From the NCBI GenBank assembly GCA_002706765.1, contig PAJV01000016.1:101001-165000 (forward strand): a stretch of DNA of 64,000 nucleotides, given 5' to 3'. Source of the stretch: Gimesia sp. Its GTDB lineage: Bacteria; Planctomycetota; Planctomycetia; Planctomycetales; Planctomycetaceae. A program made the translations under genes and the position numbers. Under the pieces are notes generated by a model, which saw only the letters and a program-made list of their open reading frames with translations, searched no databases and had not been told where the DNA came from. Of this stretch, positions 1-64,000 are shown piece after piece. How positions within the stretch are numbered: the first letter of the stretch is position 1; each line of letters begins with the position of its first letter.

Positions 1-408
1 ATGCAGAAAGACGCAGACGGGAATTGATGACGCCAGCAATACATAGACAATCAGCAGACTGGACTGGGTTTTTCCGCTGACCAGTTCACGGTCTTTGAGT
101 TCCGTCATTAACAGCAGAATCAACGTGCCCCGGTCTTTTTCCTGCGCGATACTGCCGGCAGAAAACAGGAGCGTGAAAAACAGGACCAGCAGTAACTGCA
201 GAAAGGCGATCATCTGAAAGATCAGATTACCCAGCCGGGCAAATTCGCCGATGGTGGTGGTCTGGATCTGTTGAGTCCCCAGGATGGTCTGGCCGGCAGT
301 AAAGATCAGAATGAATACTGCGGCAACATAACCGGAACGAATCAGGTAATGTTTCAACTGACGGGGAGAAGTCAACGCTTCCCGAATAAAAATTGGATTG
401 TTAAACAA
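1..408 (-). CDS. ABC-2 type transporter permease (partial, N-terminal part)
   Basis: The first 136 codons of a membrane protein that runs off the left edge. It opens LFNNPIFIREALTSPRQ, followed by a hydrophobic segment at about residues 27-47, a second at about 68-90, the motif AQEKDRGTLILLLMTEL, and a third hydrophobic segment at the edge. The 'QEKDRGTLxLLLxT' signature just after the second helix is typical of ABC-2/NatB/GldF-like permeases, which pair with a separate ATPase to export substrate across the inner membrane. The start is read as TTG at 406-408, preceded by the purine-rich GGCGAGAGAG. An in-frame stop lies at 424-426, and no ATG lies between it and the TTG. The ATPase partner and the substrate are not visible. 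Confidence 0.75.
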   Translation of the reverse strand, partial: MFNNPIFIREALTSPRQLKHYLIRSGYVAAVFILIFTAGQTILGTQQIQTTTIGEFARLGNLIFQMIAFLQLLLVLFFTLLFSAGSIAQEKDRGTLILLLMTELKDRELVSGKTQSSLLIVYVLLASSIPVCVFLH

Positions 409-605
409 TGCTCTCTCGCCTCTTTATTCGACAGGTGACAGCATTCAATCAGAGACGCCCTTCTCCTACGACCGATCTGTGCAACCTGATAAACTGTTGC
501 TGATACTATGATATTAGACTGTGTTCCGTTTTATTGATACCTCTCCGGGCACATTGGAATCGGTGATATCAGTTCCGGAGACACTGCGGATATCTGTCAC
601 GCGCT

Positions 606-1598
606 CTAGATTGTTCTCTGAATGGCAAATTCCGTCAGTTCCTCCAGGATCTGTCGTGCCGGTGAAGCGGGGCAATTCTGGAGCGCATCCCGAGCCTGTT
701 TCGCGAACTCCCGTGCCCGGTTACCGGCGTAGTCGATCGCATCACTGTTTTTAATATACTGTGTGAGTCGCTGCCTGGTATTCGGATCGGGCTGAGACAG
801 AATTTCCTGAAGCGTGGCCCGGTCTTCCGGGCTGCATTGATCCAGCAGCCGAATCAGAGGCAGTGTCAGTTTTTCTTTCTGCAGATCAGACCCCAGTGAT
901 TTTCCCATCTGCTCTTCATCGCCCAGCAGGTCCAGGAGATCGTCGGTAATCTGGAAGGCAACGCCGAGTGCCCGACCATATTCGTCCATGGCCTGCACGA
1001 TGGATTCGTCGGCGCCGGCATACAGGGCTCCCATCTGTGTGCTGATGGCGCAGAGTTCTGCTGTTTTTCCGTTGATGATTTCCAGGTACTGTTCTTCACC
1101 CAGTTCATGATTTCCCCGCTCGTAAATCTGCGCCAGTTCGCCTTCACAGACCAGGTTGGTTGCCCTGCCAATCAGTCGGCAGGCCCGGGCATCGCCGAGG
1201 CTGGCGGTCAGATGAAACGCATGCGTGAACAGGAAGTCGCCTACCAATACGCTGGTTTCATTATTCCAGCGAGAATTAACCGTCGCGACGTGGCGGCGGA
1301 TCAGGGCGTCATCCAACACATCATCATGTACGAGGGTCGCCAGATGAATCATCTCGACGACAGAGGCCAGGACATAGTGGCTTTCATTGATGCCTCCGGT
1401 TGCCGCTGCGGACAGCAGCAACAGAATGGGACGCAGTCGTTTGCCTTGAAATCGGGTAATATGCTGCAGGACATCATGAACATAAGGATGCTTCGAGCTG
1501 ACTTCGCTCAAGAAGACCCGTTCTGCCTGTTCCAGTTCACCGCCAATTAACTCTTCGACACGCGCCAGCAGGTCATGTGTCGTAAGATGGTCCCCCAT
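606..1598 (-). CDS. Polyprenyl diphosphate synthase (trans-isoprenyl diphosphate synthase family)
   Basis: A 330-residue member of the all-trans polyprenyl diphosphate synthase family, which condenses isopentenyl diphosphate onto an allylic primer to make quinone side chains or related lipids. Visible motifs are GKRLRP at 52-57, the first aspartate-rich motif DDVLDD at 92-97, GKTA at 177-180, and the second aspartate-rich motif DDLLD at 219-223. Length and spacing match IspB/heptaprenyl-type synthases. Chain length cannot be judged from sequence alone, so no symbol is given. The start MGDHLTTHD is the natural N-terminus. It is a cytoplasmic enzyme. The neighbours (permease fragment, moaC) do not suggest a dedicated operon. 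Confidence 0.93.
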   Translation of the reverse strand: MGDHLTTHDLLARVEELIGGELEQAERVFLSEVSSKHPYVHDVLQHITRFQGKRLRPILLLLSAAATGGINESHYVLASVVEMIHLATLVHDDVLDDALIRRHVATVNSRWNNETSVLVGDFLFTHAFHLTASLGDARACRLIGRATNLVCEGELAQIYERGNHELGEEQYLEIINGKTAELCAISTQMGALYAGADESIVQAMDEYGRALGVAFQITDDLLDLLGDEEQMGKSLGSDLQKEKLTLPLIRLLDQCSPEDRATLQEILSQPDPNTRQRLTQYIKNSDAIDYAGNRAREFAKQARDALQNCPASPARQILEELTEFAIQRTI

Positions 1599-1854
1599 TA
1601 CAGCCTCACCACAATATCGAATCGTTTATCCAGTTTTCGTCTGGCGGTCGGTTATTTCACAGATACGGAACAAATGATCCGATACCCGGCTCACTATTCG
1701 CAGCCATTGTAAGCATTCTCCCTGCAGATAGGAATGCAAACAGGGGCCGGTGTTTCATTTCCGGGGTCGAAATCAGACTTTCCCGTCTACTGGGTAAAAT
1801 TATCTGGTCCGCCTGGAAAATTATGGTGTGGTTCTTCTGAATGCACAGGGAGAA

Positions 1855-2334
1855 TCAATAAGTTTCCCGGATAAAATGTCCGCTCTTTCCTCCCGATTTT
1901 TCCACGAGGCGGGTGGGGCCGAGCGTCATGCCTCGATCGGCGGCTTTGCACATATCGTAAATGGTAAGGGCAGCGATACTGACCGCCGTCAGTGCTTCCA
2001 TCTCGACACCGGTTTTGCCATCAATTTTCACCGTCGCACGAATGCGAATCGTCTTTTCATCGGGAGCATCAAAATCCAGACTGACACTGGTAATACTCAA
2101 AGGGTGGCATAAAGGGATCAGGTCGGCTGTTTTTTTTGCTGCCATGATGCCGGCGATCCGGGCAATTTCCAGCACGTCCCCTTTGGAAATCTGACGATCC
2201 AGAATCAGCTTTTGAGTGTGCGGCAACATGGTCACCAGTGATTCCGCCACGGCGAGCCGCGCGGTCACCGCTTTGTCGCCGACATCAACCATGCGGCTGG
2301 CGCCATCTTTATCAAAGTGGGATAAATCAGCCAT
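1855..2334 (-). CDS. moaC: Cyclic pyranopterin monophosphate synthase MoaC
   Basis: A 159-residue protein with the full set of MoaC motifs: [14 protein letters not shown] near residue 15, [13 protein letters not shown] near 68-80, and [20 protein letters not shown] near 108-127. MoaC, working with the radical SAM enzyme MoaA, converts the GTP-derived intermediate to cyclic pyranopterin monophosphate, the first step of molybdenum cofactor synthesis in the cytoplasm. The length is standard. No other moa gene is in the window. The gene starts 57 bases after the smc stop on the same strand, so the two may be co-transcribed, although no functional link between them is known. Confidence 0.97.
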
Positions 2335-2391
2335 TGGAACCTCTCTGGCATGGGGATAAATCGCGGATCAGTGCAGACAGCGCCGCAAAGA

Positions 2392-5300
2392 TCAGGCAGC
2401 CTCAGAGGCATCCTCGGCAGTCGCCGACTGTTTGAAGTTTCCGTCTTCACTGATATCATCAAAGCGGACGGACATTCGTTTGGAGACCCCTGACTGTTCC
2501 ATTGTAACGCCATATAAGACGTTTCCAACAGTCATTGATCGTTTATTATGTGTGATCATAATGAACTGGGTCGTCTCTTTGAAATCGTCAATCAGGCCGG
2601 CGTAACGTTCCACGTTGGCTTCATCCAGAGCCGCATCCACTTCGTCCAGAATACAGAAGGGGCTTGGACGGCTGCGGAAAATGGACATCAGCAACGCGAC
2701 GGCGGTTAATGTTTTTTCTCCACCACTTAACAACGTCAGGCCGCGAAGCTCTTTTCCAGGTGGACGGGCCACGATTTCGATACCGCATTCCAGCACGTCA
2801 TCCGGGTCTTCCAGAATGATATCTGCTTCACCGCCACCGAACAGCTTGCGGAAGATTTCCTGGAAATGCCCGCGAATGACATCAAACGTATCGTGAAACA
2901 GGCGACGGCTCTCCGCATTAATTCGGCGGATAATCTCTTCCAGTGACGACTTGGCTTCATTCAGGTCGTCCAGCTGCGATTTCATATACTCGAAGCGGCA
3001 TTCCAGTTCATCCAGATCGTTCAGACTGTCTGAGTTAATGCTGCCCATCATCTTGATCTTCCGCCTCAAGCGATTCACCTGGGCTTCAATCTCCGGGCGA
3101 ATTTCCAGGTAAAGCGCAACATTGAACCCCGGTTCGCTCGGCGTTTCATCCTCGTCTACCAGTTCGATTTCCACCGACTCCGATGCTTCTTCCACGTCAG
3201 CTTCCGATTGAACTTCTGCCTGGTCAACTGCCTCGATCAGCGCGGCATCCTGTTCCATTTCGTCTGGAGAGACCGACTCATCTTCGGCTTCGTATTGCGC
3301 CTGTTCTTCCAGATGCTGCTTGAGAACGGACTCACCCGTATCCACGATTTCTTCCAGGGTGAGCTGATATTCCTCTTCGATCCGCTCGGCCAGTGTGCTG
3401 ATCTGATGTTCGATATCGCGGGTTTTGAATTCTTCTTCGTGTTTTTGTTCACTCAGTTCCCGACGCTCTTTTCGCAGGGCAGCCTCTTCTGAGCTGAACT
3501 GCTTCTTGAGCTGTCGCTTCTCATCTCGGATGACAGTCAGACTGGCTGCGGAAGCAAGCAGGCTTTCCTGGATCAAATACTGTTCGTCCAGCACGGCGCG
3601 TGTATTTAGAATATGCAGTTTAATCTGCGAATTCTTTTCCAGCGACAGTTCATAACGACGATTGGATTCTTCCTGCTGCTGCTGACGCTGTTCAAATTCA
3701 AGTTTCAGCCGATCGCAACGCTGATTGAGTCCCGCCAGACGTTCTTCGTGCGTGGCCAGTTCCAGTTTGCGGGCGTTCTGCTGTTCTTTCAGTTCCTGAA
3801 CTTCACACTGTTTATCCAACAGGACAGATTCATTCTCCTGAATCAGCGCGTTCAATGACTGCAGTCGGGCTTCGGTTTCCTGCTTTTCTGAGAGCACCGT
3901 TTCGATTTCGGTCTCCAGTTTTTGAGAATGGCGTTCCAGATCCAGCAGGTCGTTTTTGACCGTCGTCCATTCTTCATTCCACTGTTCCCGCTTCTGCTCG
4001 GCGGCGACTTTAGCGGCTTTTTCAATCGAGAGTGTTTCGGAAGCTTCCTGCATCCGACTCTGGCAGGCACTCCGGTCATCGTCTACCGAAGACAACAACT
4101 CATCCAGCTTTTCCAGGGCAGTTTCGTTGTCGTTCAATGTCCGATCAATCCGAATCAGATCGTTCTTGAGCTTTCGCAATTCACTGCGACGGGTGAAGAT
4201 GGCAGATTCACCACCAATGGCGCCGACGAAGATCGAACGGTTTTCTTCAACCAGTTCTCCCTGCAGTGTCACAAAGCGACATTTTTTGCCCGCTCCCTTC
4301 GACAGGTTGACGGCCGTCTCCAGTGAATCCACAATCCAGGTATCCGCCAGCAGCATTTTTGCCAGCAGTTGATTTTCTGAATTGGGCTTCACCAGTTGAT
4401 CTGCACGATAGACAACACCGCGTTCCGCAGACAGATCCAGAAAATCAGAGGTCTGAAAATCAGCGGGCTGTGCAGTCGCTATTTCTTCCGTCTCAGCAGA
4501 CGGACCATCCAGAGCGAATCCCTGGATGACCGGAGGCAGATCTGCCTGTGAATTCGGGCGGGTAATAAAACCCACCCGACCGGAGATGGAGTATTTGCCT
4601 TCTTTCAGGAATTCATAGAGTGGCTCAAATTCGCTGATCACCAGTAACTGCGAACGAATGCCTAAAGCGACTTCCAGCAGTGCCGCCTGTTCCAGATCCA
4701 CTTCGAGCAGATCCGCGACACTGCCAATGATCGTATTCCAGGGAGAATACTGTGAGGTCTGCGCCCGGTTCAGTATTTCTTTGACCCCGATACTGATGCC
4801 TTCCTGCCTGCGCTCCAGATCTTCGAGTACGCTTTTCCGTGCCTGGTAGGCGCTGCGTCTTTCCCGCAGCTCGGACAGCTGTTGGGTTTTCTGGTCCTGC
4901 TCGCTGAGCAGTGCCTGTTGCCTTTCATCGACGTCAGACAGACTTTGCGCAAATTCAGCGACCCGTTCGCCGGCGGAACGAAACCGTATTTCACAGGCTT
5001 CGACAACCGCCTGTGCATCCTCGACTTTCGTTTCCAGTTGCAGCCGCTTTTCGTTGGCCTTCCCGATAGAACTGCTATAGGTTTCCAGTTGGGTCCGCAT
5101 TGAAAATACACGGTTATCCAGCGTCAATGATGCTTTATTCAGCTCATGCACCTGCTGCTGTTTCTGTTGAATCTGCTCGCTGGCTGCATCCAGTTCTGCA
5201 CTCGCCGCGGTGATGCGGGCCCGCGTTTCTTCCAGGTTCTGACGTTGTTCCTGAAAACCGGTTTCCGACTTGAGCTTCTCCTGTGTGACGGCTTCCAGAT

Positions 5301-6309
5301 CCTTTTGAATTTCTGAAGTCCGCCTGGCCATCAGGATCCGCTGCTTGCGCAACCGGATGATTTCCGTTTCGAATTCCTGCTTTCGGTCCAGCTGATGCTC
5401 GATCGCCGTCTGATTTCCCGCAATCCCCTCGCGTTGCGAAGAGAGTTTTTTCTCGACGGCTCTTAACTGGTCATCAAATTCAGAGACTTCCGCATCGATG
5501 GCGCCCAGTTTTTCTTCGTAAGTCTGGTAGTCTGCATTCAACTCTTCGATGCGTTGCTGATACTGAGCGATTTTGTCCTTGAGCGCAGCCTGCTGCGAAG
5601 TCAGGTGTCGCCAGTCATCGGCTGCCATCCCCATCCACAGCTTGCGCAACTCGGTTGATACTTCACGGTATTTAGCTGCTTTAGAAGCCTGGCTGCGTGT
5701 CGAATTCAGCTGCGCTTCGACTTCATCCACGATGTCGGTCAAACGCTGAATGTTCTGGCCGACCCGCTCGAGCTTTCGCTCCGCCTCGACTTTCCTGGAT
5801 TTGTAGCGGCTGATTCCTGCAGCTTCTTCAAACACGACGCGGCGTGTGGCAGCGTTGGCCTGCAGGATCTGATCGACGCGGCCCTGTTCGATAATGCTGT
5901 AAGCCGACGTCGCGGCACCAGTGCCCATGAACAGGTCGCGAATATCTTTCAGACGGACCGGGTTACGATTCAGCAGGTATTCCGAGTCGCCATTTTTCCA
6001 GAGTCGACGGCCGATATGCACTTCGTCTGCATCAATATCCAGGAAACCCTGCCGGTTATTGAAAGTCAGCGTGGCTTCGGCATACGCATTGGCTTTACGG
6101 CCCGTGGAACCGTTGAAGATCACATCGGTCATGTCTTTGCCACGGAGGCTCTTGGGGCTCTGGTCACCCAGAACCCACTTGATTCCATCCACGACGTTAC
6201 TCTTACCACTTCCGTTGGGCCCGACAACGCAAGTGATGCCATCCGAAAATTCAAAGATGGTCCGGTCGGCAAAACTCTTAAAGCCGAACAGTTCCAATGA
6301 TTTCAGCAT
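2392..6309 (-). CDS. smc: Chromosome segregation protein SMC
   Basis: A 1305-residue SMC ATPase, which organises and segregates the chromosome together with ScpA and ScpB. The N-terminal head begins MLKSLELFGFKSFADRT and has the Walker A GPNGSGKSN near residues 33-41. Two long coiled-coil arms flank a hinge at roughly 510-690. The C-terminal head has the ABC signature LLSGGEKTLTAVALL and the Walker B block CILDEVDAALDEANV. A GTG lies immediately upstream of the ATG at 6307-6309. The ATG is preferred because the family normally starts MxLKxLEL, and an AAGG lies about 7 bases upstream. The protein is about 100-150 residues longer than typical bacterial SMC, in part because of a very acidic segment near residues 1000-1062 in the descending arm. 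Confidence 0.96.
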   Translation of the reverse strand: MLKSLELFGFKSFADRTIFEFSDGITCVVGPNGSGKSNVVDGIKWVLGDQSPKSLRGKDMTDVIFNGSTGRKANAYAEATLTFNNRQGFLDIDADEVHIGRRLWKNGDSEYLLNRNPVRLKDIRDLFMGTGAATSAYSIIEQGRVDQILQANAATRRVVFEEAAGISRYKSRKVEAERKLERVGQNIQRLTDIVDEVEAQLNSTRSQASKAAKYREVSTELRKLWMGMAADDWRHLTSQQAALKDKIAQYQQRIEELNADYQTYEEKLGAIDAEVSEFDDQLRAVEKKLSSQREGIAGNQTAIEHQLDRKQEFETEIIRLRKQRILMARRTSEIQKDLEAVTQEKLKSETGFQEQRQNLEETRARITAASAELDAASEQIQQKQQQVHELNKASLTLDNRVFSMRTQLETYSSSIGKANEKRLQLETKVEDAQAVVEACEIRFRSAGERVAEFAQSLSDVDERQQALLSEQDQKTQQLSELRERRSAYQARKSVLEDLERRQEGISIGVKEILNRAQTSQYSPWNTIIGSVADLLEVDLEQAALLEVALGIRSQLLVISEFEPLYEFLKEGKYSISGRVGFITRPNSQADLPPVIQGFALDGPSAETEEIATAQPADFQTSDFLDLSAERGVVYRADQLVKPNSENQLLAKMLLADTWIVDSLETAVNLSKGAGKKCRFVTLQGELVEENRSIFVGAIGGESAIFTRRSELRKLKNDLIRIDRTLNDNETALEKLDELLSSVDDDRSACQSRMQEASETLSIEKAAKVAAEQKREQWNEEWTTVKNDLLDLERHSQKLETEIETVLSEKQETEARLQSLNALIQENESVLLDKQCEVQELKEQQNARKLELATHEERLAGLNQRCDRLKLEFEQRQQQQEESNRRYELSLEKNSQIKLHILNTRAVLDEQYLIQESLLASAASLTVIRDEKRQLKKQFSSEEAALRKERRELSEQKHEEEFKTRDIEHQISTLAERIEEEYQLTLEEIVDTGESVLKQHLEEQAQYEAEDESVSPDEMEQDAALIEAVDQAEVQSEADVEEASESVEIELVDEDETPSEPGFNVALYLEIRPEIEAQVNRLRRKIKMMGSINSDSLNDLDELECRFEYMKSQLDDLNEAKSSLEEIIRRINAESRRLFHDTFDVIRGHFQEIFRKLFGGGEADIILEDPDDVLECGIEIVARPPGKELRGLTLLSGGEKTLTAVALLMSIFRSRPSPFCILDEVDAALDEANVERYAGLIDDFKETTQFIMITHNKRSMTVGNVLYGVTMEQSGVSKRMSVRFDDISEDGNFKQSATAEDASEAA

Positions 6310-6491
6310 CACTAAACCTTACACGGGAAAACTAAAAACAGGAGCCTGACTTGCAGTGGTCATACATAATTCAGAATCAATCCAGAAGGAATCACATTTA
6401 ACCCTAGCGTCTCTCAATCTCTTATTTCTGGTCCACATCGTCCTGGAGACGCGACAGTAAAACGGGACATAATCTGCTGATCCGATTGCTT

Positions 6492-8540
6492 TTATTTTTT
6501 GAAATACCGGAACCAGCTCTGGAAGGTCGTCTGCTTTACGTACTTATCATCTTCATCAATCGATTCGGCTTTACGGGAATCGGACAAAGTCGCTTTGCCT
6601 TTATCATCTGACTCTTCCGCTGCCTGGAAGTCAGGTTCTTCCTCTTCATATTCCGATCTTCTAGATTCACTTGTTTTAGGAACATCTATGTTGAAGATGT
6701 TGGGGACCATATTCTGATTTCCCACCCGCGAACCCTTTTTCGGTTTCGGTTTGGTTGACTTCAAGTCACCTGATTTCAGAGCCAGCAGAGAGTCGTCGTG
6801 AACCGGACGGTAATACATGCGGCCCCCTTCAGGTAAGGCATCGATTTCGACCTGACCTTCGATGTTCCCCTGCTGATGTGCCTGCAAAATCATTTGAGCA
6901 ATGTCGGGATAGCTGGCTCCCATTTCTACCGCGGTGCGAATGACGACCGCAATATTTTTGGAGACCAATTTCCGCTGATCGGGTTCATCGACTGCGTATT
7001 TACTGACGGTCAGCTCTTCAACCCCCGGCGCACCGGTGATCAATACTTTGCCGGCCCGAACGGTAAGCGGCACGCGGAATTCCTGCTCGGAACCAAACAG
7101 GACCACTTCCGGGTGTTTTCGGTGAGTGATGTGAATCATCGGACCGCCATTCTTCGGACCACCTGGTTTGGCATTCGGATCGTGCGTCGTCACAGTCTCC
7201 AGTTCGGTCTGCAATACATGCAGCAGGAACTGGCCGTTCATATCTTCGCCACGAATAAAGGGATCGTTTTTATCGAGCGTCCACAGTGCGCGGAAGGCAC
7301 CGTAACGGGTTTCGGCACTGGTCATGCTCATCAGTTCCCGCAAATGCAGATGTGCTTCTGGTTCATCCAGAGCCGACATGGCGGCCAGGGCGTACACGCG
7401 GAACGCCGGTTCTTCGCGGGCTGCTTCTGCCAGATCCTTGATGCCGGACCCGTCATCCAGGTAAGCCAGTGCCACTGCCGCATGGAAACGTACTTCCAGC
7501 AAGGGGCTCTTCAGCGCCGCCTTCAGAATCGGTATCGATTTTTTCCCGATCGCTTCCAGCTCAATCGAAGCCCGCTCTGCTTTTTCCGGAATCTTGATCT
7601 CGTCCGTGAGTTTCTGCATGCGCACCCGTTGTGCCACATCGGTTTCCCGGAAGGCAATATAGCGAACCACCTGCAGGTAACGCGAATCATTATGTTTGTA
7701 GCGTGGTTTCAGCTTGAGTACCACTTTTTTATCTGTCTTGGCTTCGGCCAGAGGTTCTTCGATCCCATATTTATCGAAGTGATAGAACCGGGACCCGATA
7801 CGATTGGCAATACGCTGTGCATTTCGAATACTTTTGAAATCATTGCGGAGGTACAACGCCAGATCGCGATCTTCCGCAAGTGAAGCACCACCAGCCAGAA
7901 TGCGACCACGACGCAGCAGTCCGGAGGTCCCTTTTTTCCGGTCTTCTTCCGACATGGGAGGAATCAGAATGGAACCTTCCGCTTTCGCCAGGATGTGACC
8001 TTTCAACAGCCCACGCCCCTGGATCATCGCCTGTTCGGCCAGATACGATTCCATCAGCCAGCCCCCGTCGAGGCTGGTTGCTTCACTGTTACCGGGCAGA
8101 TAAACTTCCACGTCGAAGGTTTCGCCTTTGCGGATCAGTGGTGGCAGATAGGCTTTGACAATGACCAGCGCCGTCGAAGGACTGCGCAGAATCTGGTTTG
8201 GATTTTTAACACCCCGGCGGCGCATCTCGCGGAGTAACGCTTCACGGTGCACCGAAGGAGGCGGGTTGCCGCCTGTCCCGTTCAGTCCCGTGACCAGACC
8301 TACGCCCTGCAGCGCAATCAGGTTTTTGCCGGTAATCTGTGTGTACTCGCCAATGAACGGCGTTTCGACCTTGGTCTCAAACTTCTCAAGTTCCGACGAA
8401 TCGTCGTCTTCATCCGGACTTTGTGAACGCATACTGGCCGAGTTCAACCAGCTCTGCGGATTCAGATTAAGTTTCTGACAACCCGTAAAGCCAGCAGCCA
8501 CGATGAGCACAACAACGAATAAACTGACAGTGTTCTTCAC
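6492..8540 (-). CDS. FlgI/P-ring-like lipoprotein interrupted by HEAT-like repeats
   Basis: A 682-residue predicted lipoprotein: a hydrophobic signal ends at the lipobox FTGC (Cys21). Residues about 57-300 resemble the flagellar P-ring protein FlgI: TQITGKNLIALQGVGLVTG followed by LNGTGGNPPPS matches the FlgI opening 'TxIxGxRxNxLxGxGLVVGLxGTGD'. The middle, about 320-430, has alpha-helical HEAT-like repeats (for example ILKAALKSPLLEVRFHAAVA and VYALAAMSALDEPEAHLHLR). FlgI-like sequence resumes near 480-600, and the C-terminus is acidic, low-complexity and probably disordered. FlgI normally assembles as a periplasmic ring around the flagellar rod. The lipid anchor and the inserted repeats make a true P-ring role uncertain, and no flagellar genes are nearby. 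Confidence 0.78.
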   Translation of the reverse strand: MKNTVSLFVVVLIVAAGFTGCQKLNLNPQSWLNSASMRSQSPDEDDDSSELEKFETKVETPFIGEYTQITGKNLIALQGVGLVTGLNGTGGNPPPSVHREALLREMRRRGVKNPNQILRSPSTALVIVKAYLPPLIRKGETFDVEVYLPGNSEATSLDGGWLMESYLAEQAMIQGRGLLKGHILAKAEGSILIPPMSEEDRKKGTSGLLRRGRILAGGASLAEDRDLALYLRNDFKSIRNAQRIANRIGSRFYHFDKYGIEEPLAEAKTDKKVVLKLKPRYKHNDSRYLQVVRYIAFRETDVAQRVRMQKLTDEIKIPEKAERASIELEAIGKKSIPILKAALKSPLLEVRFHAAVALAYLDDGSGIKDLAEAAREEPAFRVYALAAMSALDEPEAHLHLRELMSMTSAETRYGAFRALWTLDKNDPFIRGEDMNGQFLLHVLQTELETVTTHDPNAKPGGPKNGGPMIHITHRKHPEVVLFGSEQEFRVPLTVRAGKVLITGAPGVEELTVSKYAVDEPDQRKLVSKNIAVVIRTAVEMGASYPDIAQMILQAHQQGNIEGQVEIDALPEGGRMYYRPVHDDSLLALKSGDLKSTKPKPKKGSRVGNQNMVPNIFNIDVPKTSESRRSEYEEEEPDFQAAEESDDKGKATLSDSRKAESIDEDDKYVKQTTFQSWFRYFKK

Positions 8541-8900
8541 AGTACGACCCCGTTTGTGAGAAAATAGTCTTTTCAGAATGGTTGTTTTTCCACTGAAACC
8601 GTTTCCGGACAGACGTTGATTCCCAAGCAGACAGGCATCGATAGAGAACCTGACCGAGTTCAGTTACATCAACTGAATTTGCCTTGAGTAATCAAACAGT
8701 GCCGGCCTCGACACAGCAGAAAACCTGAAGAGAAATTGAGATTTGATTTGAGAGAGATTTGTGGAGATCGGAAGCTTATTGCAATCGGCAAAAGGGGTCA
8801 ATAGCGATTTTCTCACCTGCCAGCAGTCATCCTGCCGGCAGGCTCTGCGCAGAACAATGCGATCAGCGGAACGAACAGTATCTGATTTGATTAACCGAAT
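8541..8900. other. Intergenic region without a recognised gene
   Basis: About 360 bases between the FlgI-like gene and the first LptA-like gene. It contains a perfect 12-bp palindrome CCTGCCGGCAGG near 8831-8842, but there is no uridine tract and no convincing reading frame with a ribosome binding site. It probably holds the promoter of the FlgI-like gene. No box could be assigned with confidence. Confidence 0.5.
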
Positions 8901-9647
8901 TTACGACGAAGGGAACGACTTTGATTCTGGAAACGTTATCGTATTATCCTGAAATACTTTGCCGGCAGGTTTCTTTTTCGATTTGGGAGTTTCGAACTTT
9001 GCAGGTCCAAACTGATCATCCGCAGAAAATGGCTGATACTGGTTCTTTTTACGAGAACCGGGAAACGAGAACGGATTGGACTGAGTCGCTTTTGTTTCCG
9101 TAAAGGTAGCCGCTCCCAGTGTTTTCAGCTGCATGCCAATCTGATCTTTAAACTGAACCTGAATTTCGGTGGCTTCAATCTGGGTATTCCGGGAGCCAAC
9201 ACCTCGAATCAGTTTGACGTTCTCTTTTTCCGTTCCTGTGAGACTCATTGAGATTGAGTTCGTCCCAAAATCGAATTGGGCTTCAGCAGCAGTCGCATTG
9301 ATCAGATCGGCACTGCTGATAATTTTCACATTTCCCTTCAGATCCAGCTTCAGATCAGAATGGCTGGAACAGGTTGCGTCTATCACATCTGCCGAGAAAC
9401 ACATTTCATCGATTTTGATTCCCGCTCTCCCCTGCAGACGAATCACGCGTTTCCCGTCCCCATGGATTTTCACATCGATTTCTTCCCCACTTAAGATCAT
9501 TTGATCCAGTGGCAATGTCTGAACTTTGGCGGCAGAGACTGTTTTTTTCTCTTCCTTCGATTCCGCGATTTCTTCAGAAAACCCCGAATTCAAAAAGCTG
9601 CCTGCAAAAACAAGCGCCAGAACGATCGTAAAATGCGGATGTGTCAT
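8901..9647 (-). CDS. LptA/OstA-like secreted protein, paralogue 3 of 3
   Basis: A 248-residue protein with an N-terminal signal (MTHPHFTIVLALVFAGSFLNS) and a repeated-strand region. The pattern includes LSGEEIDVKIHGDGKRVIRL and LKLDLKGNVKIISSADLINA, typical of the OstA/LptA N-terminal beta-jellyroll, which in proteobacteria forms part of the periplasmic bridge carrying lipopolysaccharide. The two genes upstream encode proteins with the same layout. The C-terminus is low-complexity and Lys/Ser/Pro-rich. A GGAG lies upstream of the ATG. It is the most distal of three same-strand genes, 59 bases from the next. The fold is inferred from pattern only. Binding of lipopolysaccharide is not shown. 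Confidence 0.7.
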   Translation of the reverse strand: MTHPHFTIVLALVFAGSFLNSGFSEEIAESKEEKKTVSAAKVQTLPLDQMILSGEEIDVKIHGDGKRVIRLQGRAGIKIDEMCFSADVIDATCSSHSDLKLDLKGNVKIISSADLINATAAEAQFDFGTNSISMSLTGTEKENVKLIRGVGSRNTQIEATEIQVQFKDQIGMQLKTLGAATFTETKATQSNPFSFPGSRKKNQYQPFSADDQFGPAKFETPKSKKKPAGKVFQDNTITFPESKSFPSS

Positions 9648-9706
9648 TTTGTTTCTCCGTTAGTATTAAAAAGTCGATTGGGCAGCTGATTGTATCCCCA
9701 CACAAC

Positions 9707-10399
9707 CTACTTATGCAGGTAAGGTTTCTCTGCCCGAACACTCCAGTCATGTGAAAACATTTTAATCTCAGTGATATCAATCTGGTCAAAGAAATCGAAT
9801 TGACTCGGCTCGGCTGATGCGACTCTGACAATATCTTCAGGTGTTGACTGTCGTTCAATAATACTGACGTTTTCATCCGGTTGAACCAGCATCGTATGCA
9901 GATCTTTGTATTTCATAAGAATATATGAAGCTTTAATCTCGGTGGTCTGCTGATTCTGAGTTCGTATCCATGAGACACTGCCGCGCTCTCGGCTACTGAG
10001 CATTAATATTCGCCTGCCATACTCCAGACTGGCATGCAGTGCCGAAATTCGCAGTTGATCACGCTCGTTTTCAATCTTTACATTTCCTGTCAGCTGAATC
10101 CGCAAATCTTGTTCATTTTTGTAGATGACCGAAATCGAATCTGCTTTAAGACGAGTTTCACCACAGAGGACTCGGGCATCCCCTTTGAGTCTAATCACAT
10201 TTCGATTATCCCGCGTGACCCAGATATTCAGTTCTTCTGCTTTCAATACGAAAGGACCAAATTTGAGGGTTTTCGTTTCTGCAGAAAGAGCAGCGTAGTT
10301 TTTTAGTTTACCTATCCGAACAGGAGCTGCAGACTCGGCTCGACAAAACGAGTGAATTTCTAACAGACAGATCACAACCATTAGCATTCGGATTAACAT
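9707..10399 (-). CDS. LptA/OstA-like secreted protein, paralogue 2 of 3
   Basis: A 230-residue protein with a signal peptide (MLIRMLMVVICLLEIHSFCRA). Its core aligns by eye with its two neighbours: LKAEELNIWVTRDNRNVIRL, then LRIQLTGNVKIENERDQLRI, then ASLEYGRRILML. This alternation of short beta strands with G-D/G-N turns is typical of the LptA/OstA family. It lacks the Pro-rich tail of the other two and ends soon after the core. The start ATG is preceded by CGGAG. It lies 67 bases downstream of paralogue 1, so co-transcription is likely. Function is not established. Confidence 0.68.
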   Translation of the reverse strand: MLIRMLMVVICLLEIHSFCRAESAAPVRIGKLKNYAALSAETKTLKFGPFVLKAEELNIWVTRDNRNVIRLKGDARVLCGETRLKADSISVIYKNEQDLRIQLTGNVKIENERDQLRISALHASLEYGRRILMLSSRERGSVSWIRTQNQQTTEIKASYILMKYKDLHTMLVQPDENVSIIERQSTPEDIVRVASAEPSQFDFFDQIDITEIKMFSHDWSVRAEKPYLHK

Positions 10400-10466
10400 A
10401 TAGAACTCCGTTTCAGTTTAGATCGCGCTTTTATTTAGAGGCCCACAGGACTTCAGACGAAAGACA

Positions 10467-11174
10467 TCAGTTTTTCAGCTGATTTTTTCTCGGATACTCT
10501 TGAACCGGAGCAGACAATGTATTGCCGTTGACCGGAGTGAACTGCGATGCAGGCAGATCGAAGTTCGATGATGGCTTATTCCCGAAGAGGTCATAACTGC
10601 CTGTCTGCAGTACCGGGAAATCATCTGCCGGAGTCTGGTTCCGCTCTGAGATTTCGATCGGCCCCTGTGATTTGATCAACATGATCACATTTTCTGACAG
10701 TTTAATTTGGATCTCCGGGGCGTCTAACTGAGTCACAATTGAACTGTTATATCGATTCAACTGCGCGGGTTCCTTTTCAGTGCCTTTGAGTGAAAGCGAT
10801 TTGGCACCGAAATCAAACATGGCTTCCGCTGACCTGGCACGCAGTTGGGAAAGCGGGCTGACGATACTGACCTGCCCATTCAGATCGAGAACCAGATCCT
10901 TCGTATCTGTATAGGCCGCCTGTATGAGATCTGCTTCAACTGCGAGCACGCCAATTTGCATTTCCGCCTGACCGCGCAAGCTGATTTGATGCTTACCATC
11001 CTGCTGAATCTTGTATTCGATTTCCTCCCCCTTGAGTTCCATGCCTTGTATCTGGAGCGTATGCACTTCGCCAGGCGGGTCAGATTTCGAGCTGGAATCT
11101 TCTGCGCGGCCGGAAAGTGTCAGGAGAAGCAGAAACAGAATACTCAAACACGCTGAGAAAACGTTGTTGCACAT
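10467..11174 (-). CDS. LptA/OstA-like secreted protein, paralogue 1 of 3
   Basis: A 235-residue protein with a clear signal peptide (MCNNVFSACLSILFLLLLTL, cleavage probably after SGRA). The core motif LKGEEIEYKIQQDGKHQISL and the block LVLDLNGQVSIVSPLSQLRA match the two downstream neighbours, marking a tandem gene family. The C-terminal 45 residues are Pro/Asn/Phe-rich. A GGAG lies upstream of the ATG. This is the first gene of the minus-strand triplet and is divergent from the hydrolase gene at 11418, so a promoter region of about 240 bases lies between them. The LptA-like fold is an inference from strand pattern. Confidence 0.68.
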   Translation of the reverse strand: MCNNVFSACLSILFLLLLTLSGRAEDSSSKSDPPGEVHTLQIQGMELKGEEIEYKIQQDGKHQISLRGQAEMQIGVLAVEADLIQAAYTDTKDLVLDLNGQVSIVSPLSQLRARSAEAMFDFGAKSLSLKGTEKEPAQLNRYNSSIVTQLDAPEIQIKLSENVIMLIKSQGPIEISERNQTPADDFPVLQTGSYDLFGNKPSSNFDLPASQFTPVNGNTLSAPVQEYPRKNQLKN

Positions 11175-11417
11175 GGTTTGTCTCCACGGACTGTATAATA
11201 AGTTTCAATAGCCGGGGCAGGCCTGTCTGGTGTTCTAACAGACAGATTTTCGATCGTCCATGCCAATTGCGATGGATCTGGTCTCTTTTTACGATCGGGG
11301 ATTATCTTGCGCGTCACAGTTTTCAAATGCCATGCGATCCGACATGATATACAGAACAAGCTTAGTCACGACGCTTTAAGCAGTTACATCATTCCCAGTT
11401 CCCGTGAGAGTCTGCTC

Positions 11418-13454
11418 ATGTTTTTTCTACAAAAATGCATTGTTAAAATTACATTCCCGGCGTTGTGCGCTGTGCTCTGCATCACAGCAGTGACATCCGC
11501 TGATGGGCCGGCGGATAACAAACCGGATCAGGTACGTCGTATCCCCGCACTGGGGGTCGAAGTTCCGGCAGCAGAACAGCAACAGTTGGAACAGGGGCTG
11601 GCGAAACTACAGGCGTCACTGGGTCAACTCAGAAAAAGCAGGGACGCCCGGATCAAAGCGTTGATCCCTGATGTGGAAATCTATCATCGCGCGGTCCGGT
11701 GTGCTCTGGAGTACCAGGAGTTCTTTCACGAACGGGAAATCGGAACGGGGCTCAATCTGTTGAAACAGGGACAGGAACGGGCTGACCAGCTGTTGAAAGG
11801 GGAAGCGCCCTGGACGCGACAGACAGGGCTGGTCGTGCGGGGCTATATTTCCAAAATCGATCAGACCGTGCAGCCCTACGGACTGGTCATCCCGGACAAC
11901 TACACGTTTTCAGGTAAGAGCGATTATCGCTGCGATCTCTGGTTTCATGGCCGGGGAGAGCGTTTGAGCGAAGTCAATTTCATCAATCAGCAGCAGCGGT
12001 CCCGCGGACAATACACGCCCGCGGATACGATTGTATTGCATCCTTATGGCCGTTATTCCAATGCGTTCAAATTCGCCGGTGAAATTGATGTACTCGAAGC
12101 GCTGGAATCAACGAAACAGAATTACCGCATCGACGAAGATCGCGTTTCTGTCCGTGGCTTTTCCATGGGAGGCGCTGCCTGCTGGCAGTTCGCCGTGCAT
12201 TACGCCGACCGCTGGTTTGCTGCCAATCCGGGAGCCGGCTTCTCCGAAACGCCGCTGTTTCTCAAGGTCTTCCAGGAAGAAAAGCTGAAACCAACCTGGT
12301 ACGAAGAGAAATTATGGCAGCTGTATGACTGCCCTGGCTATGCGCTCAATCTGTTTCAATGTCCGACTGTCGCTTACAGCGGGGAAATCGATCGACAGAA
12401 GCAGGCCGCCGATGTGATGGAACAGGCGCTGAAAAAAGTGGGCATCGACATGGTGCATATCATCGGTCCGGATACGGCCCATAAAATTCATCCGGACTCG
12501 AAAGTCATCATCGAGGAGAAAATGGATTCCCTGGCTCGGGTGGGCCGACAACGCGTGCCAGCCACCATTCATCTGGTCGCCTATACGCTGAAATACAACC
12601 GTATGGCATGGGTCACGCTGGATGCAATGGAAGAAGAATGGACGCAGGCCCAGATCGACGCCCGGTTACTGAGTGGCAACCGCGTCGATGTCAAAACGGA
12701 AAATGTGACCGCCTTCTCTTTCAAAATGGCAGCCGGCGAATCGCCGCTGGATATGACTCAACCGGTGACCGTACAGGTGGATGGCAGGAAACTGGAAGCA
12801 CCCCGCCCCCTGTCCGACCGTTCCTGGGAAGTCTCGTTTCATAAATCAGGAGACAGCTGGCAGGTGGGCCCCGCGACTTACGAACCGGGCCAGCTGGTGA
12901 AGAAACATAACCTGCAGGGCCCGATTGACGATGCCTTTATGGATTCGTTTATCTTTGTCTCTCCTTCCGGAACCTGTGCCTCTCCGACCGTCGACAAGTG
13001 GGTTCAGTCCGAACTGGAACATGCCATCGTTCACTGGCGTCAGCAGTTCCGCGGCGATGCCCGCGTGATGAAAGATGCAGAAATCACGGATAAAGAAATC
13101 GCGTCCAGCAACCTCGTCCTGTGGGGAGATCCCCAGAGTAACCAGCTCATTAAGAAGATCGCCGATCAACTGCCGATCCAATGGACCGCCGATGCGATCA
13201 CTGTAGGCGATAAACAATACCCGGCGGATCACTGTGCTCCGGTGCTGATCTTCCCGAATCCATTGAACCCTGAAAAATATGTCGTGATCAACAGCGGCTT
13301 CACTTATCGTGAGTACGCTTATCTGAACAATGCCCGACAGGTGCCGATGCTGCCCGACTGGGCGATCATCGATTTGCGGACTCCCGCGGGCAGTCAGTAT
13401 CCGGGGAAAGTCGTTGACGCGAATTTCTTTGACGAATTCTGGCGATTAAAATAA
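11418..13454 (+). CDS. Secreted alpha/beta hydrolase (prolyl oligopeptidase/esterase-like)
   Basis: A 678-residue exported hydrolase. The start is set at the ATG 11418-11420, directly before a signal peptide ([20 protein letters not shown]). The frame is open further upstream to a TTG at 11307, but those residues lie in front of the signal and look non-coding. The nucleophile elbow is GFSMGG (GxSxG) in the context [20 protein letters not shown], and a likely catalytic His is in TAHKIHP. The C-terminal 250 residues form a second, unassigned domain. Peptidase, carbohydrate esterase and lipase activities all remain possible, so no substrate is given. It lies 70 bases upstream of the RidA-like gene on the same strand. 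Confidence 0.82.
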
Positions 13455-13524
13455 AACGTTCCTTTCCCGGGATTCACACTGGGGAATCACAAAAACAATC
13501 CATTTTCAAATAGTTGGCTGCACC

Positions 13525-14721
13525 ATGAAACATCTGACAAAATTTCTGATTGCTGTTTTTTTTCTGGGAATGACTGGTCTGACCCGGGCAGAAGTCTCGT
13601 ATTTCAAACCTTCTTCCAAGACGGGAGCTTCGCTGTGTGTCGTCGTGAAAGACGATGTCCTGGCGCATACTTCTCAGATCCTCCCCTTGAATATCAAAGG
13701 GGGAATGATCACTTCAACGGGCGTCGGCGATCAGACGGCACTCGTGTTGAAGAACCTGGATTATCTGCTGAAAAAGGTGGACTCTTCGCTGAATAAGCTG
13801 GTGAAGTTGAACATCTATGTCGCCCGTGAAGAACTGGTCGCGGAAGTGCAACAACGGCTGGCAAAGGAACTGGAACTGATCGCACAACCGGCGTGCACCT
13901 ACGTGGTCACGAAACTGCCCGATCCCAAAGCGCTTGTCGCACTGGATGCAATCGCTGCGACAGATTCATCCAGTAAGCTGACAGAAACCAAAGTCTTCAA
14001 CGACGCTCCTTCCGGATTCCGTGTCGCCCTGTTACCCGCAGGTCGGACGGCATATATATCCGGCCAGGCCGTCAAAGCAGACACCGTATCAGAAGCTGCG
14101 ATCAAGACGATGAAAGAACTGTTTGAAACGCTGGAATACCTGGGTGCGAAACCGAAGAACATCGTGCACATCAAAGCGTTCATGACGCCCATGAGCCAGG
14201 CCAATGAAGTGAACGAGATGATCGACGGCATCTTTCCCGAAGAGCGCCGACCGCCGGTCACACTGGTCGAATGGTTTTCATCGCTGCCCATCGAAATCGA
14301 AATGATTGTCGCCATGCCCGAAGCAGCACCTGCTTCCCGCCCCGCGGAAACCGTCACTTATAAAACTCCGACCGGCATGAAAGCGTCTCCCGTCTATAGT
14401 CGCGTCGCGATTGCGGAAGTCAGTGACCGGATTTATGTCTCGGGCATCACCTCGAAAGAACCAGGTGACTACCCCACACGAATTCACAGCGTCTTCAATC
14501 AACTGCAGGCCATTGTGGGAGAAGCGGGCAGCGATATGCAGCACCTGGCGAAAGCGACTTATTACGTCTCTGAAGACGGCATCAGTGGTGACTTCGGTAA
14601 GATCCGTACCGAATACTATAACCCAAAGCGACCGCCGGCTGCTTCCAAGGCCACCGTTAAAAGTGTGGGTGTGCCGAATCGGATTCTGGTGCTGGATATG
14701 ATTGCGATACCGGCAAAATAA
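13525..14721 (+). CDS. Secreted protein with three RidA (YjgF/UK114)-like domains
   Basis: A 398-residue protein with a signal peptide (MKHLTKFLIAVFFLGMTGLTRA) and three successive RidA-like units at about 30-150, 155-262 and 280-396. The second unit has VALLPAGRTAYISGQAVKAD and the third has VAIAEVSDRIYVSGITSKEP, both typical strand patterns of the family. Canonical RidA hydrolyses reactive imines using an Arg in 'PARSCVEV'. At that position the three units read PACTYVV, PPVTLVE and PAASKAT, so the Arg is missing in all three. Imine deaminase activity is therefore doubtful. Secretion and triplication are also unlike housekeeping RidA, which is a cytoplasmic trimer of single domains. A strong terminator follows. 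Confidence 0.85.
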   Translation: MKHLTKFLIAVFFLGMTGLTRAEVSYFKPSSKTGASLCVVVKDDVLAHTSQILPLNIKGGMITSTGVGDQTALVLKNLDYLLKKVDSSLNKLVKLNIYVAREELVAEVQQRLAKELELIAQPACTYVVTKLPDPKALVALDAIAATDSSSKLTETKVFNDAPSGFRVALLPAGRTAYISGQAVKADTVSEAAIKTMKELFETLEYLGAKPKNIVHIKAFMTPMSQANEVNEMIDGIFPEERRPPVTLVEWFSSLPIEIEMIVAMPEAAPASRPAETVTYKTPTGMKASPVYSRVAIAEVSDRIYVSGITSKEPGDYPTRIHSVFNQLQAIVGEAGSDMQHLAKATYYVSEDGISGDFGKIRTEYYNPKRPPAASKATVKSVGVPNRILVLDMIAIPAK

Positions 14722-14744
14722 AGGCCGGTTATGATCACTTAAAT

Positions 14745-14777
14745 AAAAAACGCCCTGTTGCTGCAGGGCGTTTTTTT
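14745..14777. terminator. Bidirectional rho-independent terminator
   Basis: A perfect stem CGCCCTG (14751-14757) / CAGGGCG (14764-14770) with loop TTGCTG, flanked by A6 on the left and T7 on the right, so it works on both strands. It sits between the convergent RidA-like (plus) and DUF1501 (minus) genes. Confidence 0.95.
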
Positions 14778-14799
14778 AATGCATTGTTTTGAGGCGGCT

Positions 14800-16275
14800 T
14801 CAGGCAATAATTTCTTTCACCACGCGATTTTCCTGACCATCAATCAGTGTCTGTGGTGCACCGTTGCGGGTAAAGGTCAGGCGTTCGGCTTCCAGACCAA
14901 ACAGATGCATGAGCGTCGCGTGATAGTCACTGTGGCTGACTTTGTCTTTAATAGCATGATGACCGAAATCATCGGTTTCACCATATGTCATGCCCCCCTT
15001 CAGCCCACCCCCGGCGAGCCACATGCTGAAGCCGTAAGTGTTATGATCGCGGCCCTGCTTAGCCATACCTGCGTCATTCTGAATCACAGGCAGGCGGCCC
15101 ATTTCTCCGCCCCAGTGAACGAGGGTTTCATCCAGCAGACCACGCTGTTTGAGATCTTTCACCAGGCCTGCAGCCGGAACGTCGACCCGCTTACAAGCCA
15201 GCGGGAGCGAAGTCCGCATATTCGTATGATGGTCCCAGGTCTGGTTACCGGTCATGATTTGAACAAAACGCACGCCCCGTTCAATCAGGCGGCGGGAGAT
15301 CAGGCAGCGTTTGCCGAATTCGGCTGAGGTGGGGTCGTCGATCCCATACATGGCCTGCGTCGCTTTGGTTTCCTTACTCAGATCCAGCGCCTCAGCAGCT
15401 GCGGTCTGCATTTTGGCCGCCAGTTCGTAACTGGCAATGCGTGCCGAGAGATCGTCTTCACCCGGATGTTGATTTAAATGACGCTGATTCAGATTTCCCA
15501 GAAAGTCGAGGTACTTCTCCTGGGCTTTGCCGCTCAGGTGAGGCGGGGCATTCAGATTCAGAATGCGTGGTTCCTTGGGACGAATTACGGTTCCCTGGTA
15601 CAGGGAAGGCAGCCACCCGTTGGTCCAGTTATCGACGCCGAGCACAGGTGCACCGCCGGGATCGACCATCGCAATATACGCGGGCAGATTTTCTGATTCG
15701 GCTCCCAGGCCGTAGGTCAACCAGCTGCCGAGGGTCGGTCGGCCGGGTAGAATGCGACCGCTGTGCATCGCATAGATTGACTGACCATGGTTATTCACAC
15801 TGGTGTGCATGGATCGCATCAGCACGATATCGTCCACGACTTCCGATAAACCGGGAACGAGTTCTGATAACTCCATTCCGCAATTACCGTGTTTGCTGAA
15901 TTTCCAGGGACTGCCTAATACTTTCGAACTGGCCTGGGCCGCGTTATCGTATTTGATGTCACCCGGAAACTTTTTGCCATCGTACTTCTGGAGCATCGGT
16001 TTGGGATCGAACATATCCAGATGACTGGGGCCACCCTGCATGAACATCGAGATCATGGCTTTGGCACGGGGAGGATGATGCGTGGGCTTGAGGGTCAGGT
16101 CAAATTGCTGCTTTTCCAGCGGTGGTTGTTTGAGATCTGGTCGGGCGACAGCAGGATTGGCGTGTGCCTGTTCCTGGTTCAATAGCCAGGACAGAGCCAG
16201 CGATCCGATGCCCATGGAACCGGAAGCCAGAAAATGCCGCCTGGAGTGAGGTGCTGAAATCGATTGTTTATTCAT
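14800..16275 (-). CDS. DUF1501 family protein (Tat-exported, sulfatase-like fold), copy 2
   Basis: A 491-residue protein with a twin-arginine-like signal (SRRHFLASGSMGIGSLALSW). Motifs seen are MFMQGGPSHLDMFDPKP near 95, GVRFVQIMTGNQTWDHHTN, LVHWGGEMGRLPV and the C-terminal block MHLFGLEAERLTFTRNG, all typical of DUF1501, a family related to alkaline phosphatases/sulfatases and abundant in planctomycetes. The conserved D and H residues in these blocks are candidate metal ligands. It is the last gene of the six-gene minus-strand series and lies 68 bases downstream of a PSD1 gene, the usual partner. Its biochemical role is unknown. Export by Tat is inferred from the signal. Confidence 0.93.
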   Translation of the reverse strand: MNKQSISAPHSRRHFLASGSMGIGSLALSWLLNQEQAHANPAVARPDLKQPPLEKQQFDLTLKPTHHPPRAKAMISMFMQGGPSHLDMFDPKPMLQKYDGKKFPGDIKYDNAAQASSKVLGSPWKFSKHGNCGMELSELVPGLSEVVDDIVLMRSMHTSVNNHGQSIYAMHSGRILPGRPTLGSWLTYGLGAESENLPAYIAMVDPGGAPVLGVDNWTNGWLPSLYQGTVIRPKEPRILNLNAPPHLSGKAQEKYLDFLGNLNQRHLNQHPGEDDLSARIASYELAAKMQTAAAEALDLSKETKATQAMYGIDDPTSAEFGKRCLISRRLIERGVRFVQIMTGNQTWDHHTNMRTSLPLACKRVDVPAAGLVKDLKQRGLLDETLVHWGGEMGRLPVIQNDAGMAKQGRDHNTYGFSMWLAGGGLKGGMTYGETDDFGHHAIKDKVSHSDYHATLMHLFGLEAERLTFTRNGAPQTLIDGQENRVVKEIIA

Positions 16276-16343
16276 AATTCGATACCGTTATTCTTACCGG
16301 ATTCAAAATTTCATTTTCAGATCACAGTTTCAGTGAAGCTGAA

Positions 16344-19253
16344 TCAGTCTACATACAGGAAGCCGTTACTGCTGAGTAATGCCTGACAGAATGTCGCCAG
16401 TGCCAGATGCTCAGGAGTTTTACCTGCATTGTCTTTTCTATCTTTAAACTGAGGCAACTGCGAATCGATAAATTCGACAGACTGCTGAACTTCTTCAGTG
16501 GATGCCTCTTTACCGAAGGCCAGCATCCAAGCCAGCTTGACCTGTTCTGCTTTATTGCCGGCTTTTTCTTTCAACAGTCGTTCTGCGAACAACTCGGCAT
16601 TTTCGACCATGAACGCGCTGTTCATCATCAGCAGTGACTGTGGTGCGACGGTTGAAGAAGAACGTTTCTCACAGTTCGGCTCCATCTTGGGTGCATCAAA
16701 CATATCGAGCACGGCCAGCGGTTTGCTGCGACTGACGGTGACGTAGATACTGCGACGGAACTTGCGATCATCCATCTTCAGGTTTTTCCCCTGACGACCG
16801 GCTGAGTCAACATTGGCAAGGCCCACGACGATCTGCCCGACTTCGTCTTCCTTTACAGGAACCGGTTCGCCGTACAGTTCGGTTTTGAGTTTCCCGGTGA
16901 CAGCGATAATGGAGTCGCGAATGGTTTCGGCTTCCAGGCGACGAACGGGCATGTGACCATACAACAGATTGTCCGGATCGGCGACATCATATTCATCGGA
17001 GCGCTGCGAACTCTGCATGTAAGCGGTGGAAGTCATCAGCATTTTATGCATGCGTTTGATTTTCCAGCCATGGGCCACAAAATCATTTGCCAGCCAGTCC
17101 AGTAATTCCAGGTGAGTCGGCGGAATTCCCAGTTTGCCGAAATCTGTCGGCGAGGCCACAATGCCTTTTCCAAAGTGATGCAGCCAGAGACGGTTCACAA
17201 ACACACGTGCCGTCAGAGGATGCTCACCGTTGGTAATGTAATTCGCATACGCGAGCCGCCGTCCGGTCGTCGGGATGTCTTTGTTGACTGGAGGAATCTC
17301 AAACGGTTTTTCCAGGTTGGATTTAATCACCGTCAGCCCGGCAGGTTCCAGTTCATGTTTGGGCTGCTCAAAATCACCGCGGTTGAAGAAGAACGTTTTG
17401 GGGACTTTTCCGGGCACTTCTGTCAGTACGCGGATGAATTCTTCTTTGGGTTTCTTATCCCGGATCGCCGTCGCTTTGTCACTGTACTCAGTCAGGATTT
17501 TTGTGGTTTTGAGATCCGCCAGCCGCTTGGATTCGTCTTTGAGATGCTGAATCTCCGCGGCTCCCTGGGGGTCGAACTTTTCCAGATTGGAAACGGAGAC
17601 CAGTAACGCCGGGAATTCCGCCAGAATCTGTTTCTGCTCTTCGGTCTGGCTTTTGACTTCTGCTTTTTTCGCAGCCAGTGCTAAGGCCTTCTTCTCGGCG
17701 GGTATCTTATCCAGCGTTTCTTTTTCGATTTTTTCTACCAGCGTTTTGGCCAGTTCCTTGGCTTTTTGAGCCGCTTTGCTCGACTGTTCATGAAGCGTGC
17801 GATCGTAGAGATACAGCGAACCGGCAGACAGACGATTAATACGGGGATACTCTTTGAGCAGCGCCACCTGCTCTTTGCTGCGTTCTTTGCCGGCAGTTTT
17901 GTAGGCAGTTCGCATGGCGTCCCGTTTGTCTTCGGGCACGTCCATCAGTTCGCGTTCCAGTGTCCGGTCGATAAACTTGTTGACCAGTTCGGTACGTTCT
18001 GCGAGGACTTTCTTCGCTTCCGCTTCCAGTTCATTGGCGACTTTGCGATCCTCGTCCGACATGATCGAAATGCGCCGGGCGACGGGAGTCCGCCAGTTTT
18101 TCCAGTCCAGAGCCGGCTCGAAAATCGCCCGGAACCGATAGTAATCATTCTGGGGGATCGGATCGTACTTGTGATCGTGGCACTGGGCACAGGCGATGGT
18201 CATTCCCAAAATCGAAGAGGAAACGATATCCACCGTGTCGATGATCACCTGATTTTTGGCGACTTCCCGTTCTGCCGGATTACTGCCTGTGCCATCCGGG
18301 GCCATACGGAGAAATCCGGTGGCAACCAGTTTTTCCATCTCTTCCGGACTCAGCTTATGATAGGGGGGCTTGACCATCTCATCGCCGGCCAGTTGTTCTT
18401 TCAGAAACTGATCGTAGGGTTTGTCCTCGTTGAAGGCACGAATCACATAATCCCGGTATCGAAAGGCCCAGGGACGATCCTGATCTTTATTGTTGTAGCC
18501 TTCGGAGTCGGCATAGCCGGCGACGTCCAGCCAGTGTCGGCCCCAGCGTTCACCATAATGTGGGGAAGCTAGCAGACGATCAATCAGCTTTTCGTAGGCG
18601 TCCGGGCTCTTGTCATCCAGAAACTGTTTGAGTTCTTCGGGCGTGGGAGGCAGGCCAGTCAGGTCGTAAAATGCACGTCGGGCCAGTACTGTTTTATCCG
18701 CCTGCGAAGTGAACGTGAGATCTTTTGCTTCCAGCTTCGAGAGCAGAAAGGCATCGACGGGCTGCTTGACCAGCGTGGATTGTTTGACCTTGGGAACCGG
18801 GTAATTCTTCACGGGTTGAAAGGACCAGAATGCCAGATCGTCGGGGGCCACGTAATCGGGTCCGATCGTCTCGGGCTCAGGTCGGATGTTGTGGGCTCCC
18901 TGATTGACCCACTGCTTGAGAATTGCCAGTTCTTCATCGGGCATCGGTTTGCCTTCGGGAGGCATTTCTCCGGCTTCAATTCGGGAAATCAGTTCACTCT
19001 GATCGCTTTTTCCAGGCACGATCGAGGGGCCACTGTCTCCCCCTTTGAGCATGAACCGCTTCAGGCGCAGGTCCAGATTGCCTTCCATCTCGCCATTCTC
19101 GCCATGACAATGCAGACAGTGAACCTTGAGAATTTTGCGCACATCGTTTTCGAACGAAAGTTTTGATGTCTGTTCTGCAGGCTCAGCGGCTCGCACTGAA
19201 TTCAGACAGACAGAAGCGGTAAACAGAGACGCCAGGAAAAGTCGCCCGATCAT
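16344..19253 (-). CDS. PSD1-type planctomycete cytochrome C protein (PSCyt1-DUF1549-DUF1553), copy 2
   Basis: A 969-residue exported protein with a signal peptide (MIGRLFLASLFTASVCLNSV). A C-type haem motif CLHCH (C46, C49, H50) lies in the PSCyt1 domain. DUF1549 follows, beginning with PVDAFLLSKLEAKDLTFTSQ and continuing through HYGERWGRHWLDVAGYADSE, and contains a second CxxCH (C355, C358, H359; CAQCHDHKYDP). A long charged helical segment spans about 390-590. The DUF1553 domain has RVFVNRLWLHHFGKGIVASP and ends ALLSSNGFLYVD. These proteins are thought to act in extracytoplasmic electron transfer linked to polymer breakdown, but no reaction is proven. It is followed directly by its DUF1501 partner. 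Confidence 0.94.
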   Translation of the reverse strand: MIGRLFLASLFTASVCLNSVRAAEPAEQTSKLSFENDVRKILKVHCLHCHGENGEMEGNLDLRLKRFMLKGGDSGPSIVPGKSDQSELISRIEAGEMPPEGKPMPDEELAILKQWVNQGAHNIRPEPETIGPDYVAPDDLAFWSFQPVKNYPVPKVKQSTLVKQPVDAFLLSKLEAKDLTFTSQADKTVLARRAFYDLTGLPPTPEELKQFLDDKSPDAYEKLIDRLLASPHYGERWGRHWLDVAGYADSEGYNNKDQDRPWAFRYRDYVIRAFNEDKPYDQFLKEQLAGDEMVKPPYHKLSPEEMEKLVATGFLRMAPDGTGSNPAEREVAKNQVIIDTVDIVSSSILGMTIACAQCHDHKYDPIPQNDYYRFRAIFEPALDWKNWRTPVARRISIMSDEDRKVANELEAEAKKVLAERTELVNKFIDRTLERELMDVPEDKRDAMRTAYKTAGKERSKEQVALLKEYPRINRLSAGSLYLYDRTLHEQSSKAAQKAKELAKTLVEKIEKETLDKIPAEKKALALAAKKAEVKSQTEEQKQILAEFPALLVSVSNLEKFDPQGAAEIQHLKDESKRLADLKTTKILTEYSDKATAIRDKKPKEEFIRVLTEVPGKVPKTFFFNRGDFEQPKHELEPAGLTVIKSNLEKPFEIPPVNKDIPTTGRRLAYANYITNGEHPLTARVFVNRLWLHHFGKGIVASPTDFGKLGIPPTHLELLDWLANDFVAHGWKIKRMHKMLMTSTAYMQSSQRSDEYDVADPDNLLYGHMPVRRLEAETIRDSIIAVTGKLKTELYGEPVPVKEDEVGQIVVGLANVDSAGRQGKNLKMDDRKFRRSIYVTVSRSKPLAVLDMFDAPKMEPNCEKRSSSTVAPQSLLMMNSAFMVENAELFAERLLKEKAGNKAEQVKLAWMLAFGKEASTEEVQQSVEFIDSQLPQFKDRKDNAGKTPEHLALATFCQALLSSNGFLYVD

Positions 19254-19544
19254 AGAAGAAGACTCTCTTGGTAATGGTTTCAGTGAGGGCTATCCACGTT
19301 CAATGAATAGTATGTATGGAGGGCTCATCGCAGACTTTAAGATGAGTAATATCTAAAAGTTGCTTATATATTATGGTATCGGTTTTAGACCGAAGTGCAA
19401 GAGAGGATTTTCGCAGGAGTTTGATTAATAGAAAAGAGTCAAACTCTCAGGATTGTCCCAGACAGAGAGATTCTGTGTCTCATCGCCGGCGGTCAGTACC
19501 ATATTCACCGTAAACTGCTACCTGATAAACAGTTACACCGCTAA

Positions 19545-20981
19545 TCATCCAGTGACCAGTTTTTTCATGAATTCCCCTTCATTGAGGGTGGGGCGTTCAG
19601 GGCTGCCTTTGTGGCGATATTCAAGTTTCAGGTTATCCAGCCCCAGCAGATGATAAATGCTGGTATGAATATCCCGGACATGCATCCGGTCTTCGACGGC
19701 GTAGAGACCGAGTTCGTCTGTGGCGCCAATCGTCTGGCCTCCCTTGACGCCGCCTCCGGCCATCCACATGGTGAAGCCGGTCGGGTTATGATCGCGGCCG
19801 TCCCCTTTTTCACTCATCGGGGTACGACCAAATTCGCCGCCCCAGACAACGAGAGTGGAATCGAGCAGACCACGCTGCTTGAGATCCTTCAACAGGCCGG
19901 CCACGCATTTGTCCATCCCTTTGCAGAGACTGGAATGACGTTTTTCAATGCTTGAGTGCGAATCCCATTTACTGCCGGCTCCGTTATAGAGCTGCACGAA
20001 GCGCACGCCCCGCTCTACCATGCGACGCGCCAGCAGGCAGTTTGTGCCATAGACCTTGGTTTCCTTCTGGTCCATGCCGTACAGTTCCTGGGTCTCTTTG
20101 GTTTCCTGCGACAGGTCGATGGCTTCGGGAGCAGCAGCCTGCATCCGAAATGCGAGTTCGTAGGATTCAATCCGGGCATCCAGTTCGGACTGCTGTTTGC
20201 GGGAAGCAGCATGACGTTGATTCAGTTTCGCCAGCAGATCCAGTTTGCCGGCTTCCTGCGTCGGGTAAATATCTTCGGGACGATACAGGTTCGAGATCGG
20301 CGTTTTACCGGCATTGAGTCTTGTCCCCTGATAGACGGCGGGAATGAAAGCGGTTCCCCAGTTACGGGGGCCGTTCACGACGGTTCCGTTATTATCCTGG
20401 ATGACAACGAAGGCAGGCAGGCTGTCGTTTTCGGTTCCCAGGCCGTACGTCACCCAGCTGCCCAGTGAAGGTCGACCAGCCAGGGGAATGCATGTATTCA
20501 TCTGGCAGACACCACCAGCATGATTAATGCCATTGGTCCAGCAGCCACGCAGGACCGCAATGTCATCGACACAGGTCGCAGTATGTGGCAACCAGTCTGA
20601 AACCCAGGTCCCCGCTTCGCCATGCTGCTTCCATTTTCGCTGGGAAGCCAGCAGTGGTGAATTGACTTCGCCCATCGCGGTAATCGGCTTTTTGAAACTT
20701 TCGGGCAGTGGTTTGCCTGCCAGTTTCTGCAGATCCGGTTTGGGGTCGAACAGATCGATATGGCTGGGGCCCCCTTCCATGAACAGGAAGATCACACTTT
20801 TCGCAGTCGCGGGAAAGTGAGTCTGTTTCGAAGCCAGCGGAGAGAGAGACTTGCCGCTCGAGATGGCTGCGCTCTGCGCCTGTTGGGCCATTAAGGCGTT
20901 CAAGGCGATTCCGCCGAAACCTGCGCCGGCCTGAAACAGAAGCTGACGTCGATTGATATTCTGTTGAGTCTGATTGCTCAT
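19545..20981 (-). CDS. DUF1501 family protein, copy 1
   Basis: A 478-residue protein with an Arg-Arg signal (NRRQLLFQAGAGFGGIALNA). It shares the DUF1501 blocks with the copy at 14800: FLFMEGGPSHIDLFDPKP, GVRFVQLYNGAGSKWDSHSS, LVVWGGEFGRTPMSEKGDGR, DHNPTGFTMWMAGGGVKGGQ, and the final YHLLGLDNLKLEYRHKGSPE. The two copies have clearly diverged, so this is an old duplication rather than a recent one. It lies 41 bases downstream of a PSD1 gene on the same strand, the standard DUF1501 pairing. Probably periplasmic or otherwise extracytoplasmic. Substrate unknown. Confidence 0.93.
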   Translation of the reverse strand: MSNQTQQNINRRQLLFQAGAGFGGIALNALMAQQAQSAAISSGKSLSPLASKQTHFPATAKSVIFLFMEGGPSHIDLFDPKPDLQKLAGKPLPESFKKPITAMGEVNSPLLASQRKWKQHGEAGTWVSDWLPHTATCVDDIAVLRGCWTNGINHAGGVCQMNTCIPLAGRPSLGSWVTYGLGTENDSLPAFVVIQDNNGTVVNGPRNWGTAFIPAVYQGTRLNAGKTPISNLYRPEDIYPTQEAGKLDLLAKLNQRHAASRKQQSELDARIESYELAFRMQAAAPEAIDLSQETKETQELYGMDQKETKVYGTNCLLARRMVERGVRFVQLYNGAGSKWDSHSSIEKRHSSLCKGMDKCVAGLLKDLKQRGLLDSTLVVWGGEFGRTPMSEKGDGRDHNPTGFTMWMAGGGVKGGQTIGATDELGLYAVEDRMHVRDIHTSIYHLLGLDNLKLEYRHKGSPERPTLNEGEFMKKLVTG

Positions 20982-21022
20982 GGGTTTATCTTTCTACTCT
21001 TGCTGTCGTAAGTCACGACGGA

Positions 21023-24000
21023 TTAATCCAGGTAGAGGAATTCGTTGGAGTTTAACAGCACATGACAGAGATCTGCTAAAGCCTGTTGACGTGCGTTGCT
21101 GGCTCCGAGTGAAGTTTCCGAAGGAGGCAGGATCCGCAGGGCCCCAGCGACCTGGTTTTTTAACAGGCTGTTCTGATCCTTGAACTGCCAGAAGGCGACT
21201 GTGGCATCCGGCTGCTGATCGGGTTGATTGATGAGCAGTTGCTGTTCCGTCAGGGCAGCCTGGCAAAGGCGGACATTGTCCAACAGCCCCGTCCACCTGC
21301 TGCCTGATGTTTTCTCGCGTCCCCCCAGAACCAGATTATGATCGGGACGATAGTTTCCCACGACAGAATGTTTGACTGAGACAGTCTGCAGCGGTTTATC
21401 TGAGAAGAGCTCTTTGACATAGAACGTAATCCCCTTCTCACTGGTATCCGCAATGTTGATCGCGGCAGCGACATAATAGGGTTTATGGAGTTCCAGATGC
21501 AGATTGGAGGGCACCACCTCGTAAGTCAGTTTTCCCTGTTTGTTATCGCCGACCAGTTGCAGAATCAGGTTGCGAGGTTTGTAGGCGGATTTCTGACTGG
21601 TGACCCCGAATGACCAGCCCTGCTGTTGGGAGTTGCCGGTCCAGTGAGCGGCGATCGTATTGACGGACGCATTTTCATAAATGGAATCCAGCTGCACGAC
21701 GGCTTCAATCGTCAGATCTGCCGCGGGCAGTGAACTGGCAGGCCCTGCACTCAGGCTGGAGAGTTTTGAGTCTTTCCCCAGTTTGATGGCTTCGCCCGTT
21801 TTGGGAGTGATGTGCCCCACGAAGGTCTGCTTCTGACTGTCGGATTCAGCTGCAATCCGTTTCTGTTGAGTATCGAGAAATTCCGAAAACAGTTTGATCT
21901 CAGTCGGCTCCGGTTTCTTACCGAATGTCATCTGATGCAGATGACTGATCAGTTCTTCCTCGGTATTGAACGGCTCCGATTGCACATTGCGGGCCATCGC
22001 TTTAGCACGTTTCAGGAACCAGTCGCCGTTGATCATCAGTAATGCCTGGTTGGCAGTGGTGGTCACATCGCGCTGGGCGACACTTTGAATACCGCCGGGC
22101 AGATCGAAGGCACCCAGAACAGGGTCCTGCACATTCCGTTTCATAATTGTATAAATGCTGCGACGTGGCTGACTCGCACTGACGGAAGGCCCTCCCAGTT
22201 TCGTATCCAGTTCCCCGGACAGCAAGAGCGCAGAATCACGAATATCTTCTGCGTTCAGGCGGCGGATGTTGGCCCGCCAGTGCAGTCGGTTCGCAGGATC
22301 TTTCAATTCGGCCTGTCGCGGTGCCGGATGGAACGCGGACAGTCGGTACGTCGAGGAGTTCATAATCAGGCGATGCAGATTTTTAATGCTCCAGCCATTC
22401 TCCACGAAATAGTTCGTGAGCCAGTCCAGCAGTTCGGGATGACTGGGCGCCTCTCCCATATGGCCGAAATCGTTGGCAGTTGCTACCAGTCCGGTGCCGA
22501 AATGATACTGCCAGACGCGGTTGGTAATGACACGTGTAGTCAGTCGATTCTGAGGATTCACCATCCAGTTCGCCAGCGCCGTGCGACGACCTGTGGAATG
22601 GGGGGCCGTCGAAATGGGGACGATTTCCGCTTCACCGGGCTTCAAGAGGGATAAAAAGCCGGGCACGATGGGTGTATGTTCCGGGTCATCGGGAATTGTG
22701 GTCACCGGGATCGCGCCTTTGGCGTCGGTCACACTCATGCCGGTAGGCAATGCTTTGGGTTTCAAGTCGTCAAAGGCAGCCAGCTGTTCGAGCAGTTCCT
22801 GGTATTTTTTGCCGTTTGGTTTAGCGCTCTTCTTCAGTGAAACCAGTGCCCGGTTCTGTTTATCTTCGACCTGTCGGTTAACAAGGTCTGCCAGCTGATG
22901 CTCGTGAGCGGTCCGCTCCTCTTCCGGTTTCTCCATGATAGCCTGGATATCGGCTGGGAACATCTGGATCTGGCTGCGGGCTGCTCCCTCCAGCGATTTC
23001 TTTGTCAACTCTTCGATCTGGGCACGAATGTCAGCCGTTTTCTTTTCCCAGATATCCTGTTTCTGATTGTATTCAGCCAGTTCCTGCGGTGTCACAAAGG
23101 GGACATCGTCGCGAGGCATCATCGGTGCAAAAAATGCCTGCAGGCGGTAATAATCCTGATGGGAAATCGGATCGAATTTATGATCGTGACAGCGGGCACA
23201 GCCCATGCTCATTCCCATAAAAACATTGCCGGTGGCATCGGTAATGTTGTCGAGGATGTCATTCCACTGCGTGCGTGCATCGCGCTGATTGTATTCGTAG
23301 AGGTAATGTCTGAGGAACCCGGTCGCCGCAAGTGCTTCGGGATCTTCCGGTGCAATTTCATCGCCGGCCAGCTGCTCTTTTACAAATTGCGAGTATGGTT
23401 TATCACTGTTGAATGAGCGGATGACATAATCCCGGTAGCGCCAGATTTCCGGACGAAACGCGTCCTGGTTGAACCCGTCTGATTCGGCATAGCGAACCAC
23501 GTCCAGCCAGTGTCGAGCCCATTTTTCACCATAATGCGGGCTCTCCAGCAGCTCTTCAATCAGCCGCGGCCAGGCATCGGGTGAAGGGTCATTTACGAAG
23601 GCGTTGATCTGTTCCACGGTCGGAGGCAGGCCGATCAGATCATAGTAAGCACGTCGAATCAACGTGGTACGACTGGCTGCGCCGGCGGGTTGCAAGCCTT
23701 CTTTTTTCAGACGGTTAAAGATGAACGCGTCAACCGGATTTTTCGACCAGTCCTGTGCCTGGACCTCGGGAACGTCTGTCTGCTTGACGGGCTGAAACAC
23801 CCAGAAGTTACGGTCTTCTTCGGTGAAGAATGTTTCCAGCTTTCGCTGCTTGATGACGTAGTCTGCGTTTTCCGGCCAGTAAGCGCCGGTATCGATCCAT
23901 TGTGTGAGTGCGGCGATTTCTTTATCAGCCAGTTTTTCATCCGGCGGCATCTCATACGATTCGTAGTTGATCGCTTCAACCAGCAGACTTTCATGCGATT

Positions 24001-24253
24001 TGCCAGGGACAATGGAGGGGCCACTCTCACCACCGGTCAGCATGGCTTTGAGCGAATCGAGGCGCAGCTCTCCTTTTTGCTTTTTATCGCCGTGGCATTC
24101 CAGACAATGTTTAATCAGCAGGGGGCGGATTTCTTTTTCAAAGAAATGCAGCTGCCGTTGATTGCCGTTGGGATCTGCGGGCTTGGTTTTTTCTTCCGCC
24201 ACAACCAGGTTGGCAGACAGCAAAAGTAACAGACTGACTTGCAGGAATCTCAT
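21023..24253 (-). CDS. PSD1-type cytochrome C protein with an inserted LamG-like domain, copy 1
   Basis: A 1076-residue exported protein with signal MRFLQVSLLLLLSANLVVAE. PSCyt1 haem motif CLECH (C50, C53, H54), then DUF1549 with PVDAFIFNRLKKEGLQPAGA and a second CxxCH (C352, C355, H356; CARCHDHKFDP), then DUF1553 with RVITNRVWQYHFGTGLVATA. Unlike the copy at 16344, about 200 residues with a concanavalin/LamG-like pattern (DLTIEAVVQLDS, GRREKTS-like turns, RWTGLLDNVRLCQAALTEQQ) sit inside DUF1553 at about 820-1030, before the terminal LLNSNEFLYLD. Such insertions usually bind carbohydrate, which would fit a role on polysaccharides (inference). The start is fixed by a strong ribosome binding site. 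Confidence 0.93.
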   Translation of the reverse strand: MRFLQVSLLLLLSANLVVAEEKTKPADPNGNQRQLHFFEKEIRPLLIKHCLECHGDKKQKGELRLDSLKAMLTGGESGPSIVPGKSHESLLVEAINYESYEMPPDEKLADKEIAALTQWIDTGAYWPENADYVIKQRKLETFFTEEDRNFWVFQPVKQTDVPEVQAQDWSKNPVDAFIFNRLKKEGLQPAGAASRTTLIRRAYYDLIGLPPTVEQINAFVNDPSPDAWPRLIEELLESPHYGEKWARHWLDVVRYAESDGFNQDAFRPEIWRYRDYVIRSFNSDKPYSQFVKEQLAGDEIAPEDPEALAATGFLRHYLYEYNQRDARTQWNDILDNITDATGNVFMGMSMGCARCHDHKFDPISHQDYYRLQAFFAPMMPRDDVPFVTPQELAEYNQKQDIWEKKTADIRAQIEELTKKSLEGAARSQIQMFPADIQAIMEKPEEERTAHEHQLADLVNRQVEDKQNRALVSLKKSAKPNGKKYQELLEQLAAFDDLKPKALPTGMSVTDAKGAIPVTTIPDDPEHTPIVPGFLSLLKPGEAEIVPISTAPHSTGRRTALANWMVNPQNRLTTRVITNRVWQYHFGTGLVATANDFGHMGEAPSHPELLDWLTNYFVENGWSIKNLHRLIMNSSTYRLSAFHPAPRQAELKDPANRLHWRANIRRLNAEDIRDSALLLSGELDTKLGGPSVSASQPRRSIYTIMKRNVQDPVLGAFDLPGGIQSVAQRDVTTTANQALLMINGDWFLKRAKAMARNVQSEPFNTEEELISHLHQMTFGKKPEPTEIKLFSEFLDTQQKRIAAESDSQKQTFVGHITPKTGEAIKLGKDSKLSSLSAGPASSLPAADLTIEAVVQLDSIYENASVNTIAAHWTGNSQQQGWSFGVTSQKSAYKPRNLILQLVGDNKQGKLTYEVVPSNLHLELHKPYYVAAAINIADTSEKGITFYVKELFSDKPLQTVSVKHSVVGNYRPDHNLVLGGREKTSGSRWTGLLDNVRLCQAALTEQQLLINQPDQQPDATVAFWQFKDQNSLLKNQVAGALRILPPSETSLGASNARQQALADLCHVLLNSNEFLYLD

Positions 24254-24259
24254 GAACCA

Positions 24260-24266
24260 TTCCTCT
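24260..24266 (-). promoter_or_regulatory. Ribosome binding site deciding the PSD1 copy 1 start
   Basis: AGAGGAA on the minus strand lies 6 bases before the ATG at 24251-24253. It favours that ATG over the one six codons upstream (24269-24271), which has no comparable site and would put charged residues in front of the signal peptide. Confidence 0.75.
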
Positions 24267-24331
24267 TTCATTTATCGACGCTGAAAATAAAAGGGTATCT
24301 ATCTTCGAATCGTATCAGATGTTATTACAAA

Positions 24332-26032
24332 TTATTTGCGTGTTTGTTTCAGGGGAGGGAGCCCGCCGATAAAGACGGGATCTATTATATCACTGTCCTC
24401 CAGCGCATCCTGGATGAACAGGCCTTCGACAGTTTCCCCTTCGGCAAAACCGAGGTCAGACAGATCAATGCCGGTCGCGAGCGCCTTGGCGCCTACGACA
24501 TGCCAGTTACCGCCATTGCCTTTGGCAGTCTCCAGTTCGGCACGGGAACGAATGCCTGACTTCTGATTGAAAATGTGCAACCAGAACTTCTCCAGTGGTT
24601 TTGCTTCGGGCGAAGCGAGATCGATATCAAATTTTTGAATCAGGTGGGTTTTGGATTTATCCGTGAACGGCAGTGGTGATGCATAAAAAGCATCTCCGGT
24701 GGTGGAGTGTACGATAACCTGTAGATCAAACAGGACAATATCCGGTCCGAGATCATTGACCACCGGCTCTCGAAAATGGATGGCCATCCCGGGAGTGTTG
24801 GGGTGAGCGGGATCGTCCTGTTCATTCATGACGGGCGGCGCAGTCAAGGGCGACGTGGATCCGCCGGGATTGACCACACCGGTCAGCAGGCAACGATCCT
24901 GCTCCAGCAGATGCCGTCGCAATGTCTGCGGATTCCCATCGCTGCCGGGATCAACACCATCATTGCGGGTCAGGAAGGATTTCCCGGTATAATGAATGAG
25001 TTCGATTCCAATCAGATCATCGACTTCATACTGACAGGATTTCCCCCCCCGCTGCACTGTGACGCATTTCAAATCTTCCGCGCGTTGTTCGGGGCCCAGG
25101 GTGGTTGTATAACTAACGATCCGATCAGGCAGCTGCGACACATACTGTTTGTGATCGAACGGGATTTCATCGACCACAATCCCGTTATTGGTGGTTAAGC
25201 GCTGCGCCATACCACGGGTCAACCGCTGTGATTTGACTTCACTTTCGGGCTTGAGTTTCACAGGCCGTACATCGGTTTCCCCTTCGACGACCTGCACGTC
25301 GGTATTACCCGCCTCAGAGACATTGACAGAAAACCGGGTGCCGTAATCAACGACATTGGAGAGTGGTGTTTCAACGGTAAACCCTTCGGCACCATCGGGG
25401 GCATAGACGGAACAGGCACCGTAACGCACCGCGAGATGCTCTGGCCCCTGGCTTTCAAAGACGGCAGGTCCGGTCAGAATGACCTCGGCCCCGTTGCTAA
25501 AAATCAGCTGCAGCTGTCCGGCCGAGATCGCATATTCCTGGCGGTTCACGATGGGGGAACCGACTTTCAGGGAAGGAGAACCTTCGGCAAACCGGACGGC
25601 GGCGGTCTGAGTGACAGCGGCGACAGCAGGAGTTTTCATATCAGGTTGAGGGAGATCCTGACCGAGTTGCGGAGCGGCAGGTGGAGACTGATCGAAAACA
25701 AGAAAACCTGTCACCAGTACCAGGCAGGCAGCGGAGATCAGCAGCCACAATGCGGAAGTTGTTTTCCCGGGCTGACCCGGTGGCGCCTGTGTATGGGCAG
25801 CGGGAACCAGCGGTGTCTGGATCTGAAACTCAAAATCGGAAATGGGCTGCTCGTCGTGCATGCGCTCCAGATTCAGATGCAGGTCGAGATAGTTGAAATA
25901 TTTCTGCCTGGCATCTGCATCGGTAGAGAGCATGTCTTCGAGCTGCTGATGCTGCTCACCTGTGATGGTCTGGTTGCACAGCGCACCGAAGAGCTCATAC
26001 AGCTTTTCATTATGTTTATTGTCTTGATTCAT
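24332..26032 (-). CDS. FecR-like membrane protein, partner of the ECF sigma factor
   Basis: A 566-residue protein. The N-terminal 85 residues are cytoplasmic and helical (LSTDADARQKYFNYLDLHLN). A single membrane segment lies near 92-112 (ALWLLISAACLVLVTGFLVF). A FecR-type beta domain follows at about 140-270 (GAEVILTGPAVFESQG, VDYGTRFSVNVSE, VQVVEGETDV). The C-terminal 290 residues form an extracytoplasmic domain that I do not recognise. FecR proteins bind their sigma factor and release it on a signal from outside. The start ATG overlaps the sigma gene stop by 4 bases (ATGA), so the pair is translationally coupled. It is followed after 78 bases by the PSD1 gene. Confidence 0.85.
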   Translation of the reverse strand: MNQDNKHNEKLYELFGALCNQTITGEQHQQLEDMLSTDADARQKYFNYLDLHLNLERMHDEQPISDFEFQIQTPLVPAAHTQAPPGQPGKTTSALWLLISAACLVLVTGFLVFDQSPPAAPQLGQDLPQPDMKTPAVAAVTQTAAVRFAEGSPSLKVGSPIVNRQEYAISAGQLQLIFSNGAEVILTGPAVFESQGPEHLAVRYGACSVYAPDGAEGFTVETPLSNVVDYGTRFSVNVSEAGNTDVQVVEGETDVRPVKLKPESEVKSQRLTRGMAQRLTTNNGIVVDEIPFDHKQYVSQLPDRIVSYTTTLGPEQRAEDLKCVTVQRGGKSCQYEVDDLIGIELIHYTGKSFLTRNDGVDPGSDGNPQTLRRHLLEQDRCLLTGVVNPGGSTSPLTAPPVMNEQDDPAHPNTPGMAIHFREPVVNDLGPDIVLFDLQVIVHSTTGDAFYASPLPFTDKSKTHLIQKFDIDLASPEAKPLEKFWLHIFNQKSGIRSRAELETAKGNGGNWHVVGAKALATGIDLSDLGFAEGETVEGLFIQDALEDSDIIDPVFIGGLPPLKQTRK

Positions 26033-26586
26033 TTTCCCTCTCCTGTATAAGCGACGGTACGTTCTATACAGCGAGTTAATTGACGACGAATCTGATTGAG
26101 CCTGTTATACAGAGTCTGTATCGCAGCTCCGGCGACTTCTGCTAAATCTTTCACGGGGACCTGATCACGATAGACCTGGTTTACCAGCTTGCGATCTTTC
26201 TCTTTCAGCTTTTGCATACACTCTTCTAACGCGGTAGCACGCTGATCCAGTTTGAGCTGTGGAATCTCAGCACGTTCATCCGCCAGTTGCTGGATGACAT
26301 CATCCCGAAACTGCAACCGTTTTCTCTGGGCTACACGCATGAAGTTTTTGACTTCATAAAAAGCAACGCCGCAGGCCCAGGAAAAAAAACTGCAGGTTTC
26401 ATCATAGTCAGCAAATTTTTTCCAGAGAATCAGGCTGGTTCTCTGAAATACGTCTTCCGCATCATCCCGGTTGGGCAGCAACGAAAAAATGTAGGAGTAG
26501 ATCTGATTTCGATGCTGCGTGAACACATGGAGAAATTTCACATGGAGTTCGTCGGGCAGGGCTGTCGGTTCCTGTTCAATGTTCAT
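26029..26586 (-). CDS. RNA polymerase sigma factor, ECF subfamily (planctomycete type)
   Basis: A sigma-70 family ECF factor of 185 residues. Region 2 includes RNQIYSYIFSLLPNRDDAED, with the DDAEDVFQ motif and the promoter-melting segment YDETCSFFSWACGVAFYEVK. Region 4 near the C-terminus has VPVKDLAEVAGAAIQTLYNR, a helix-turn-helix. This matches the sigma-70 subfamily common in planctomycetes and Verrucomicrobia. The ATG at 26584-26586 is chosen. An in-frame TTG lies at 26604, but a candidate promoter would place the transcript start there, leaving no leader. It probably directs transcription of itself, the FecR-like gene and possibly the PSD1/DUF1501 genes behind it. Confidence 0.92.
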   Translation of the reverse strand: MNIEQEPTALPDELHVKFLHVFTQHRNQIYSYIFSLLPNRDDAEDVFQRTSLILWKKFADYDETCSFFSWACGVAFYEVKNFMRVAQRKRLQFRDDVIQQLADERAEIPQLKLDQRATALEECMQKLKEKDRKLVNQVYRDQVPVKDLAEVAGAAIQTLYNRLNQIRRQLTRCIERTVAYTGEGK

Positions 26587-26604
26587 GCAGATGACTTCAT
26601 TCAA

Positions 26605-27075
26605 CCGGTAATAATATGATAGTTATTCCTGACTACAAATTCAAAAACAAAACTCTCCCTGTAAGGCAATCGTACAGGGAACAGGCGAATTACCCCCGCA
26701 ATCTGTTGAAATTGATAGAGATTTCCGGATCACTGCCCTGAAGGACGCATTTCGCCCTCAAAACCCTGCAAACCGACCCAGGCTGTATCCATAAGTATAC
26801 ACCAATGTGATTTCTGAAGCCAATTCCAGTTTACCTGGAAAAACAGAGGTAAACGCCAGTAGATGCGTACGAATGCCTTTCAGGGACAGACTCCATCTTG
26901 TCCACCTGTTTTCAGGTTGGTGAATCCTCCTCGCATACCTGTACATTCGCCTGTTCGATTTTTGACCGGGCTCCCATCACAAAATATATCGTTTCGCTGG
27001 ATTCATTATTTCTACTTATCTGCTCCAGTTGAAAATCTCATCATCAGTCTCGTTTTAGAAAGACAGGTCATTGCC
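26605..27075. other. Divergent intergenic region
   Basis: About 470 bases between the sigma gene (minus) and the DUF1559 gene (plus). Apart from the candidate sigma promoter nothing is recognisable. The frame of the DUF1559 gene is open upstream to 26863, but this part lies in front of a prepilin-type leader and is taken as leader RNA, not protein. Confidence 0.5.
26611..26638 (-). promoter_or_regulatory. Candidate sigma-70-like promoter of the ECF sigma gene
   Basis: On the minus strand TTGTAG (26638-26633) is followed after 16 bases by TATTAT (26616-26611), close to the -35/-10 consensus. Predicted transcription would start near 26604, about 18 bases before the ATG at 26586. By pattern only. 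Confidence 0.35.
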
Positions 27076-28080
27076 ATGAAGAAATTCAGCCGCTTGAATT
27101 GTCAGCGGGGTTTTACCCTGATTGAACTGCTGGTCGTCATCGCCATCATTGCCATTTTAATTGCGCTGTTACTGCCTGCGGTACAACAGGCGCGTGAAGC
27201 CGCCCGCCGAAGCACCTGTAAAAACAATCTCAAGCAGATTGGTCTCGCATTACACAATTACCATGAAACGTTCCGCACCTTTCCTCCCGGATATGTTGAA
27301 GAACAACTGCCTGCAAACGGGGGCTCCATTGCAGACAACCAGGGGCACTGGGTCTGGAATGCACTGGTGCTGCCCTATATCGATCAGGCCCCACTGTTCA
27401 ATCAGCTCAATGTGGGCACCGTACCGGCCTCCACCATGCTGAATACCTCTGCCATCCGCAATACCATGCAACAGACGCTGCCCGCATTTCGCTGCCCCTC
27501 GGACACGGGTCCGCGGACGCATGAAGAACTGGGACGCAAAATCATGTCAGCCGCTGGAACTGAATATGGACTGGCAGTCACCAATTATATCGTCGCTAAC
27601 AATTCCTTCGGCTTAAAGAAGGACAGTGGTACGAATCCAACCAACCATGCCAACGGTGCCTTCTATCGAAACAGTGATGTCCGCCTGCGTGACTTCAGCG
27701 ATGGCAGCAGTAATGTGATTATGGCAGGCGAACGGGCTTATTCTGTAGGGAGTGTCAAAGCCTTCGCCGGTGCAATGTATGCCACCCGTGACTACAACGC
27801 CACAGGCCCCGCGATCAGTTCATCCGGTTCGAGTTCCAACCAGGGACTGATTGCCATCATGGGGGGAGGTGCTGCTCCCATCAATGCGAATGCATCGACG
27901 GGCCAGGGACGGATTGCCTTCAGCAGTAAACATGTCGGAGGCGCCCACTTCCTGTTTGGTGACGGCCGGGTTGTTTTCCTCAGTGAAAACATCGATCACA
28001 ATGCAGCCACAATTCCCGCTGACAGTACGTTCGAATATCTCATCGGGATCAGCGATGGAAATATCACAGGCGAGTATTAA
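27076..28080 (+). CDS. DUF1559 protein with prepilin-type N-terminus
   Basis: A 334-residue protein with a type IV pilin-like leader: [20 protein letters not shown] then a hydrophobic helix ([20 protein letters not shown]). Prepilin peptidase would be expected to cut between G and F. The DUF1559 body has the usual [25 protein letters not shown] and, near the C-terminus, [28 protein letters not shown]1559 proteins are present in large numbers in planctomycetes and are thought to form secretion-type pseudopilins or surface structures, but function is unproven. The start is set at 27076 because of the leader. A lipoprotein gene follows after a hairpin. Confidence 0.93.
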
Positions 28081-28112
28081 GCAATCGCTTTGACTTGTTA
28101 ATTCAATTCATC

Positions 28113-28146
28113 CAGAGACAGGCAGAACACAGACTGCCTGTCTCTG
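28113..28146 (+). terminator. Perfect 13-bp hairpin after the DUF1559 gene
   Basis: CAGAGACAGGCAG (28113-28125), an 8-base loop, and CTGCCTGTCTCTG (28134-28146) form a perfect stem, followed only by TTCGTT. The weak T-tract means it could be an attenuating terminator or an RNA-stabilising 3' end that lets the lipoprotein gene downstream be read at a lower level. Confidence 0.6.
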
Positions 28147-28263
28147 TTCGTTGACATCTACCGTAAACAGGAAACAGACGGGTGAGTTGGAATTCCACAG
28201 CAGCACCTCTATGATGCGTCACTTTGTGAATTTTCATTCACATGATTCAGATTTACTGCGTTC

Positions 28264-28268
28264 AGGAG
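28264..28268 (+). promoter_or_regulatory. Ribosome binding site deciding the lipoprotein start
   Basis: AGGAG lies 6 bases before the ATG at 28275, which opens a proper lipoprotein signal. The in-frame ATG at 28242 has no such site. Confidence 0.75.
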
Positions 28269-28274
28269 ACTTTC

Positions 28275-28706
28275 ATGCTTTCCAAAGAAATTTCATTGCG
28301 GATTCTATGTATGTATATCCTGTGTCTGTTCATCACAGGATGTGGCGGCGAGGCGAGTGACCAGCCGGACCTGGGAAATGTCAACGGCACGGTGACCCTG
28401 GATGGTGAACCACTGGCCGGAGCGATGGTGGTATTCAGTCCGGAAAAAGGGCGGTCTTCCATGGCGATTACCAATGACGACGGTCAGTACGATCTGCTGT
28501 ATGTGGGCGATACCCGCGGCGCCAAACTGGGGACGCATCAAATCAGCATTACTACCGCACAGGCTGACAGCGCTGAAGAAGCAGGCGGTGAAGAAGCCAC
28601 GCCGTTCAAGGAAAACATTCCGGCGAAATACAATTCTGAAAGCACCTTGTCCGAAGAGATTCAGGCAGGCGACAATCAGATTGATTTTGAACTGACATCC
28701 GACTGA
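28275..28706 (+). CDS. Small lipoprotein with a carboxypeptidase-regulatory-like domain
   Basis: A 143-residue predicted lipoprotein: signal MLSKEISLRILCMYILCLFI, lipobox FITGC with Cys23. The rest is a compact beta-sandwich: VNGTVTLDGEPLAGAMVVFS, MAITNDDGQYDLLYV and KLGTHQISITTA, the pattern of carboxypeptidase-regulatory-like/transthyretin-like domains, ending in an acidic tail. Planctomycete genomes often carry such a lipoprotein next to a DUF1559 gene, as here (about 195 bases downstream on the same strand), which suggests an envelope role together. No catalytic residues are visible. Confidence 0.85.
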   Translation: MLSKEISLRILCMYILCLFITGCGGEASDQPDLGNVNGTVTLDGEPLAGAMVVFSPEKGRSSMAITNDDGQYDLLYVGDTRGAKLGTHQISITTAQADSAEEAGGEEATPFKENIPAKYNSESTLSEEIQAGDNQIDFELTSD

Positions 28707-28784
28707 TGAGAGATCCATCACACTCAGCCGCCAGGCGCTGAAGGAAATTACTTTTCTCCAGGGCCCGTTTTGATTTCAATCGCT

Positions 28785-31700
28785 TCAGTTTTCCAATGCC
28801 ATCAGATAGGCAATCAGATCTGCCATTTCCCGGGTTTTGATTTTCTTTTCAAAGCCTTCGGGCATTAACGATTTACCGGAACTGCGTATCTCTTCAATAT
28901 TCTCCCGCAGTATCGTAATTTCCTTATTCTCGGCTTTTTTCAAAGTGATACTGGACGGAGTCTCATTGACAATAATACCGGTTTCAATGAGCCCCACATC
29001 GGTCACCACCACATATTCCAGATAGTTCGGCGAAACTTCCTTGTTGGGATCCAGTACATGCACCAGGATTTCCGATGCGGTCCGGTTTTTGATGGTCGCT
29101 AAATTCGGACCGACTTCATAGCCTTCTTTTCCCAGTTTATGACAGGTCAGACACTCCCGTTTGAATATGACTTTGCCGGCTGCCAGGTCTGTTTTCAAAT
29201 CCAATGCGGGCTGATAGGCGGCAATGATTTCACGACGCGGGCCCAAGGTATCCCCGGCGAATAATTTTTCTGCCTGCTGTTTGATTTCGGGGTTAGGGCT
29301 CTTCATCAGAATCGTACGCCTGACCTGCGGAATCTGCGCGATCGAAACAGTTCGATCTGCGATTGCGGCAAACAGTCTGAGAATCCAGTTCTGCCTGCGT
29401 AAGAGTTGATTCACTATTTCTGTGCGGACAGAGGGCGTTAACGAGGGATAGCGTTCCAGCAGCAGCTCGGCAATTTTTGTATCAGAAAAGCTGGTGAGTG
29501 CTGCCACGACTGCGGTTTGAATCGCCTGGGGTTCCCGCGCATCCAGCAGCGATATCAAAGATGCTTCTGCCTGCATGAGATCGGTACAGCTTAAGAGTTC
29601 AATCGCCTGCTGCCGCACTTCCAGTGGTTGACTCCGATCAGCGGCCGTCTGCCTGGCATTGGCAATCCGTCGCCGCAGCATTTCCGCAGCCTGGCCCTGA
29701 TCATCTGCGGGAAATATCAACAATGTTTTTCCGCTCCGTTTCAACCCCTGACCAATTGCTAAAATCACCGTATCCTGCAGCGCTGCCGACACCTGTGGTT
29801 GACCGGGAGACTCGTAGCTGGCAGTCAGTTCCAGAATCTGTTTGACTTCGGGAAGCTGCTGCCTGGTTCCGATCACATTCGACAGCTGACTCAACAGCGG
29901 TTTTGCGGCGGGGCTGCCGGCAAATTCCTCATCCGCCAGCATATTCTTCAAAAAGGGAGCTGTCGTTTCAGACAAAGAGCTGAGCACGGCAGTGCGAATC
30001 CAGACATCGTCCAGATCGCGACGGGCAATTTGATATAAAGCGTCCGCTGCCTGCGGGTTGTTCATTTCTCCGAGCGTGAATGCGGCCTGGAACCGGACGC
30101 GCGGATCCGAGTCAGCCGCCAGAGCCAGTATTTTTATCTGCAGCTTCTCATTCTGATTCATTCTCTTTTCCGCGAGGCGAATTGCCGTGCGACGAATTTC
30201 CGGCTCGCTGTCTGCCAGCGCCTGGAGCAGCGTATCGTCAGTCAAAACTTTTAATCCCTCAAGCGACCAGAGGGCATGCAGACGTGCCAGCGGGGAAGCA
30301 CTCTGCTGAAACAGTTGCTTGAGCAAGGGAACGGCTGCCGGATCCTGACGTTCGAAAATCAGTCGATGCGCCGTATCCCGCCACCAGACATTGGGGTTTT
30401 CCAGCTCTGACACCAGCGTTTTGATACTGGCCGACCCGAGTCGTGGTGGAGCCGGTTTTTGATAGTCAGTTGGAAACTCGGGAGGCACCAGGCGATAAAT
30501 CCGTCCTCGATCGCGGCCGCTGGTCAAATCCAGATGCGCTTTGATGTCATCCGGAATCGACCAGGGATGCTCAATATTTTCCCGATACATATCGAGAACG
30601 TGCAGGGTACCATCGGGAGCATTCAGAAAATTGACCGGTCGGAACCAGTTATCTGTCGAAGCCAGAAACTCGACTTTGTCGTGCGCACGACGGGCGGTAA
30701 AAGTCACACCATCGGGTTGCATCAGGTATCGCATCACCAGATTGCCGGCGACTTCGCCAATAAAGGCATTCCCATAATATTCCGGGGGATACGCGGTTCC
30801 TCGGTAGACGGTTGCCCCTGCGGAAGAGGTGACAAAGCCGGTCGCATGCTGTTCACTGCGGGGTGAGCGGGAATTGGGATCAGAGGCCAGACGTTTCGCA
30901 TTGATGACCCGCCATGGTTCCGGGGGACTGGCACGATAGACGGCAATCGAATCGCCGGCGACGGCAACATCATTAATGGCAGAAGTCACAGGCAGATAAC
31001 GATTGCGCATCAGATACTCAGTCGGCAGTACAATGTGCATCAGCGGGTTGCGGATATTACAGATGAAGCGGTTGCCCCAGTCATCAAAGGTATTGCCAAA
31101 TCGTGCGCCACCTGAGATCACATCAAATTTTTCGGTACCCGCCGTGAAACGAAAATCACGTCGGCCCATATTGATCGGATCGGTTTTCTCTGCAGTGTTC
31201 GAATGAATGACGCCGCCGTTACTCCCCCCTGCTCCATAGATGTGATGATCCAGGCCCCATTTGAGATTGTTCATCACTGCCTGCACGTTGAATTTACGAA
31301 AGCCGGTAAAGACCTTACGCCTGATGTCCGCTTTGTGATCGCCGTCGGTATCTTTGAAGTACCAGATATCAGGAGTCGCGGAGACATACACGCCCCCTTT
31401 CCAGAATGCCAGGCCGGTCGGCCAGGAGAGTTCCTCGGCAAACACGGTGGATCGGTCGAACTTGCCATCGCCGTCGACGTCCTCCAATATACGAATTTTA
31501 CCGATGGGAGCCGACTTCTGCTCAGCCCAGGCTTCATCTTTGGATTTATCCGTGTAGGGATAGTCATTCATTTCAATGACATACGCCAGACCATTTTCGT
31601 CATACTGCATCGCGACCGGATCAGTCACTAAGGGTTCCGCAGCCAGCAGTTCCATTTGAAAACCGTTCCGCAGCCGAAATGTCTGCTCCGCCCGTTCCGG

Positions 31701-31856
31701 TGAAACCGGATCCAGTTTCGGCAGTGCTTTGGCCAGTGAGTCCGCCGGTTTTGCTGGTTCTTCTGCTGAATTGATACGAGGTAGACTGAATCCCATTCCC
31801 GCCAACAAAATCAGCAGCAGACAGATCTCCCCTCGTTTCCCTCTCCCTGTTCCCAT
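28785..31856 (-). CDS. PVC-type CxxCH haem protein with beta-propeller and HEAT repeats
   Basis: A 1023-residue exported protein. A hydrophobic signal at 10-30 is followed by a beta-propeller 'PVC-type dehydrogenase' domain at about 50-460, with LAYVIEMNDYPYTDKSKDEA, GKIRILEDVDGDGKFDRSTV and NAPDGTLHVLDMYRENIEHP. HEAT-type helical repeats follow at about 490-880, and a C-terminal cytochrome c domain carries CLTCH (C902, C905, H906) with KEGYEVGPNLATIKNRT. The family is widespread in Planctomycetes and Verrucomicrobia and is presumed to oxidise sugars or other substrates outside the cytoplasm. No reaction is proven. It lies 78 bases from the convergent lipoprotein gene. AGGG lies about 9 bases upstream of the chosen ATG. 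Confidence 0.93.
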   Translation of the reverse strand: MGTGRGKRGEICLLLILLAGMGFSLPRINSAEEPAKPADSLAKALPKLDPVSPERAEQTFRLRNGFQMELLAAEPLVTDPVAMQYDENGLAYVIEMNDYPYTDKSKDEAWAEQKSAPIGKIRILEDVDGDGKFDRSTVFAEELSWPTGLAFWKGGVYVSATPDIWYFKDTDGDHKADIRRKVFTGFRKFNVQAVMNNLKWGLDHHIYGAGGSNGGVIHSNTAEKTDPINMGRRDFRFTAGTEKFDVISGGARFGNTFDDWGNRFICNIRNPLMHIVLPTEYLMRNRYLPVTSAINDVAVAGDSIAVYRASPPEPWRVINAKRLASDPNSRSPRSEQHATGFVTSSAGATVYRGTAYPPEYYGNAFIGEVAGNLVMRYLMQPDGVTFTARRAHDKVEFLASTDNWFRPVNFLNAPDGTLHVLDMYRENIEHPWSIPDDIKAHLDLTSGRDRGRIYRLVPPEFPTDYQKPAPPRLGSASIKTLVSELENPNVWWRDTAHRLIFERQDPAAVPLLKQLFQQSASPLARLHALWSLEGLKVLTDDTLLQALADSEPEIRRTAIRLAEKRMNQNEKLQIKILALAADSDPRVRFQAAFTLGEMNNPQAADALYQIARRDLDDVWIRTAVLSSLSETTAPFLKNMLADEEFAGSPAAKPLLSQLSNVIGTRQQLPEVKQILELTASYESPGQPQVSAALQDTVILAIGQGLKRSGKTLLIFPADDQGQAAEMLRRRIANARQTAADRSQPLEVRQQAIELLSCTDLMQAEASLISLLDAREPQAIQTAVVAALTSFSDTKIAELLLERYPSLTPSVRTEIVNQLLRRQNWILRLFAAIADRTVSIAQIPQVRRTILMKSPNPEIKQQAEKLFAGDTLGPRREIIAAYQPALDLKTDLAAGKVIFKRECLTCHKLGKEGYEVGPNLATIKNRTASEILVHVLDPNKEVSPNYLEYVVVTDVGLIETGIIVNETPSSITLKKAENKEITILRENIEEIRSSGKSLMPEGFEKKIKTREMADLIAYLMALEN

Positions 31857-32006
31857 TGCGAAACCCTGTCAGAAAAAGTTTGATTTAACCTGTGTTGCCT
31901 GCTGAGATACCCGATCTGCAACAAGACAGCCCACTTAAGCAGGAATGTTAATTAAATGTACCGCCATGACGGGGCAATCACAAGCGGATCTGACAAAAGT
32001 CACTTG

Positions 32007-32032
32007 ATTTCTGATCCGCATTTCTGATCCGC
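32007..32032. repeat. Tandem 13-bp duplication
   Basis: ATTTCTGATCCGC occurs twice in direct succession (32007-32019 and 32020-32032) in the gap between the PVC haem gene and the redoxin terminator. An inverted GCGGATC lies at 31984-31990. It may be a small replication-slippage product or a binding site upstream of the haem-protein gene. Confidence 0.7.
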
Positions 32033-32037
32033 GCATG

Positions 32038-32072
32038 AAAAAACTCCCGACACCGAGAGGTGAAAGGAGTTT
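32038..32072 (-). terminator. Rho-independent terminator of the redoxin gene
   Basis: On the minus strand AAACTCC, an inner CACC/GGTG pair and GGAGTTTTTT form a two-part stem ending in a T-run, about 25 bases after the redoxin stop. Confidence 0.85.
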
Positions 32073-32095
32073 CCTGGTTTCAGTTTGCTGGCTGC

Positions 32096-32689
32096 TTATA
32101 CTGCAGGCTGCCCGGTAAAGTATTCCGGTTCTTTGCCTGCCTGCCATTTAATATTGCAGCCGATGCTTGGCTTCTGATCTTCCGTGACCGGCGATCCTGC
32201 CAGGACGGCATCGCAGGCCGTCTTCAGATCGGCGCCGGTAATTGGTTTGTCGCTCCCGGGTCGACTGTCGTCAAACTGTCCACGGTAAACGAGCTTCTGC
32301 TCCTGATCAAACAGGAAGAAATCGGGAGTGCAGGCCGCTTTGTACGCCTTGGCAACTTCCTGTGTTCCATCGTAAAGGTAGGGGAAGTGATAGCCGGCGG
32401 ACCGGGCTTCTTCCACCATTTTCTCCGGGCTGTCATCGGGATGAGAGGCAACATCGTTGGAACTGATGCCTACCACAGCGAGGCCTTTTTCCATGTATTC
32501 ATCTGCAAAGGCAGCGAGTGCTTCGCGGAGGTGAATCACGAACGGGCAATGATTGCACATGAAAATGACCAGCAGCCCTTTTGAATCACTAAAGTCGCTG
32601 AGGGAAACCGTGGACCCGTCGACATTCTTCAGTGAAAAATCGGGAGCCTGTGTTCCCAGTGGAAGCATTGTGGATGCGGTTTTTACCAT
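32096..32689 (-). CDS. Thioredoxin-fold redoxin (AhpC/TSA-like)
   Basis: A 197-residue protein of the AhpC/TSA-redoxin type: LGTQAPDFSLKNVDGSTVSL, then LLVIFMCNHCPF with C45 and C48, then GLAVVGISSNDVASHPDD. This is the subgroup with an MCNHCP active site, common next to and inside bacterial redoxin genes of unknown substrate. It probably reduces disulfides or peroxides in the cytoplasm, as no signal peptide is seen. The start at 32689 rather than the in-frame ATG at 32713 is fixed by AAGGAGA 7 bases upstream. A terminator lies just downstream. Confidence 0.9.
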   Translation of the reverse strand: MVKTASTMLPLGTQAPDFSLKNVDGSTVSLSDFSDSKGLLVIFMCNHCPFVIHLREALAAFADEYMEKGLAVVGISSNDVASHPDDSPEKMVEEARSAGYHFPYLYDGTQEVAKAYKAACTPDFFLFDQEQKLVYRGQFDDSRPGSDKPITGADLKTACDAVLAGSPVTEDQKPSIGCNIKWQAGKEPEYFTGQPAV

Positions 32690-32696
32690 GCTGTGA

Positions 32697-32703
32697 TCTC
32701 CTT
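32697..32703 (-). promoter_or_regulatory. Ribosome binding site deciding the redoxin start
   Basis: AAGGAGA on the minus strand lies 7 bases before the ATG at 32687-32689. The alternative ATG at 32713 would place this site inside the coding region. Confidence 0.8.
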
Positions 32704-32740
32704 TTTCAAACAACCAGTCAGGTAGAAGTTTCGACTGGTT

Positions 32741-33259
32741 TTAAGTTTTTAAAGCGAATTTTTCAACCAGTGGACCGACCACCTGTCGGGGCACGAAGTC
32801 TTTGAGTTTTTCTTCCGCGACATCTCCGCCCAGTTGGGCAATCTGCTTGATGAGTGAGCTGGAGATATGCGTGTATTTTTCACTGGCCATCAGGAAGACG
32901 GTTTCGATTTCCGAAGCCAGAGTCCGGTTCGCGAGCGACATGGTGAATTCCGCTTCGACGTCGGTCAAGGTACGCAGCCCGCGAAGCATGACGCCGCCGC
33001 CACACTCCTGGACGAAATTCACGGCCAGCCCCTGGAAGCATTTGACCTCCACATTGGTGTAAGCAGACAATAAACCCTGCATCATCTGCTGGCGTTCCTC
33101 TGGGGAGAATAACGGACGTTTATCGGGGTTGATCCCGATGCCGACCGTGATTTTTGAATAAATCGCCGCACCCCGTTCCACAATATCCAGATGTCCCAGC
33201 GTGGGGGGATCGAAACTGCCTACATAAACAGCGTGCTGTGGATTGAGCGTCTGCGACAC
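32741..33259 (-). CDS. coaD: Phosphopantetheine adenylyltransferase
   Basis: CoaD transfers AMP from ATP to 4'-phosphopantetheine, the penultimate step of coenzyme A synthesis in the cytoplasm. The 172-residue protein has YVGSFDPPTLGHLDIVERG (TxGH nucleotidyltransferase motif at 20-23), MLRGLRTLTDVEAEF and the C-terminal ISSSLIKQIAQLGGD, all diagnostic. The start is read as GTG at 33257-33259, preceded by GGAAAGG. The frame is open for another 67 codons upstream, but those residues do not resemble CoaD and the family is normally 155-175 residues. It lies 51 bases upstream of the redoxin gene, same strand. Confidence 0.96.
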   Translation of the reverse strand: MSQTLNPQHAVYVGSFDPPTLGHLDIVERGAAIYSKITVGIGINPDKRPLFSPEERQQMMQGLLSAYTNVEVKCFQGLAVNFVQECGGGVMLRGLRTLTDVEAEFTMSLANRTLASEIETVFLMASEKYTHISSSLIKQIAQLGGDVAEEKLKDFVPRQVVGPLVEKFALKT

Positions 33260-33523
33260 GAAACTGCCTTTCCAGGATAAATGACTGTGAAGTACTATTA
33301 ATGATTGTAGCTGGAATCGGGAGTGATCCAAACGGACAGCATCCAATTTCTCAGACGAATCGGAAGATTTGAAGATCACAAATGCCCGGAATTGCAATTC
33401 AGGTTCACTGCCTGTGTAATAAAGACAATGAAATTGAAACAGCGAAATCAGACAATCCAAGTAAGCCTGATCTCATCAACAATCGTTCTATCGACCTGAA
33501 TTCTGCCCCTGGAGACACCTGTC

Positions 33524-34852
33524 ATGCCATCTTCTCTCTTCCGTGCAAGCATCCCCTTAATCACAATCATGGTGACGCTGCTGTCAATGTCCAGCATGCT
33601 GCATGCCGCCCCACAAAATCTGGCTGATGTGGCTAAGTTACTTAAAGCCCCCGTCAGTAAAGATCAGCAGCAACAGGTTCTGGAATACTTCAAGAAACGG
33701 TATCAGAAAGAAAAAGATTTAACCAAAGGCAATCATAAAGCTTTGATCGAAAAGACCGACGATGGCGGCGGTTATGCGGGCTGGTTTTTGAAAGCAAAAC
33801 CGGGTGACGAAGTCATCATTTTCGCAGAGAAAGATCGTCAGTGGCCGATGGTCGAACTGGGAGACTCCGGTTATTTCGCCCGTATTGAAAAATTCCCTAA
33901 TTTTTCTTCTGCCCACTACCAGTTCGGCGTCAACGGCAAACGGCTGGAGACAAGTCGCTCCAACCGGTTCGGCTTTGAAAGCTATGAATGGGCTCCGGAA
34001 AGCCTTAAACAGGCGGGAGTTCCCCAGGGAAAACTCACACAGTTGCCTGTCTTCAAGAGTACAAAACAGTACCCGAACACCGTGCGTGACTGGTGGGTCT
34101 ATGTGCCCGCCCAGTATTCCCAGACAGGTCCTCCGGCCAAACTGATTGTCTTCACCGATGGCTACGGATACTGTCACGGTGATGGAAACGCGACCATTGT
34201 CCTGGATAATCTGATTCATGCGAAAAAGATTCCGGTTTCGATTGCCGTCTTCATCAATCCCGGCGTCATTCCCGCTACCGGAAAAGGCAAACCAGAGATC
34301 CGCAACCGCAGCAATGAGTACGATACCTGTACCGCCCAGTATGCGACTTTTCTGGATCTGGAAATGCTGCCGGTGATCCGCAAACAATACCGTATTTCGG
34401 AAAAGCCGGAAGATCATCTGATCTGCGGCGCTTCTTCCGGGGGCAGTTGTGCCTTTACTGCCGCCTGGCACCGGACAGACCTGTTTCAGAAAGTGATTTC
34501 CTTCGTGGGCAGTTTCTGTGATTTCCGCGGGATTAATGATTATCCATCCCGCAAGAACAATACGATCCCCGTCGACCAGTTTGGCCCCTGGAAAACGGCC
34601 CACGATTATCCCGGTCTGATTCGCAAAACATATCCTCCCAAACCACTTAAGGTCTTTTTGCAGGATGGTGACAATGACCTGGATAATACTCTGGGCAACT
34701 GGTTTCTGAATAACGAGCGAATGGCTGCCGCCCTTGCCTATAGTGGCTATGACCACTGGTTTGTCACCGGCCACGGAATTCACAGCAGCCGCCATGGAAA
34801 AGCAGTTTTACCGGAAGCCCTTGTCTGGATCTGGAATTCAGACCAGAAATAA
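33524..34852 (+). CDS. Secreted esterase (enterochelin esterase-like alpha/beta hydrolase)
   Basis: A 442-residue protein with a signal peptide (MPSSLFRASIPLITIMVTLL). After an N-terminal beta-rich domain (IIFAEKDRQWPMVELGDSGY) comes an esterase D/enterochelin-esterase type catalytic domain: VYVPAQYSQTGPPAKLIVFT, nucleophile GASSGG (GxSxG), KVISFVGSFCDFRG, acidic residue region LQDGDNDLDNTLGNW and catalytic His region TGHGIHSSRHG. The fold hydrolyses carbohydrate or siderophore esters. In planctomycetes the same architecture occurs among polysaccharide esterases. GGAG lies upstream of the ATG. Substrate unknown. Confidence 0.88.
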   Translation: MPSSLFRASIPLITIMVTLLSMSSMLHAAPQNLADVAKLLKAPVSKDQQQQVLEYFKKRYQKEKDLTKGNHKALIEKTDDGGGYAGWFLKAKPGDEVIIFAEKDRQWPMVELGDSGYFARIEKFPNFSSAHYQFGVNGKRLETSRSNRFGFESYEWAPESLKQAGVPQGKLTQLPVFKSTKQYPNTVRDWWVYVPAQYSQTGPPAKLIVFTDGYGYCHGDGNATIVLDNLIHAKKIPVSIAVFINPGVIPATGKGKPEIRNRSNEYDTCTAQYATFLDLEMLPVIRKQYRISEKPEDHLICGASSGGSCAFTAAWHRTDLFQKVISFVGSFCDFRGINDYPSRKNNTIPVDQFGPWKTAHDYPGLIRKTYPPKPLKVFLQDGDNDLDNTLGNWFLNNERMAAALAYSGYDHWFVTGHGIHSSRHGKAVLPEALVWIWNSDQK

Positions 34853-35108
34853 AAGGGAACTGTGCGCTGTCACCGCCGGTTATTTCCATTGAATCGAAAT
34901 AATCGGGGAGAATTTTGTTTGACGAACAGGATGCGGGCGGATAAATTTAGATCGTTAAGAATTCGATGGGACAAAAATTGAAATTGTAATCTCAAGCGAG
35001 AGGAACCTTGAGTTGATGATTTGCTTTTCCCCCAGTTCCAGCATAGAGTTCACCGACCGAGATTTACCATAACAGAAGATGGAGTTGTGTTCTGCCGGAG
35101 GCGGAACG

Positions 35109-35222
35109 ATGTTTGTCGTTCTTGAGTTTCAAGAGTCTACCGCTTTTGAGTCACCCACCTTGAATACCACGACAGCTCAGCGTCTCCTGCTGGCTGATTC
35201 ACAGGAAATTGTCTGTTGGTAA
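35109..35222 (+). CDS. Possible short protein or leader peptide (37 residues)
   Basis: ATG at 35109-35111, stop TAA at 35220-35222. The peptide begins MFVVLEFQESTAFESPTL. A strong GGAGG (35097-35101) lies 7 bases before the ATG, inside a GTTCTGCC/GGCGGAAC hairpin that could hide it. Codon use is unremarkable. No homologue is recognised. It may be a leader peptide controlling the BON-like gene 120 bases further on, or a chance frame. Confidence 0.3.
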   Translation: MFVVLEFQESTAFESPTLNTTTAQRLLLADSQEIVCW

Positions 35223-35327
35223 TTTGACAAAGGCGTTTCCAGCGAAACGATCCTGGTTTCAACGAGTTGAACCGGATCCGATTGATCCTGGTATCGCCAT
35301 CACAAGCCTGCAACCCAGGCACTATTC

Positions 35328-35334
35328 AAGGAGG
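35328..35334 (+). promoter_or_regulatory. Strong ribosome binding site of the BON-like gene
   Basis: AAGGAGG, a near-perfect anti-16S match, lies 7 bases before the ATG at 35342. It rules out the in-frame upstream ATG at 35267 and suggests high translation. Confidence 0.85.
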
Positions 35335-35341
35335 ATTTTGG

Positions 35342-35575
35342 ATGACTGTAGAGACGTATTCCCAGAAAGCAAAACATCTATCCCAGAAAATCGAGCAGAC
35401 GATCGCTTTACGGACAGGCAGCCAGGTGCAGTCACTGAAAGTCGATATCCTGGGAGAGATCGTGGTTCTCTCCGGGCGCACTGATTCGTTTTATCACAAA
35501 CAGCTGGCAACCCATGCTGCAATGAGTGAAATCGATCAATATGCCCTGACCAATAATATTCGTGTGGAATCCTGA
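35342..35575 (+). CDS. Small BON-like domain protein
   Basis: A 77-residue protein, starting MTVETYSQKAKHLSQKIEQT. The pattern helix-strand-strand-helix with LKVDILGEIVVLSGRTDSFY, then HKQLATHAAMSE and YALTNNIRVES, follows BON (OsmY-type) domains, which bind membranes or phospholipids or serve as small adaptors. There is no signal peptide, so it would be cytoplasmic unless bound to a membrane. The strong ribosome binding site points to an abundant protein. It is convergent with PlsY. Confidence 0.7.
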   Translation: MTVETYSQKAKHLSQKIEQTIALRTGSQVQSLKVDILGEIVVLSGRTDSFYHKQLATHAAMSEIDQYALTNNIRVES

Positions 35576-35676
35576 CGGAATTCCCTTTTTCTGCAGGACG
35601 CGGAAATCTCACAAGAGCAATCACTGCCTGCGATAAATTCAGGATGAGCTTATCGCGCTGGCAAACTCTGCTCAAC

Positions 35677-36408
35677 TCAGGAACTGCCCTGATTCCTGTT
35701 CTCTTCGGTTGATGTTGTTTCCGTTTTATTGCGACTGCCGAACGAAAATTTCTTTTCTTCTCCCCGCATGATCCGTCCCAGGTTGCTCCAGTGTCGGATG
35801 ATAATCAACAGCGGAACAGCAATACTGAATGCCGCCAGGCTCCACTTCTGGTGTGTGAAAGCAGTAGACCCCAGTTGAATAAACTGCGCCACGCCAAATG
35901 CCACCGCTGCGACAATCGAACTCAAGGCAACGATGCGCGTCAGCAGAAATGTCAAAGCGAAACCTGTGACGGCCACTAGTGTCGACCACGGCCCCAGTAC
36001 CAGAATCACACCCAGACTGGTCGCTACCCCCTTACCGCCTCGAAAGCCCAGCCAGAGGGGAAACATATGCCCGAGGATGGTCGCGACACCGCTCAACACG
36101 CGGGCATGATCGAAATCAGGCGACTCCGGACTGACGAACAGCGGCGGAATCAGTAAGACGGGCAACAATCCTTTTAACGCATCCAGCAGCAGTACCAGGA
36201 TGCCCCATTTGGCTCCCAGCGTCCGTGCCACATTGGTGGCCCCAATGTTTCCACTGCCTGCTTTACGGATATCCGTGCCCGTAAACAGCCTGGCGACCAG
36301 CAGTCCGAAGGGAACAGAACCGACCAGGTAGGAGCAGGCGGCTACAAAAAACCAGAAATAATCTGCAAACATCGAGTGGACAGTTTCGTATAATAGATAG
36401 AGAGACAT
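35677..36408 (-). CDS. plsY: Glycerol-3-phosphate acyltransferase PlsY
   Basis: A 243-residue integral membrane acyltransferase that acylates glycerol 3-phosphate from acyl-phosphate, the first step of phospholipid synthesis. Five or six hydrophobic helices are seen, with the PlsY motifs VGSVPFGLLVARL, DIRKAGSGNIGATNVART and LWLGFRGGKGVATSLGV. The charged C-terminal tail (FSFGSRNKTETTSTEE) is longer than usual. The ATG at 36408 is used. An in-frame ATG at 36372 is possible, as neither has a strong ribosome binding site. PlsX, the partner that makes acyl-phosphate, is not in the window. Confidence 0.96.
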   Translation of the reverse strand: MSLYLLYETVHSMFADYFWFFVAACSYLVGSVPFGLLVARLFTGTDIRKAGSGNIGATNVARTLGAKWGILVLLLDALKGLLPVLLIPPLFVSPESPDFDHARVLSGVATILGHMFPLWLGFRGGKGVATSLGVILVLGPWSTLVAVTGFALTFLLTRIVALSSIVAAVAFGVAQFIQLGSTAFTHQKWSLAAFSIAVPLLIIIRHWSNLGRIMRGEEKKFSFGSRNKTETTSTEENRNQGSS

Positions 36409-36674
36409 GGCAGTTGATCAACGTGCTGTGATAATACCTGACTCGAGCCAGAAAATACAACAACAGGCACGATTACCTGTTGAGACGACTTTTACGGACG
36501 AATCCTGCCGACTTGCGGGGCACGGTGGTTCTCATCACCTCAAAAGTCTAAAAGTTGGAACTTACTATTGGCCCTGTCCTTGTGAATAACTTATTCTGAA
36601 GGTCAGGGCTCCCTTCCTTAGATATCCACTGATATGGTGATATCGACTTACACGGTTTTACTTTCGTAAGAGCC

Positions 36675-39600
36675 ATGACAGAAAAAACGCTACCCATACT
36701 CACAGCAGCAGATCAGACCGATCTGGGGCATTACCCCGCACGCTGGTGGCATACACAGGGTGAGAAAATCATCTGTGATCTCTGTCCGCGCGCCTGCGCA
36801 CTGTCTGAGAATGACCGGGGCTTCTGTTTTGTACGCCAGAACATTGACGGTAAGATGGCGTTAACGACGTTCGGTCGCAGTACCGGCTTCTGCGTCGATC
36901 CCATCGAGAAAAAACCCTTGAACCATTTTTATCCCGGTTCCAGTGTGCTTTCTTTCGGTACAGCAGGCTGCAATCTCGGCTGCAAGTTTTGTCAGAACTG
37001 GGATATCTCCAAATCGAGAGAAATCGAACGCCTGAGCGCACAGGCCATGCCGGACGAAATTGCCGAAGTCGCAGCCCAACTGGGCTGCCAGAGTGTCGCG
37101 TTCACCTATAACGATCCCATCATCTGGTCGGAATACGCGATTGAAACTTCCAAAGCCTGTCATGCGCGTGGCATCAAAACCGTGGCTGTGACAGCCGGCT
37201 ATATTACCGAACAGGCGCGTGCCGATTTCTTCGAGCATATTGATGCCGCGAATATTGACCTCAAAGCCTTTACTGAAGAATTCTACTACCGGATCACGCT
37301 CTCACATTTACAGCCGGTCCTCGAGACCCTCAAGTGGCTGAAACAGGAAACCGACGTCTGGTTCGAAATTACAAATCTGGTCATTCCACAGGCGAATGAT
37401 AACGACAGCGAATTCCAGCAGATGTGTGACTGGATCCTGAAAGAAGTCGGCCCCGATGTCCCGCTGCACTTCTCCGCCTTCCATCCTGATTTCCGCATGC
37501 GCGATCGCGGGGGAACACCGCCGGAAACGCTGGTCCGCGCCCGCGAGATCGCACTCGCTGCCGGCCTCAAATATGTTTACACCGGCAACGTGAATGATGT
37601 CGCTCGACAAAGCACTTACTGTCCCCATTGTCAGCAGACACTCATTGAGCGAAACTGGTACCAGCTGGGAAAATATGCGTTGCGGGGTCATCGCTGTGGT
37701 TATTGTGATACGGAAATCGCCGGCCATTTCAGTGACAAGCCTGGAGACTGGGGCCAGAAAAGACTGCCCGTTGACATACAGGCCATTTTAAAAAAGAACG
37801 CGGCTTCGCAATCAGGCAATACCGAGCCTCAGAAAGGTCCTTCAACGATGCAGACCAACCAGTCACCACAGATCATTGAACTCAGCAGTGACCAGGAACA
37901 GGCGCTGCTGCAGCAGGCGGCGGCTGTCGTGGCTGGTACCGTCACCCGCAGCCGGCCTGTGGACGTCCCGCTGGGAGACCTGCAGGACACAACAGTCAGC
38001 GGTGCTTTTGTCAGTCTGAAACGTCAGAAACAGTTACGATCCTGCTGTGGCAGCTTTGGCAAGCCCCAGCCGCTGGGACAGGCGTTGCAACAGGCGGCGG
38101 TCCGCGCAGCGAAAGATGATCCCCGTTTCCCTCCCGTTTCACCCAGTGAACTGGCTCACCTTGATCTCGAAGTCTGGTTGCTGTCCGGGCTGGAAGCAGT
38201 GCCTGAACAGGGAGCCGACCGGGTTGAGGCAGTGATTGTCGGACAGCATGGCCTGCAGATTCAGGCCGACGGTCGCAGTGGATTACTGCTTCCCGGCGTG
38301 CCCCTCGATCATGGCTGGGATGCTGAAGAATTTCTCAACCAGACCTGTATCAAAGCGGGACTTCCCCCCACTGCCTGGAAGGATCCCGGTACAACATTAA
38401 TGCGGTTCCAGGGAATCTCCTGCGCTGCCCGTTTAGCAGAGCTGGTCGACCTCTCGACGGAAACGCAGGTGAAGACCATTCTGGGGCAACGCGAATTTGC
38501 CCAGTATCTGCAATACATTCAGTCAACGGTCGACGCCTTACTCAAAGGTCAGGTTCCCTCCTATTATTGCGATGCCGTCTCCGATACGAATCTGCAGGGA
38601 GTCGCGCTGCTGTTGTCGCGAACAGGCACCGATGAGGAACTGATTCTCTCAAAGTGGGCTCTGAAGCAGACGTTTCCCATGCAGTCCACTGTATTTTCGC
38701 TCTGTCAGCAACTGGCACAGATCATCGCCAGGCTCAAATTGAAACCCGGTGAGTTTCAGATCAAACTGGTACTCGCTTCCGACCCGGCCATGCATGGCAC
38801 CCCGGCTCAGAATGATCTGCACGATTTTGATTTTCAGCAGCGCAGTCTGCTGCTCATTGACGGGCAGAAAAATGCCTGGTGTTATGATCGGGAACAGGAC
38901 GCAGCAACACTGCTCGCACAGGCGCAGCAGGCACTCAACAGCACTCAGCCCGAAACCGCGCAGCTCCTCAGCCTGGCGGTGCAGACCACGACGCCCCGTT
39001 TTCAGGTTGTGAACCGACCCCGCGCCGAACTCGGAACCGAAATCAGACCTGCGGGAGTGGCAGGGACTTTTTACCCTGCCGAGCCCACCCGAATGAACGC
39101 GCAGCTGGATGAGCTATTCCATGAAGCAGCAGAAACTCAACCCTGGGCTGCCGCGATGCTACCCCATGCGGGCTGGAAATACTCAGGTAAAATTGCCGCC
39201 CGTGTGCTGAACCGAATTCAACTTCCGTCCACGATTATCGTCATCGGTCCCAAGCACACACGCGATGGTGTCGACTGGGCCGTCGCCCCACATCAGGTCT
39301 GGCAGCTTCCCGATGGTAATCTCAACTCTGATCGAGGGTTGGCACAACAGCTTGTGGAACAGATCCCGGGACTGGAACTGGACGCCGCCGCCCATCGCAA
39401 CGAACATGCGATTGAAGTCGAACTGCCATTGATTCAACGCCTGGCGCCCCAGTCAAAGGTCATCGGAATTGTGATCGGCAGTGGAAACCTGGAACGCTGT
39501 GAAGAATTTGCCGAGGGACTCGCACGCGTGATTCAGCAAATGCCCGAACCGCCGCTGTTAGTGATTTCCAGTGATATGAATCATTTTGCCACAGACAGGG

Positions 39601-39845
39601 AAAATCGCCGACTGGACGAACTGGCACTGGAAAAAATGCGGGCGCTGGACCCCGCTGGCCTGCTGGAAACGGTTCGTGAGCATCACATTTCCATGTGTGG
39701 TGTGCTGCCGGCAATGATGGTCATGAAAACGCTCCAGAAGCTGGGCAAATTAAGCCAGATAGAACAAGTGGGGTACGCCACTTCAGGCGATGTTACCGGA
39801 GATTCTTCCCGGGTCGTCGGCTATGCCGGCCTGTTGATCAACTGA
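36675..39845 (+). CDS. AmmeMemoRadiSam fusion: radical SAM + AMMECR1 + unassigned segment + MEMO domains
   Basis: A single 1056-residue protein joins three parts usually encoded separately. Residues 1-370 are a radical SAM protein of the AmmeMemoRadiSam type: ICDLCPRACALSENDRGFC near 33-51, FGTAGCNLGCKFCQNWDIS with C99, C103 and C106 for the 4Fe-4S cluster, and a CPHC/CGYC zinc-ribbon pair near 316-344. Residues about 400-600 are AMMECR1 (GAFVSLKRQKQLRSCCGSFG). About 605-785 is a segment I cannot assign. About 790-1056 is a MEMO domain: AGVAGTFYPAEP, MLPHAGWKYSGKIAARVLNR, GPKHTRDG, RNEHAIEVELP, SSDMNHF and ISMCGVLPAMM, with H831, H861 and C1008 the candidate metal ligands. The function of the system is unknown. 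Confidence 0.9.
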   Translation: MTEKTLPILTAADQTDLGHYPARWWHTQGEKIICDLCPRACALSENDRGFCFVRQNIDGKMALTTFGRSTGFCVDPIEKKPLNHFYPGSSVLSFGTAGCNLGCKFCQNWDISKSREIERLSAQAMPDEIAEVAAQLGCQSVAFTYNDPIIWSEYAIETSKACHARGIKTVAVTAGYITEQARADFFEHIDAANIDLKAFTEEFYYRITLSHLQPVLETLKWLKQETDVWFEITNLVIPQANDNDSEFQQMCDWILKEVGPDVPLHFSAFHPDFRMRDRGGTPPETLVRAREIALAAGLKYVYTGNVNDVARQSTYCPHCQQTLIERNWYQLGKYALRGHRCGYCDTEIAGHFSDKPGDWGQKRLPVDIQAILKKNAASQSGNTEPQKGPSTMQTNQSPQIIELSSDQEQALLQQAAAVVAGTVTRSRPVDVPLGDLQDTTVSGAFVSLKRQKQLRSCCGSFGKPQPLGQALQQAAVRAAKDDPRFPPVSPSELAHLDLEVWLLSGLEAVPEQGADRVEAVIVGQHGLQIQADGRSGLLLPGVPLDHGWDAEEFLNQTCIKAGLPPTAWKDPGTTLMRFQGISCAARLAELVDLSTETQVKTILGQREFAQYLQYIQSTVDALLKGQVPSYYCDAVSDTNLQGVALLLSRTGTDEELILSKWALKQTFPMQSTVFSLCQQLAQIIARLKLKPGEFQIKLVLASDPAMHGTPAQNDLHDFDFQQRSLLLIDGQKNAWCYDREQDAATLLAQAQQALNSTQPETAQLLSLAVQTTTPRFQVVNRPRAELGTEIRPAGVAGTFYPAEPTRMNAQLDELFHEAAETQPWAAAMLPHAGWKYSGKIAARVLNRIQLPSTIIVIGPKHTRDGVDWAVAPHQVWQLPDGNLNSDRGLAQQLVEQIPGLELDAAAHRNEHAIEVELPLIQRLAPQSKVIGIVIGSGNLERCEEFAEGLARVIQQMPEPPLLVISSDMNHFATDRENRRLDELALEKMRALDPAGLLETVREHHISMCGVLPAMMVMKTLQKLGKLSQIEQVGYATSGDVTGDSSRVVGYAGLLIN

Positions 39846-39991
39846 AGCACAAACTCTCTCCGTCAGTGACGGGTTTACGCGGAATTACAGAAATTGATGG
39901 TGACCAATTCACCCGTTTTCTACTAAAATCCCGACTCAGTCGTTTTTCAAACATTAAAGTATGCGTGCCAGCGGAATCGGAGTCCCGTGTT

Positions 39992-41905
39992 ATGTCTATT
40001 GGTCGAATTTCTTTTTTAACAGTATTCGCAACCCTCATTCTATTTTCTCATTCGTTGCCGGCGGCTGATGCACCCTCGGTCGAGCTCGCGTTGACGTTCA
40101 AGCCGATCCAGACAGACATCGAAATTGAAAGCCCCGAAAAATCGGAGTATGGTCGCTGCAAAGTCGAAGTCGAGCAAAGCAAAAAGAGTTCAGGCTGGAT
40201 CGTCTATGGTCCGAACGGCCAGGTTCTGAGACGCTTCGTCGATACGAACGGCGATAACGTGGTTGATCAATGGCGGTACTTCAATCGAGGACTGGAAGTC
40301 TATCGCGATATTGATGCCAACTACAATAATAAAGTGGATGGCTCGCGCTGGATGAATCTTGCCGGAACCCGCTGGGGCATCGACCAGGATGAAGATGGCG
40401 TCATCGATGAATGGAAAATGATTTCTGCAGAAGAAGTCACACGCGTCGCCATGAACGCCCTGGCAAAGAATGATATCAAGGCGTTCAAAAACCTGATGAT
40501 CACGGAAGCGGAACTGACCGAGGCCGGAATTCAGAATCCCTTCGCTGACAAAATCCGTGAATCGGTTAACAGTGCAGCAAAAGATATCACAGCAATGCTT
40601 GCCAAAACAAAAATGATCACGCCGGACACCGTCTGGGTCCGTTTCGACGGGTCCATGCCGGGACTGATTCCCGCCGATGAAATCAAAACCAACAAAGATC
40701 TGCACGTCTTCGAAAATGTAATGGCCATTGTCGACACCAAAGGCAAAAGCGGACTGATTCAGTTCGGTGAACTGATTCGCGTCGGCAATGCCTGGCGGCT
40801 GACCCAGGTTCCACTGCCGATTGAAGGCGAATCCATGCAGGTCACCGAAGGCGGAATTCTGATGCAGCCGGTAGCCGGCACCAACACGTTACCCTCCAAT
40901 ACCACCGTCGGATTGTCCAAAGAAATGCAGGGACTTCTGGATGAACTGCAGAAACTGGATCAGAATAGCCCGACTCCCGATCAGGGCCCCCAGGCAGTCG
41001 CCCGCTATAATACCGAACGGGTTGCGATTATCGAAAAGCTGATTGCCGCTGCCAAAAATGAAGATGACCGTTCCCAGTGGACCCGGCAGATGGTCGATGG
41101 CCTGGCAGCCGCCGTACAGACGGTGGGCTACAAAGAAGGTCTCAAACAGCTGCAGGCGATTCGGGATCAGGTCCAGAAGAAATCTCAGGACCAGGATCTG
41201 ATCGCCTATGTCACCTATCGCACCTTGCTGGCCGATTACAGTTCGCAGTTGCAGTCAACACAAAGTGAGCAACTTCGCGATGTGCAGACCTGGTGGCTGG
41301 AACAGCTGGAAGACTTCATCAAGAAATATCCCAACTCCGACGACGCCGCAGAAGCGATGTTGCAACTGGCGGTCACACAGGAATTCAGTGGAAAAGTGGC
41401 GGAATCCAAAAAATGGTACACCAAACTGGTCGAAAGCCATGCCAAATCCGAAGCCGGCACACGTGGTGCGGGCGCCCTGCGACGGATGAATCTGTCGGGG
41501 AATGAACTGGAATTGACTGGTAATTCACTCGCCGGAGGCAGCATCGACGTCAAGCAGTATCGGGGCAAAGCGCTGCTGGTGATTTTCTGGTCAAGCTGGT
41601 GCAAGCCCTGCACCGAAGACCTGCCACAGATCCAGGAGCTGTATAACAAATACCACAGCCAGGGATTTGACGTACTCGGTATCAACCTCGATGCGACTCC
41701 CGAACAGGCAGAAGCCTACATCAAGCAGCACAAGATTGCCTGGTCTCATATCCATGAAGAAGGCGGTCTGGAAGGTGCTCCCGCGCGTGACTTCGGCGTG
41801 ATCTCACTGCCGACCATGTTCCTCGTCGACAAAACAGGGAAAGTAGTCAACCGCAGTGCCACCGTGGCAGACCTCAAGAAATCACTGCCCGGTCTGTTAC
41901 AGTAG
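39992..41905 (+). CDS. Exported protein with C-terminal thioredoxin/TlpA-like domain
   Basis: A 637-residue protein. The start is set at ATG 39992 with GGAG about 10 bases upstream, because the open frame further upstream overlaps the preceding gene and only this ATG opens a signal peptide (MSIGRISFLTVFATLILFSH). The N-terminal half is unassigned (VELALTFKPIQTDIEIESPE, EF-hand-like DTNGDNVVDQW and DQDEDGVIDEW pairs near 95-145, which resemble calcium-binding repeats). Helical repeats follow at about 310-500. The C-terminal 140 residues are a TlpA/AhpC-type thioredoxin domain: VIFWSSWCKPCTEDLPQIQ with C537 and C540, and GVISLPTMFLVDKTGKVV. It probably handles disulfides or haem/copper delivery in the periplasm. 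Confidence 0.87.
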   Translation: MSIGRISFLTVFATLILFSHSLPAADAPSVELALTFKPIQTDIEIESPEKSEYGRCKVEVEQSKKSSGWIVYGPNGQVLRRFVDTNGDNVVDQWRYFNRGLEVYRDIDANYNNKVDGSRWMNLAGTRWGIDQDEDGVIDEWKMISAEEVTRVAMNALAKNDIKAFKNLMITEAELTEAGIQNPFADKIRESVNSAAKDITAMLAKTKMITPDTVWVRFDGSMPGLIPADEIKTNKDLHVFENVMAIVDTKGKSGLIQFGELIRVGNAWRLTQVPLPIEGESMQVTEGGILMQPVAGTNTLPSNTTVGLSKEMQGLLDELQKLDQNSPTPDQGPQAVARYNTERVAIIEKLIAAAKNEDDRSQWTRQMVDGLAAAVQTVGYKEGLKQLQAIRDQVQKKSQDQDLIAYVTYRTLLADYSSQLQSTQSEQLRDVQTWWLEQLEDFIKKYPNSDDAAEAMLQLAVTQEFSGKVAESKKWYTKLVESHAKSEAGTRGAGALRRMNLSGNELELTGNSLAGGSIDVKQYRGKALLVIFWSSWCKPCTEDLPQIQELYNKYHSQGFDVLGINLDATPEQAEAYIKQHKIAWSHIHEEGGLEGAPARDFGVISLPTMFLVDKTGKVVNRSATVADLKKSLPGLLQ

Positions 41906-41915
41906 GAATGAAAAT

Positions 41916-42659
41916 TCAGGACAGGGAGAGAATCGAGTCTCTCTCCAGTCGGCCATCATGCAGCGCAGACGCCACCAGCACGGCGTCTGCGCCCTGCTCT
42001 GCCTGGGCCCGCAGATCATCAATGCTGCGAATGCCTCCCCCCGTAATCAGTTTCAATTCCGGGTGACGGCTGCGCAGCGTCTGGCAGAGTACTCCCGTTC
42101 CGGTTCCCCGACCGGTTCCCACCAGGGCCAGGTCCAGCAGGATCAACTGCTGGATTCCCTGCTGAATGCTCAGCTCGGCAATCTCCAGTGGCTCCTTGAT
42201 CTCAGCAAATGAATTACCAGGCGATGCGTGACACACAGGCTTTCCCTGCTTGAGATCCAGGCTGAAAACACTCCGTGCTGCTCCCCACTGTTGCACGAGC
42301 TTGCTCAACTCCCACGGGGAATTTAATGTTTCCAGTCCCGCCACGATCGTCATCCCCTGCCACTCCGACAATGATTGACTGTCAGCAGCACAACGCAAAC
42401 CACAATCAAGCAGAATCGTAAAACCGGCTTCCAGCAGGCTCTGATACAATTCCCGATTGAGCTGCTGTTGCAGAATTGCATCCAGATCGGCAACATAAAA
42501 TTCGTGGAAACCAAATTCATCCCGCAAAACACGAGCTACTTCAACGGGATTACTGGAACGCGTCAGATCGCTTTGAATCGGTTGATAAGTTTCACGCTGT
42601 CCGGCCACGCCCCGAACAACGGTTTGATTCATAATATCCAGAACCGGTATGATTTTCAT
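41916..42659 (-). CDS. HisA/HisF-like (beta/alpha)8 protein
   Basis: A 247-residue TIM-barrel protein related to HisA, the isomerase of histidine biosynthesis. It begins MKIIPVLDIMNQTVVRGVAG with Asp8, and has Asp135 in SVFSLDLKQGKP; both correspond to the HisA catalytic aspartates. The C-terminal phosphate-binding loops are LITGGGIRSIDDL and AVLVASALHDGRL. It lacks the neighbours of a his operon and differs from typical HisA in the mid-section. HisA-like paralogues of this kind occur in planctomycetes and methylotrophs that use methanopterin-linked C1 transfer, so a role there is a fair hypothesis, but one not shown here. Convergent with the thioredoxin-like gene, 10 bases apart. Confidence 0.82.
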   Translation of the reverse strand: MKIIPVLDIMNQTVVRGVAGQRETYQPIQSDLTRSSNPVEVARVLRDEFGFHEFYVADLDAILQQQLNRELYQSLLEAGFTILLDCGLRCAADSQSLSEWQGMTIVAGLETLNSPWELSKLVQQWGAARSVFSLDLKQGKPVCHASPGNSFAEIKEPLEIAELSIQQGIQQLILLDLALVGTGRGTGTGVLCQTLRSRHPELKLITGGGIRSIDDLRAQAEQGADAVLVASALHDGRLERDSILSLS

Positions 42660-42809
42660 ATCAGACTCTCAACAGCGCGATACATTGAACAGACATGGAA
42701 CCATGTGACTCCCCTGTGAACAGGACTCTGTTTACAATAACAGTTCTTAAACTAAAAGTGGATCATCCACAGATCCCAATCCCTGCATCCAGACCGAATT
42801 GAAACCACC

Positions 42810-43310
42810 ATGCAGATAATCGAAGCAGACCTGACCAATCCGGAACATGCCCGCGCCCTGGCTTCCCTGTTAAACAGTTACGCCTGCAGTCCCGAGGGAG
42901 GCGGCAGCGAACTGTCGGCGGAGGTGCAGGACAATCTGGCGACTGCCTTAAATGCGCGTCCCGATGCCGTTGTGCTTCTGGCATATCTCGATGAGACACC
43001 GGTCGGCCTGATGACCTGTATCGAAGGTTTTTCCACCTTTGCCTGCAAGCCATTATTGAATATTCATGATGTGTATGTTTCGCCTGATTATCGCGGACAG
43101 GGAATCGCCAGCCAGTTGTTTGCGCACGCAGAAAGCATTGCGAAAACGCGGGGATGCTGTAAACTCACTCTGGAAGTCCTGCAGGGAAATACGCGTGCCC
43201 AGGCCATCTATGCCCGCCTGGGATTTTCCGGTTATGAACTCACGCCCCACATGGGGCACGCCCTGTTTTGGGTAAAGAAGCTGTCATCAGCTGTAAATTC
43301 GCTTGAATGA
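42810..43310 (+). CDS. GNAT family N-acetyltransferase
   Basis: A 166-residue acetyltransferase of the GNAT fold. The acetyl-CoA binding motif A is seen as DVYVSPDYRGQGIASQLFAH (R/Q-x-x-G-x-G/A), followed by the family's CCKLTLEVLQGNTRAQAIYA and the final YARLGFSGYEL. It acetylates an amine, alcohol or amino group of an unidentified small molecule or protein in the cytoplasm. Its stop overlaps the start of the next gene by 4 bases, so the two are translationally coupled. Confidence 0.92.
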   Translation: MQIIEADLTNPEHARALASLLNSYACSPEGGGSELSAEVQDNLATALNARPDAVVLLAYLDETPVGLMTCIEGFSTFACKPLLNIHDVYVSPDYRGQGIASQLFAHAESIAKTRGCCKLTLEVLQGNTRAQAIYARLGFSGYELTPHMGHALFWVKKLSSAVNSLE

Positions 43311-44242
43311 AAACGTCTCAAATGAAATACGATGTCGTCGGCCTGGGCACTGTCGTAGTAGACCATCTGGTGTTGCTGTCACATCATCCGGTCCAGGATG
43401 CCAAAACCAACATTATCAGTGACGCCTTTCAGATCGGCGGACCGGTGCCTACTGCCCAGGTCTTGCTGAGCCGCCTGGGGAAACAGTGTGCCTTTATCGG
43501 CAGTTGGGGCGACGACCAGTATGGGCCCCTGATTGCGGAAGATCTTGCTGCCGAAAACCTGGACCTCTCGGGCAGCCGCGCGTTGCCGGGCACCCGTTCC
43601 GGCTATGCACAGGTCTGGATTGATGAAAGCGCCAGCACCCGCACGATCGCCTGTTATCGCCCCGAACACTGGCTGCAATCAGCTGACCTCGATGAATCAA
43701 TACTGACCCAGGCGCGAGCGGTTCACCTGGATGGCTGGCCTCAAACCACCTGTCTGTATGCCGCGCAGATTGCCCAACAGGCTGGCGCAAAAGTCTGCCT
43801 GGATGCCGGCTCCCTCAAACCGGGCATGGAAGAGTTAATTCCTTATCTGAATGTGATGAACTGCCCGCGACGTTTTATTTCGGAATACCTCGATACCGAC
43901 GATATTCACGCCGCGGGACAAGAATTACTGCAACAGGGACCGGAACTGGTGACGATTACCGATGGCGCCAACGGTGCCTGGCTGTTTACAGATTCCGTTC
44001 GGCTGCACTGCGAGTCGCTGCCTGTCCTTTCGCTGGACACCACTGGTGCAGGCGATATCTTTTCCGGGGCACTGCTGTATGGCATTCTGGAAGACTGGCC
44101 TGTCGAGCGAACCCTGAAATTTGCCAGTATCACGGCGGCTCTGAAATGCGAGCGTCTGGGCAACCGCGATGCTTTACCGACGCTGGCTGAAATCGAAGCG
44201 GTGCTGCAGACTAAGGAGCTGCATCTTTCACGATGGGATTGA
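43307..44242 (+). CDS. PfkB/ribokinase family sugar kinase
   Basis: A 311-residue cytoplasmic kinase of the PfkB family. N-terminal VVGLGTVVVDHLVLL; substrate-binding QIGGPVPTAQVLLSRLGKQC; the C-terminal signature LDTTGAGDIFSGALLYG contains the catalytic Asp (about 249) and the GAGD anion hole. The substrate is not predictable (a sugar, nucleoside or acylphosphate). Two start codons are possible, the ATG at 43307 overlapping the acetyltransferase stop, or ATG at 43322. The gene is coupled to a GNAT gene and its 3' end overlaps a convergent FAH-family gene by 32 bases. Confidence 0.93.
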   Translation: MKTSQMKYDVVGLGTVVVDHLVLLSHHPVQDAKTNIISDAFQIGGPVPTAQVLLSRLGKQCAFIGSWGDDQYGPLIAEDLAAENLDLSGSRALPGTRSGYAQVWIDESASTRTIACYRPEHWLQSADLDESILTQARAVHLDGWPQTTCLYAAQIAQQAGAKVCLDAGSLKPGMEELIPYLNVMNCPRRFISEYLDTDDIHAAGQELLQQGPELVTITDGANGAWLFTDSVRLHCESLPVLSLDTTGAGDIFSGALLYGILEDWPVERTLKFASITAALKCERLGNRDALPTLAEIEAVLQTKELHLSRWD

Positions 44243-45089
44243 TGAGCGTTCCAATCCCGCTGATTTCGATGGAGACAATGTCGCGATCTTCCAGGGTGAA
44301 TTCATCGGGGGGCACAATTCCGGTCCCCGTCAGTAAAATCGCACCACTGGGGAACTCGTTCTCTTTCCCCAGCCAGCCGATCAGGTCTTCCAGATCGCGT
44401 GCCATCTCCGCGATTGTCGTTTCGCCGCGAAAGACCTCTTCGCCTTCACGTTCGATGGTGAGTTGAATCTGGGTTGCTTCCCGATTCAGAGGCTGTTCGT
44501 GCAGCAGAACACAGGGGCCCAGGCCACAACACTGTTTGTAAAATTTCGCCTGGGGCAGATAAAGCGGGTTTTCCCCTTCAATATCCCGGGCCGACATGTC
44601 ATTACCGACCGTGTAGCCCACCAGTCGCAGATCGGGAGAAATGACCAGCGCCAGTTCGGGTTCAGGCACCGACCAGTCACTGTCAAAACGCACGCGAACA
44701 GGCTGATTCGGTCCGCAGACCCGGCTGGGAGTCGCTTTGAAAAACAGTTCCGGTCGATCCGCAGTATAAACCTGGTCGTAATGTGAGGCTGCCGTTTCGG
44801 ACTCTTCCATTCGCGCCACCTGGCTGCGTTTGTAAGTCACTCCCGCGGCCCAGACTTCCTGGTGATCGATGGGCGCCAGAAACTCCAACTGGTTGAAAGG
44901 GACGGGAGGCAGTTCGGTATCAATCAGAAATTTTGCCAGACCGATCGGATCGGGAGCGTAGAGAATATCAGACAGCCGATGACAGTTTTCCACCTGTGAC
45001 AGATCCAGAAGCTGAACTCCATTCGCTTCGACGATAGCGACATGCCGTTCTCCGTTTGACAATAAAACTTTAGCGAGTTTCATCTTCAT
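44211..45089 (-). CDS. Fumarylacetoacetate hydrolase (FAH) family protein
   Basis: A 292-residue cytoplasmic FAH-fold enzyme. Visible motifs are VWAAGVTYKRSQVARMEESE, the metal-binding PEPELALVISPD, VGYTVGNDMSARDIEGENP, and the C-terminal LLTGTGIVPPDEFTLEDRDI. Related proteins include dehydratases of 2-keto-3-deoxy sugar acids (such as 2-keto-3-deoxy-D-arabinonate dehydratase) and 2-hydroxypenta-dienoate hydratases, so a sugar-acid pathway is plausible next to a sugar kinase gene. Start either the ATG at 45089, coupled to the RluA-family stop, or the ATG two codons in at 45083. The latter has the better-spaced GGAAG. Confidence 0.9.
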   Translation of the reverse strand: MKMKLAKVLLSNGERHVAIVEANGVQLLDLSQVENCHRLSDILYAPDPIGLAKFLIDTELPPVPFNQLEFLAPIDHQEVWAAGVTYKRSQVARMEESETAASHYDQVYTADRPELFFKATPSRVCGPNQPVRVRFDSDWSVPEPELALVISPDLRLVGYTVGNDMSARDIEGENPLYLPQAKFYKQCCGLGPCVLLHEQPLNREATQIQLTIEREGEEVFRGETTIAEMARDLEDLIGWLGKENEFPSGAILLTGTGIVPPDEFTLEDRDIVSIEISGIGTLINPIVKDAAP

Positions 45090-46111
45090 ACTTCCTTCTG
45101 GTACTGGTCTAACGCGGCGAGAGTGTTTTCCATATCTTCAGGTAATGGTGCCTCAAATTTCATCGGTTTTCCACTCTGTGGATGGAAAAATTCCAGACAA
45201 AATGCATGCAGGGCCTGACGTTCGATCAAAACGTCGTTTTCCCCTTCTGCGGCATCTGCTTCCGCCTGAGTTCCCAGGCTTTTCATATTCAAAGACTTGT
45301 GCCCGCCATACACGCGATCTGCGACAATCGAATGTCCGATATGCTGCATGTGCACCCGCAACTGGTGCGTGCGACCAGTGCGTGGTTTGAGCCGGACGTA
45401 GGAGAAGGCCTGGTACCGCTCGATGACTTCGTAGTAGGTAAATGCGTTCCGGGCATTCCCCCCTTCATCGCAGACGATCATTTTTTCCCGCGCCCGTGGG
45501 TGCACACACATGAATGTATCGATGTAATCGGTATCAAACTCCATGCGGCCCCAGACGATGGCCCGGTACTCTTTCTGCACATCTCGTTTTTCAAACTGGG
45601 CGCTCAGCTTCGCATGCACCTGGTTATCTTTAGCGACAACCATGATCCCACTCGTATTCCGGTCGAGCCGATGCACGATGCCCGGACGATACTGGCCGGC
45701 GACATCACTCAGTTTATCAAAGTGGTGCTGCAGCGCGCCCGCGAGCGTTCCGGCGTAATTTCCCTTGCCCGGATGCACGATCATATCCGAAGGCTTGTTG
45801 ATGACGGCAATCCAGTCGTCTTCGTAAACGATATCGATGGGAATGTCTTCGGGAGGCAGCCGATTATCGGGCATCTCCGGCAGCCGGACCGAGACCCGAT
45901 CATTCACACGCATGCGGCGGGCTGCTTTGACGGGCAGACCATTCACCAGGACCGCCTCCTGCTTGATCGCGGTTTGAAACAGAACACGCGTGTAATTCGG
46001 ATACAGACGACACAGATAGTGGTCGATGCGCCAGCCATGTGCGCGAGCCTCGACCGTGATTTCAATGGGTTCGCTGGAGAGCTCTGGCGGTGACGAAAGT
46101 TCGTCGGACAT
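45086..46111 (-). CDS. RluA/RluD family pseudouridine synthase
   Basis: A 341-residue enzyme that isomerises specific uridines in rRNA or tRNA to pseudouridine. An S4 RNA-binding domain is at about 20-85 (GWRIDHYLCRLYPNYTRVLF), then the catalytic domain with GIVHRLDRNTSGIMVVAKD; Asp150 in HRLDRNTSG is the conserved nucleophile. RTGRTHQLRVHMQHIGHSIV follows. The family member that modifies 23S helix 69 (RluD) is the closest in layout, but the target sites cannot be fixed from sequence. Overlaps the FAH gene by 4 bases and the YfgM-like gene by 1 base (TAATG), so three genes are transcribed together. Confidence 0.96.
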   Translation of the reverse strand: MSDELSSPPELSSEPIEITVEARAHGWRIDHYLCRLYPNYTRVLFQTAIKQEAVLVNGLPVKAARRMRVNDRVSVRLPEMPDNRLPPEDIPIDIVYEDDWIAVINKPSDMIVHPGKGNYAGTLAGALQHHFDKLSDVAGQYRPGIVHRLDRNTSGIMVVAKDNQVHAKLSAQFEKRDVQKEYRAIVWGRMEFDTDYIDTFMCVHPRAREKMIVCDEGGNARNAFTYYEVIERYQAFSYVRLKPRTGRTHQLRVHMQHIGHSIVADRVYGGHKSLNMKSLGTQAEADAAEGENDVLIERQALHAFCLEFFHPQSGKPMKFEAPLPEDMENTLAALDQYQKEV

Positions 46112-47079
46112 TATGGTTTCTTTTCGGTCGCTGGTTCCGGGCTCGGCTTTTCAGCGGGTGCTTCGGTTTTCGTAGCTGGTTCTGGGGGAGTTGCCGGCTT
46201 CTCTTCAGGCTTGGGTTCTTCTTTCGCAGGTGCGTCAGTTTTGGGAGCTTCCGTCTTGGGCGCGTCCGACTTTGTATCGTCGGTCAGCGGAGAATTCGTC
46301 AAAGGCTCAGGGAGGCCGGGAAGACTTGGGAGACCTGGCAGATCCGGCAGCCCGGGCAGATCCTCTTTGGCATCGCCGCCTGCACCGCCGGGAGTCATCC
46401 CTGGCAGAGGCATGTTGAATCCAGGTTGCTGGCGATCACCGGGTTTGGGTGACTGCGCGTGGAACCATTTGTAAAAGCTCTGTGTGCTTTTCTGTTCGAG
46501 GGCGGCCACTTTTTCTCCCTCTTCCGGCTTCACACGCTGTTCAGCCAGCTTACGAAAGATCGAATCAGGAAATTCCTGGATCAGCTTTTTGTAAAGTTCG
46601 GTCGCTGCTTTGAGATCGCCGTCGGACATCGATTCTTCTGTCCGAGCCAGTCCAAACAGCGCCCGTTCCCGGATTTCCGATTTGGTGGAAGAGGAATCGA
46701 GCAGCTTCTGGAACTGTTCTTTCGCTTTTTCCAGATCACGATTGCCGGCACTGCGATCGGTAAATGAGTTTCGCACTCCCGACTGCAGATGACTTTCGGC
46801 AGCCTGGATCAGCGCCCAGTCTGCGACGTTTGTGCCGGGAAATTCATCGTAGACGTTTTCAAAATCTTCGGTCGAACCGGCGGCAGCCAGACGGGTCCAG
46901 GCTTCTGCTTCCTGCGAGGTCTGACTGGTTTTCCAGAAAGAATAACCAATCACCAGCACCAGCAGCACCCCGGCGATTACCAGGGCTTTGACGCCATAGG
47001 TTTCGACATAAGGTTCCGCCTGATGTACCAGTTTCCCCAGGTCATTGGTTTGCAGTTCGTGTCTATGTTCGCTCTTCAT
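46111..47079 (-). CDS. YfgM-like tetratricopeptide membrane protein with Pro/Gly/Lys-rich tail
   Basis: A 322-residue protein with an N-terminal cytoplasmic tail, one membrane helix at about 31-50 (VKALVIAGVLLVLVIGYSFW) and TPR-like helices at about 60-190, including ALFGLARTEESMSDGDLKAA. The pattern matches YfgM/TPR proteins of the BAM or SecYEG periphery. The C-terminal 110 residues are low-complexity: a PGLP repeat (LPGLPDLPGLPSLPGLPEPL) and a run of TEAPKTDAPAKEEPKPEEKP. Such tails are usually flexible linkers. A GAGAG site precedes the ATG. It is the first gene of the cluster that continues with the RluA-family and FAH genes. Confidence 0.82.
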   Translation of the reverse strand: MKSEHRHELQTNDLGKLVHQAEPYVETYGVKALVIAGVLLVLVIGYSFWKTSQTSQEAEAWTRLAAAGSTEDFENVYDEFPGTNVADWALIQAAESHLQSGVRNSFTDRSAGNRDLEKAKEQFQKLLDSSSTKSEIRERALFGLARTEESMSDGDLKAATELYKKLIQEFPDSIFRKLAEQRVKPEEGEKVAALEQKSTQSFYKWFHAQSPKPGDRQQPGFNMPLPGMTPGGAGGDAKEDLPGLPDLPGLPSLPGLPEPLTNSPLTDDTKSDAPKTEAPKTDAPAKEEPKPEEKPATPPEPATKTEAPAEKPSPEPATEKKP

Positions 47080-47312
47080 CAGAGTCTCTCGCAGTAAATA
47101 TGAAACAGTCCCAAACTTATTCTCTCACAACGAGATAAACAAGTCCATCGCGCGAGTATATTGCCCCTGAATTTATGCGTCAAGCTGATCCCCCGGCTCT
47201 GGCCCGTTTCAGTGTAAAGAAATTCAGATTTTCGATTTCCAGAGCCTTAATTCGGGCCAAATCAGTCCGGGAACACGTCGAGCAGGCGAATATTACCAGC
47301 GTGTGTCCAGAT

Positions 47313-47969
47313 TTACCGTAGTACTTTCTTCAGGCTGCCTGCAAAACAGGGATACAGGAACAACCCGACCAGCATCACCGAGTAAATCGCGATCAAGGTG
47401 AATTCCACCAGTCCCAGGTCAGCCACCAGTTCCATGCACCATGATCCCATCAGAAACAGCACGGTTGATCCCAACAGACAATAGACTTTGAACATCTGCT
47501 CCGGACGATTGACATACAACAGGAGTTTTCTCAGAGCCAGGGCAAACAGAATCAATCCTATGTTACCAGCCAGCTTCAGGAACAAAGCCAGAGGCAGCCC
47601 CAGTATTCCGGGATCAAAAAAGACCGATCCGGAAAAAATCAATTTGCAGCCAAAGCCCACCACCGCCCCGATCAGTAATCTGCGGGCACGGGTCTGCTCC
47701 GGAACCGACAGACAAAATATGCTGCCGACGAGGATCATCAGATTTCCCGAGAACCCCATGACAGGCAGAACGTTCATCACCAGCGACTGCATTTCGGTTC
47801 CAAACAGAAAATAAAGCACACCGACCGCCGCGAGAAAGACGAGCGCACTGCCATACACGACCAGATTCAATCCCCATCTGGTCTGCTTCAGCGAAGCCGG
47901 TGCTTCCCGGATCCACTGCTCACCGGAGGTCGGATCTGGACTCGATGCTGCCTCTGATTTGTGATTCAT
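47313..47969 (-). CDS. Integral membrane protein of unknown function
   Basis: A 218-residue protein (MNHKSEAASSPDPTSGEQWI start) with about six hydrophobic segments, for example NLVVYGSALVFLAAVGVLYF, NVLPVMGFSGNLMILVGSIF and FTLIAIYSVMLVGLFLYPCF. No family is recognised. The ATG at 47969 is used. The frame is open to a TTG at 47999, but the ATG has TGGA upstream and gives a natural hydrophilic N-terminus. Isolated between a lipid-modification cluster and DUF1559-like genes. Confidence 0.6.
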   Translation of the reverse strand: MNHKSEAASSPDPTSGEQWIREAPASLKQTRWGLNLVVYGSALVFLAAVGVLYFLFGTEMQSLVMNVLPVMGFSGNLMILVGSIFCLSVPEQTRARRLLIGAVVGFGCKLIFSGSVFFDPGILGLPLALFLKLAGNIGLILFALALRKLLLYVNRPEQMFKVYCLLGSTVLFLMGSWCMELVADLGLVEFTLIAIYSVMLVGLFLYPCFAGSLKKVLR

Positions 47970-48085
47970 GATTTCCAGATCTCTGACTACGTACAACAAA
48001 CCCGACTTTTCCCAGGCAACAGTGGAACATCTCGGCAGACCTGTGGCAAGATTTAAATTCGAAATCCCATTAGCATGACTCCGAC

Positions 48086-49135
48086 TTACGGCAACTGTTT
48101 CTGCAGGGCCTGCAGCGTTTTCACATTCGCTGCCAGCTGCTCGGGAGTAGAATCTTCCGAGAGTGATGACTCCTTCAGCCTGGCTGTGATGTCTGTATTC
48201 CGATCTACACGAAAAAGCAACTCGGGATATGGCCCCCCTTTCGACCTTGGTTCTTCCGTTTGAATTTTCTCGTAATCGACCAGTGAAAGGACTTCCATAC
48301 GTAGCAATTTTTCCTCTGAATTCTGAAGACCCCGCACATAATAGATGTTCCGCCCATCCGAGTCAGACTGCAGTTTGACTTCGTACCTTTTGATATCGTC
48401 TGTTTCAAACCGTTTATCCGGGGTCACTGTCTGCTCAGACGTGGGAATGGGCGGTGCCCCCATCAATTGTTTGAGAATTTCAGGAGAAGTCTCATTCGAA
48501 AAAAAAGTAACACTAACGTCCGCCAGCAACAAATGACCGCCGTCCCAGGGAAAGTGACCGAAACTGTCTGGTCCGTTACATAGTCTGGTTCCCAGTGGGC
48601 GCCAGTTGAAAGGATATCCCCAAGGCTGATAATTCCCTGCCACTTCACCAATCAGCCAGGTATTCTCGATGCCGTTTTCCATCTGGTCAAAGGTGACATG
48701 ACTATTGCGATGTAGCTGATTGGGGTTCCCCAGATAATGAGTCAGTCCATAGCCGGTGCTGGTAAAATGTGTGTCGACTCCAAAAATCTGGTATGAGGGA
48801 ATAGGAAATTCATACACCGTCCAATTATGCGGACGATCCCAAGGCTCATTAAAATCAATCATATTGTATAAAGGACTGGCATCGAGAAAGGGTATGATCA
48901 TGATCATCCAGCCATGCATGGCTACTCCATCCTCGCGAATGATTCCTCCGGGGGGTAAGCATCGATGCGTTTCATGATAATTGTGCAGTGCCAAGCCGAT
49001 CTGCTTCAGGTTATTCTTTGATGACGACTTGCGAGCCTCTTCGCGGGCCCGATGCACCGCCGGCAGCAGGAGGGCGAGCAACAAGAGAACGATGCCAGCA
49101 ACGACTCCCAGTTCCAACCAACGTTGTCTGGTCAT
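48086..49135 (-). CDS. DUF1559-like protein without prepilin motif, copy B
   Basis: A 349-residue protein that keeps the DUF1559 signature ([24 protein letters not shown]) and a hydrophobic N-terminus (LGVVAGIVLLLLALLLPAVHRARE), but the G-F-T-L-I-E cleavage motif of typical members is replaced by MTRQRWLEL. The membrane helix would therefore act as an ordinary anchor. The C-terminal half differs from canonical DUF1559. A strong GGAGG precedes the ATG. It is a tandem paralogue of the gene at 49242 with the same length. Confidence 0.85.
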   Translation of the reverse strand: MTRQRWLELGVVAGIVLLLLALLLPAVHRAREEARKSSSKNNLKQIGLALHNYHETHRCLPPGGIIREDGVAMHGWMIMIIPFLDASPLYNMIDFNEPWDRPHNWTVYEFPIPSYQIFGVDTHFTSTGYGLTHYLGNPNQLHRNSHVTFDQMENGIENTWLIGEVAGNYQPWGYPFNWRPLGTRLCNGPDSFGHFPWDGGHLLLADVSVTFFSNETSPEILKQLMGAPPIPTSEQTVTPDKRFETDDIKRYEVKLQSDSDGRNIYYVRGLQNSEEKLLRMEVLSLVDYEKIQTEEPRSKGGPYPELLFRVDRNTDITARLKESSLSEDSTPEQLAANVKTLQALQKQLP

Positions 49136-49241
49136 GTTTCAGATCCTCCCGCGGGGATACTCGGGGACCATTGGATTTTTCACACTTCTCTCATCATAGT
49201 GCCTGAAACAAGGGAGAAACAATACCCTTGTCGGGCAGAGC

Positions 49242-50291
49242 TTATTTGTGCAACTGTTTCTGCAGTGCCTGCAGCGTTTTCACATTCGCTGCCAGTTGCT
49301 CGGGAGTTGCCGCAGCAGCGAGGGGGGTTGCCTTGAGAGCGGCTGCGATGTCCGTGGTGGAATCGATCTCCAGTAGAAACTGCGGGCCTTTCAGATAGCT
49401 CTTCGGCTGCTTCTGTCCTTCTTCTGTCAATAAAATCTGGCTGTACACATTGAGCTTGAGTAAAACGTCAGTAGAACTGCTGAGACTTGTTGCAAAATAT
49501 TCATCCCGCCCTTGAGGATCGGACTGCAGATCGATGCGGTCCCAGTGAAATTCGCCTGTCTGAAAAACTTTTTTTGGCACGGCAGTCTCTGCTTTCGTCG
49601 CGACAGGGGGTGCCGCATCGTAGCGTTGCAGCATTCGAGACGACGTCGCGTCTGTGAAGAATTTGATATGCCCGTCCGCAAACAGCAGATGCCCGCCGCC
49701 CCAGTCGGGGCGACCATAGCCGGCTGGTCCCTGGCACAGCTTTGTACCCAGCGGTCGCCAGTTGAATGGGTAACACCAGGGTTGAAAATCACCGGTCACT
49801 TCGCCGGCGAGCCAGGTAAACGACGTACCGTTTGTCATTTCTTCGAAAGTCACATCACTGTTGCGATGCAGCAGATTCGGATTTCCCATGATCTGCGTCA
49901 GGCCAAAACCGGAATCGGTAAAATGCTGTTCGACGCCGGGTACTAAAACAACGGGTAATCTCTGATCGAACACATAGCGGTTGGATGTACTCTGCCAGGA
50001 ATCGTTAAAATCCAGCCAACTGTAATACGGGCTGGCGTCGAGAAACGGCATCATCATGGCGATCCAGCCCTGCATCGCGGTGTCGTCCTCGCGGATCGTT
50101 CCGCCGGGCGGCAGGCAGCGATGAGTGTCGTTGTAATTATGAAGTTCCAGGCCAATCTGCTTGAGATTATTTTTGGCAGTACTGCGGCGTGCTGCTTCAC
50201 GAGCCTGAAAGATGGCCGGCATAATCAAGCCGAACGCCAGCAGCAGCAGGCCCAGAACCAGTCCGATGGAAATCCAGCGTTGCCAGGACAT
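49242..50291 (-). CDS. DUF1559-like protein without prepilin motif, copy A
   Basis: A 349-residue paralogue of the gene at 48086. N-terminus [20 protein letters not shown], then [20 protein letters not shown] and [18 protein letters not shown]. Again the prepilin cleavage motif is missing although the hydrophobic helix and the NNLKQIG-type block remain. Shared blocks such as [16 protein letters not shown] and [22 protein letters not shown] match copy B. AGGA precedes the ATG. The two genes are 106 bases apart, same strand, probably co-transcribed. Function unknown. Confidence 0.85.
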
Positions 50292-50352
50292 GACGATTTT
50301 TCCTGAAAGAAATGGGTTACACTCAAAACAGAGCTTCTATTTGAGCAGACTC

Positions 50353-50964
50353 TCAGGCAAATTTCCAGTGGCCTTCCCATTTGTCGGTCCAGAGGAACTG
50401 GGCCGCCAGGTGACCGTTGCGGCGGAGTTGCAGCCAGTCGAGATGATCAATGCGGCAAACGATGACGGCAAAATTTTCGTACCCCAACTGCGCTTCTTCG
50501 TCATTGGGCAGACGGTCAAACAGATAATCGGGCAGGTTCGGTTCGGGGCTCTCACTTCTGGTCCCCGGCTCAGTCACCGTAATGTAGCCGCGACGATGTT
50601 CGGGAGTGCTGTTTTCCCAACAGGTGGCTGAGACGTCATCATTCGTATGAACCGTTGCTTCTCCACGCATGCGGATCTGCACCCGCGTCGTCGCATCGTA
50701 GCTCACCCACTCCATCCAGGGAGTCTGTTCCAGTTCGCTGATCTTATCGGATCGTCGATCGGTGTAGCAGATCAGTTCCCGGCGTTCCTGCTGAATCTCC
50801 CGTAACACGACGGTCCGGACACGGGGTCGCCCCTCAGAAACGGTGGCCAGAGTTCCCAGCCGCCAGGCATGCGTCTCTGTCTCGACAGCGGCCTGCAGAT
50901 GCCGCCAGGTCTGGGAGAGGATTGTGTTGACATTGGCGGGATTAAACTCAAATTCTCGGGTCAT
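50353..50964 (-). CDS. Pyridoxamine 5'-phosphate oxidase-fold flavoprotein
   Basis: A 203-residue protein of the PNPOx/FMN-binding split-barrel family: WRLGTLATVSEGRPRVRTVV and LICYTDRRSDKISELEQTPW are the typical substrate and FMN phosphate contacts, and NGHLAAQFLWTDKWEGHWKF closes the fold. It is probably an FMN-dependent oxidoreductase, but it lacks clear proof of being the PdxH that makes pyridoxal phosphate, so no symbol is given. The ATG at 50964 is chosen over the preceding GTG at 50967. Confidence 0.85.
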   Translation of the reverse strand: MTREFEFNPANVNTILSQTWRHLQAAVETETHAWRLGTLATVSEGRPRVRTVVLREIQQERRELICYTDRRSDKISELEQTPWMEWVSYDATTRVQIRMRGEATVHTNDDVSATCWENSTPEHRRGYITVTEPGTRSESPEPNLPDYLFDRLPNDEEAQLGYENFAVIVCRIDHLDWLQLRRNGHLAAQFLWTDKWEGHWKFA

Positions 50965-51050
50965 CACAGTCCAGTCTTAAAAACAGTAAGAGTCGCTCTT
51001 TTGTAATTCTGAGCCATGCAGGCGAACGGTCAAGTGAAAGTTTGGAAACT

Positions 51051-52397
51051 TCAGGCGCGATTGTGAGATAATACTTCGTCTTTCGGGTGATACAGGATGG
51101 CAATCGGCAGAATCACCGCCGCCAGGAACAGAAAGACATTACTCATCGGCCAGTTGATCGCGCTTAAGGCCTTGGTAAAGATGCCAAAAAACAACGCGGA
51201 AAGCACAATGCCAATCCAGTTAATCAGATTCATCGCACCAATCATTCGCCCCTTCAGCGATTTGGGGGGACGCGTCTGCAGTTCCACCTGCAGCGGTACG
51301 ACAAATAGTCCCGCAAAGAACCCCAGCAGCGTAAGCACACCCCGCGCCAGCCACTCGGTCGTGCTCAGCGGAATAAATGATGCCCAAAGAGACGCATCGT
51401 TCTGCTGCAGGGTTTCGCCTGCTTCGGGAGTTGCCCACCAGCCAAAGCCTGCCATCGCCGCCAGGCAGACAACCAGTCCCCAGGCTCCGATTGTCACCAG
51501 TTTGAAGTTCACCCGCTTCCGCGACGCGCGGCCCGCTACGACACAGCCCAGTGAAATGCCCACGCCCATGCAGGCGGCCATCAGACTCGTGCGGCTTTCG
51601 CTGATGTGCAGTTGACCGATACCAAAAATGTTCACCAGCGGCTGGACGATCCCGCCGACGAACCAGAACACCGAAGAGATCAGCAGTACCGATAACAGCC
51701 GACGATCATTCCGCAGCATCCCGCGGGTTTCGGCATCAATGCCGACTGTCGAGCGGCTGAAAGGCAGACCGGGATGAGCCACCGGAGTTCGACGAACCCA
51801 GAACGAGGCAATGGTACCGATCACGGCGATGCCGATACAGAAATAACTGGTTTTCCAGAGCTGATCGGGGAAGGCCTGTTTGACAAAGCCCGCCGACGCC
51901 ATGCCGAAGATGATAGCGATGAAGGTTGTCATCTGAATGATGCCGTTCGCCTGAGGCAGATCATCATCGCGGAGCATTTCAGGGAGAATACCATACTTCG
52001 CGGGGCCAAAAATCGCACTCTGCGTACTGAGTAATCCCAGAACAATCAACAGTGGTAATAAAGAGCCGGTAAAAAAAGCGGCCATCGCCAGCAGCGCAAT
52101 GATGATTTCGGCAACCTTGCAGGCGATGACAATCGTCCGCTTGGTGTGACGGTCCGCATACCAGCCCCCCAGTCCGGAGAAAAACACAAACGGCAGTGCA
52201 AACACGGCGAGCGCGGTCCCCTGCTGATCATCGGTATTCAGCTGGAGCGCCTGCTGCGCACAAAACAGTAATACCAGCTGCTTATACAGATTGTCGTTGA
52301 AGGCGCCCCAGAACTGAGTGACTGTCATACCCCAGAAGGAAGAATCCTGATACAGGGGAGGTAACTCTTCCGTCTTCAATTCCGTTTCAGACACCAC
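51051..52397 (-). CDS. MFS transporter, LplT-like
   Basis: A 448-residue, roughly twelve-helix membrane transporter of the major facilitator superfamily. FWGAFNDNLYKQLVLLFCAQ is the 'FNDNxxK' motif of the lysophospholipid transporter LplT/Aas-type subfamily, with YADRHTKRTIVIACKVAE after the second helix and AIFGPAKYGILPEML. LplT-type proteins flip lysophospholipids for reacylation. Apart from the general transport of lipids or other small molecules the substrate cannot be named. The start is read as GTG at 52397. No acyltransferase partner is adjacent. Confidence 0.85.
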   Translation of the reverse strand: MVSETELKTEELPPLYQDSSFWGMTVTQFWGAFNDNLYKQLVLLFCAQQALQLNTDDQQGTALAVFALPFVFFSGLGGWYADRHTKRTIVIACKVAEIIIALLAMAAFFTGSLLPLLIVLGLLSTQSAIFGPAKYGILPEMLRDDDLPQANGIIQMTTFIAIIFGMASAGFVKQAFPDQLWKTSYFCIGIAVIGTIASFWVRRTPVAHPGLPFSRSTVGIDAETRGMLRNDRRLLSVLLISSVFWFVGGIVQPLVNIFGIGQLHISESRTSLMAACMGVGISLGCVVAGRASRKRVNFKLVTIGAWGLVVCLAAMAGFGWWATPEAGETLQQNDASLWASFIPLSTTEWLARGVLTLLGFFAGLFVVPLQVELQTRPPKSLKGRMIGAMNLINWIGIVLSALFFGIFTKALSAINWPMSNVFLFLAAVILPIAILYHPKDEVLSHNRA

Positions 52398-52596
52398 TTA
52401 CAATCCTTGCAGAGGGGCAATAAATGCGGGAGTAGCTCCCGGGGGAGTTGCTCACTGATTTGAGTACGATCACTCAGGATGAAATCGAGCTAAACCATAG
52501 TGGCTGACCGGAATTCTGACAATGTTGATTGTTTCAAACTGCCGAATATGAACCGAATTTCATCCTCGTCTAGATCTTCAATTACCAAGTCGACCG

Positions 52597-54165
52597 CTAT
52601 TCTACCGCATCTGCTGCTTCGGGGAGAGGAGCAGCAGACATCTGTGCGTTCCTGATGCGAACCACCGTCAATTCGTCGGAACGGCGCTTGCGGGCCAGTT
52701 GGATCACCAGGGACTGACTGCTGGCTTCCCCGTAAATCCAGAGTTCGTTGATTTTGCTTCCCGAGATACTGCGGCCGATCTGGGTGGGTGCCCCCAGTAC
52801 TTTCTGGACCTGATCCCGGTTCATTCCTGCGACCACGGTTCCGTTTCGTATCGCCCTGCGGATCGGGTCATCCCGGAACTCTTTCACTTCTTCCGGATTG
52901 AGCCACTGATCTTTCTGCAGCATGAACCCCAGCCTTGCCAGCAGGACGGATGCTTCCGTCGATTTGGGATTCAGTTCCCAGGCGCGCAACAGCACTTTGG
53001 CGGCGGCCTGTTTATCGTCGGTTAACTCCATCAGATCGCGGGCCAGCCGCACTCGACCATCTGCGTCGTTGGGGTCCAGTTTTTTGCGGCGGGACTCAAT
53101 CCAGTTTACCAGCGTCTGTTTTGCTTTGTCCTTATTGCCCCGCTTCTGAAATTCCTGAGACAGATCAAGCACATACTGACGCGGTAATTCTTCTACACGA
53201 TTGAAATCAAAATCGAGCTGCATCTCCTGGTACTTCTGAACCAGGTCGGTTCGTTCGGGAAGTTCTTTCGCAATCGAAGTCGCGATTTCAAAGCCGTTGC
53301 TCCCCCCTTTCGCCAGATTTTTCAGAATGCCCTTGAGTACGATCTCTGCATAGAACCAGCGGAGTAACCGGTTTTGTTTGGCCTCGTCTGACTGCTTAAA
53401 GATTTCGGTCTGATTTTTCAGATACTGCTCACGTTCCTGGGGATTGTCTTTGTCCTGAGGCGTTTTCGCAATCGGGAATAGTTTCAGAAGCTGGTTGAGC
53501 AGTGGCTTCTCATCGGCTTGGGACTGTTTCTGCAACTGCTCCCATTCGAGCACGAGCGCTTCATGCTGCAGCTCGCGTGAGAGTTGCGCGGGTAGCTTAA
53601 AATCCCGCACACGGTCAGCCAGTTTGAGCAGGGTTTCCGGCTGTTTGACGATCAGCTGGTTGTACTCCGCTTTGACTCCCTTGCGGTATGTTTCCTGTGC
53701 CTGTTTTTTAAGTTCATCATCGTTATAAAAGTCCGCTCGGTTGCTGGCCCAGTCCCCCAGGGAATACCATTCACGAGGATTGGTCAGATCGATTTTCGAT
53801 TCTTCAACGACGAAATGCTCCAGGTCGTCCGGCATTTTTTCCAGATCGGTAATCTTAAAAAGCAGGCGACCATTCTCCCGCGCCAGGTGGCCGGTGACCT
53901 CCACATTTTGTACGGAGTTATCCAGCCTGGGAGTCTTGCCGGCATAGTAAAACGGAATCGGGCAGTTACGAAATCGGAGCGAAAGAGAGTTGAACGTCGA
54001 GATCCGCCCTTCCAGGGTCTGCGGAACCCCAAGCAGCTTATCCCACTTTTCCCGCTGGCTGACAAAATTCTGAATGCTGCGGTCGGCGGCGCGGGAAATC
54101 GTCTGCACGCTGAATACAACCAGCAGGAGAATGACGCATCGCAGGCAGGTTTCTGTTTTCTTCAT
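52597..54165 (-). CDS. Exported helical-repeat protein with a BamE/SmpA-like C-terminus
   Basis: A 522-residue protein with a signal peptide (RCVILLLVVFSVQTISRA). The N-terminal 120 residues contain a small beta domain (GRISTFNSLSLRFRNCPIPF). A long helical repeat region spans about 140-430, with TPR-like units such as DADGRVRLARDLMELTDDKQ. The last 90 residues include GMNRDQVQKVLGAPTQIGRS and INELWIYGEASSQSLVIQLA, a 'GMxxxxVxxxLGxP' motif seen in BamE/SmpA-type envelope proteins. It is overlapped by the gene upstream by 4 bases (ATGA), so the two are coupled. Role probably in the envelope (inference). Confidence 0.7.
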   Translation of the reverse strand: MKKTETCLRCVILLLVVFSVQTISRAADRSIQNFVSQREKWDKLLGVPQTLEGRISTFNSLSLRFRNCPIPFYYAGKTPRLDNSVQNVEVTGHLARENGRLLFKITDLEKMPDDLEHFVVEESKIDLTNPREWYSLGDWASNRADFYNDDELKKQAQETYRKGVKAEYNQLIVKQPETLLKLADRVRDFKLPAQLSRELQHEALVLEWEQLQKQSQADEKPLLNQLLKLFPIAKTPQDKDNPQEREQYLKNQTEIFKQSDEAKQNRLLRWFYAEIVLKGILKNLAKGGSNGFEIATSIAKELPERTDLVQKYQEMQLDFDFNRVEELPRQYVLDLSQEFQKRGNKDKAKQTLVNWIESRRKKLDPNDADGRVRLARDLMELTDDKQAAAKVLLRAWELNPKSTEASVLLARLGFMLQKDQWLNPEEVKEFRDDPIRRAIRNGTVVAGMNRDQVQKVLGAPTQIGRSISGSKINELWIYGEASSQSLVIQLARKRRSDELTVVRIRNAQMSAAPLPEAADAVE

Positions 54166-55301
54166 TCTGTCAGCCCCAGAAAGCGGGATTGTTGATTCAG
54201 TCTGTTTTCGACCTGCGCGCGATTCTGAAACTCATCAAACTCGATCCCCAGCTGTTTGTAAAGATCCAGATGAGACCAGAGAAAAGCGGTTTCGCCATCC
54301 AGTTCGATAATGCCGGTATCGGGGCGACTGGCATCCTGGTTGAACCCGGAGATTTGAGCTGCGAAAATAACCGGTTGTCCCGGATGCGCTTCCAGGTATT
54401 TTTCAAATGTGGGCGAAATCAGATCCAGGTAGAGTGTGTATTCATCCAGCAGTACCGGCAGGTTTAATCGATACCGCGAATGGGGAACTTTCTCCTGTGT
54501 TTCGACGGGCAGGAGTGTCGCCTCAAAGATCATCCAAGTATCCGCATAGCGCACATCGAACAGGGATTTCCAGCTGTCGAGACCCGACTGTTTGATTTGA
54601 TCGACCGCTTCTTCCGCCATTTCGAACAGTGGTGACCCCGCCTGGGTATTGATCGCCAGCAACTCGCGTGATGTCTGACGGATATCATTGGCAGCCGGAT
54701 CGGTACGATCCAGAACAGTTAACGCCTCGAATGCTTTCTGGTAGGCAGCGTTGGCACCGATCAGGTCTTCCTGTTCCAGCAGTTCCTGCCCGGTCTGGGT
54801 AGCTGTTTTGAGTGTTTCGCTGGCCTGCTCCATTTTGCGGCTGTGCAGAATTCCGTATCCGGTCAGTCCCACGATCAGAATGATTCCTGACAGGATCGCC
54901 CGGAACGGTGTCAATAAGCGGGTCCGGGGAGCGGGCAGTTCAAAGGGAGAGATTTCCGGTTTGGTCTCTGCCGCCGTGGTTGCCGCTGCGGAATTCGATG
55001 CTTCCTGCTTCTGCTTGTGCCGCTCCCGAAAGCGGGATACCAATGCCGAATTCATAATAAAATCGGAAAGCTGCTGCTGTTTAGGGAGTTGCTTCTTCTT
55101 TTTACGGGCCTTGGGAGCCGGATACGTGTTCCGCGGAAGGATGAAATAGCTTTCAGTGCATTGCTGACAGGCATGTCGATACGGGGCTTTACGTCGATAT
55201 CCCGACAGGCTGACGCCACACACGCACACGATTTCATAAGGCTCAGGAATATCCTCCTCGCGACGCTTGCTTTTCGAAGGAATTTTCAGCCAGTCAGCCA
55301 T
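54162..55301 (-). CDS. Membrane protein with N-terminal zinc-ribbon-like cysteines
   Basis: A 379-residue protein. Residues 26-50 hold four cysteines in pairs (CVCGVSLSGYRRKAPYRHAC, then C..C), a zinc-ribbon-like cluster in the cytoplasm. A membrane segment at about 132-150 (PFRAILSGIILIVGLTGYGI) is followed by an extracytoplasmic helical part and a beta-rich C-terminus (PVIFAAQISGF, GIIELDGETAFLWSHLDLYK). I do not recognise the family. It is coupled to the helical-repeat gene at 52597 through the ATGA overlap, so the two gene products probably act together in the envelope. Confidence 0.7.
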   Translation of the reverse strand: MADWLKIPSKSKRREEDIPEPYEIVCVCGVSLSGYRRKAPYRHACQQCTESYFILPRNTYPAPKARKKKKQLPKQQQLSDFIMNSALVSRFRERHKQKQEASNSAAATTAAETKPEISPFELPAPRTRLLTPFRAILSGIILIVGLTGYGILHSRKMEQASETLKTATQTGQELLEQEDLIGANAAYQKAFEALTVLDRTDPAANDIRQTSRELLAINTQAGSPLFEMAEEAVDQIKQSGLDSWKSLFDVRYADTWMIFEATLLPVETQEKVPHSRYRLNLPVLLDEYTLYLDLISPTFEKYLEAHPGQPVIFAAQISGFNQDASRPDTGIIELDGETAFLWSHLDLYKQLGIEFDEFQNRAQVENRLNQQSRFLGLTE

Positions 55302-55729
55302 AAAAACGATACCGGTTTTGCGTGAGGTAAGGTATTGCCCGAAACGATTTTACCCCGAATTGGAGATTAGAATTTGACTCCCCCTATTATAGGCAACCCG
55401 ACAGCAGATGTCACAGGTGTCTCCGGTGGAGAGACAATGGTTCAGAAATATTGTCTGAAATTCCTCGTTTTTTCAGAAATAACAGCCCTCTTTTGACCAC
55501 TACAACCGGTATTTCCGTATCCAGTCACCCTACACTTTTATTTAAGAGAATTCCCTCCTTTTGGGTAGTACCAAAAGTTTGACCGACCCGCTTTCCCAAG
55601 GTATATGCCAGTAGAAATACCATGTTTCTTTTTTGAATCATCAACGTTGATCTCACACGATTTCGGTCAGTAAGGATACTTTCCGACTCAATTCAAAAAT
55701 CAAATGACGCGATTTTTTGGAGTATCAGG
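55302..55729. other. Divergent intergenic region
   Basis: About 430 AT-rich bases between the divergent genes at 54162 and 55730. No convincing promoter box, gene or structured RNA was seen beyond the TTTTTTGGAGTATCAGG immediately upstream of the FHA gene, which holds its ribosome binding site. Confidence 0.5.
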
Positions 55730-58700
55730 ATGTTAACGACATCATCCCCGCAGGCGCAGATCACTCAAACAACTGGTGAGTCCTCTCTCCAGGTTACGTT
55801 ACAGCCGTTAACTCATCATCTGCCACCGCTGAAATTGACCGCAGGAGAATACACGGTCGGCGCTGCCGCCACCTGCTCTATTCGGATCCAGGTCCCCGGC
55901 ATTGCCGAACAACATTGCCGGATTGTGGTAGGTGAATTCGAGGTTCTGCTGAAAGCCATCGATCCCCGCATCTGGTCGAACGACCGTCCCGTGCGCCAGC
56001 TTCGTCTGACTGCCGGGATGAAGTTTTTTATCGGCCCGATTGAATTCCAGGTCGATTCCGTCGAACAGTTCACTGCCCCGGAAAATACTTCAGAGCCCGA
56101 GCCACAAACTACCGCCGACAGCCGGCAGATTGAAATTCCTGCTGAACTGAAGGAAATTGCACGCTTTCAAAACGCACTGCAGGAACGACAGAAACTGATT
56201 AAGCAGATCGAAACAGAACAGCTGGAACTGCAGAAAGAAATGCAGCAACAGGAATCCGAACTGATACGTTTGCAGCACCAGTTGGCAGAAGAGAGAGAGC
56301 AGGCAGTTCAGAACCCGCCTCAGCCACAATTTGATGCGTCTTCACGGTCATTTGACGAATCCATTCTGGAACTGGATCAGAAGCTGCAGCAACTCGACCT
56401 GCTGAAAGGTGAACTCACCCACGAGCAGACACACCTGCTTTCACAACAGAAACAGGTAGACCAGCAGCACCGGCAACTCTCGCGCTTTGAAAAGGAACTC
56501 CTGTCGAAACAGGAATCGCTGACGGAGGAATCCCGTCAACTGGCGCATGCCTGGCAGGACCTCGAAGCGCAGCAGTCCGCTACCCGCGCTGAGCTGGAAA
56601 CAGAACAGGCGCACCTGGAAGCAGCAGCCCGGCTTCAGGAGCAGCAGAACCATTCTGTAAATCAGATCGAGCAGTTGAATCTTGAACGGGAGCGTCAGTT
56701 ACATGAAGAACAGGGTCGGCTGGCAGAACGGGAAGCCTCACTCGCATCAGATCAGCAACGACTGCAGGATCTGGAACAGGAATTAAAACACCGGCAACAG
56801 TCTTTTACTTCCGAGCAGGAGGCACTGGCTGCACAACGTGAACAACAGACAGAACTGGAACAGCAGCAGCAACAGCTGCAGCATGACCTGGAGCAGCTGG
56901 CAGACAATCAACGGCAACTGGAAGCACAGCAGACTGAAGTTCAGCTGCAACAGGAATCACTGTCTGCAGCGCAGGCCCAAGCCGAGGCACTGCAGACGGA
57001 ATCCGAGCAGAAGCGTCAGGCGCTCACAGAACTGGAAGCCGAGATTTCCGAGAGCCGGAATACGATTTCAGAACAGCAGGAACACCTGGAGCAGTTACAG
57101 TCTGAATTGAACACGCGCACGACCGGACTCGAAGCCGAACAGCAGTCACTGAAAGCAGAACGGGAAGCATTCAATCAAGAGACCGCTGCGTTTGAAGAAC
57201 AGAAATTTCTCTTCGAGAAAGCCCAATCCGAATGGGAAAACGCACGTCAGGCGCTGGAAGAGGAACAGGATGAACTGAAAGCAGATCAACGGCAGCTGAA
57301 TGAACAGCAGGCCAGCCTGGAACAGTACCAGGCGGAACTCGATCTTCAGAAACAGGATCTGGAAAAACGGGAACAACGGCTGATCGACCAGAAATCTGAG
57401 CTGGAATCAAAAGAGTCTGAACTTAACGAATCGAAAGACAGCCTGCTCTCAGAGACTGAAAACGCAGCAGCGCTTGAGGAATCACGGGAGAAACTCAACC
57501 AGGAACGGGAACAGCTGGCAAGTGAGCGGGCACAACTGGCGGATGAACAGGAACAGTTGAAGACCGCTCAAGCAGAGCTGGAGAGTCAACAACAGACACT
57601 GCAGGATGAACAACGTGCCTGTGCCAAGCGGGAAAAGCAGCTCGCGACTCAACAGGAAGAATTGAATTCCTTACAGGACACACTTACGAACCAGAAACAG
57701 GAACTGGAGCAGGAACTGGCGGCGTTCCAGGAATCTCAGTCTGAATTCGAACAGGCGCGTGAGCAGTTGGAAACAGACCGCGTCGATTTCTCAAATTTAA
57801 AATCAGAACTTGAAAAAGAACGTACCACCTGTGAACGTCAGCAGGAAGAAATTACGGCCCGCGCACAGGAAATCGAAGCCCGCGAAGCGGAACTGACGGC
57901 ACGGGAACAGGAAGTTACCGAACTCCAGGCGGAACTGCAGTCGCAGGCAGATCAAAGTGAACCGACAGAAGCAGAGCAAGAATCGGCAGCCGCTGCGCAG
58001 GCGGAACTTCAACAGCAGCGGGAAGAAATAGAACAACTGCGAACCGAACTGGAACAGCTGCAGTCAGAACTGAAACAACGTGAAGAACAGGTAGCAAACC
58101 GGGAAGAAGAACTTCGTACGCAACAGACAGCAGCCGCTGATCAGCAAACGGCTCTGGAAGATCTGGCTCACGAAAAAGAAAAACTGGCCATGGATCATGA
58201 CCAGCTGAGTATCGATCGTGAGGAAATTGCCCGCCAGAGAGATCAGTTGAAATCGAACCAGATCCAGTTTGAAAAGGATCGCGGCGAACTGGATGACCGC
58301 GAACGAATTTTAGAAATTCGTGAACAGCAGCTCGACGAGCGGGAAAGCCTGCTGGCCGAAGTCGGTTTGACAACTCCCGACAGTTCCTCTGTTGCTGATG
58401 ACACTCCCCAGCACCAGGCACCTTCCGAAGAGGACGAACAAGATGAACGGTTATCCGCCGACACCGAATCGGACACACCGGCATCAGGGTCTCTGTTGCA
58501 GTCATTCATCAATGACTATGCTGAATCGGAACTCGAAGCGGAATCAGAATCCAAACCGGCGGTTCCACTGAAAACAAGCAGCCTGCTGGACTTATTCAAA
58601 GAGGACAACAAACCGGCTGCAGACGAAACCTCGACAAAGTCTCATTCCGATTCATCTCCCACCGGGCAACCGACTCAACAGGAAAACACACCAGAGCAGA

Positions 58701-59509
58701 GTGAACTGGATGATGCAGCAGATTCCAACTCCATCGCCAGTTATATGGAACAGCTGCTGGCACGTACCCGTGGTAAAACCGGCTCGACATATGCATCCAA
58801 ACCCCATTCTTCGGCGGGGCACTCCAGTCAGAAAACAGTCACGAAAACCGCTTCCAGTTTACAGCCTCCCCCAGGCAGTCCGGAAACCGCATTACATAAT
58901 TCCAGCATTACGCTGGAAGAGAAGCTGGCAACCCTGAACCAGGCCCCCGCACATCAGCAGGACAGAGACGCCGTCCGCAATGCCATGAATTCCTTCCGGG
59001 ATGTCGCCAATTATTCTGCCCGCATGGCCATCGCCCGGCATTCGCTCAAACATCAGAAAACGGATCTGATCTTTAAAGGAATATTGAGCGGGCTTTGTAT
59101 TCTGTTCTCTTTGATCATTTTCGGAGAAGCATACTGGGGATCCAACAGCCTGGGCATCTTCAAATGGGCCGCCCTGGCTGTCACGATCGCTTCGACGGCC
59201 CAGTTCCTGAGAGGCTGGAAGGAAGCACGCAATTTACTGTCATGTCCACTCCCTGATGAGAAAGAACAGCCAGCAGCAGCAGCAGCGTCATCTCCGGCAG
59301 AGAATCCGCCGCAAGAACAGAAGTTTTCTCTGGAGTCTCTGAATCACGATGTGGATTCCCTTTCTGAACAGTGGGCACAGTTGTCTGCAGAGGATGAACA
59401 GCTACAATCTCTGAAAGATGATCTGTTTAAAAAACCAGGACGGCAGCCACAGTCAGATGAGATCGCTCCGATTCAGGCTCCCGATTCCGAAATGGATCAA
59501 GAACCGTAA
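55730..59509 (+). CDS. FHA-domain / long coiled-coil / membrane protein
   Basis: A 1259-residue protein. An FHA-like phosphothreonine-recognition domain lies at about 10-105 (GEYTVGAAATCSIRIQVPGI, QHCRIVVGEFEVLLKAIDPR). About 730 residues (140-877) of almost uninterrupted Gln/Glu/Leu-rich coiled coil follow. A Ser/Pro/acidic segment comes next at about 880-1095. Two membrane helices lie at about 1115-1135 and 1143-1162 (LIFKGILSGLCILFSLIIFG and WAALAVTIASTAQFL), and a short cytoplasmic tail ends the protein. GGAG precedes the ATG. Similar giant coiled-coil FHA proteins are known in planctomycetes, but no specific function is known to me. A role linked to Ser/Thr kinase signalling or cell shape is a guess. 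Confidence 0.85.
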   Translation: MLTTSSPQAQITQTTGESSLQVTLQPLTHHLPPLKLTAGEYTVGAAATCSIRIQVPGIAEQHCRIVVGEFEVLLKAIDPRIWSNDRPVRQLRLTAGMKFFIGPIEFQVDSVEQFTAPENTSEPEPQTTADSRQIEIPAELKEIARFQNALQERQKLIKQIETEQLELQKEMQQQESELIRLQHQLAEEREQAVQNPPQPQFDASSRSFDESILELDQKLQQLDLLKGELTHEQTHLLSQQKQVDQQHRQLSRFEKELLSKQESLTEESRQLAHAWQDLEAQQSATRAELETEQAHLEAAARLQEQQNHSVNQIEQLNLERERQLHEEQGRLAEREASLASDQQRLQDLEQELKHRQQSFTSEQEALAAQREQQTELEQQQQQLQHDLEQLADNQRQLEAQQTEVQLQQESLSAAQAQAEALQTESEQKRQALTELEAEISESRNTISEQQEHLEQLQSELNTRTTGLEAEQQSLKAEREAFNQETAAFEEQKFLFEKAQSEWENARQALEEEQDELKADQRQLNEQQASLEQYQAELDLQKQDLEKREQRLIDQKSELESKESELNESKDSLLSETENAAALEESREKLNQEREQLASERAQLADEQEQLKTAQAELESQQQTLQDEQRACAKREKQLATQQEELNSLQDTLTNQKQELEQELAAFQESQSEFEQAREQLETDRVDFSNLKSELEKERTTCERQQEEITARAQEIEAREAELTAREQEVTELQAELQSQADQSEPTEAEQESAAAAQAELQQQREEIEQLRTELEQLQSELKQREEQVANREEELRTQQTAAADQQTALEDLAHEKEKLAMDHDQLSIDREEIARQRDQLKSNQIQFEKDRGELDDRERILEIREQQLDERESLLAEVGLTTPDSSSVADDTPQHQAPSEEDEQDERLSADTESDTPASGSLLQSFINDYAESELEAESESKPAVPLKTSSLLDLFKEDNKPAADETSTKSHSDSSPTGQPTQQENTPEQSELDDAADSNSIASYMEQLLARTRGKTGSTYASKPHSSAGHSSQKTVTKTASSLQPPPGSPETALHNSSITLEEKLATLNQAPAHQQDRDAVRNAMNSFRDVANYSARMAIARHSLKHQKTDLIFKGILSGLCILFSLIIFGEAYWGSNSLGIFKWAALAVTIASTAQFLRGWKEARNLLSCPLPDEKEQPAAAAASSPAENPPQEQKFSLESLNHDVDSLSEQWAQLSAEDEQLQSLKDDLFKKPGRQPQSDEIAPIQAPDSEMDQEP

Positions 59510-59632
59510 ACAGCAATCCACAGACCTCATCTCACAGGAGCCGGATTGGAGACAGGGGCCTGTTTGACGGTTGCCTCTCCAGGGCTGTTGGGACCAGGTA
59601 GAATCGATTGAAAGACGCTATGGTTAAATGTG

Positions 59633-60121
59633 ATGGGCTCTAGAAACATGCTGATTTTCTGGTGCGTCTTATTTTTGTTCGTCGCTTACCTGCTGATTCT
59701 GGGTATCAACTGGATGTCTGAACCGGCGGCCCGGCCAGGTGCCATCGACGGCAGACTCGCCCCCTGTCCCGATTCTCCCAACTGCGTCTGTTCGCAGGAT
59801 CAGGACGAACAGCATCAGATTGCACCGCTGAAATATACCGGAGCGACAGCAGAGGCCCGCCAGCATCTCCTGGAGGTACTGCAGCAACAGCGGGGATGCC
59901 GGATTGTCGCCCAGGAGGACGATTACCTGCGGGCCGAATTTCGTTCTCTCGTATTTGGCTTTGTGGATGACGTTGAGTTTCTGTTCGATCCCGGTCAGAA
60001 TGTAATCCAGGTCCGCTCAGCCTCCCGGATCGGTCATTCGGACCTGGGGGTGAACCGGAAACGCATCGAAACCATTCGCGTCTTATTTGCACGCGAAGCC
60101 CATGCAACTCCCGAACAATGA
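59633..60121 (+). CDS. DUF1499 family protein
   Basis: A protein of about 162 residues with an N-terminal membrane helix (MLIFWCVLFLFVAYLLILGI) and the DUF1499 body: RLAPCPDSPNCVCSQDQDE, then QEDDYLRAEFRSLVFGFVDD, VEFLFDPGQNVIQVRSASRI and GHSDLGVNRKRIETIRVLF. DUF1499 proteins are membrane-anchored and of unknown function. Start codons in the same frame at 59630 (GTG), 59633 (ATG) and 59648 (ATG) are all possible; none has a clear ribosome binding site. The stop TGA overlaps the epmA start (ATGA), so the two genes are coupled. Confidence 0.85.
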   Translation: MGSRNMLIFWCVLFLFVAYLLILGINWMSEPAARPGAIDGRLAPCPDSPNCVCSQDQDEQHQIAPLKYTGATAEARQHLLEVLQQQRGCRIVAQEDDYLRAEFRSLVFGFVDDVEFLFDPGQNVIQVRSASRIGHSDLGVNRKRIETIRVLFAREAHATPEQ

Positions 60122-61164
60122 TTCAGCCCGACTCCAATTATCTGCCCACGGCAACCATTGAAACGCTGCAGCAGCGCAGCCAGCTGCTGCGCGCGATCCG
60201 GACTTTTTTTGAATCCCGGGGATACTGGGAGGTCGAAACGCCGATCCTTTCCCGCGATACCGTGGTCGACGCCTATATCGATCCCTTTGTGACAACATGG
60301 TGCGCGACAGAGGGAACTGCTGCCGAAGGCGAACTGCGCTATCTGCAGACCTCGCCGGAATTCGCGATGAAACGATTGCTGACGGCAGGTGCCGATCAGA
60401 TTTACCAGATCACACACGCGTTCCGACAGGCCGAGCGCGGCGCGATGCATAATCCGGAATTCGCCATGCTGGAATGGTATCGCCTGGGAGAAACGCATCA
60501 CGACCAGATGACGTTCGTCGAAGCGCTGGTGCGCCAGATTTATGAACGGGCCACCGCCCTCTGCGACACATCCACACGCCTGGCCTTACCCGAGACACCG
60601 TTTGAACGTTTCAGTTACGAAGCCGCTTTTCTACAGTTTGCCGGTCTGTCTGCATTACATTCGACGGCAGAGCAGTTTGAGCAGGTCGCCCGCGATCGTC
60701 AGATTTCAGTCCCCTCGGAATTTGACATCAACGACTGCCAGGCCTGGCAGAACCTGCTGCTGGTGGAACTGATCGAACCGGCGCTGCGTGAGAAACGAGC
60801 CGTCTTCATCTACGATTACCCGGCCCGGCAAGCCGCCCTGGCGCGTATCCGGCAGGGTAAGGACCTGGGTCCGGAAGGGGTCGCGGAGCGTTTTGAGCTC
60901 TACCTGCACGGCGTGGAAATCTGTAACGGCTACCATGAACTGACCGATGCAGACGAGCTGCGTATACGGATCAGGCAGCAGTCTGCCATCCGAAAACAGG
61001 AGCATCGCCCTGTCCTGCCTGCAGAAAGCTATCTCCTGCAGGCTATGGAAGCAGGGTTACCCGCATGTGCAGGCACCGCGCTGGGGCTGGATCGATTGAT
61101 CATGCTTGCGTTAGGCAAACAGACCCTGCAGCAAGTGATTGCGTTTCCTCTCGAACGTGCCTGA
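60118..61164 (+). CDS. epmA: EF-P lysine aminoacylase (GenX/PoxA/EpmA-like)
   Basis: A 348-residue protein equivalent to the catalytic domain of class II lysyl-tRNA synthetase without the tRNA-binding N-terminal domain. It has RAIRTFFESRGYWEVETPIL (class II motif 1), LRYLQTSPEFAMKRLLTAGA, ITHAFRQAERGAMHNPEFAM (motif 2), ELYLHGVEICNGYHELTD and GTALGLDRLIMLALG (motif 3). EpmA attaches (R)-beta-lysine to a conserved lysine of elongation factor P, helping the ribosome pass polyproline stretches. The partner epmB and the target efp are not in the window. The ATG overlaps the stop of the DUF1499 gene. Confidence 0.93.
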   Translation: MIQPDSNYLPTATIETLQQRSQLLRAIRTFFESRGYWEVETPILSRDTVVDAYIDPFVTTWCATEGTAAEGELRYLQTSPEFAMKRLLTAGADQIYQITHAFRQAERGAMHNPEFAMLEWYRLGETHHDQMTFVEALVRQIYERATALCDTSTRLALPETPFERFSYEAAFLQFAGLSALHSTAEQFEQVARDRQISVPSEFDINDCQAWQNLLLVELIEPALREKRAVFIYDYPARQAALARIRQGKDLGPEGVAERFELYLHGVEICNGYHELTDADELRIRIRQQSAIRKQEHRPVLPAESYLLQAMEAGLPACAGTALGLDRLIMLALGKQTLQQVIAFPLERA

Positions 61165-61192
61165 CAGGTGAATTCCGATTTTGAATCACCTG
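61165..61192. terminator. Convergent-gene hairpin
   Basis: CAGGTGAATTC (61165-61175) and GAATCACCTG (61183-61192) form an imperfect stem with a one-base bulge, followed by CATTTCTTTT. It lies between epmA and the convergent DUF1559 gene. Confidence 0.55.
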
Positions 61193-61200
61193 CATTTCTT

Positions 61201-62181
61201 TTACCACTCGCCGTTCATACGTTCGCCATCATTCCGCACACACAACTGGCGGAACAGGTTGGCATCGATATTCTTTGCCATCGATTTTGCGGATCCATCG
61301 GCCAGTGCAAAGTGAATCACATCATCGTGCCAGGAACCGAAAGTCATGTGATAAGGCGCGCCGGATGACGAATGATAGGGAACCCCATCAAAGTTTTTGC
61401 CTTCATGCAAGCCGGAAGCCGGATCAACGGAACCTGCCAGTGCGCTGTGACTGTCTGCCCAGAAACCAAAGTTTCCTTCACCAAACAGAAGCGTATTGGA
61501 TTCCCCATCGGGAACATCGCGAAACTTGGTTCCGCTGTTCTTTCCAAAAATGCCTCCGGTGTAGTTACCACTATAGGGTTTGATATTGGAGTACCCCTGC
61601 AGGACTCCGCCTACACCGCGATAGCTGGAGAATCCCAAACCGCGTGGACGATCAGAAGGCAGAGAAGCGCTCGGGCACATATAGCTTTCAATCCCGACCG
61701 TACTGGCGTTTTTACTGTCATCAGAAAATTTCCAGATTTCAAAATCGATGTTGATATTCGCCTGATTCATTTCACCCAGAATCAGTGCCTGCCAGCCCCA
61801 CCAGGGAGAGAGTTCCCACTCGGTAAGTTGATACTGACTTGACTGACTGGTGTCCGTGTCGACCGGAATCATGGCAGGTTCACTGAAATTGACGTTGGCA
61901 TTATCCGGGCCATCTATTTCTTCACCATCATCATCCAGAAGGATCTGCTGAACCCAGCCCGAGGGGAAACTGCGAAACGAACTGGCATAGTTATGAGCTG
62001 CCAGGCTGAGCTGTTTCAGGTTGTTGATACACTGTGTCCGACGGGCGCTTTCGCGGGCGCGCTGAATTGCAGGCAGCAGCATGGCTGCCAGCAGCGCGAT
62101 GATGGCCATGACCACCAGAAGCTCAATCAAAGTAAATCCACGGCGGGATGAGTGCTTGGAATCTGCTACGAAGTTGCGCAT
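61201..62181 (-). CDS. DUF1559 protein with prepilin-type N-terminus
   Basis: A 326-residue protein. The ATG at 62181 is chosen because GGGAG lies about 7 bases upstream, and because it starts [20 protein letters not shown], a prepilin leader followed by the hydrophobic helix [20 protein letters not shown]. Longer frames upstream add residues in front of the leader. DUF1559 blocks include [20 protein letters not shown] and a glycine-rich middle ([20 protein letters not shown]). It differs from the 27076 copy in the C-terminal third. Role as in other DUF1559 proteins unproven. Confidence 0.92.
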
Positions 62182-62770
62182 CGATAACTCCCTGAATGTG
62201 ATTGTCGCTACCCCAGCCTGATGCTTTGATGACGGGATCGGGTATCTGTTTTCGTGAACGAAAAGGCCTGACTCTATTATATTTTCTATACCGGTAACGC
62301 ATAAGTCAATTATCAATTAACTATTTCACCGATAGATTTGTCCAGAACCTGTAAAGATCTTATTGTAATCCAAGATTCGGCTCAACGCAAATAATGCCTG
62401 AATTTCTGCCTGTTTTTCCCCAGAACCGGCATTCCGGCGGCCTGGGAAGCATATTTCGGCTCTCTTCTCTAACGGAACTTCAGCCAACAGCACTACCGAT
62501 TTTTCCAGCAGCAATCGGAACAGAGCGCACAGCCTCACCTGTTTCTTACGTAAAAAACCCGCGATATAAGGGAAAAATCACAAAATGCCCGCCTGTCGAC
62601 TGCCGCCTGCCCGGCTTCTGAATTTCTGCGACCTGCTGCGTGGAACACTAACAGCATAACGGACCTCGATGGCACAAAAAGTCTGATCCTCTTCGGCATT
62701 GTCTGTGTATGCTGTTTCGGCCCTGATCAAAGCTTTCCACCTTCACCCGATTCACAGACGGAAGCCACCA
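62182..62770. other. Intergenic region without a recognised gene
   Basis: About 590 bases upstream of the DUF1559 gene and of a small plus-strand gene. Short reading frames exist here but lack ribosome binding sites and family features. An AT-rich stretch at about 62270-62350 is a likely promoter area. No RNA gene was recognised. Confidence 0.5.
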
Positions 62771-62908
62771 ATGACGTTTTTCGATGTTCTGCTGTTTTTT
62801 GTCGTGTATTTCCTGGTGTATAACGTCCGCACGAACAACCAGCGCATCCGCAAACTGAAACAGGATGTGAAGCAGTTGCAGGAAAAACTCAAGACAGAGG
62901 ATGGCTGA
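62771..62908 (+). CDS. Small membrane/coiled-coil protein (45 residues)
   Basis: Starts MTFFDVLLFFVVYFLVYNVR, a single membrane helix, followed by a short charged coiled coil (TNNQRIRKLKQDVKQLQEKL) and KTEDG. GGAAG lies about 7 bases before the ATG at 62771. The composition and the hydrophobic/coiled-coil layout look like a genuine small membrane protein, similar in size to cell-division or transport accessory peptides. The frame is open further upstream, but those residues look non-coding. It overlaps the convergent membrane-protein gene by 20 bases at the 3' end. Confidence 0.55.
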   Translation: MTFFDVLLFFVVYFLVYNVRTNNQRIRKLKQDVKQLQEKLKTEDG

Positions 62909-63392
62909 AGAAGGAATCGGTCTTGTCTCCCAGTCGCCAACGCTGCCACCAGCGCAACCCCGGTTCGAGAATGAACAGCAGCACACACTGAGCCCCCCAG
63001 AGGCTCATAAACAGCACCTGGTTCATTGTTTCTTCATAGATCGACGAATGAGGTGGTTTTGCAGGAGGATTTACGTAATGGTTGAAGTGATAGACCCCCT
63101 CCATGATCAACGTCAGGATGAGCAGACGCAGCACAAGTGATGGTCGAAACGGGCGCTCTTTCTCAATCCAGTACATGAGAGCCAAGTCTCCCGCCACCAC
63201 CGGCAACCAGAGCGGAGCGAACAAAAATAACAGAATCGACGTGAAGGTGGACCCAGCCAGCATCAGGACCATAAGCACAATTGAAGTTGCGATGACCGCT
63301 GCCACCATAAAAGCGATGTAAGGCATCCGGGGGATAGCCATAAACGACTGGTACCACCGGATAAACGTCGGCTTGCGGTCCGTGAGATTCAT
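62889..63392 (-). CDS. Integral membrane protein of unknown function
   Basis: A 167-residue protein beginning MNLTDRKPTFIRWYQSFMAI. About four hydrophobic segments are seen: MPYIAFMVAAVIATSIVLMV, TSILLFLFAPLWLPVVAGDL, VLRLLILTLIMEGVY and MSLWGAQCVLLFILEPGL. No family is recognised. The ATG at 63392 is favoured over the TTG just before it, because AAGG lies about 9 bases upstream. The 3' end overlaps the small plus-strand gene by 20 bases. Confidence 0.65.
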   Translation of the reverse strand: MNLTDRKPTFIRWYQSFMAIPRMPYIAFMVAAVIATSIVLMVLMLAGSTFTSILLFLFAPLWLPVVAGDLALMYWIEKERPFRPSLVLRLLILTLIMEGVYHFNHYVNPPAKPPHSSIYEETMNQVLFMSLWGAQCVLLFILEPGLRWWQRWRLGDKTDSFFSHPLS

Positions 63393-63617
63393 CAATGTTA
63401 CCTTACCGATTTAAACAGGAACCTGAGTTTTGAGATCGGATGATCTCCGGGTGCAACGCCACCCAGAATATTGGACTTCCAGACTGGCTGATCCCCTGTT
63501 TCGAGGAATTCTGGCAGCCATTGACTCAGGCGGAATTCAGTAACAAACATCACGGAAAAAGTAACCGATTCGCCAGTTTTTTAAGAATCGCTCCCGACCA
63601 GTTCGCCCGGCAGCAGA

Positions 63618-64000
63618 TTATTCGCCGGCTTCCTTCACTTCCATCAGAGTCACTTCGACTCGATGAATCTGCAGATGCTCACAACCTTTGAACCAAATTT
63701 CATGGCTATTAAATCGTGCCGGTGCCATGTAACTGAAGTAAATATCCCCCGGATTATTCCGGGCATCACCACAGATGCGTGACTGACTCTGCAGTATATT
63801 TCCACATTCATCCCGCAGTCGGGCGGTCACTTGAAGTTTTCGATCACTGGATTTGCCCGGAAACACAAACGCCACACCGACGTTGAATTCGTCATCGTGA
63901 CGCGATGTACTGAGAGACCGCACACGAGCCAGATCCGGAACATTCAGATTCAATTCATGAAACGTTTCTCCGGAAACCAGTAAATTCCCGACATAGATGC
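63618..64000 (-). CDS. Partial protein with beta-sandwich-like domain (5' end off the window)
   Basis: The frame is open to the right edge, so only the C-terminal 126 residues are visible; the true start lies beyond 64000. The text IYVGNLLVSGETFHELNLNV and LQVTARLRDECGNILQSQSR looks like a polysaccharide-binding or Ig-like beta-sandwich. The block FSYMAPARFNSHEIWFKGCE follows. No enzyme motif is seen. A leaderless internal TTG at 63953 is not needed as a start because the frame continues upstream. Confidence 0.6.
   Translation of the reverse strand, partial: IYVGNLLVSGETFHELNLNVPDLARVRSLSTSRHDDEFNVGVAFVFPGKSSDRKLQVTARLRDECGNILQSQSRICGDARNNPGDIYFSYMAPARFNSHEIWFKGCEHLQIHRVEVTLMEVKEAGE

Follow-up and report, generated by a model that had tools for sequence, protein, structure and literature searches.

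AMMECR1 is conserved from microbes to humans, and the PCAD-Memo superfamily was reportedly the subject of a study by Burroughs et al. in 2019. MEMO is likewise described as conserved from microbes to humans in PMC7694686, and the authors of the work on human MEMO1 detected no dioxygenase activity for it. Both families join a radical SAM enzyme in the AmmeMemoRadiSam system, for which the literature we searched yielded no substrate, product or activity, nor any reaction for MEMO or AMMECR1. Here we describe a single-chain variant of this already known system, carrying a degenerate second AMMECR1 domain, in a window (the whole stretch of DNA analysed) of 64,000 nucleotides from a Gimesia genome.

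The gene starts with an ATG at 36675 and stops at 39843-39845, with zero internal stops across 1056 codons, and a start resembling MTEKTLPIL is seen again, with substitutions, among the orthologues of the genus. The initial annotation had recognised CNLGCKFC, AMMECR1 and MEMO in one such frame, a reading that holds, and had overlooked a fourth domain. The domain-database search that it suggested identifies the protein as a member of AmmeMemoRadiSam: the NCBIfam models for radical SAM (TIGR04337, residues 23-368, 591.8 bits against a cut-off of 220), AMMECR1 (TIGR04335, residues 410-580, 133.4 against 99) and MEMO (TIGR04336, residues 791-1054, 261.8 against 26) are all exceeded, as is the gathering score of each of Pfam Radical_SAM, AMMECR1 and Memo. 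These matches support the reading that one polypeptide of AmmeMemoRadiSam type unites the three families. By computation, its radical SAM domain comes first and is followed by a variable linker, AMMECR1, X (the fourth domain) and MEMO:

36675..39845, + strand: whole gene of the radical SAM-AMMECR1-X-MEMO fusion, 1056 codons
36741..37778, + strand: radical SAM domain, residues 23-368 (TIGR04337)
36774..36827, + strand: N-terminal cysteines C34, C37, C41 and C51, invariant in 134/134 rows
36969..36992, + strand: radical SAM cluster motif CNLGCKFC, residues 99-106 (sequence and alignment)
37620..37706, + strand: C-terminal cysteine pairs C316/C319 and C341/C344, invariant in 134/134 rows
37791..37886, + strand: variable radical SAM-AMMECR1 linker, residues about 373-404, under relaxed selection and with pLDDT of less than 50 at 380-395
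37887..38432, + strand: AMMECR1 domain, residues about 405-586 (TIGR04335, PF01871)
38034..38051, + strand: LRSCCG, the conserved AMMECR1 motif LRxCxG, residues 454-459 (alignment)
38472..39032, + strand: domain X, residues about 600-786, predicted degenerate second AMMECR1-fold domain
39042..39842, + strand: MEMO domain, residues 790-1056 (TIGR04336, PF01875)
39165..39167, + strand: H831, aligned with human MEMO1 metal ligand H49
39255..39257, + strand: H861, aligned with human MEMO1 metal ligand H81
39696..39698, + strand: C1008, aligned with human MEMO1 metal ligand C244

The fusion is full length in 14 of the 16 other genomes of the genus, and one more holds a contig-end piece. Sixteen of the 17 genus genomes have one MEMO and one AMMECR1 match each, both within the fusion, and the 17th (76% complete) has neither. 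Among 397 sampled genomes of the class, a hand count finds the fusion in one frame in 65, across six family codes, or 65 of the 133 class genomes with any match. The count takes matches without stops that run from query residue 13 or earlier to 1036 or later; outside it fall G681 (one TGA), G045 (separate genes) and the two-piece matches in G608, G593, G641 and G734. The same single frame recurs in other genomes, in several of them on one contig, so we reject an assembly or frameshift artefact or chance. The initial annotation had worried about just such a frameshift, or absence from close relatives, and the genus and class counts, the latter along the lines it had suggested, dispel both doubts. 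The fused form is rare outside the class: of the 392 genomes searched in the phylum, X matched 14, with 10 belonging to this genus and one, G289, giving a weak match.

Elsewhere the families are mostly separate, as had been supposed. By hand count, no AMMECR1-to-MEMO chain was seen in 61 of 80 scanned loci. In 30 of these each of the three families has its own frame, in 9 a MEMO-AMMECR1 frame is accompanied by radical SAM, and in 22 the available stretch contains just some of the parts. In L077 and G045 radical SAM is a separate gene beside AMMECR1-X-MEMO, and covalent linkage is therefore not essential. On a quick radical SAM tree (SH-aLRT support only; 48 of 95 rows labelled unfused), the fused label needs 7 changes, with starred branches forcing at least 4; both figures may be too high, one row labelled unfused (L021) being probably a fusion cut by a contig end. 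L062, the only locus of the genus whose flanks are long, retains synteny with the window. Among the 21 loci compared from outside the genus, each neighbour gene is found in 3 at most, frames overlapping the fusion itself being set aside, and gene context thus gives no function.

The approximately 200 residues separating AMMECR1 from MEMO (about 586-789) are predicted to be mostly a fourth folded domain rather than a linker. Searched by itself, domain X reaches the cut-off of no Pfam family, PF01871 included; Pfam finds a single AMMECR1 stretch, and no second one, in the whole fusion protein; X is unmatched among the best 25 of 29 NCBIfam matches of the whole protein; and a profile search of the PDB with X gave no match. 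Its structural model is nevertheless confident (pLDDT 90.6, pTM 0.83), and a fold search with it returned four PDB chains at E ≤ 0.001, all AMMECR1 (1zq7 A, 1zq7 B, 1vaj and 1wsc), the next match having E 0.14. Superposition is loose (TM 0.52-0.59 for three chains and 0.35 for 1wsc; rmsd above 5 Å), and the main helices and strands of the predicted X follow the same order as those of residues 405-586. Comparison of profiles from larger, trimmed alignments is colinear over 144-150 columns, with a probability of 37-69% that is modest by itself; one such run gave no more than 1.6% for any other pair of domains, with 0-1.6% for X as a second MEMO or radical SAM piece, and we reject that identity. 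X retains 2 of 23 conserved AMMECR1 columns, and the C and G of LRxCxG, at conservation 1.00 in 74 AMMECR1 rows, are missing from the X rows. Computation thus shows X to be AMMECR1-like but degenerate: a predicted AMMECR1 fold that has lost nearly all signature residues and kept purifying selection. The chain therefore has two AMMECR1-fold domains according to model, fold search and profile comparison, and the 1:1:1 ratio expected in the initial annotation fails. X is missing in lineage loci L080, L082 and L091 and is therefore not indispensable.

The cluster and metal-site residues of the outer domains are conserved in alignment. C99, C103 and C106 of the radical SAM CxxxCxxC motif are present in 134/134 rows, and H831, H861 and C1008 are kept in 41/41 lineage rows and 44/44 classic rows, four aberrant MEMO rows (L030, L052, L118 and L132) having been omitted beforehand. 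By this computation, the predicted 2-His-1-Cys metal site of MEMO and the radical SAM cluster cysteines are both kept in the fusion. The MEMO domain forms a separate lineage on a long branch, and its AMMECR1-to-MEMO order is the opposite of the usual fusion.

A variable linker connects the radical SAM domain to the rest of the chain, and the remaining joints are short and constant in length. Across 37 rows the radical SAM-AMMECR1 linker spans 36-138 residues (sd 24), against 29-39 (sd 2) and 0-19 (sd 2.6) for the two remaining joints. In the whole-chain model (pTM 0.70), pLDDT falls below 50 only at the N terminus and at residues 380-395 of this linker, and the cluster loop (about 91-120) is of middling confidence. 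All domains are under purifying selection where measurable, with dN/dS of 0.03-0.15 in all four (4 of 6 pairs computable throughout) and 0.27-0.75 in the short radical SAM-AMMECR1 linker. Persistent fusion under purifying selection is good evidence for functional coupling of the domains, and to that extent supports the earlier claim that fusion implies one reaction or complex; a single reaction or a rigid complex, as a conclusion from fusion alone, is overstated, because the radical SAM tether is of low confidence and variable length and the domain is a separate gene in L077 and G045.

We favour, with a probability of roughly 0.55, a self-contained single-chain version of AmmeMemoRadiSam, in a planctomycete-centred lineage, working by a tether-and-block mechanism. 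AMMECR1, X and MEMO would form one compact block, and the PflA-like radical SAM domain would swing on its tether and make a 5'-deoxyadenosyl radical. The AMMECR1/pseudo-AMMECR1 pair would hold the substrate on which the radical acts, whether a small molecule or a residue within the block, and the MEMO metal centre would then use the resulting product or activated state. With the tether in place, separate proteins would no longer have to meet, and X would either stand in for a partner AMMECR1 or provide a structural or docking half. An unlikely alternative is that fusion is a convenience of co-expression, in which the domains are independent enzymes or subunits, linkage fixes dosage and X is a spacer; the coexistence of two-gene and other arrangements, the variable tether and the lack of any neighbour shared by more than 3 of the 21 loci beyond the genus all fit it. 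However, a spacer accords poorly with the folded model of X, with the purifying selection acting on X and with joints of nearly constant length on either side of it, and the single frame persists in 65 of the 133 matching class genomes.

Less probable again is that the radical SAM domain is a PflA-like activase that abstracts hydrogen from, or modifies, the LRxCxG loop of AMMECR1, which then works with MEMO, X being an unmodified partner that has lost the loop. Among solved radical SAM folds the nearest is indeed that of pyruvate formate-lyase activating enzyme (3cb8), with a target-normalised TM of 0.77, PFLA is the top-scoring radical SAM model after TIGR04337 among the NCBIfam matches listed, and the distribution of the loop's C and G between AMMECR1 and X rows is as it predicts. 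Against it, TIGR02493 (PflA) scores 63.1 bits, far under its cut-off of 231.75, and eukaryotic AMMECR1, which is not known to have such a radical SAM partner, retains the LRxCxG motif too. Although AMMECR1 is commoner in anaerobes (50.66% of 1,293, against 3.38% of 4,227 aerobes; PMC13386939) and 28/30 chosen fusion genomes have COX3 and 0/30 NRDD, we reject the very improbable proposal that the fused form adapts an anaerobe-associated radical system to oxygen-respiring cells, since these markers fail to distinguish fused from unfused: genomes of the same class whose radical SAM gene stands alone have COX3 in 14/14 and NRDD in 0/14, and 16/16 genomes without any match look equally aerobic.

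The single-chain AmmeMemoRadiSam reading matters because a radical enzyme and two puzzling families also present in humans, AMMECR1 and MEMO, are joined in one chain in many planctomycetes, which might allow the system to be studied in one protein. From this natural form one can read which radical SAM enzyme belongs to which MEMO and which AMMECR1, and what the minimal parts are. It also places a cryptic second AMMECR1 fold in the machine of one lineage and makes the AmmeMemoRadiSam question testable on one recombinant protein. The hidden domain invites the guess that AMMECR1 may normally function in pairs. More tentatively, and at somewhat under even odds, the fusion could be a distinct AmmeMemoRadiSam subtype in which the AMMECR1/pseudo-AMMECR1 pair bridges the tethered radical SAM domain and the dioxygenase-fold 2-His-1-Cys metal domain, one chain doing the complete reaction; if so, one polypeptide could suffice to work out the orphan function that it has in common with human MEMO1 and AMMECR1.

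Among known systems, PflA (3cb8) has the radical SAM fold in common with the fusion, whose own domain falls below the PflA cut-off, is joined to AMMECR1-X-MEMO and has further invariant cysteines at both ends. The AMMECR1 structures 1vaj, 1zq7 and 1wsc share the predicted fold of both the AMMECR1 domain and X, though X holds just 2 of the 23 columns conserved in that family. Human MEMO1 (7kq8, iron bound) has the same fold as the MEMO domain, with a target-normalised TM of 0.82, and the same ligands, H49, H81 and C244, but its chain carries neither radical SAM nor AMMECR1. The extradiol dioxygenases, for example 2-aminophenol 1,6-dioxygenase (3vsg), are alike in fold (TM normalised by target 0.64), but their third ligand is Glu where the fusion has C1008, which departs from their 2-His-1-carboxylate iron site. 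MEMO-AMMECR1 frames of proteobacteria and others (L090, L094 and L102) also carry both domains on one chain, in reverse order, with no X and with a separate radical SAM gene. Finally, the fusion has all three components of the AmmeMemoRadiSam system, with cluster and metal residues kept, and differs from it in being one chain rather than separate genes, in placing AMMECR1 before MEMO rather than after it, in adding a degenerate AMMECR1 domain and in having its MEMO on a separate long branch.

The radical SAM, AMMECR1 and MEMO domains lie in one frame of 1056 codons, as the initial annotation had proposed; the frame reading, three NCBIfam models of the AmmeMemoRadiSam system and concordant Pfam placements all bear this out.

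Features of the fusion gene and its protein
Window 36675-39845, + strand: fusion gene, single frame, 1056 codons
Residues 23-368: radical SAM domain, TIGR04337 match above model cut-off
Residues 410-580: AMMECR1 domain, TIGR04335 match above model cut-off
Residues 791-1054: MEMO domain, TIGR04336 match above model cut-off

The genome carrying the gene is 7.9 Mb. Flanking genes include a divergently oriented one for PlsY and, downstream, one for a thioredoxin-fold protein; the others encode a HisA-like protein, a GNAT, a PfkB kinase and a FAA hydrolase. They also adjoin the fusion at locus L062 and are not beside it in compared loci from outside the genus. The HisA-like gene (PF00977; window 41916-42659, - strand), near those for PfkB kinase and GNAT, is among those adjoining the fusion in L062. 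Directly upstream of three fused genes lies a DUF3467 frame (L065:3945-4829, scanned in L065, with homologues in L066 and L068). The esterase-like gene at window 33524-34852 has a 358-codon frame antisense to it (33719-34795, - strand) that is probably spurious.

The fusion also occurs in close relatives, where the initial annotation had made its absence a counter-argument. A full-length frame is present in 14/16 other genomes of the genus; G015 holds residues 217-1056 at the start of a contig, and none was found in G006 (76% complete). In 16/17 genus genomes (own included) MEMO and AMMECR1 each match just once, in both cases within the fusion frame; G006 has neither. A weak second radical SAM match (L002, G000:C6:54022-54288; 34% over residues 93-186, in a frame of 236 residues) recurs in 15/17 genus genomes. 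Across the class, the fusion profile matches in 133/397 sampled genomes, part of them weakly. The suggested count of planctomycetes with the three-part order gave, by hand, an unbroken radical SAM-to-MEMO frame in 65/397 sampled class genomes, 15 from the window's genus and spanning six family codes. The fusion is rarer in phylum samples than in the class sample: the domain between AMMECR1 and MEMO (X, residues ~600-786) matched in 14/392 phylum-sample genomes (10 from the window's genus, one weak), whereas TIGR04337 exceeded cut-off in 148/294.

By its predicted-fold match, colinear profiles, lost AMMECR1 columns and purifying selection, domain X is a maintained, degenerate second AMMECR1-fold domain. 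About 200 residues separate AMMECR1 from MEMO, and this interval gave no Pfam family over cut-off in a Pfam scan and no PDB match by profile search. A confident model of X (pLDDT 90.6, pTM 0.83), built from an alignment of 17 such stretches, had only four PDB fold matches at E <=0.001, all of them AMMECR1 chains: three with TM 0.52-0.59, and 1wsc with TM 0.35. They come from 1zq7, 1vaj and 1wsc, the structures that the fusion's AMMECR1 domain also matches by sequence; the next match had E 0.14 and TM about 0.1. Profile-profile alignment of X with AMMECR1 was colinear along its full length, covering 144 columns at 37% probability, 150 columns at 60% in global mode and 147 columns at 69% under another column rule, while the control pairs X-MEMO, X-radical SAM, AMMECR1-MEMO, AMMECR1-radical SAM and MEMO-radical SAM reached <=1.6% (first column rule only). 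In the full-chain model, the principal helices and strands come in the same order in residues 405-586 as in 605-780. X keeps, at >=50%, only 2/23 of the columns that AMMECR1 conserves at 90%, and at the LRxCxG motif C and G occur in no X row and R in 8%. X changes fastest of the four domains (median pairwise identity over 37 rows: X 0.30, AMMECR1 0.49, MEMO 0.56, radical SAM 0.70), and is under purifying selection in close pairs, with dN/dS 0.10-0.15 in 4/6 pairs and synonymous change saturated in the other two, which give no ratio. The very divergent X of L020 and L073 was recognised only after joining the training set. Three loci of the same MEMO lineage lack X (L082, L091 and L080, with AMMECR1-MEMO intervals of 28, 94 and 28 residues) and offer a natural X-deletion comparison.

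The chain may be read as an AMMECR1-X-MEMO block to which the radical SAM domain is tethered, because the first linker differs from the domains and other joints in model confidence, length range and dN/dS. The whole-chain model (mean pLDDT 91.6, pTM 0.70) falls below 50 at residues 1-17 and 380-395, and block means are 59 in the cluster loop near 100-120. The radical SAM-AMMECR1 linker, rich in A, P, S, Q and T, spans 36-138 residues, compared with 29-39 for the AMMECR1-X joint and 0-19 for the X-MEMO joint, with domain ends set by HMM so that the AMMECR1-X figure takes in the end of AMMECR1. Its dN/dS (32 codons in the window) is 0.22-0.75 across six pairs, against <=0.15 for domains wherever a ratio could be given.

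Candidate catalytic residues are conserved. Cysteines C34, C37, C41, C51, C99, C103, C106, C316, C319, C341 and C344 do not vary across 39 lineage and 95 further radical SAM rows, and a twelfth, C73, is kept in 131/134. The MEMO residues H831, H861, D967, H970 and C1008 are likewise the same in all 41 lineage rows and 44 classic rows, a count that excludes four aberrant rows.

Fused loci belong to a distinct lineage in which AMMECR1 precedes MEMO. A genome-collection scan used two radical SAM peptide patterns and ranked loci by similarity to the fusion protein, so that it is no census of bacteria. Counting frames between stops by hand, its best 80 loci include 15 with the full four-domain order (the first profile missed X in L073, and contig ends truncate L071 and L074). 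Two more, L091 and the start-truncated L082, are fused but lack X; L077 pairs radical SAM with AMMECR1-X-MEMO as a second gene, and L080 (Verrucomicrobiales) pairs it with AMMECR1-MEMO. The 61 others comprise 30 with MEMO, AMMECR1 and radical SAM in three frames, 9 with MEMO-AMMECR1 plus radical SAM, 3 with radical SAM and MEMO, 1 with AMMECR1 and radical SAM, and 18 with radical SAM alone in the stretch examined. All 17 fused loci are planctomycete by title except L066 ('bacterium'). In a quick MEMO tree, with the very long rows L030 and L052 near the join and flagged by the program as possibly misplaced, AMMECR1-to-MEMO-order proteins (36 four-domain, 2 radical SAM-AMMECR1-MEMO, 2 AMMECR1-X-MEMO, 1 AMMECR1-MEMO) are split from 48 rows of other arrangements by a branch of length 2.39 (SH-aLRT 99). 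The radical SAM domains of this lineage cluster as well (SH-aLRT 90, 45 rows), joined by L078, L081, L084, L093 and L129, with no AMMECR1 or MEMO seen beside them, and L021, a radical SAM-AMMECR1 frame cut by its contig. Since two-gene and X-less members fall within the lineage, repeated fusion or splitting is probable. In several planctomycete genomes, G021, G035 (L025) and G045 (L024, L152), a fused-type system seems to be accompanied by another, separately encoded set of the classic kind, either radical SAM or MEMO/AMMECR1.

Although excerpts of one paper treat AMMECR1 as an anaerobe marker (PMC13386939), the 30 fusion genomes selected appear aerobic, with COX3 in 28 and NRDD in 0. The same holds for the comparison genomes of the class, both those whose radical SAM gene is free-standing (n=14; COX3 14, NRDD 0) and those with no match at all (n=16; COX3 16, NRDD 0). 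Elsewhere in the phylum, genomes whose radical SAM gene stands free (n=20) have COX3 in 17 and NRDD matches in 10, 5 over cut-off. All 80 genomes were chosen by hand.

Our literature search recognised no description of the four-domain fusion and found neither the hidden AMMECR1 copy nor the separate lineage described. The fused architecture may well be listed in protein databases. AmmeMemoRadiSam, a term present in 5 of the papers searched, is in one of these a gene name in a prophage-site table. Among the passages retrieved, eLife 2020 (PMC7159879, citing Burroughs 2019) mentions Memo-Ammecr1 systems that include a radical SAM domain, AMMECR1, present in 429/524 archaeal genomes, is classed among uncharacterised proteins (PMC6393860), and an AMMECR1 motif is mentioned in a predicted mevalonate-pathway protein (PMC7772410).

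In 17 loci, all with proteobacterial titles (L086, L087, L092, L094, L101-L104, L106, L108, L109, L113, L114, L119, L121, L133, L135), the next gene on the radical SAM gene's own strand downstream encodes an alpha/beta hydrolase; that of L087, the sole one scanned, matches Pfam DLH just above cut-off. The hydrolase could act on the product of a ring-opening MEMO or reflect plain synteny of related genomes (40 of loci L078-L141 are labelled Pseudomonadota).

Our data directly support the parts, their predicted folds, their conservation and the linker behaviour. In the mechanism we propose, the radical SAM domain would perform radical chemistry, the AMMECR1 pair would hold the substrate and the MEMO metal centre would use the product or activated state. 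H831, H861 and C1008 align with human MEMO1 H49, H81 and C244, which, according to excerpts of an eLife 2024 report (PMC11081632), bind its iron and copper; the authors of that report failed to detect dioxygenase activity. The predicted fold of the radical SAM domain resembles that of the pyruvate formate-lyase activating enzyme PflA (3cb8; TM 0.77).
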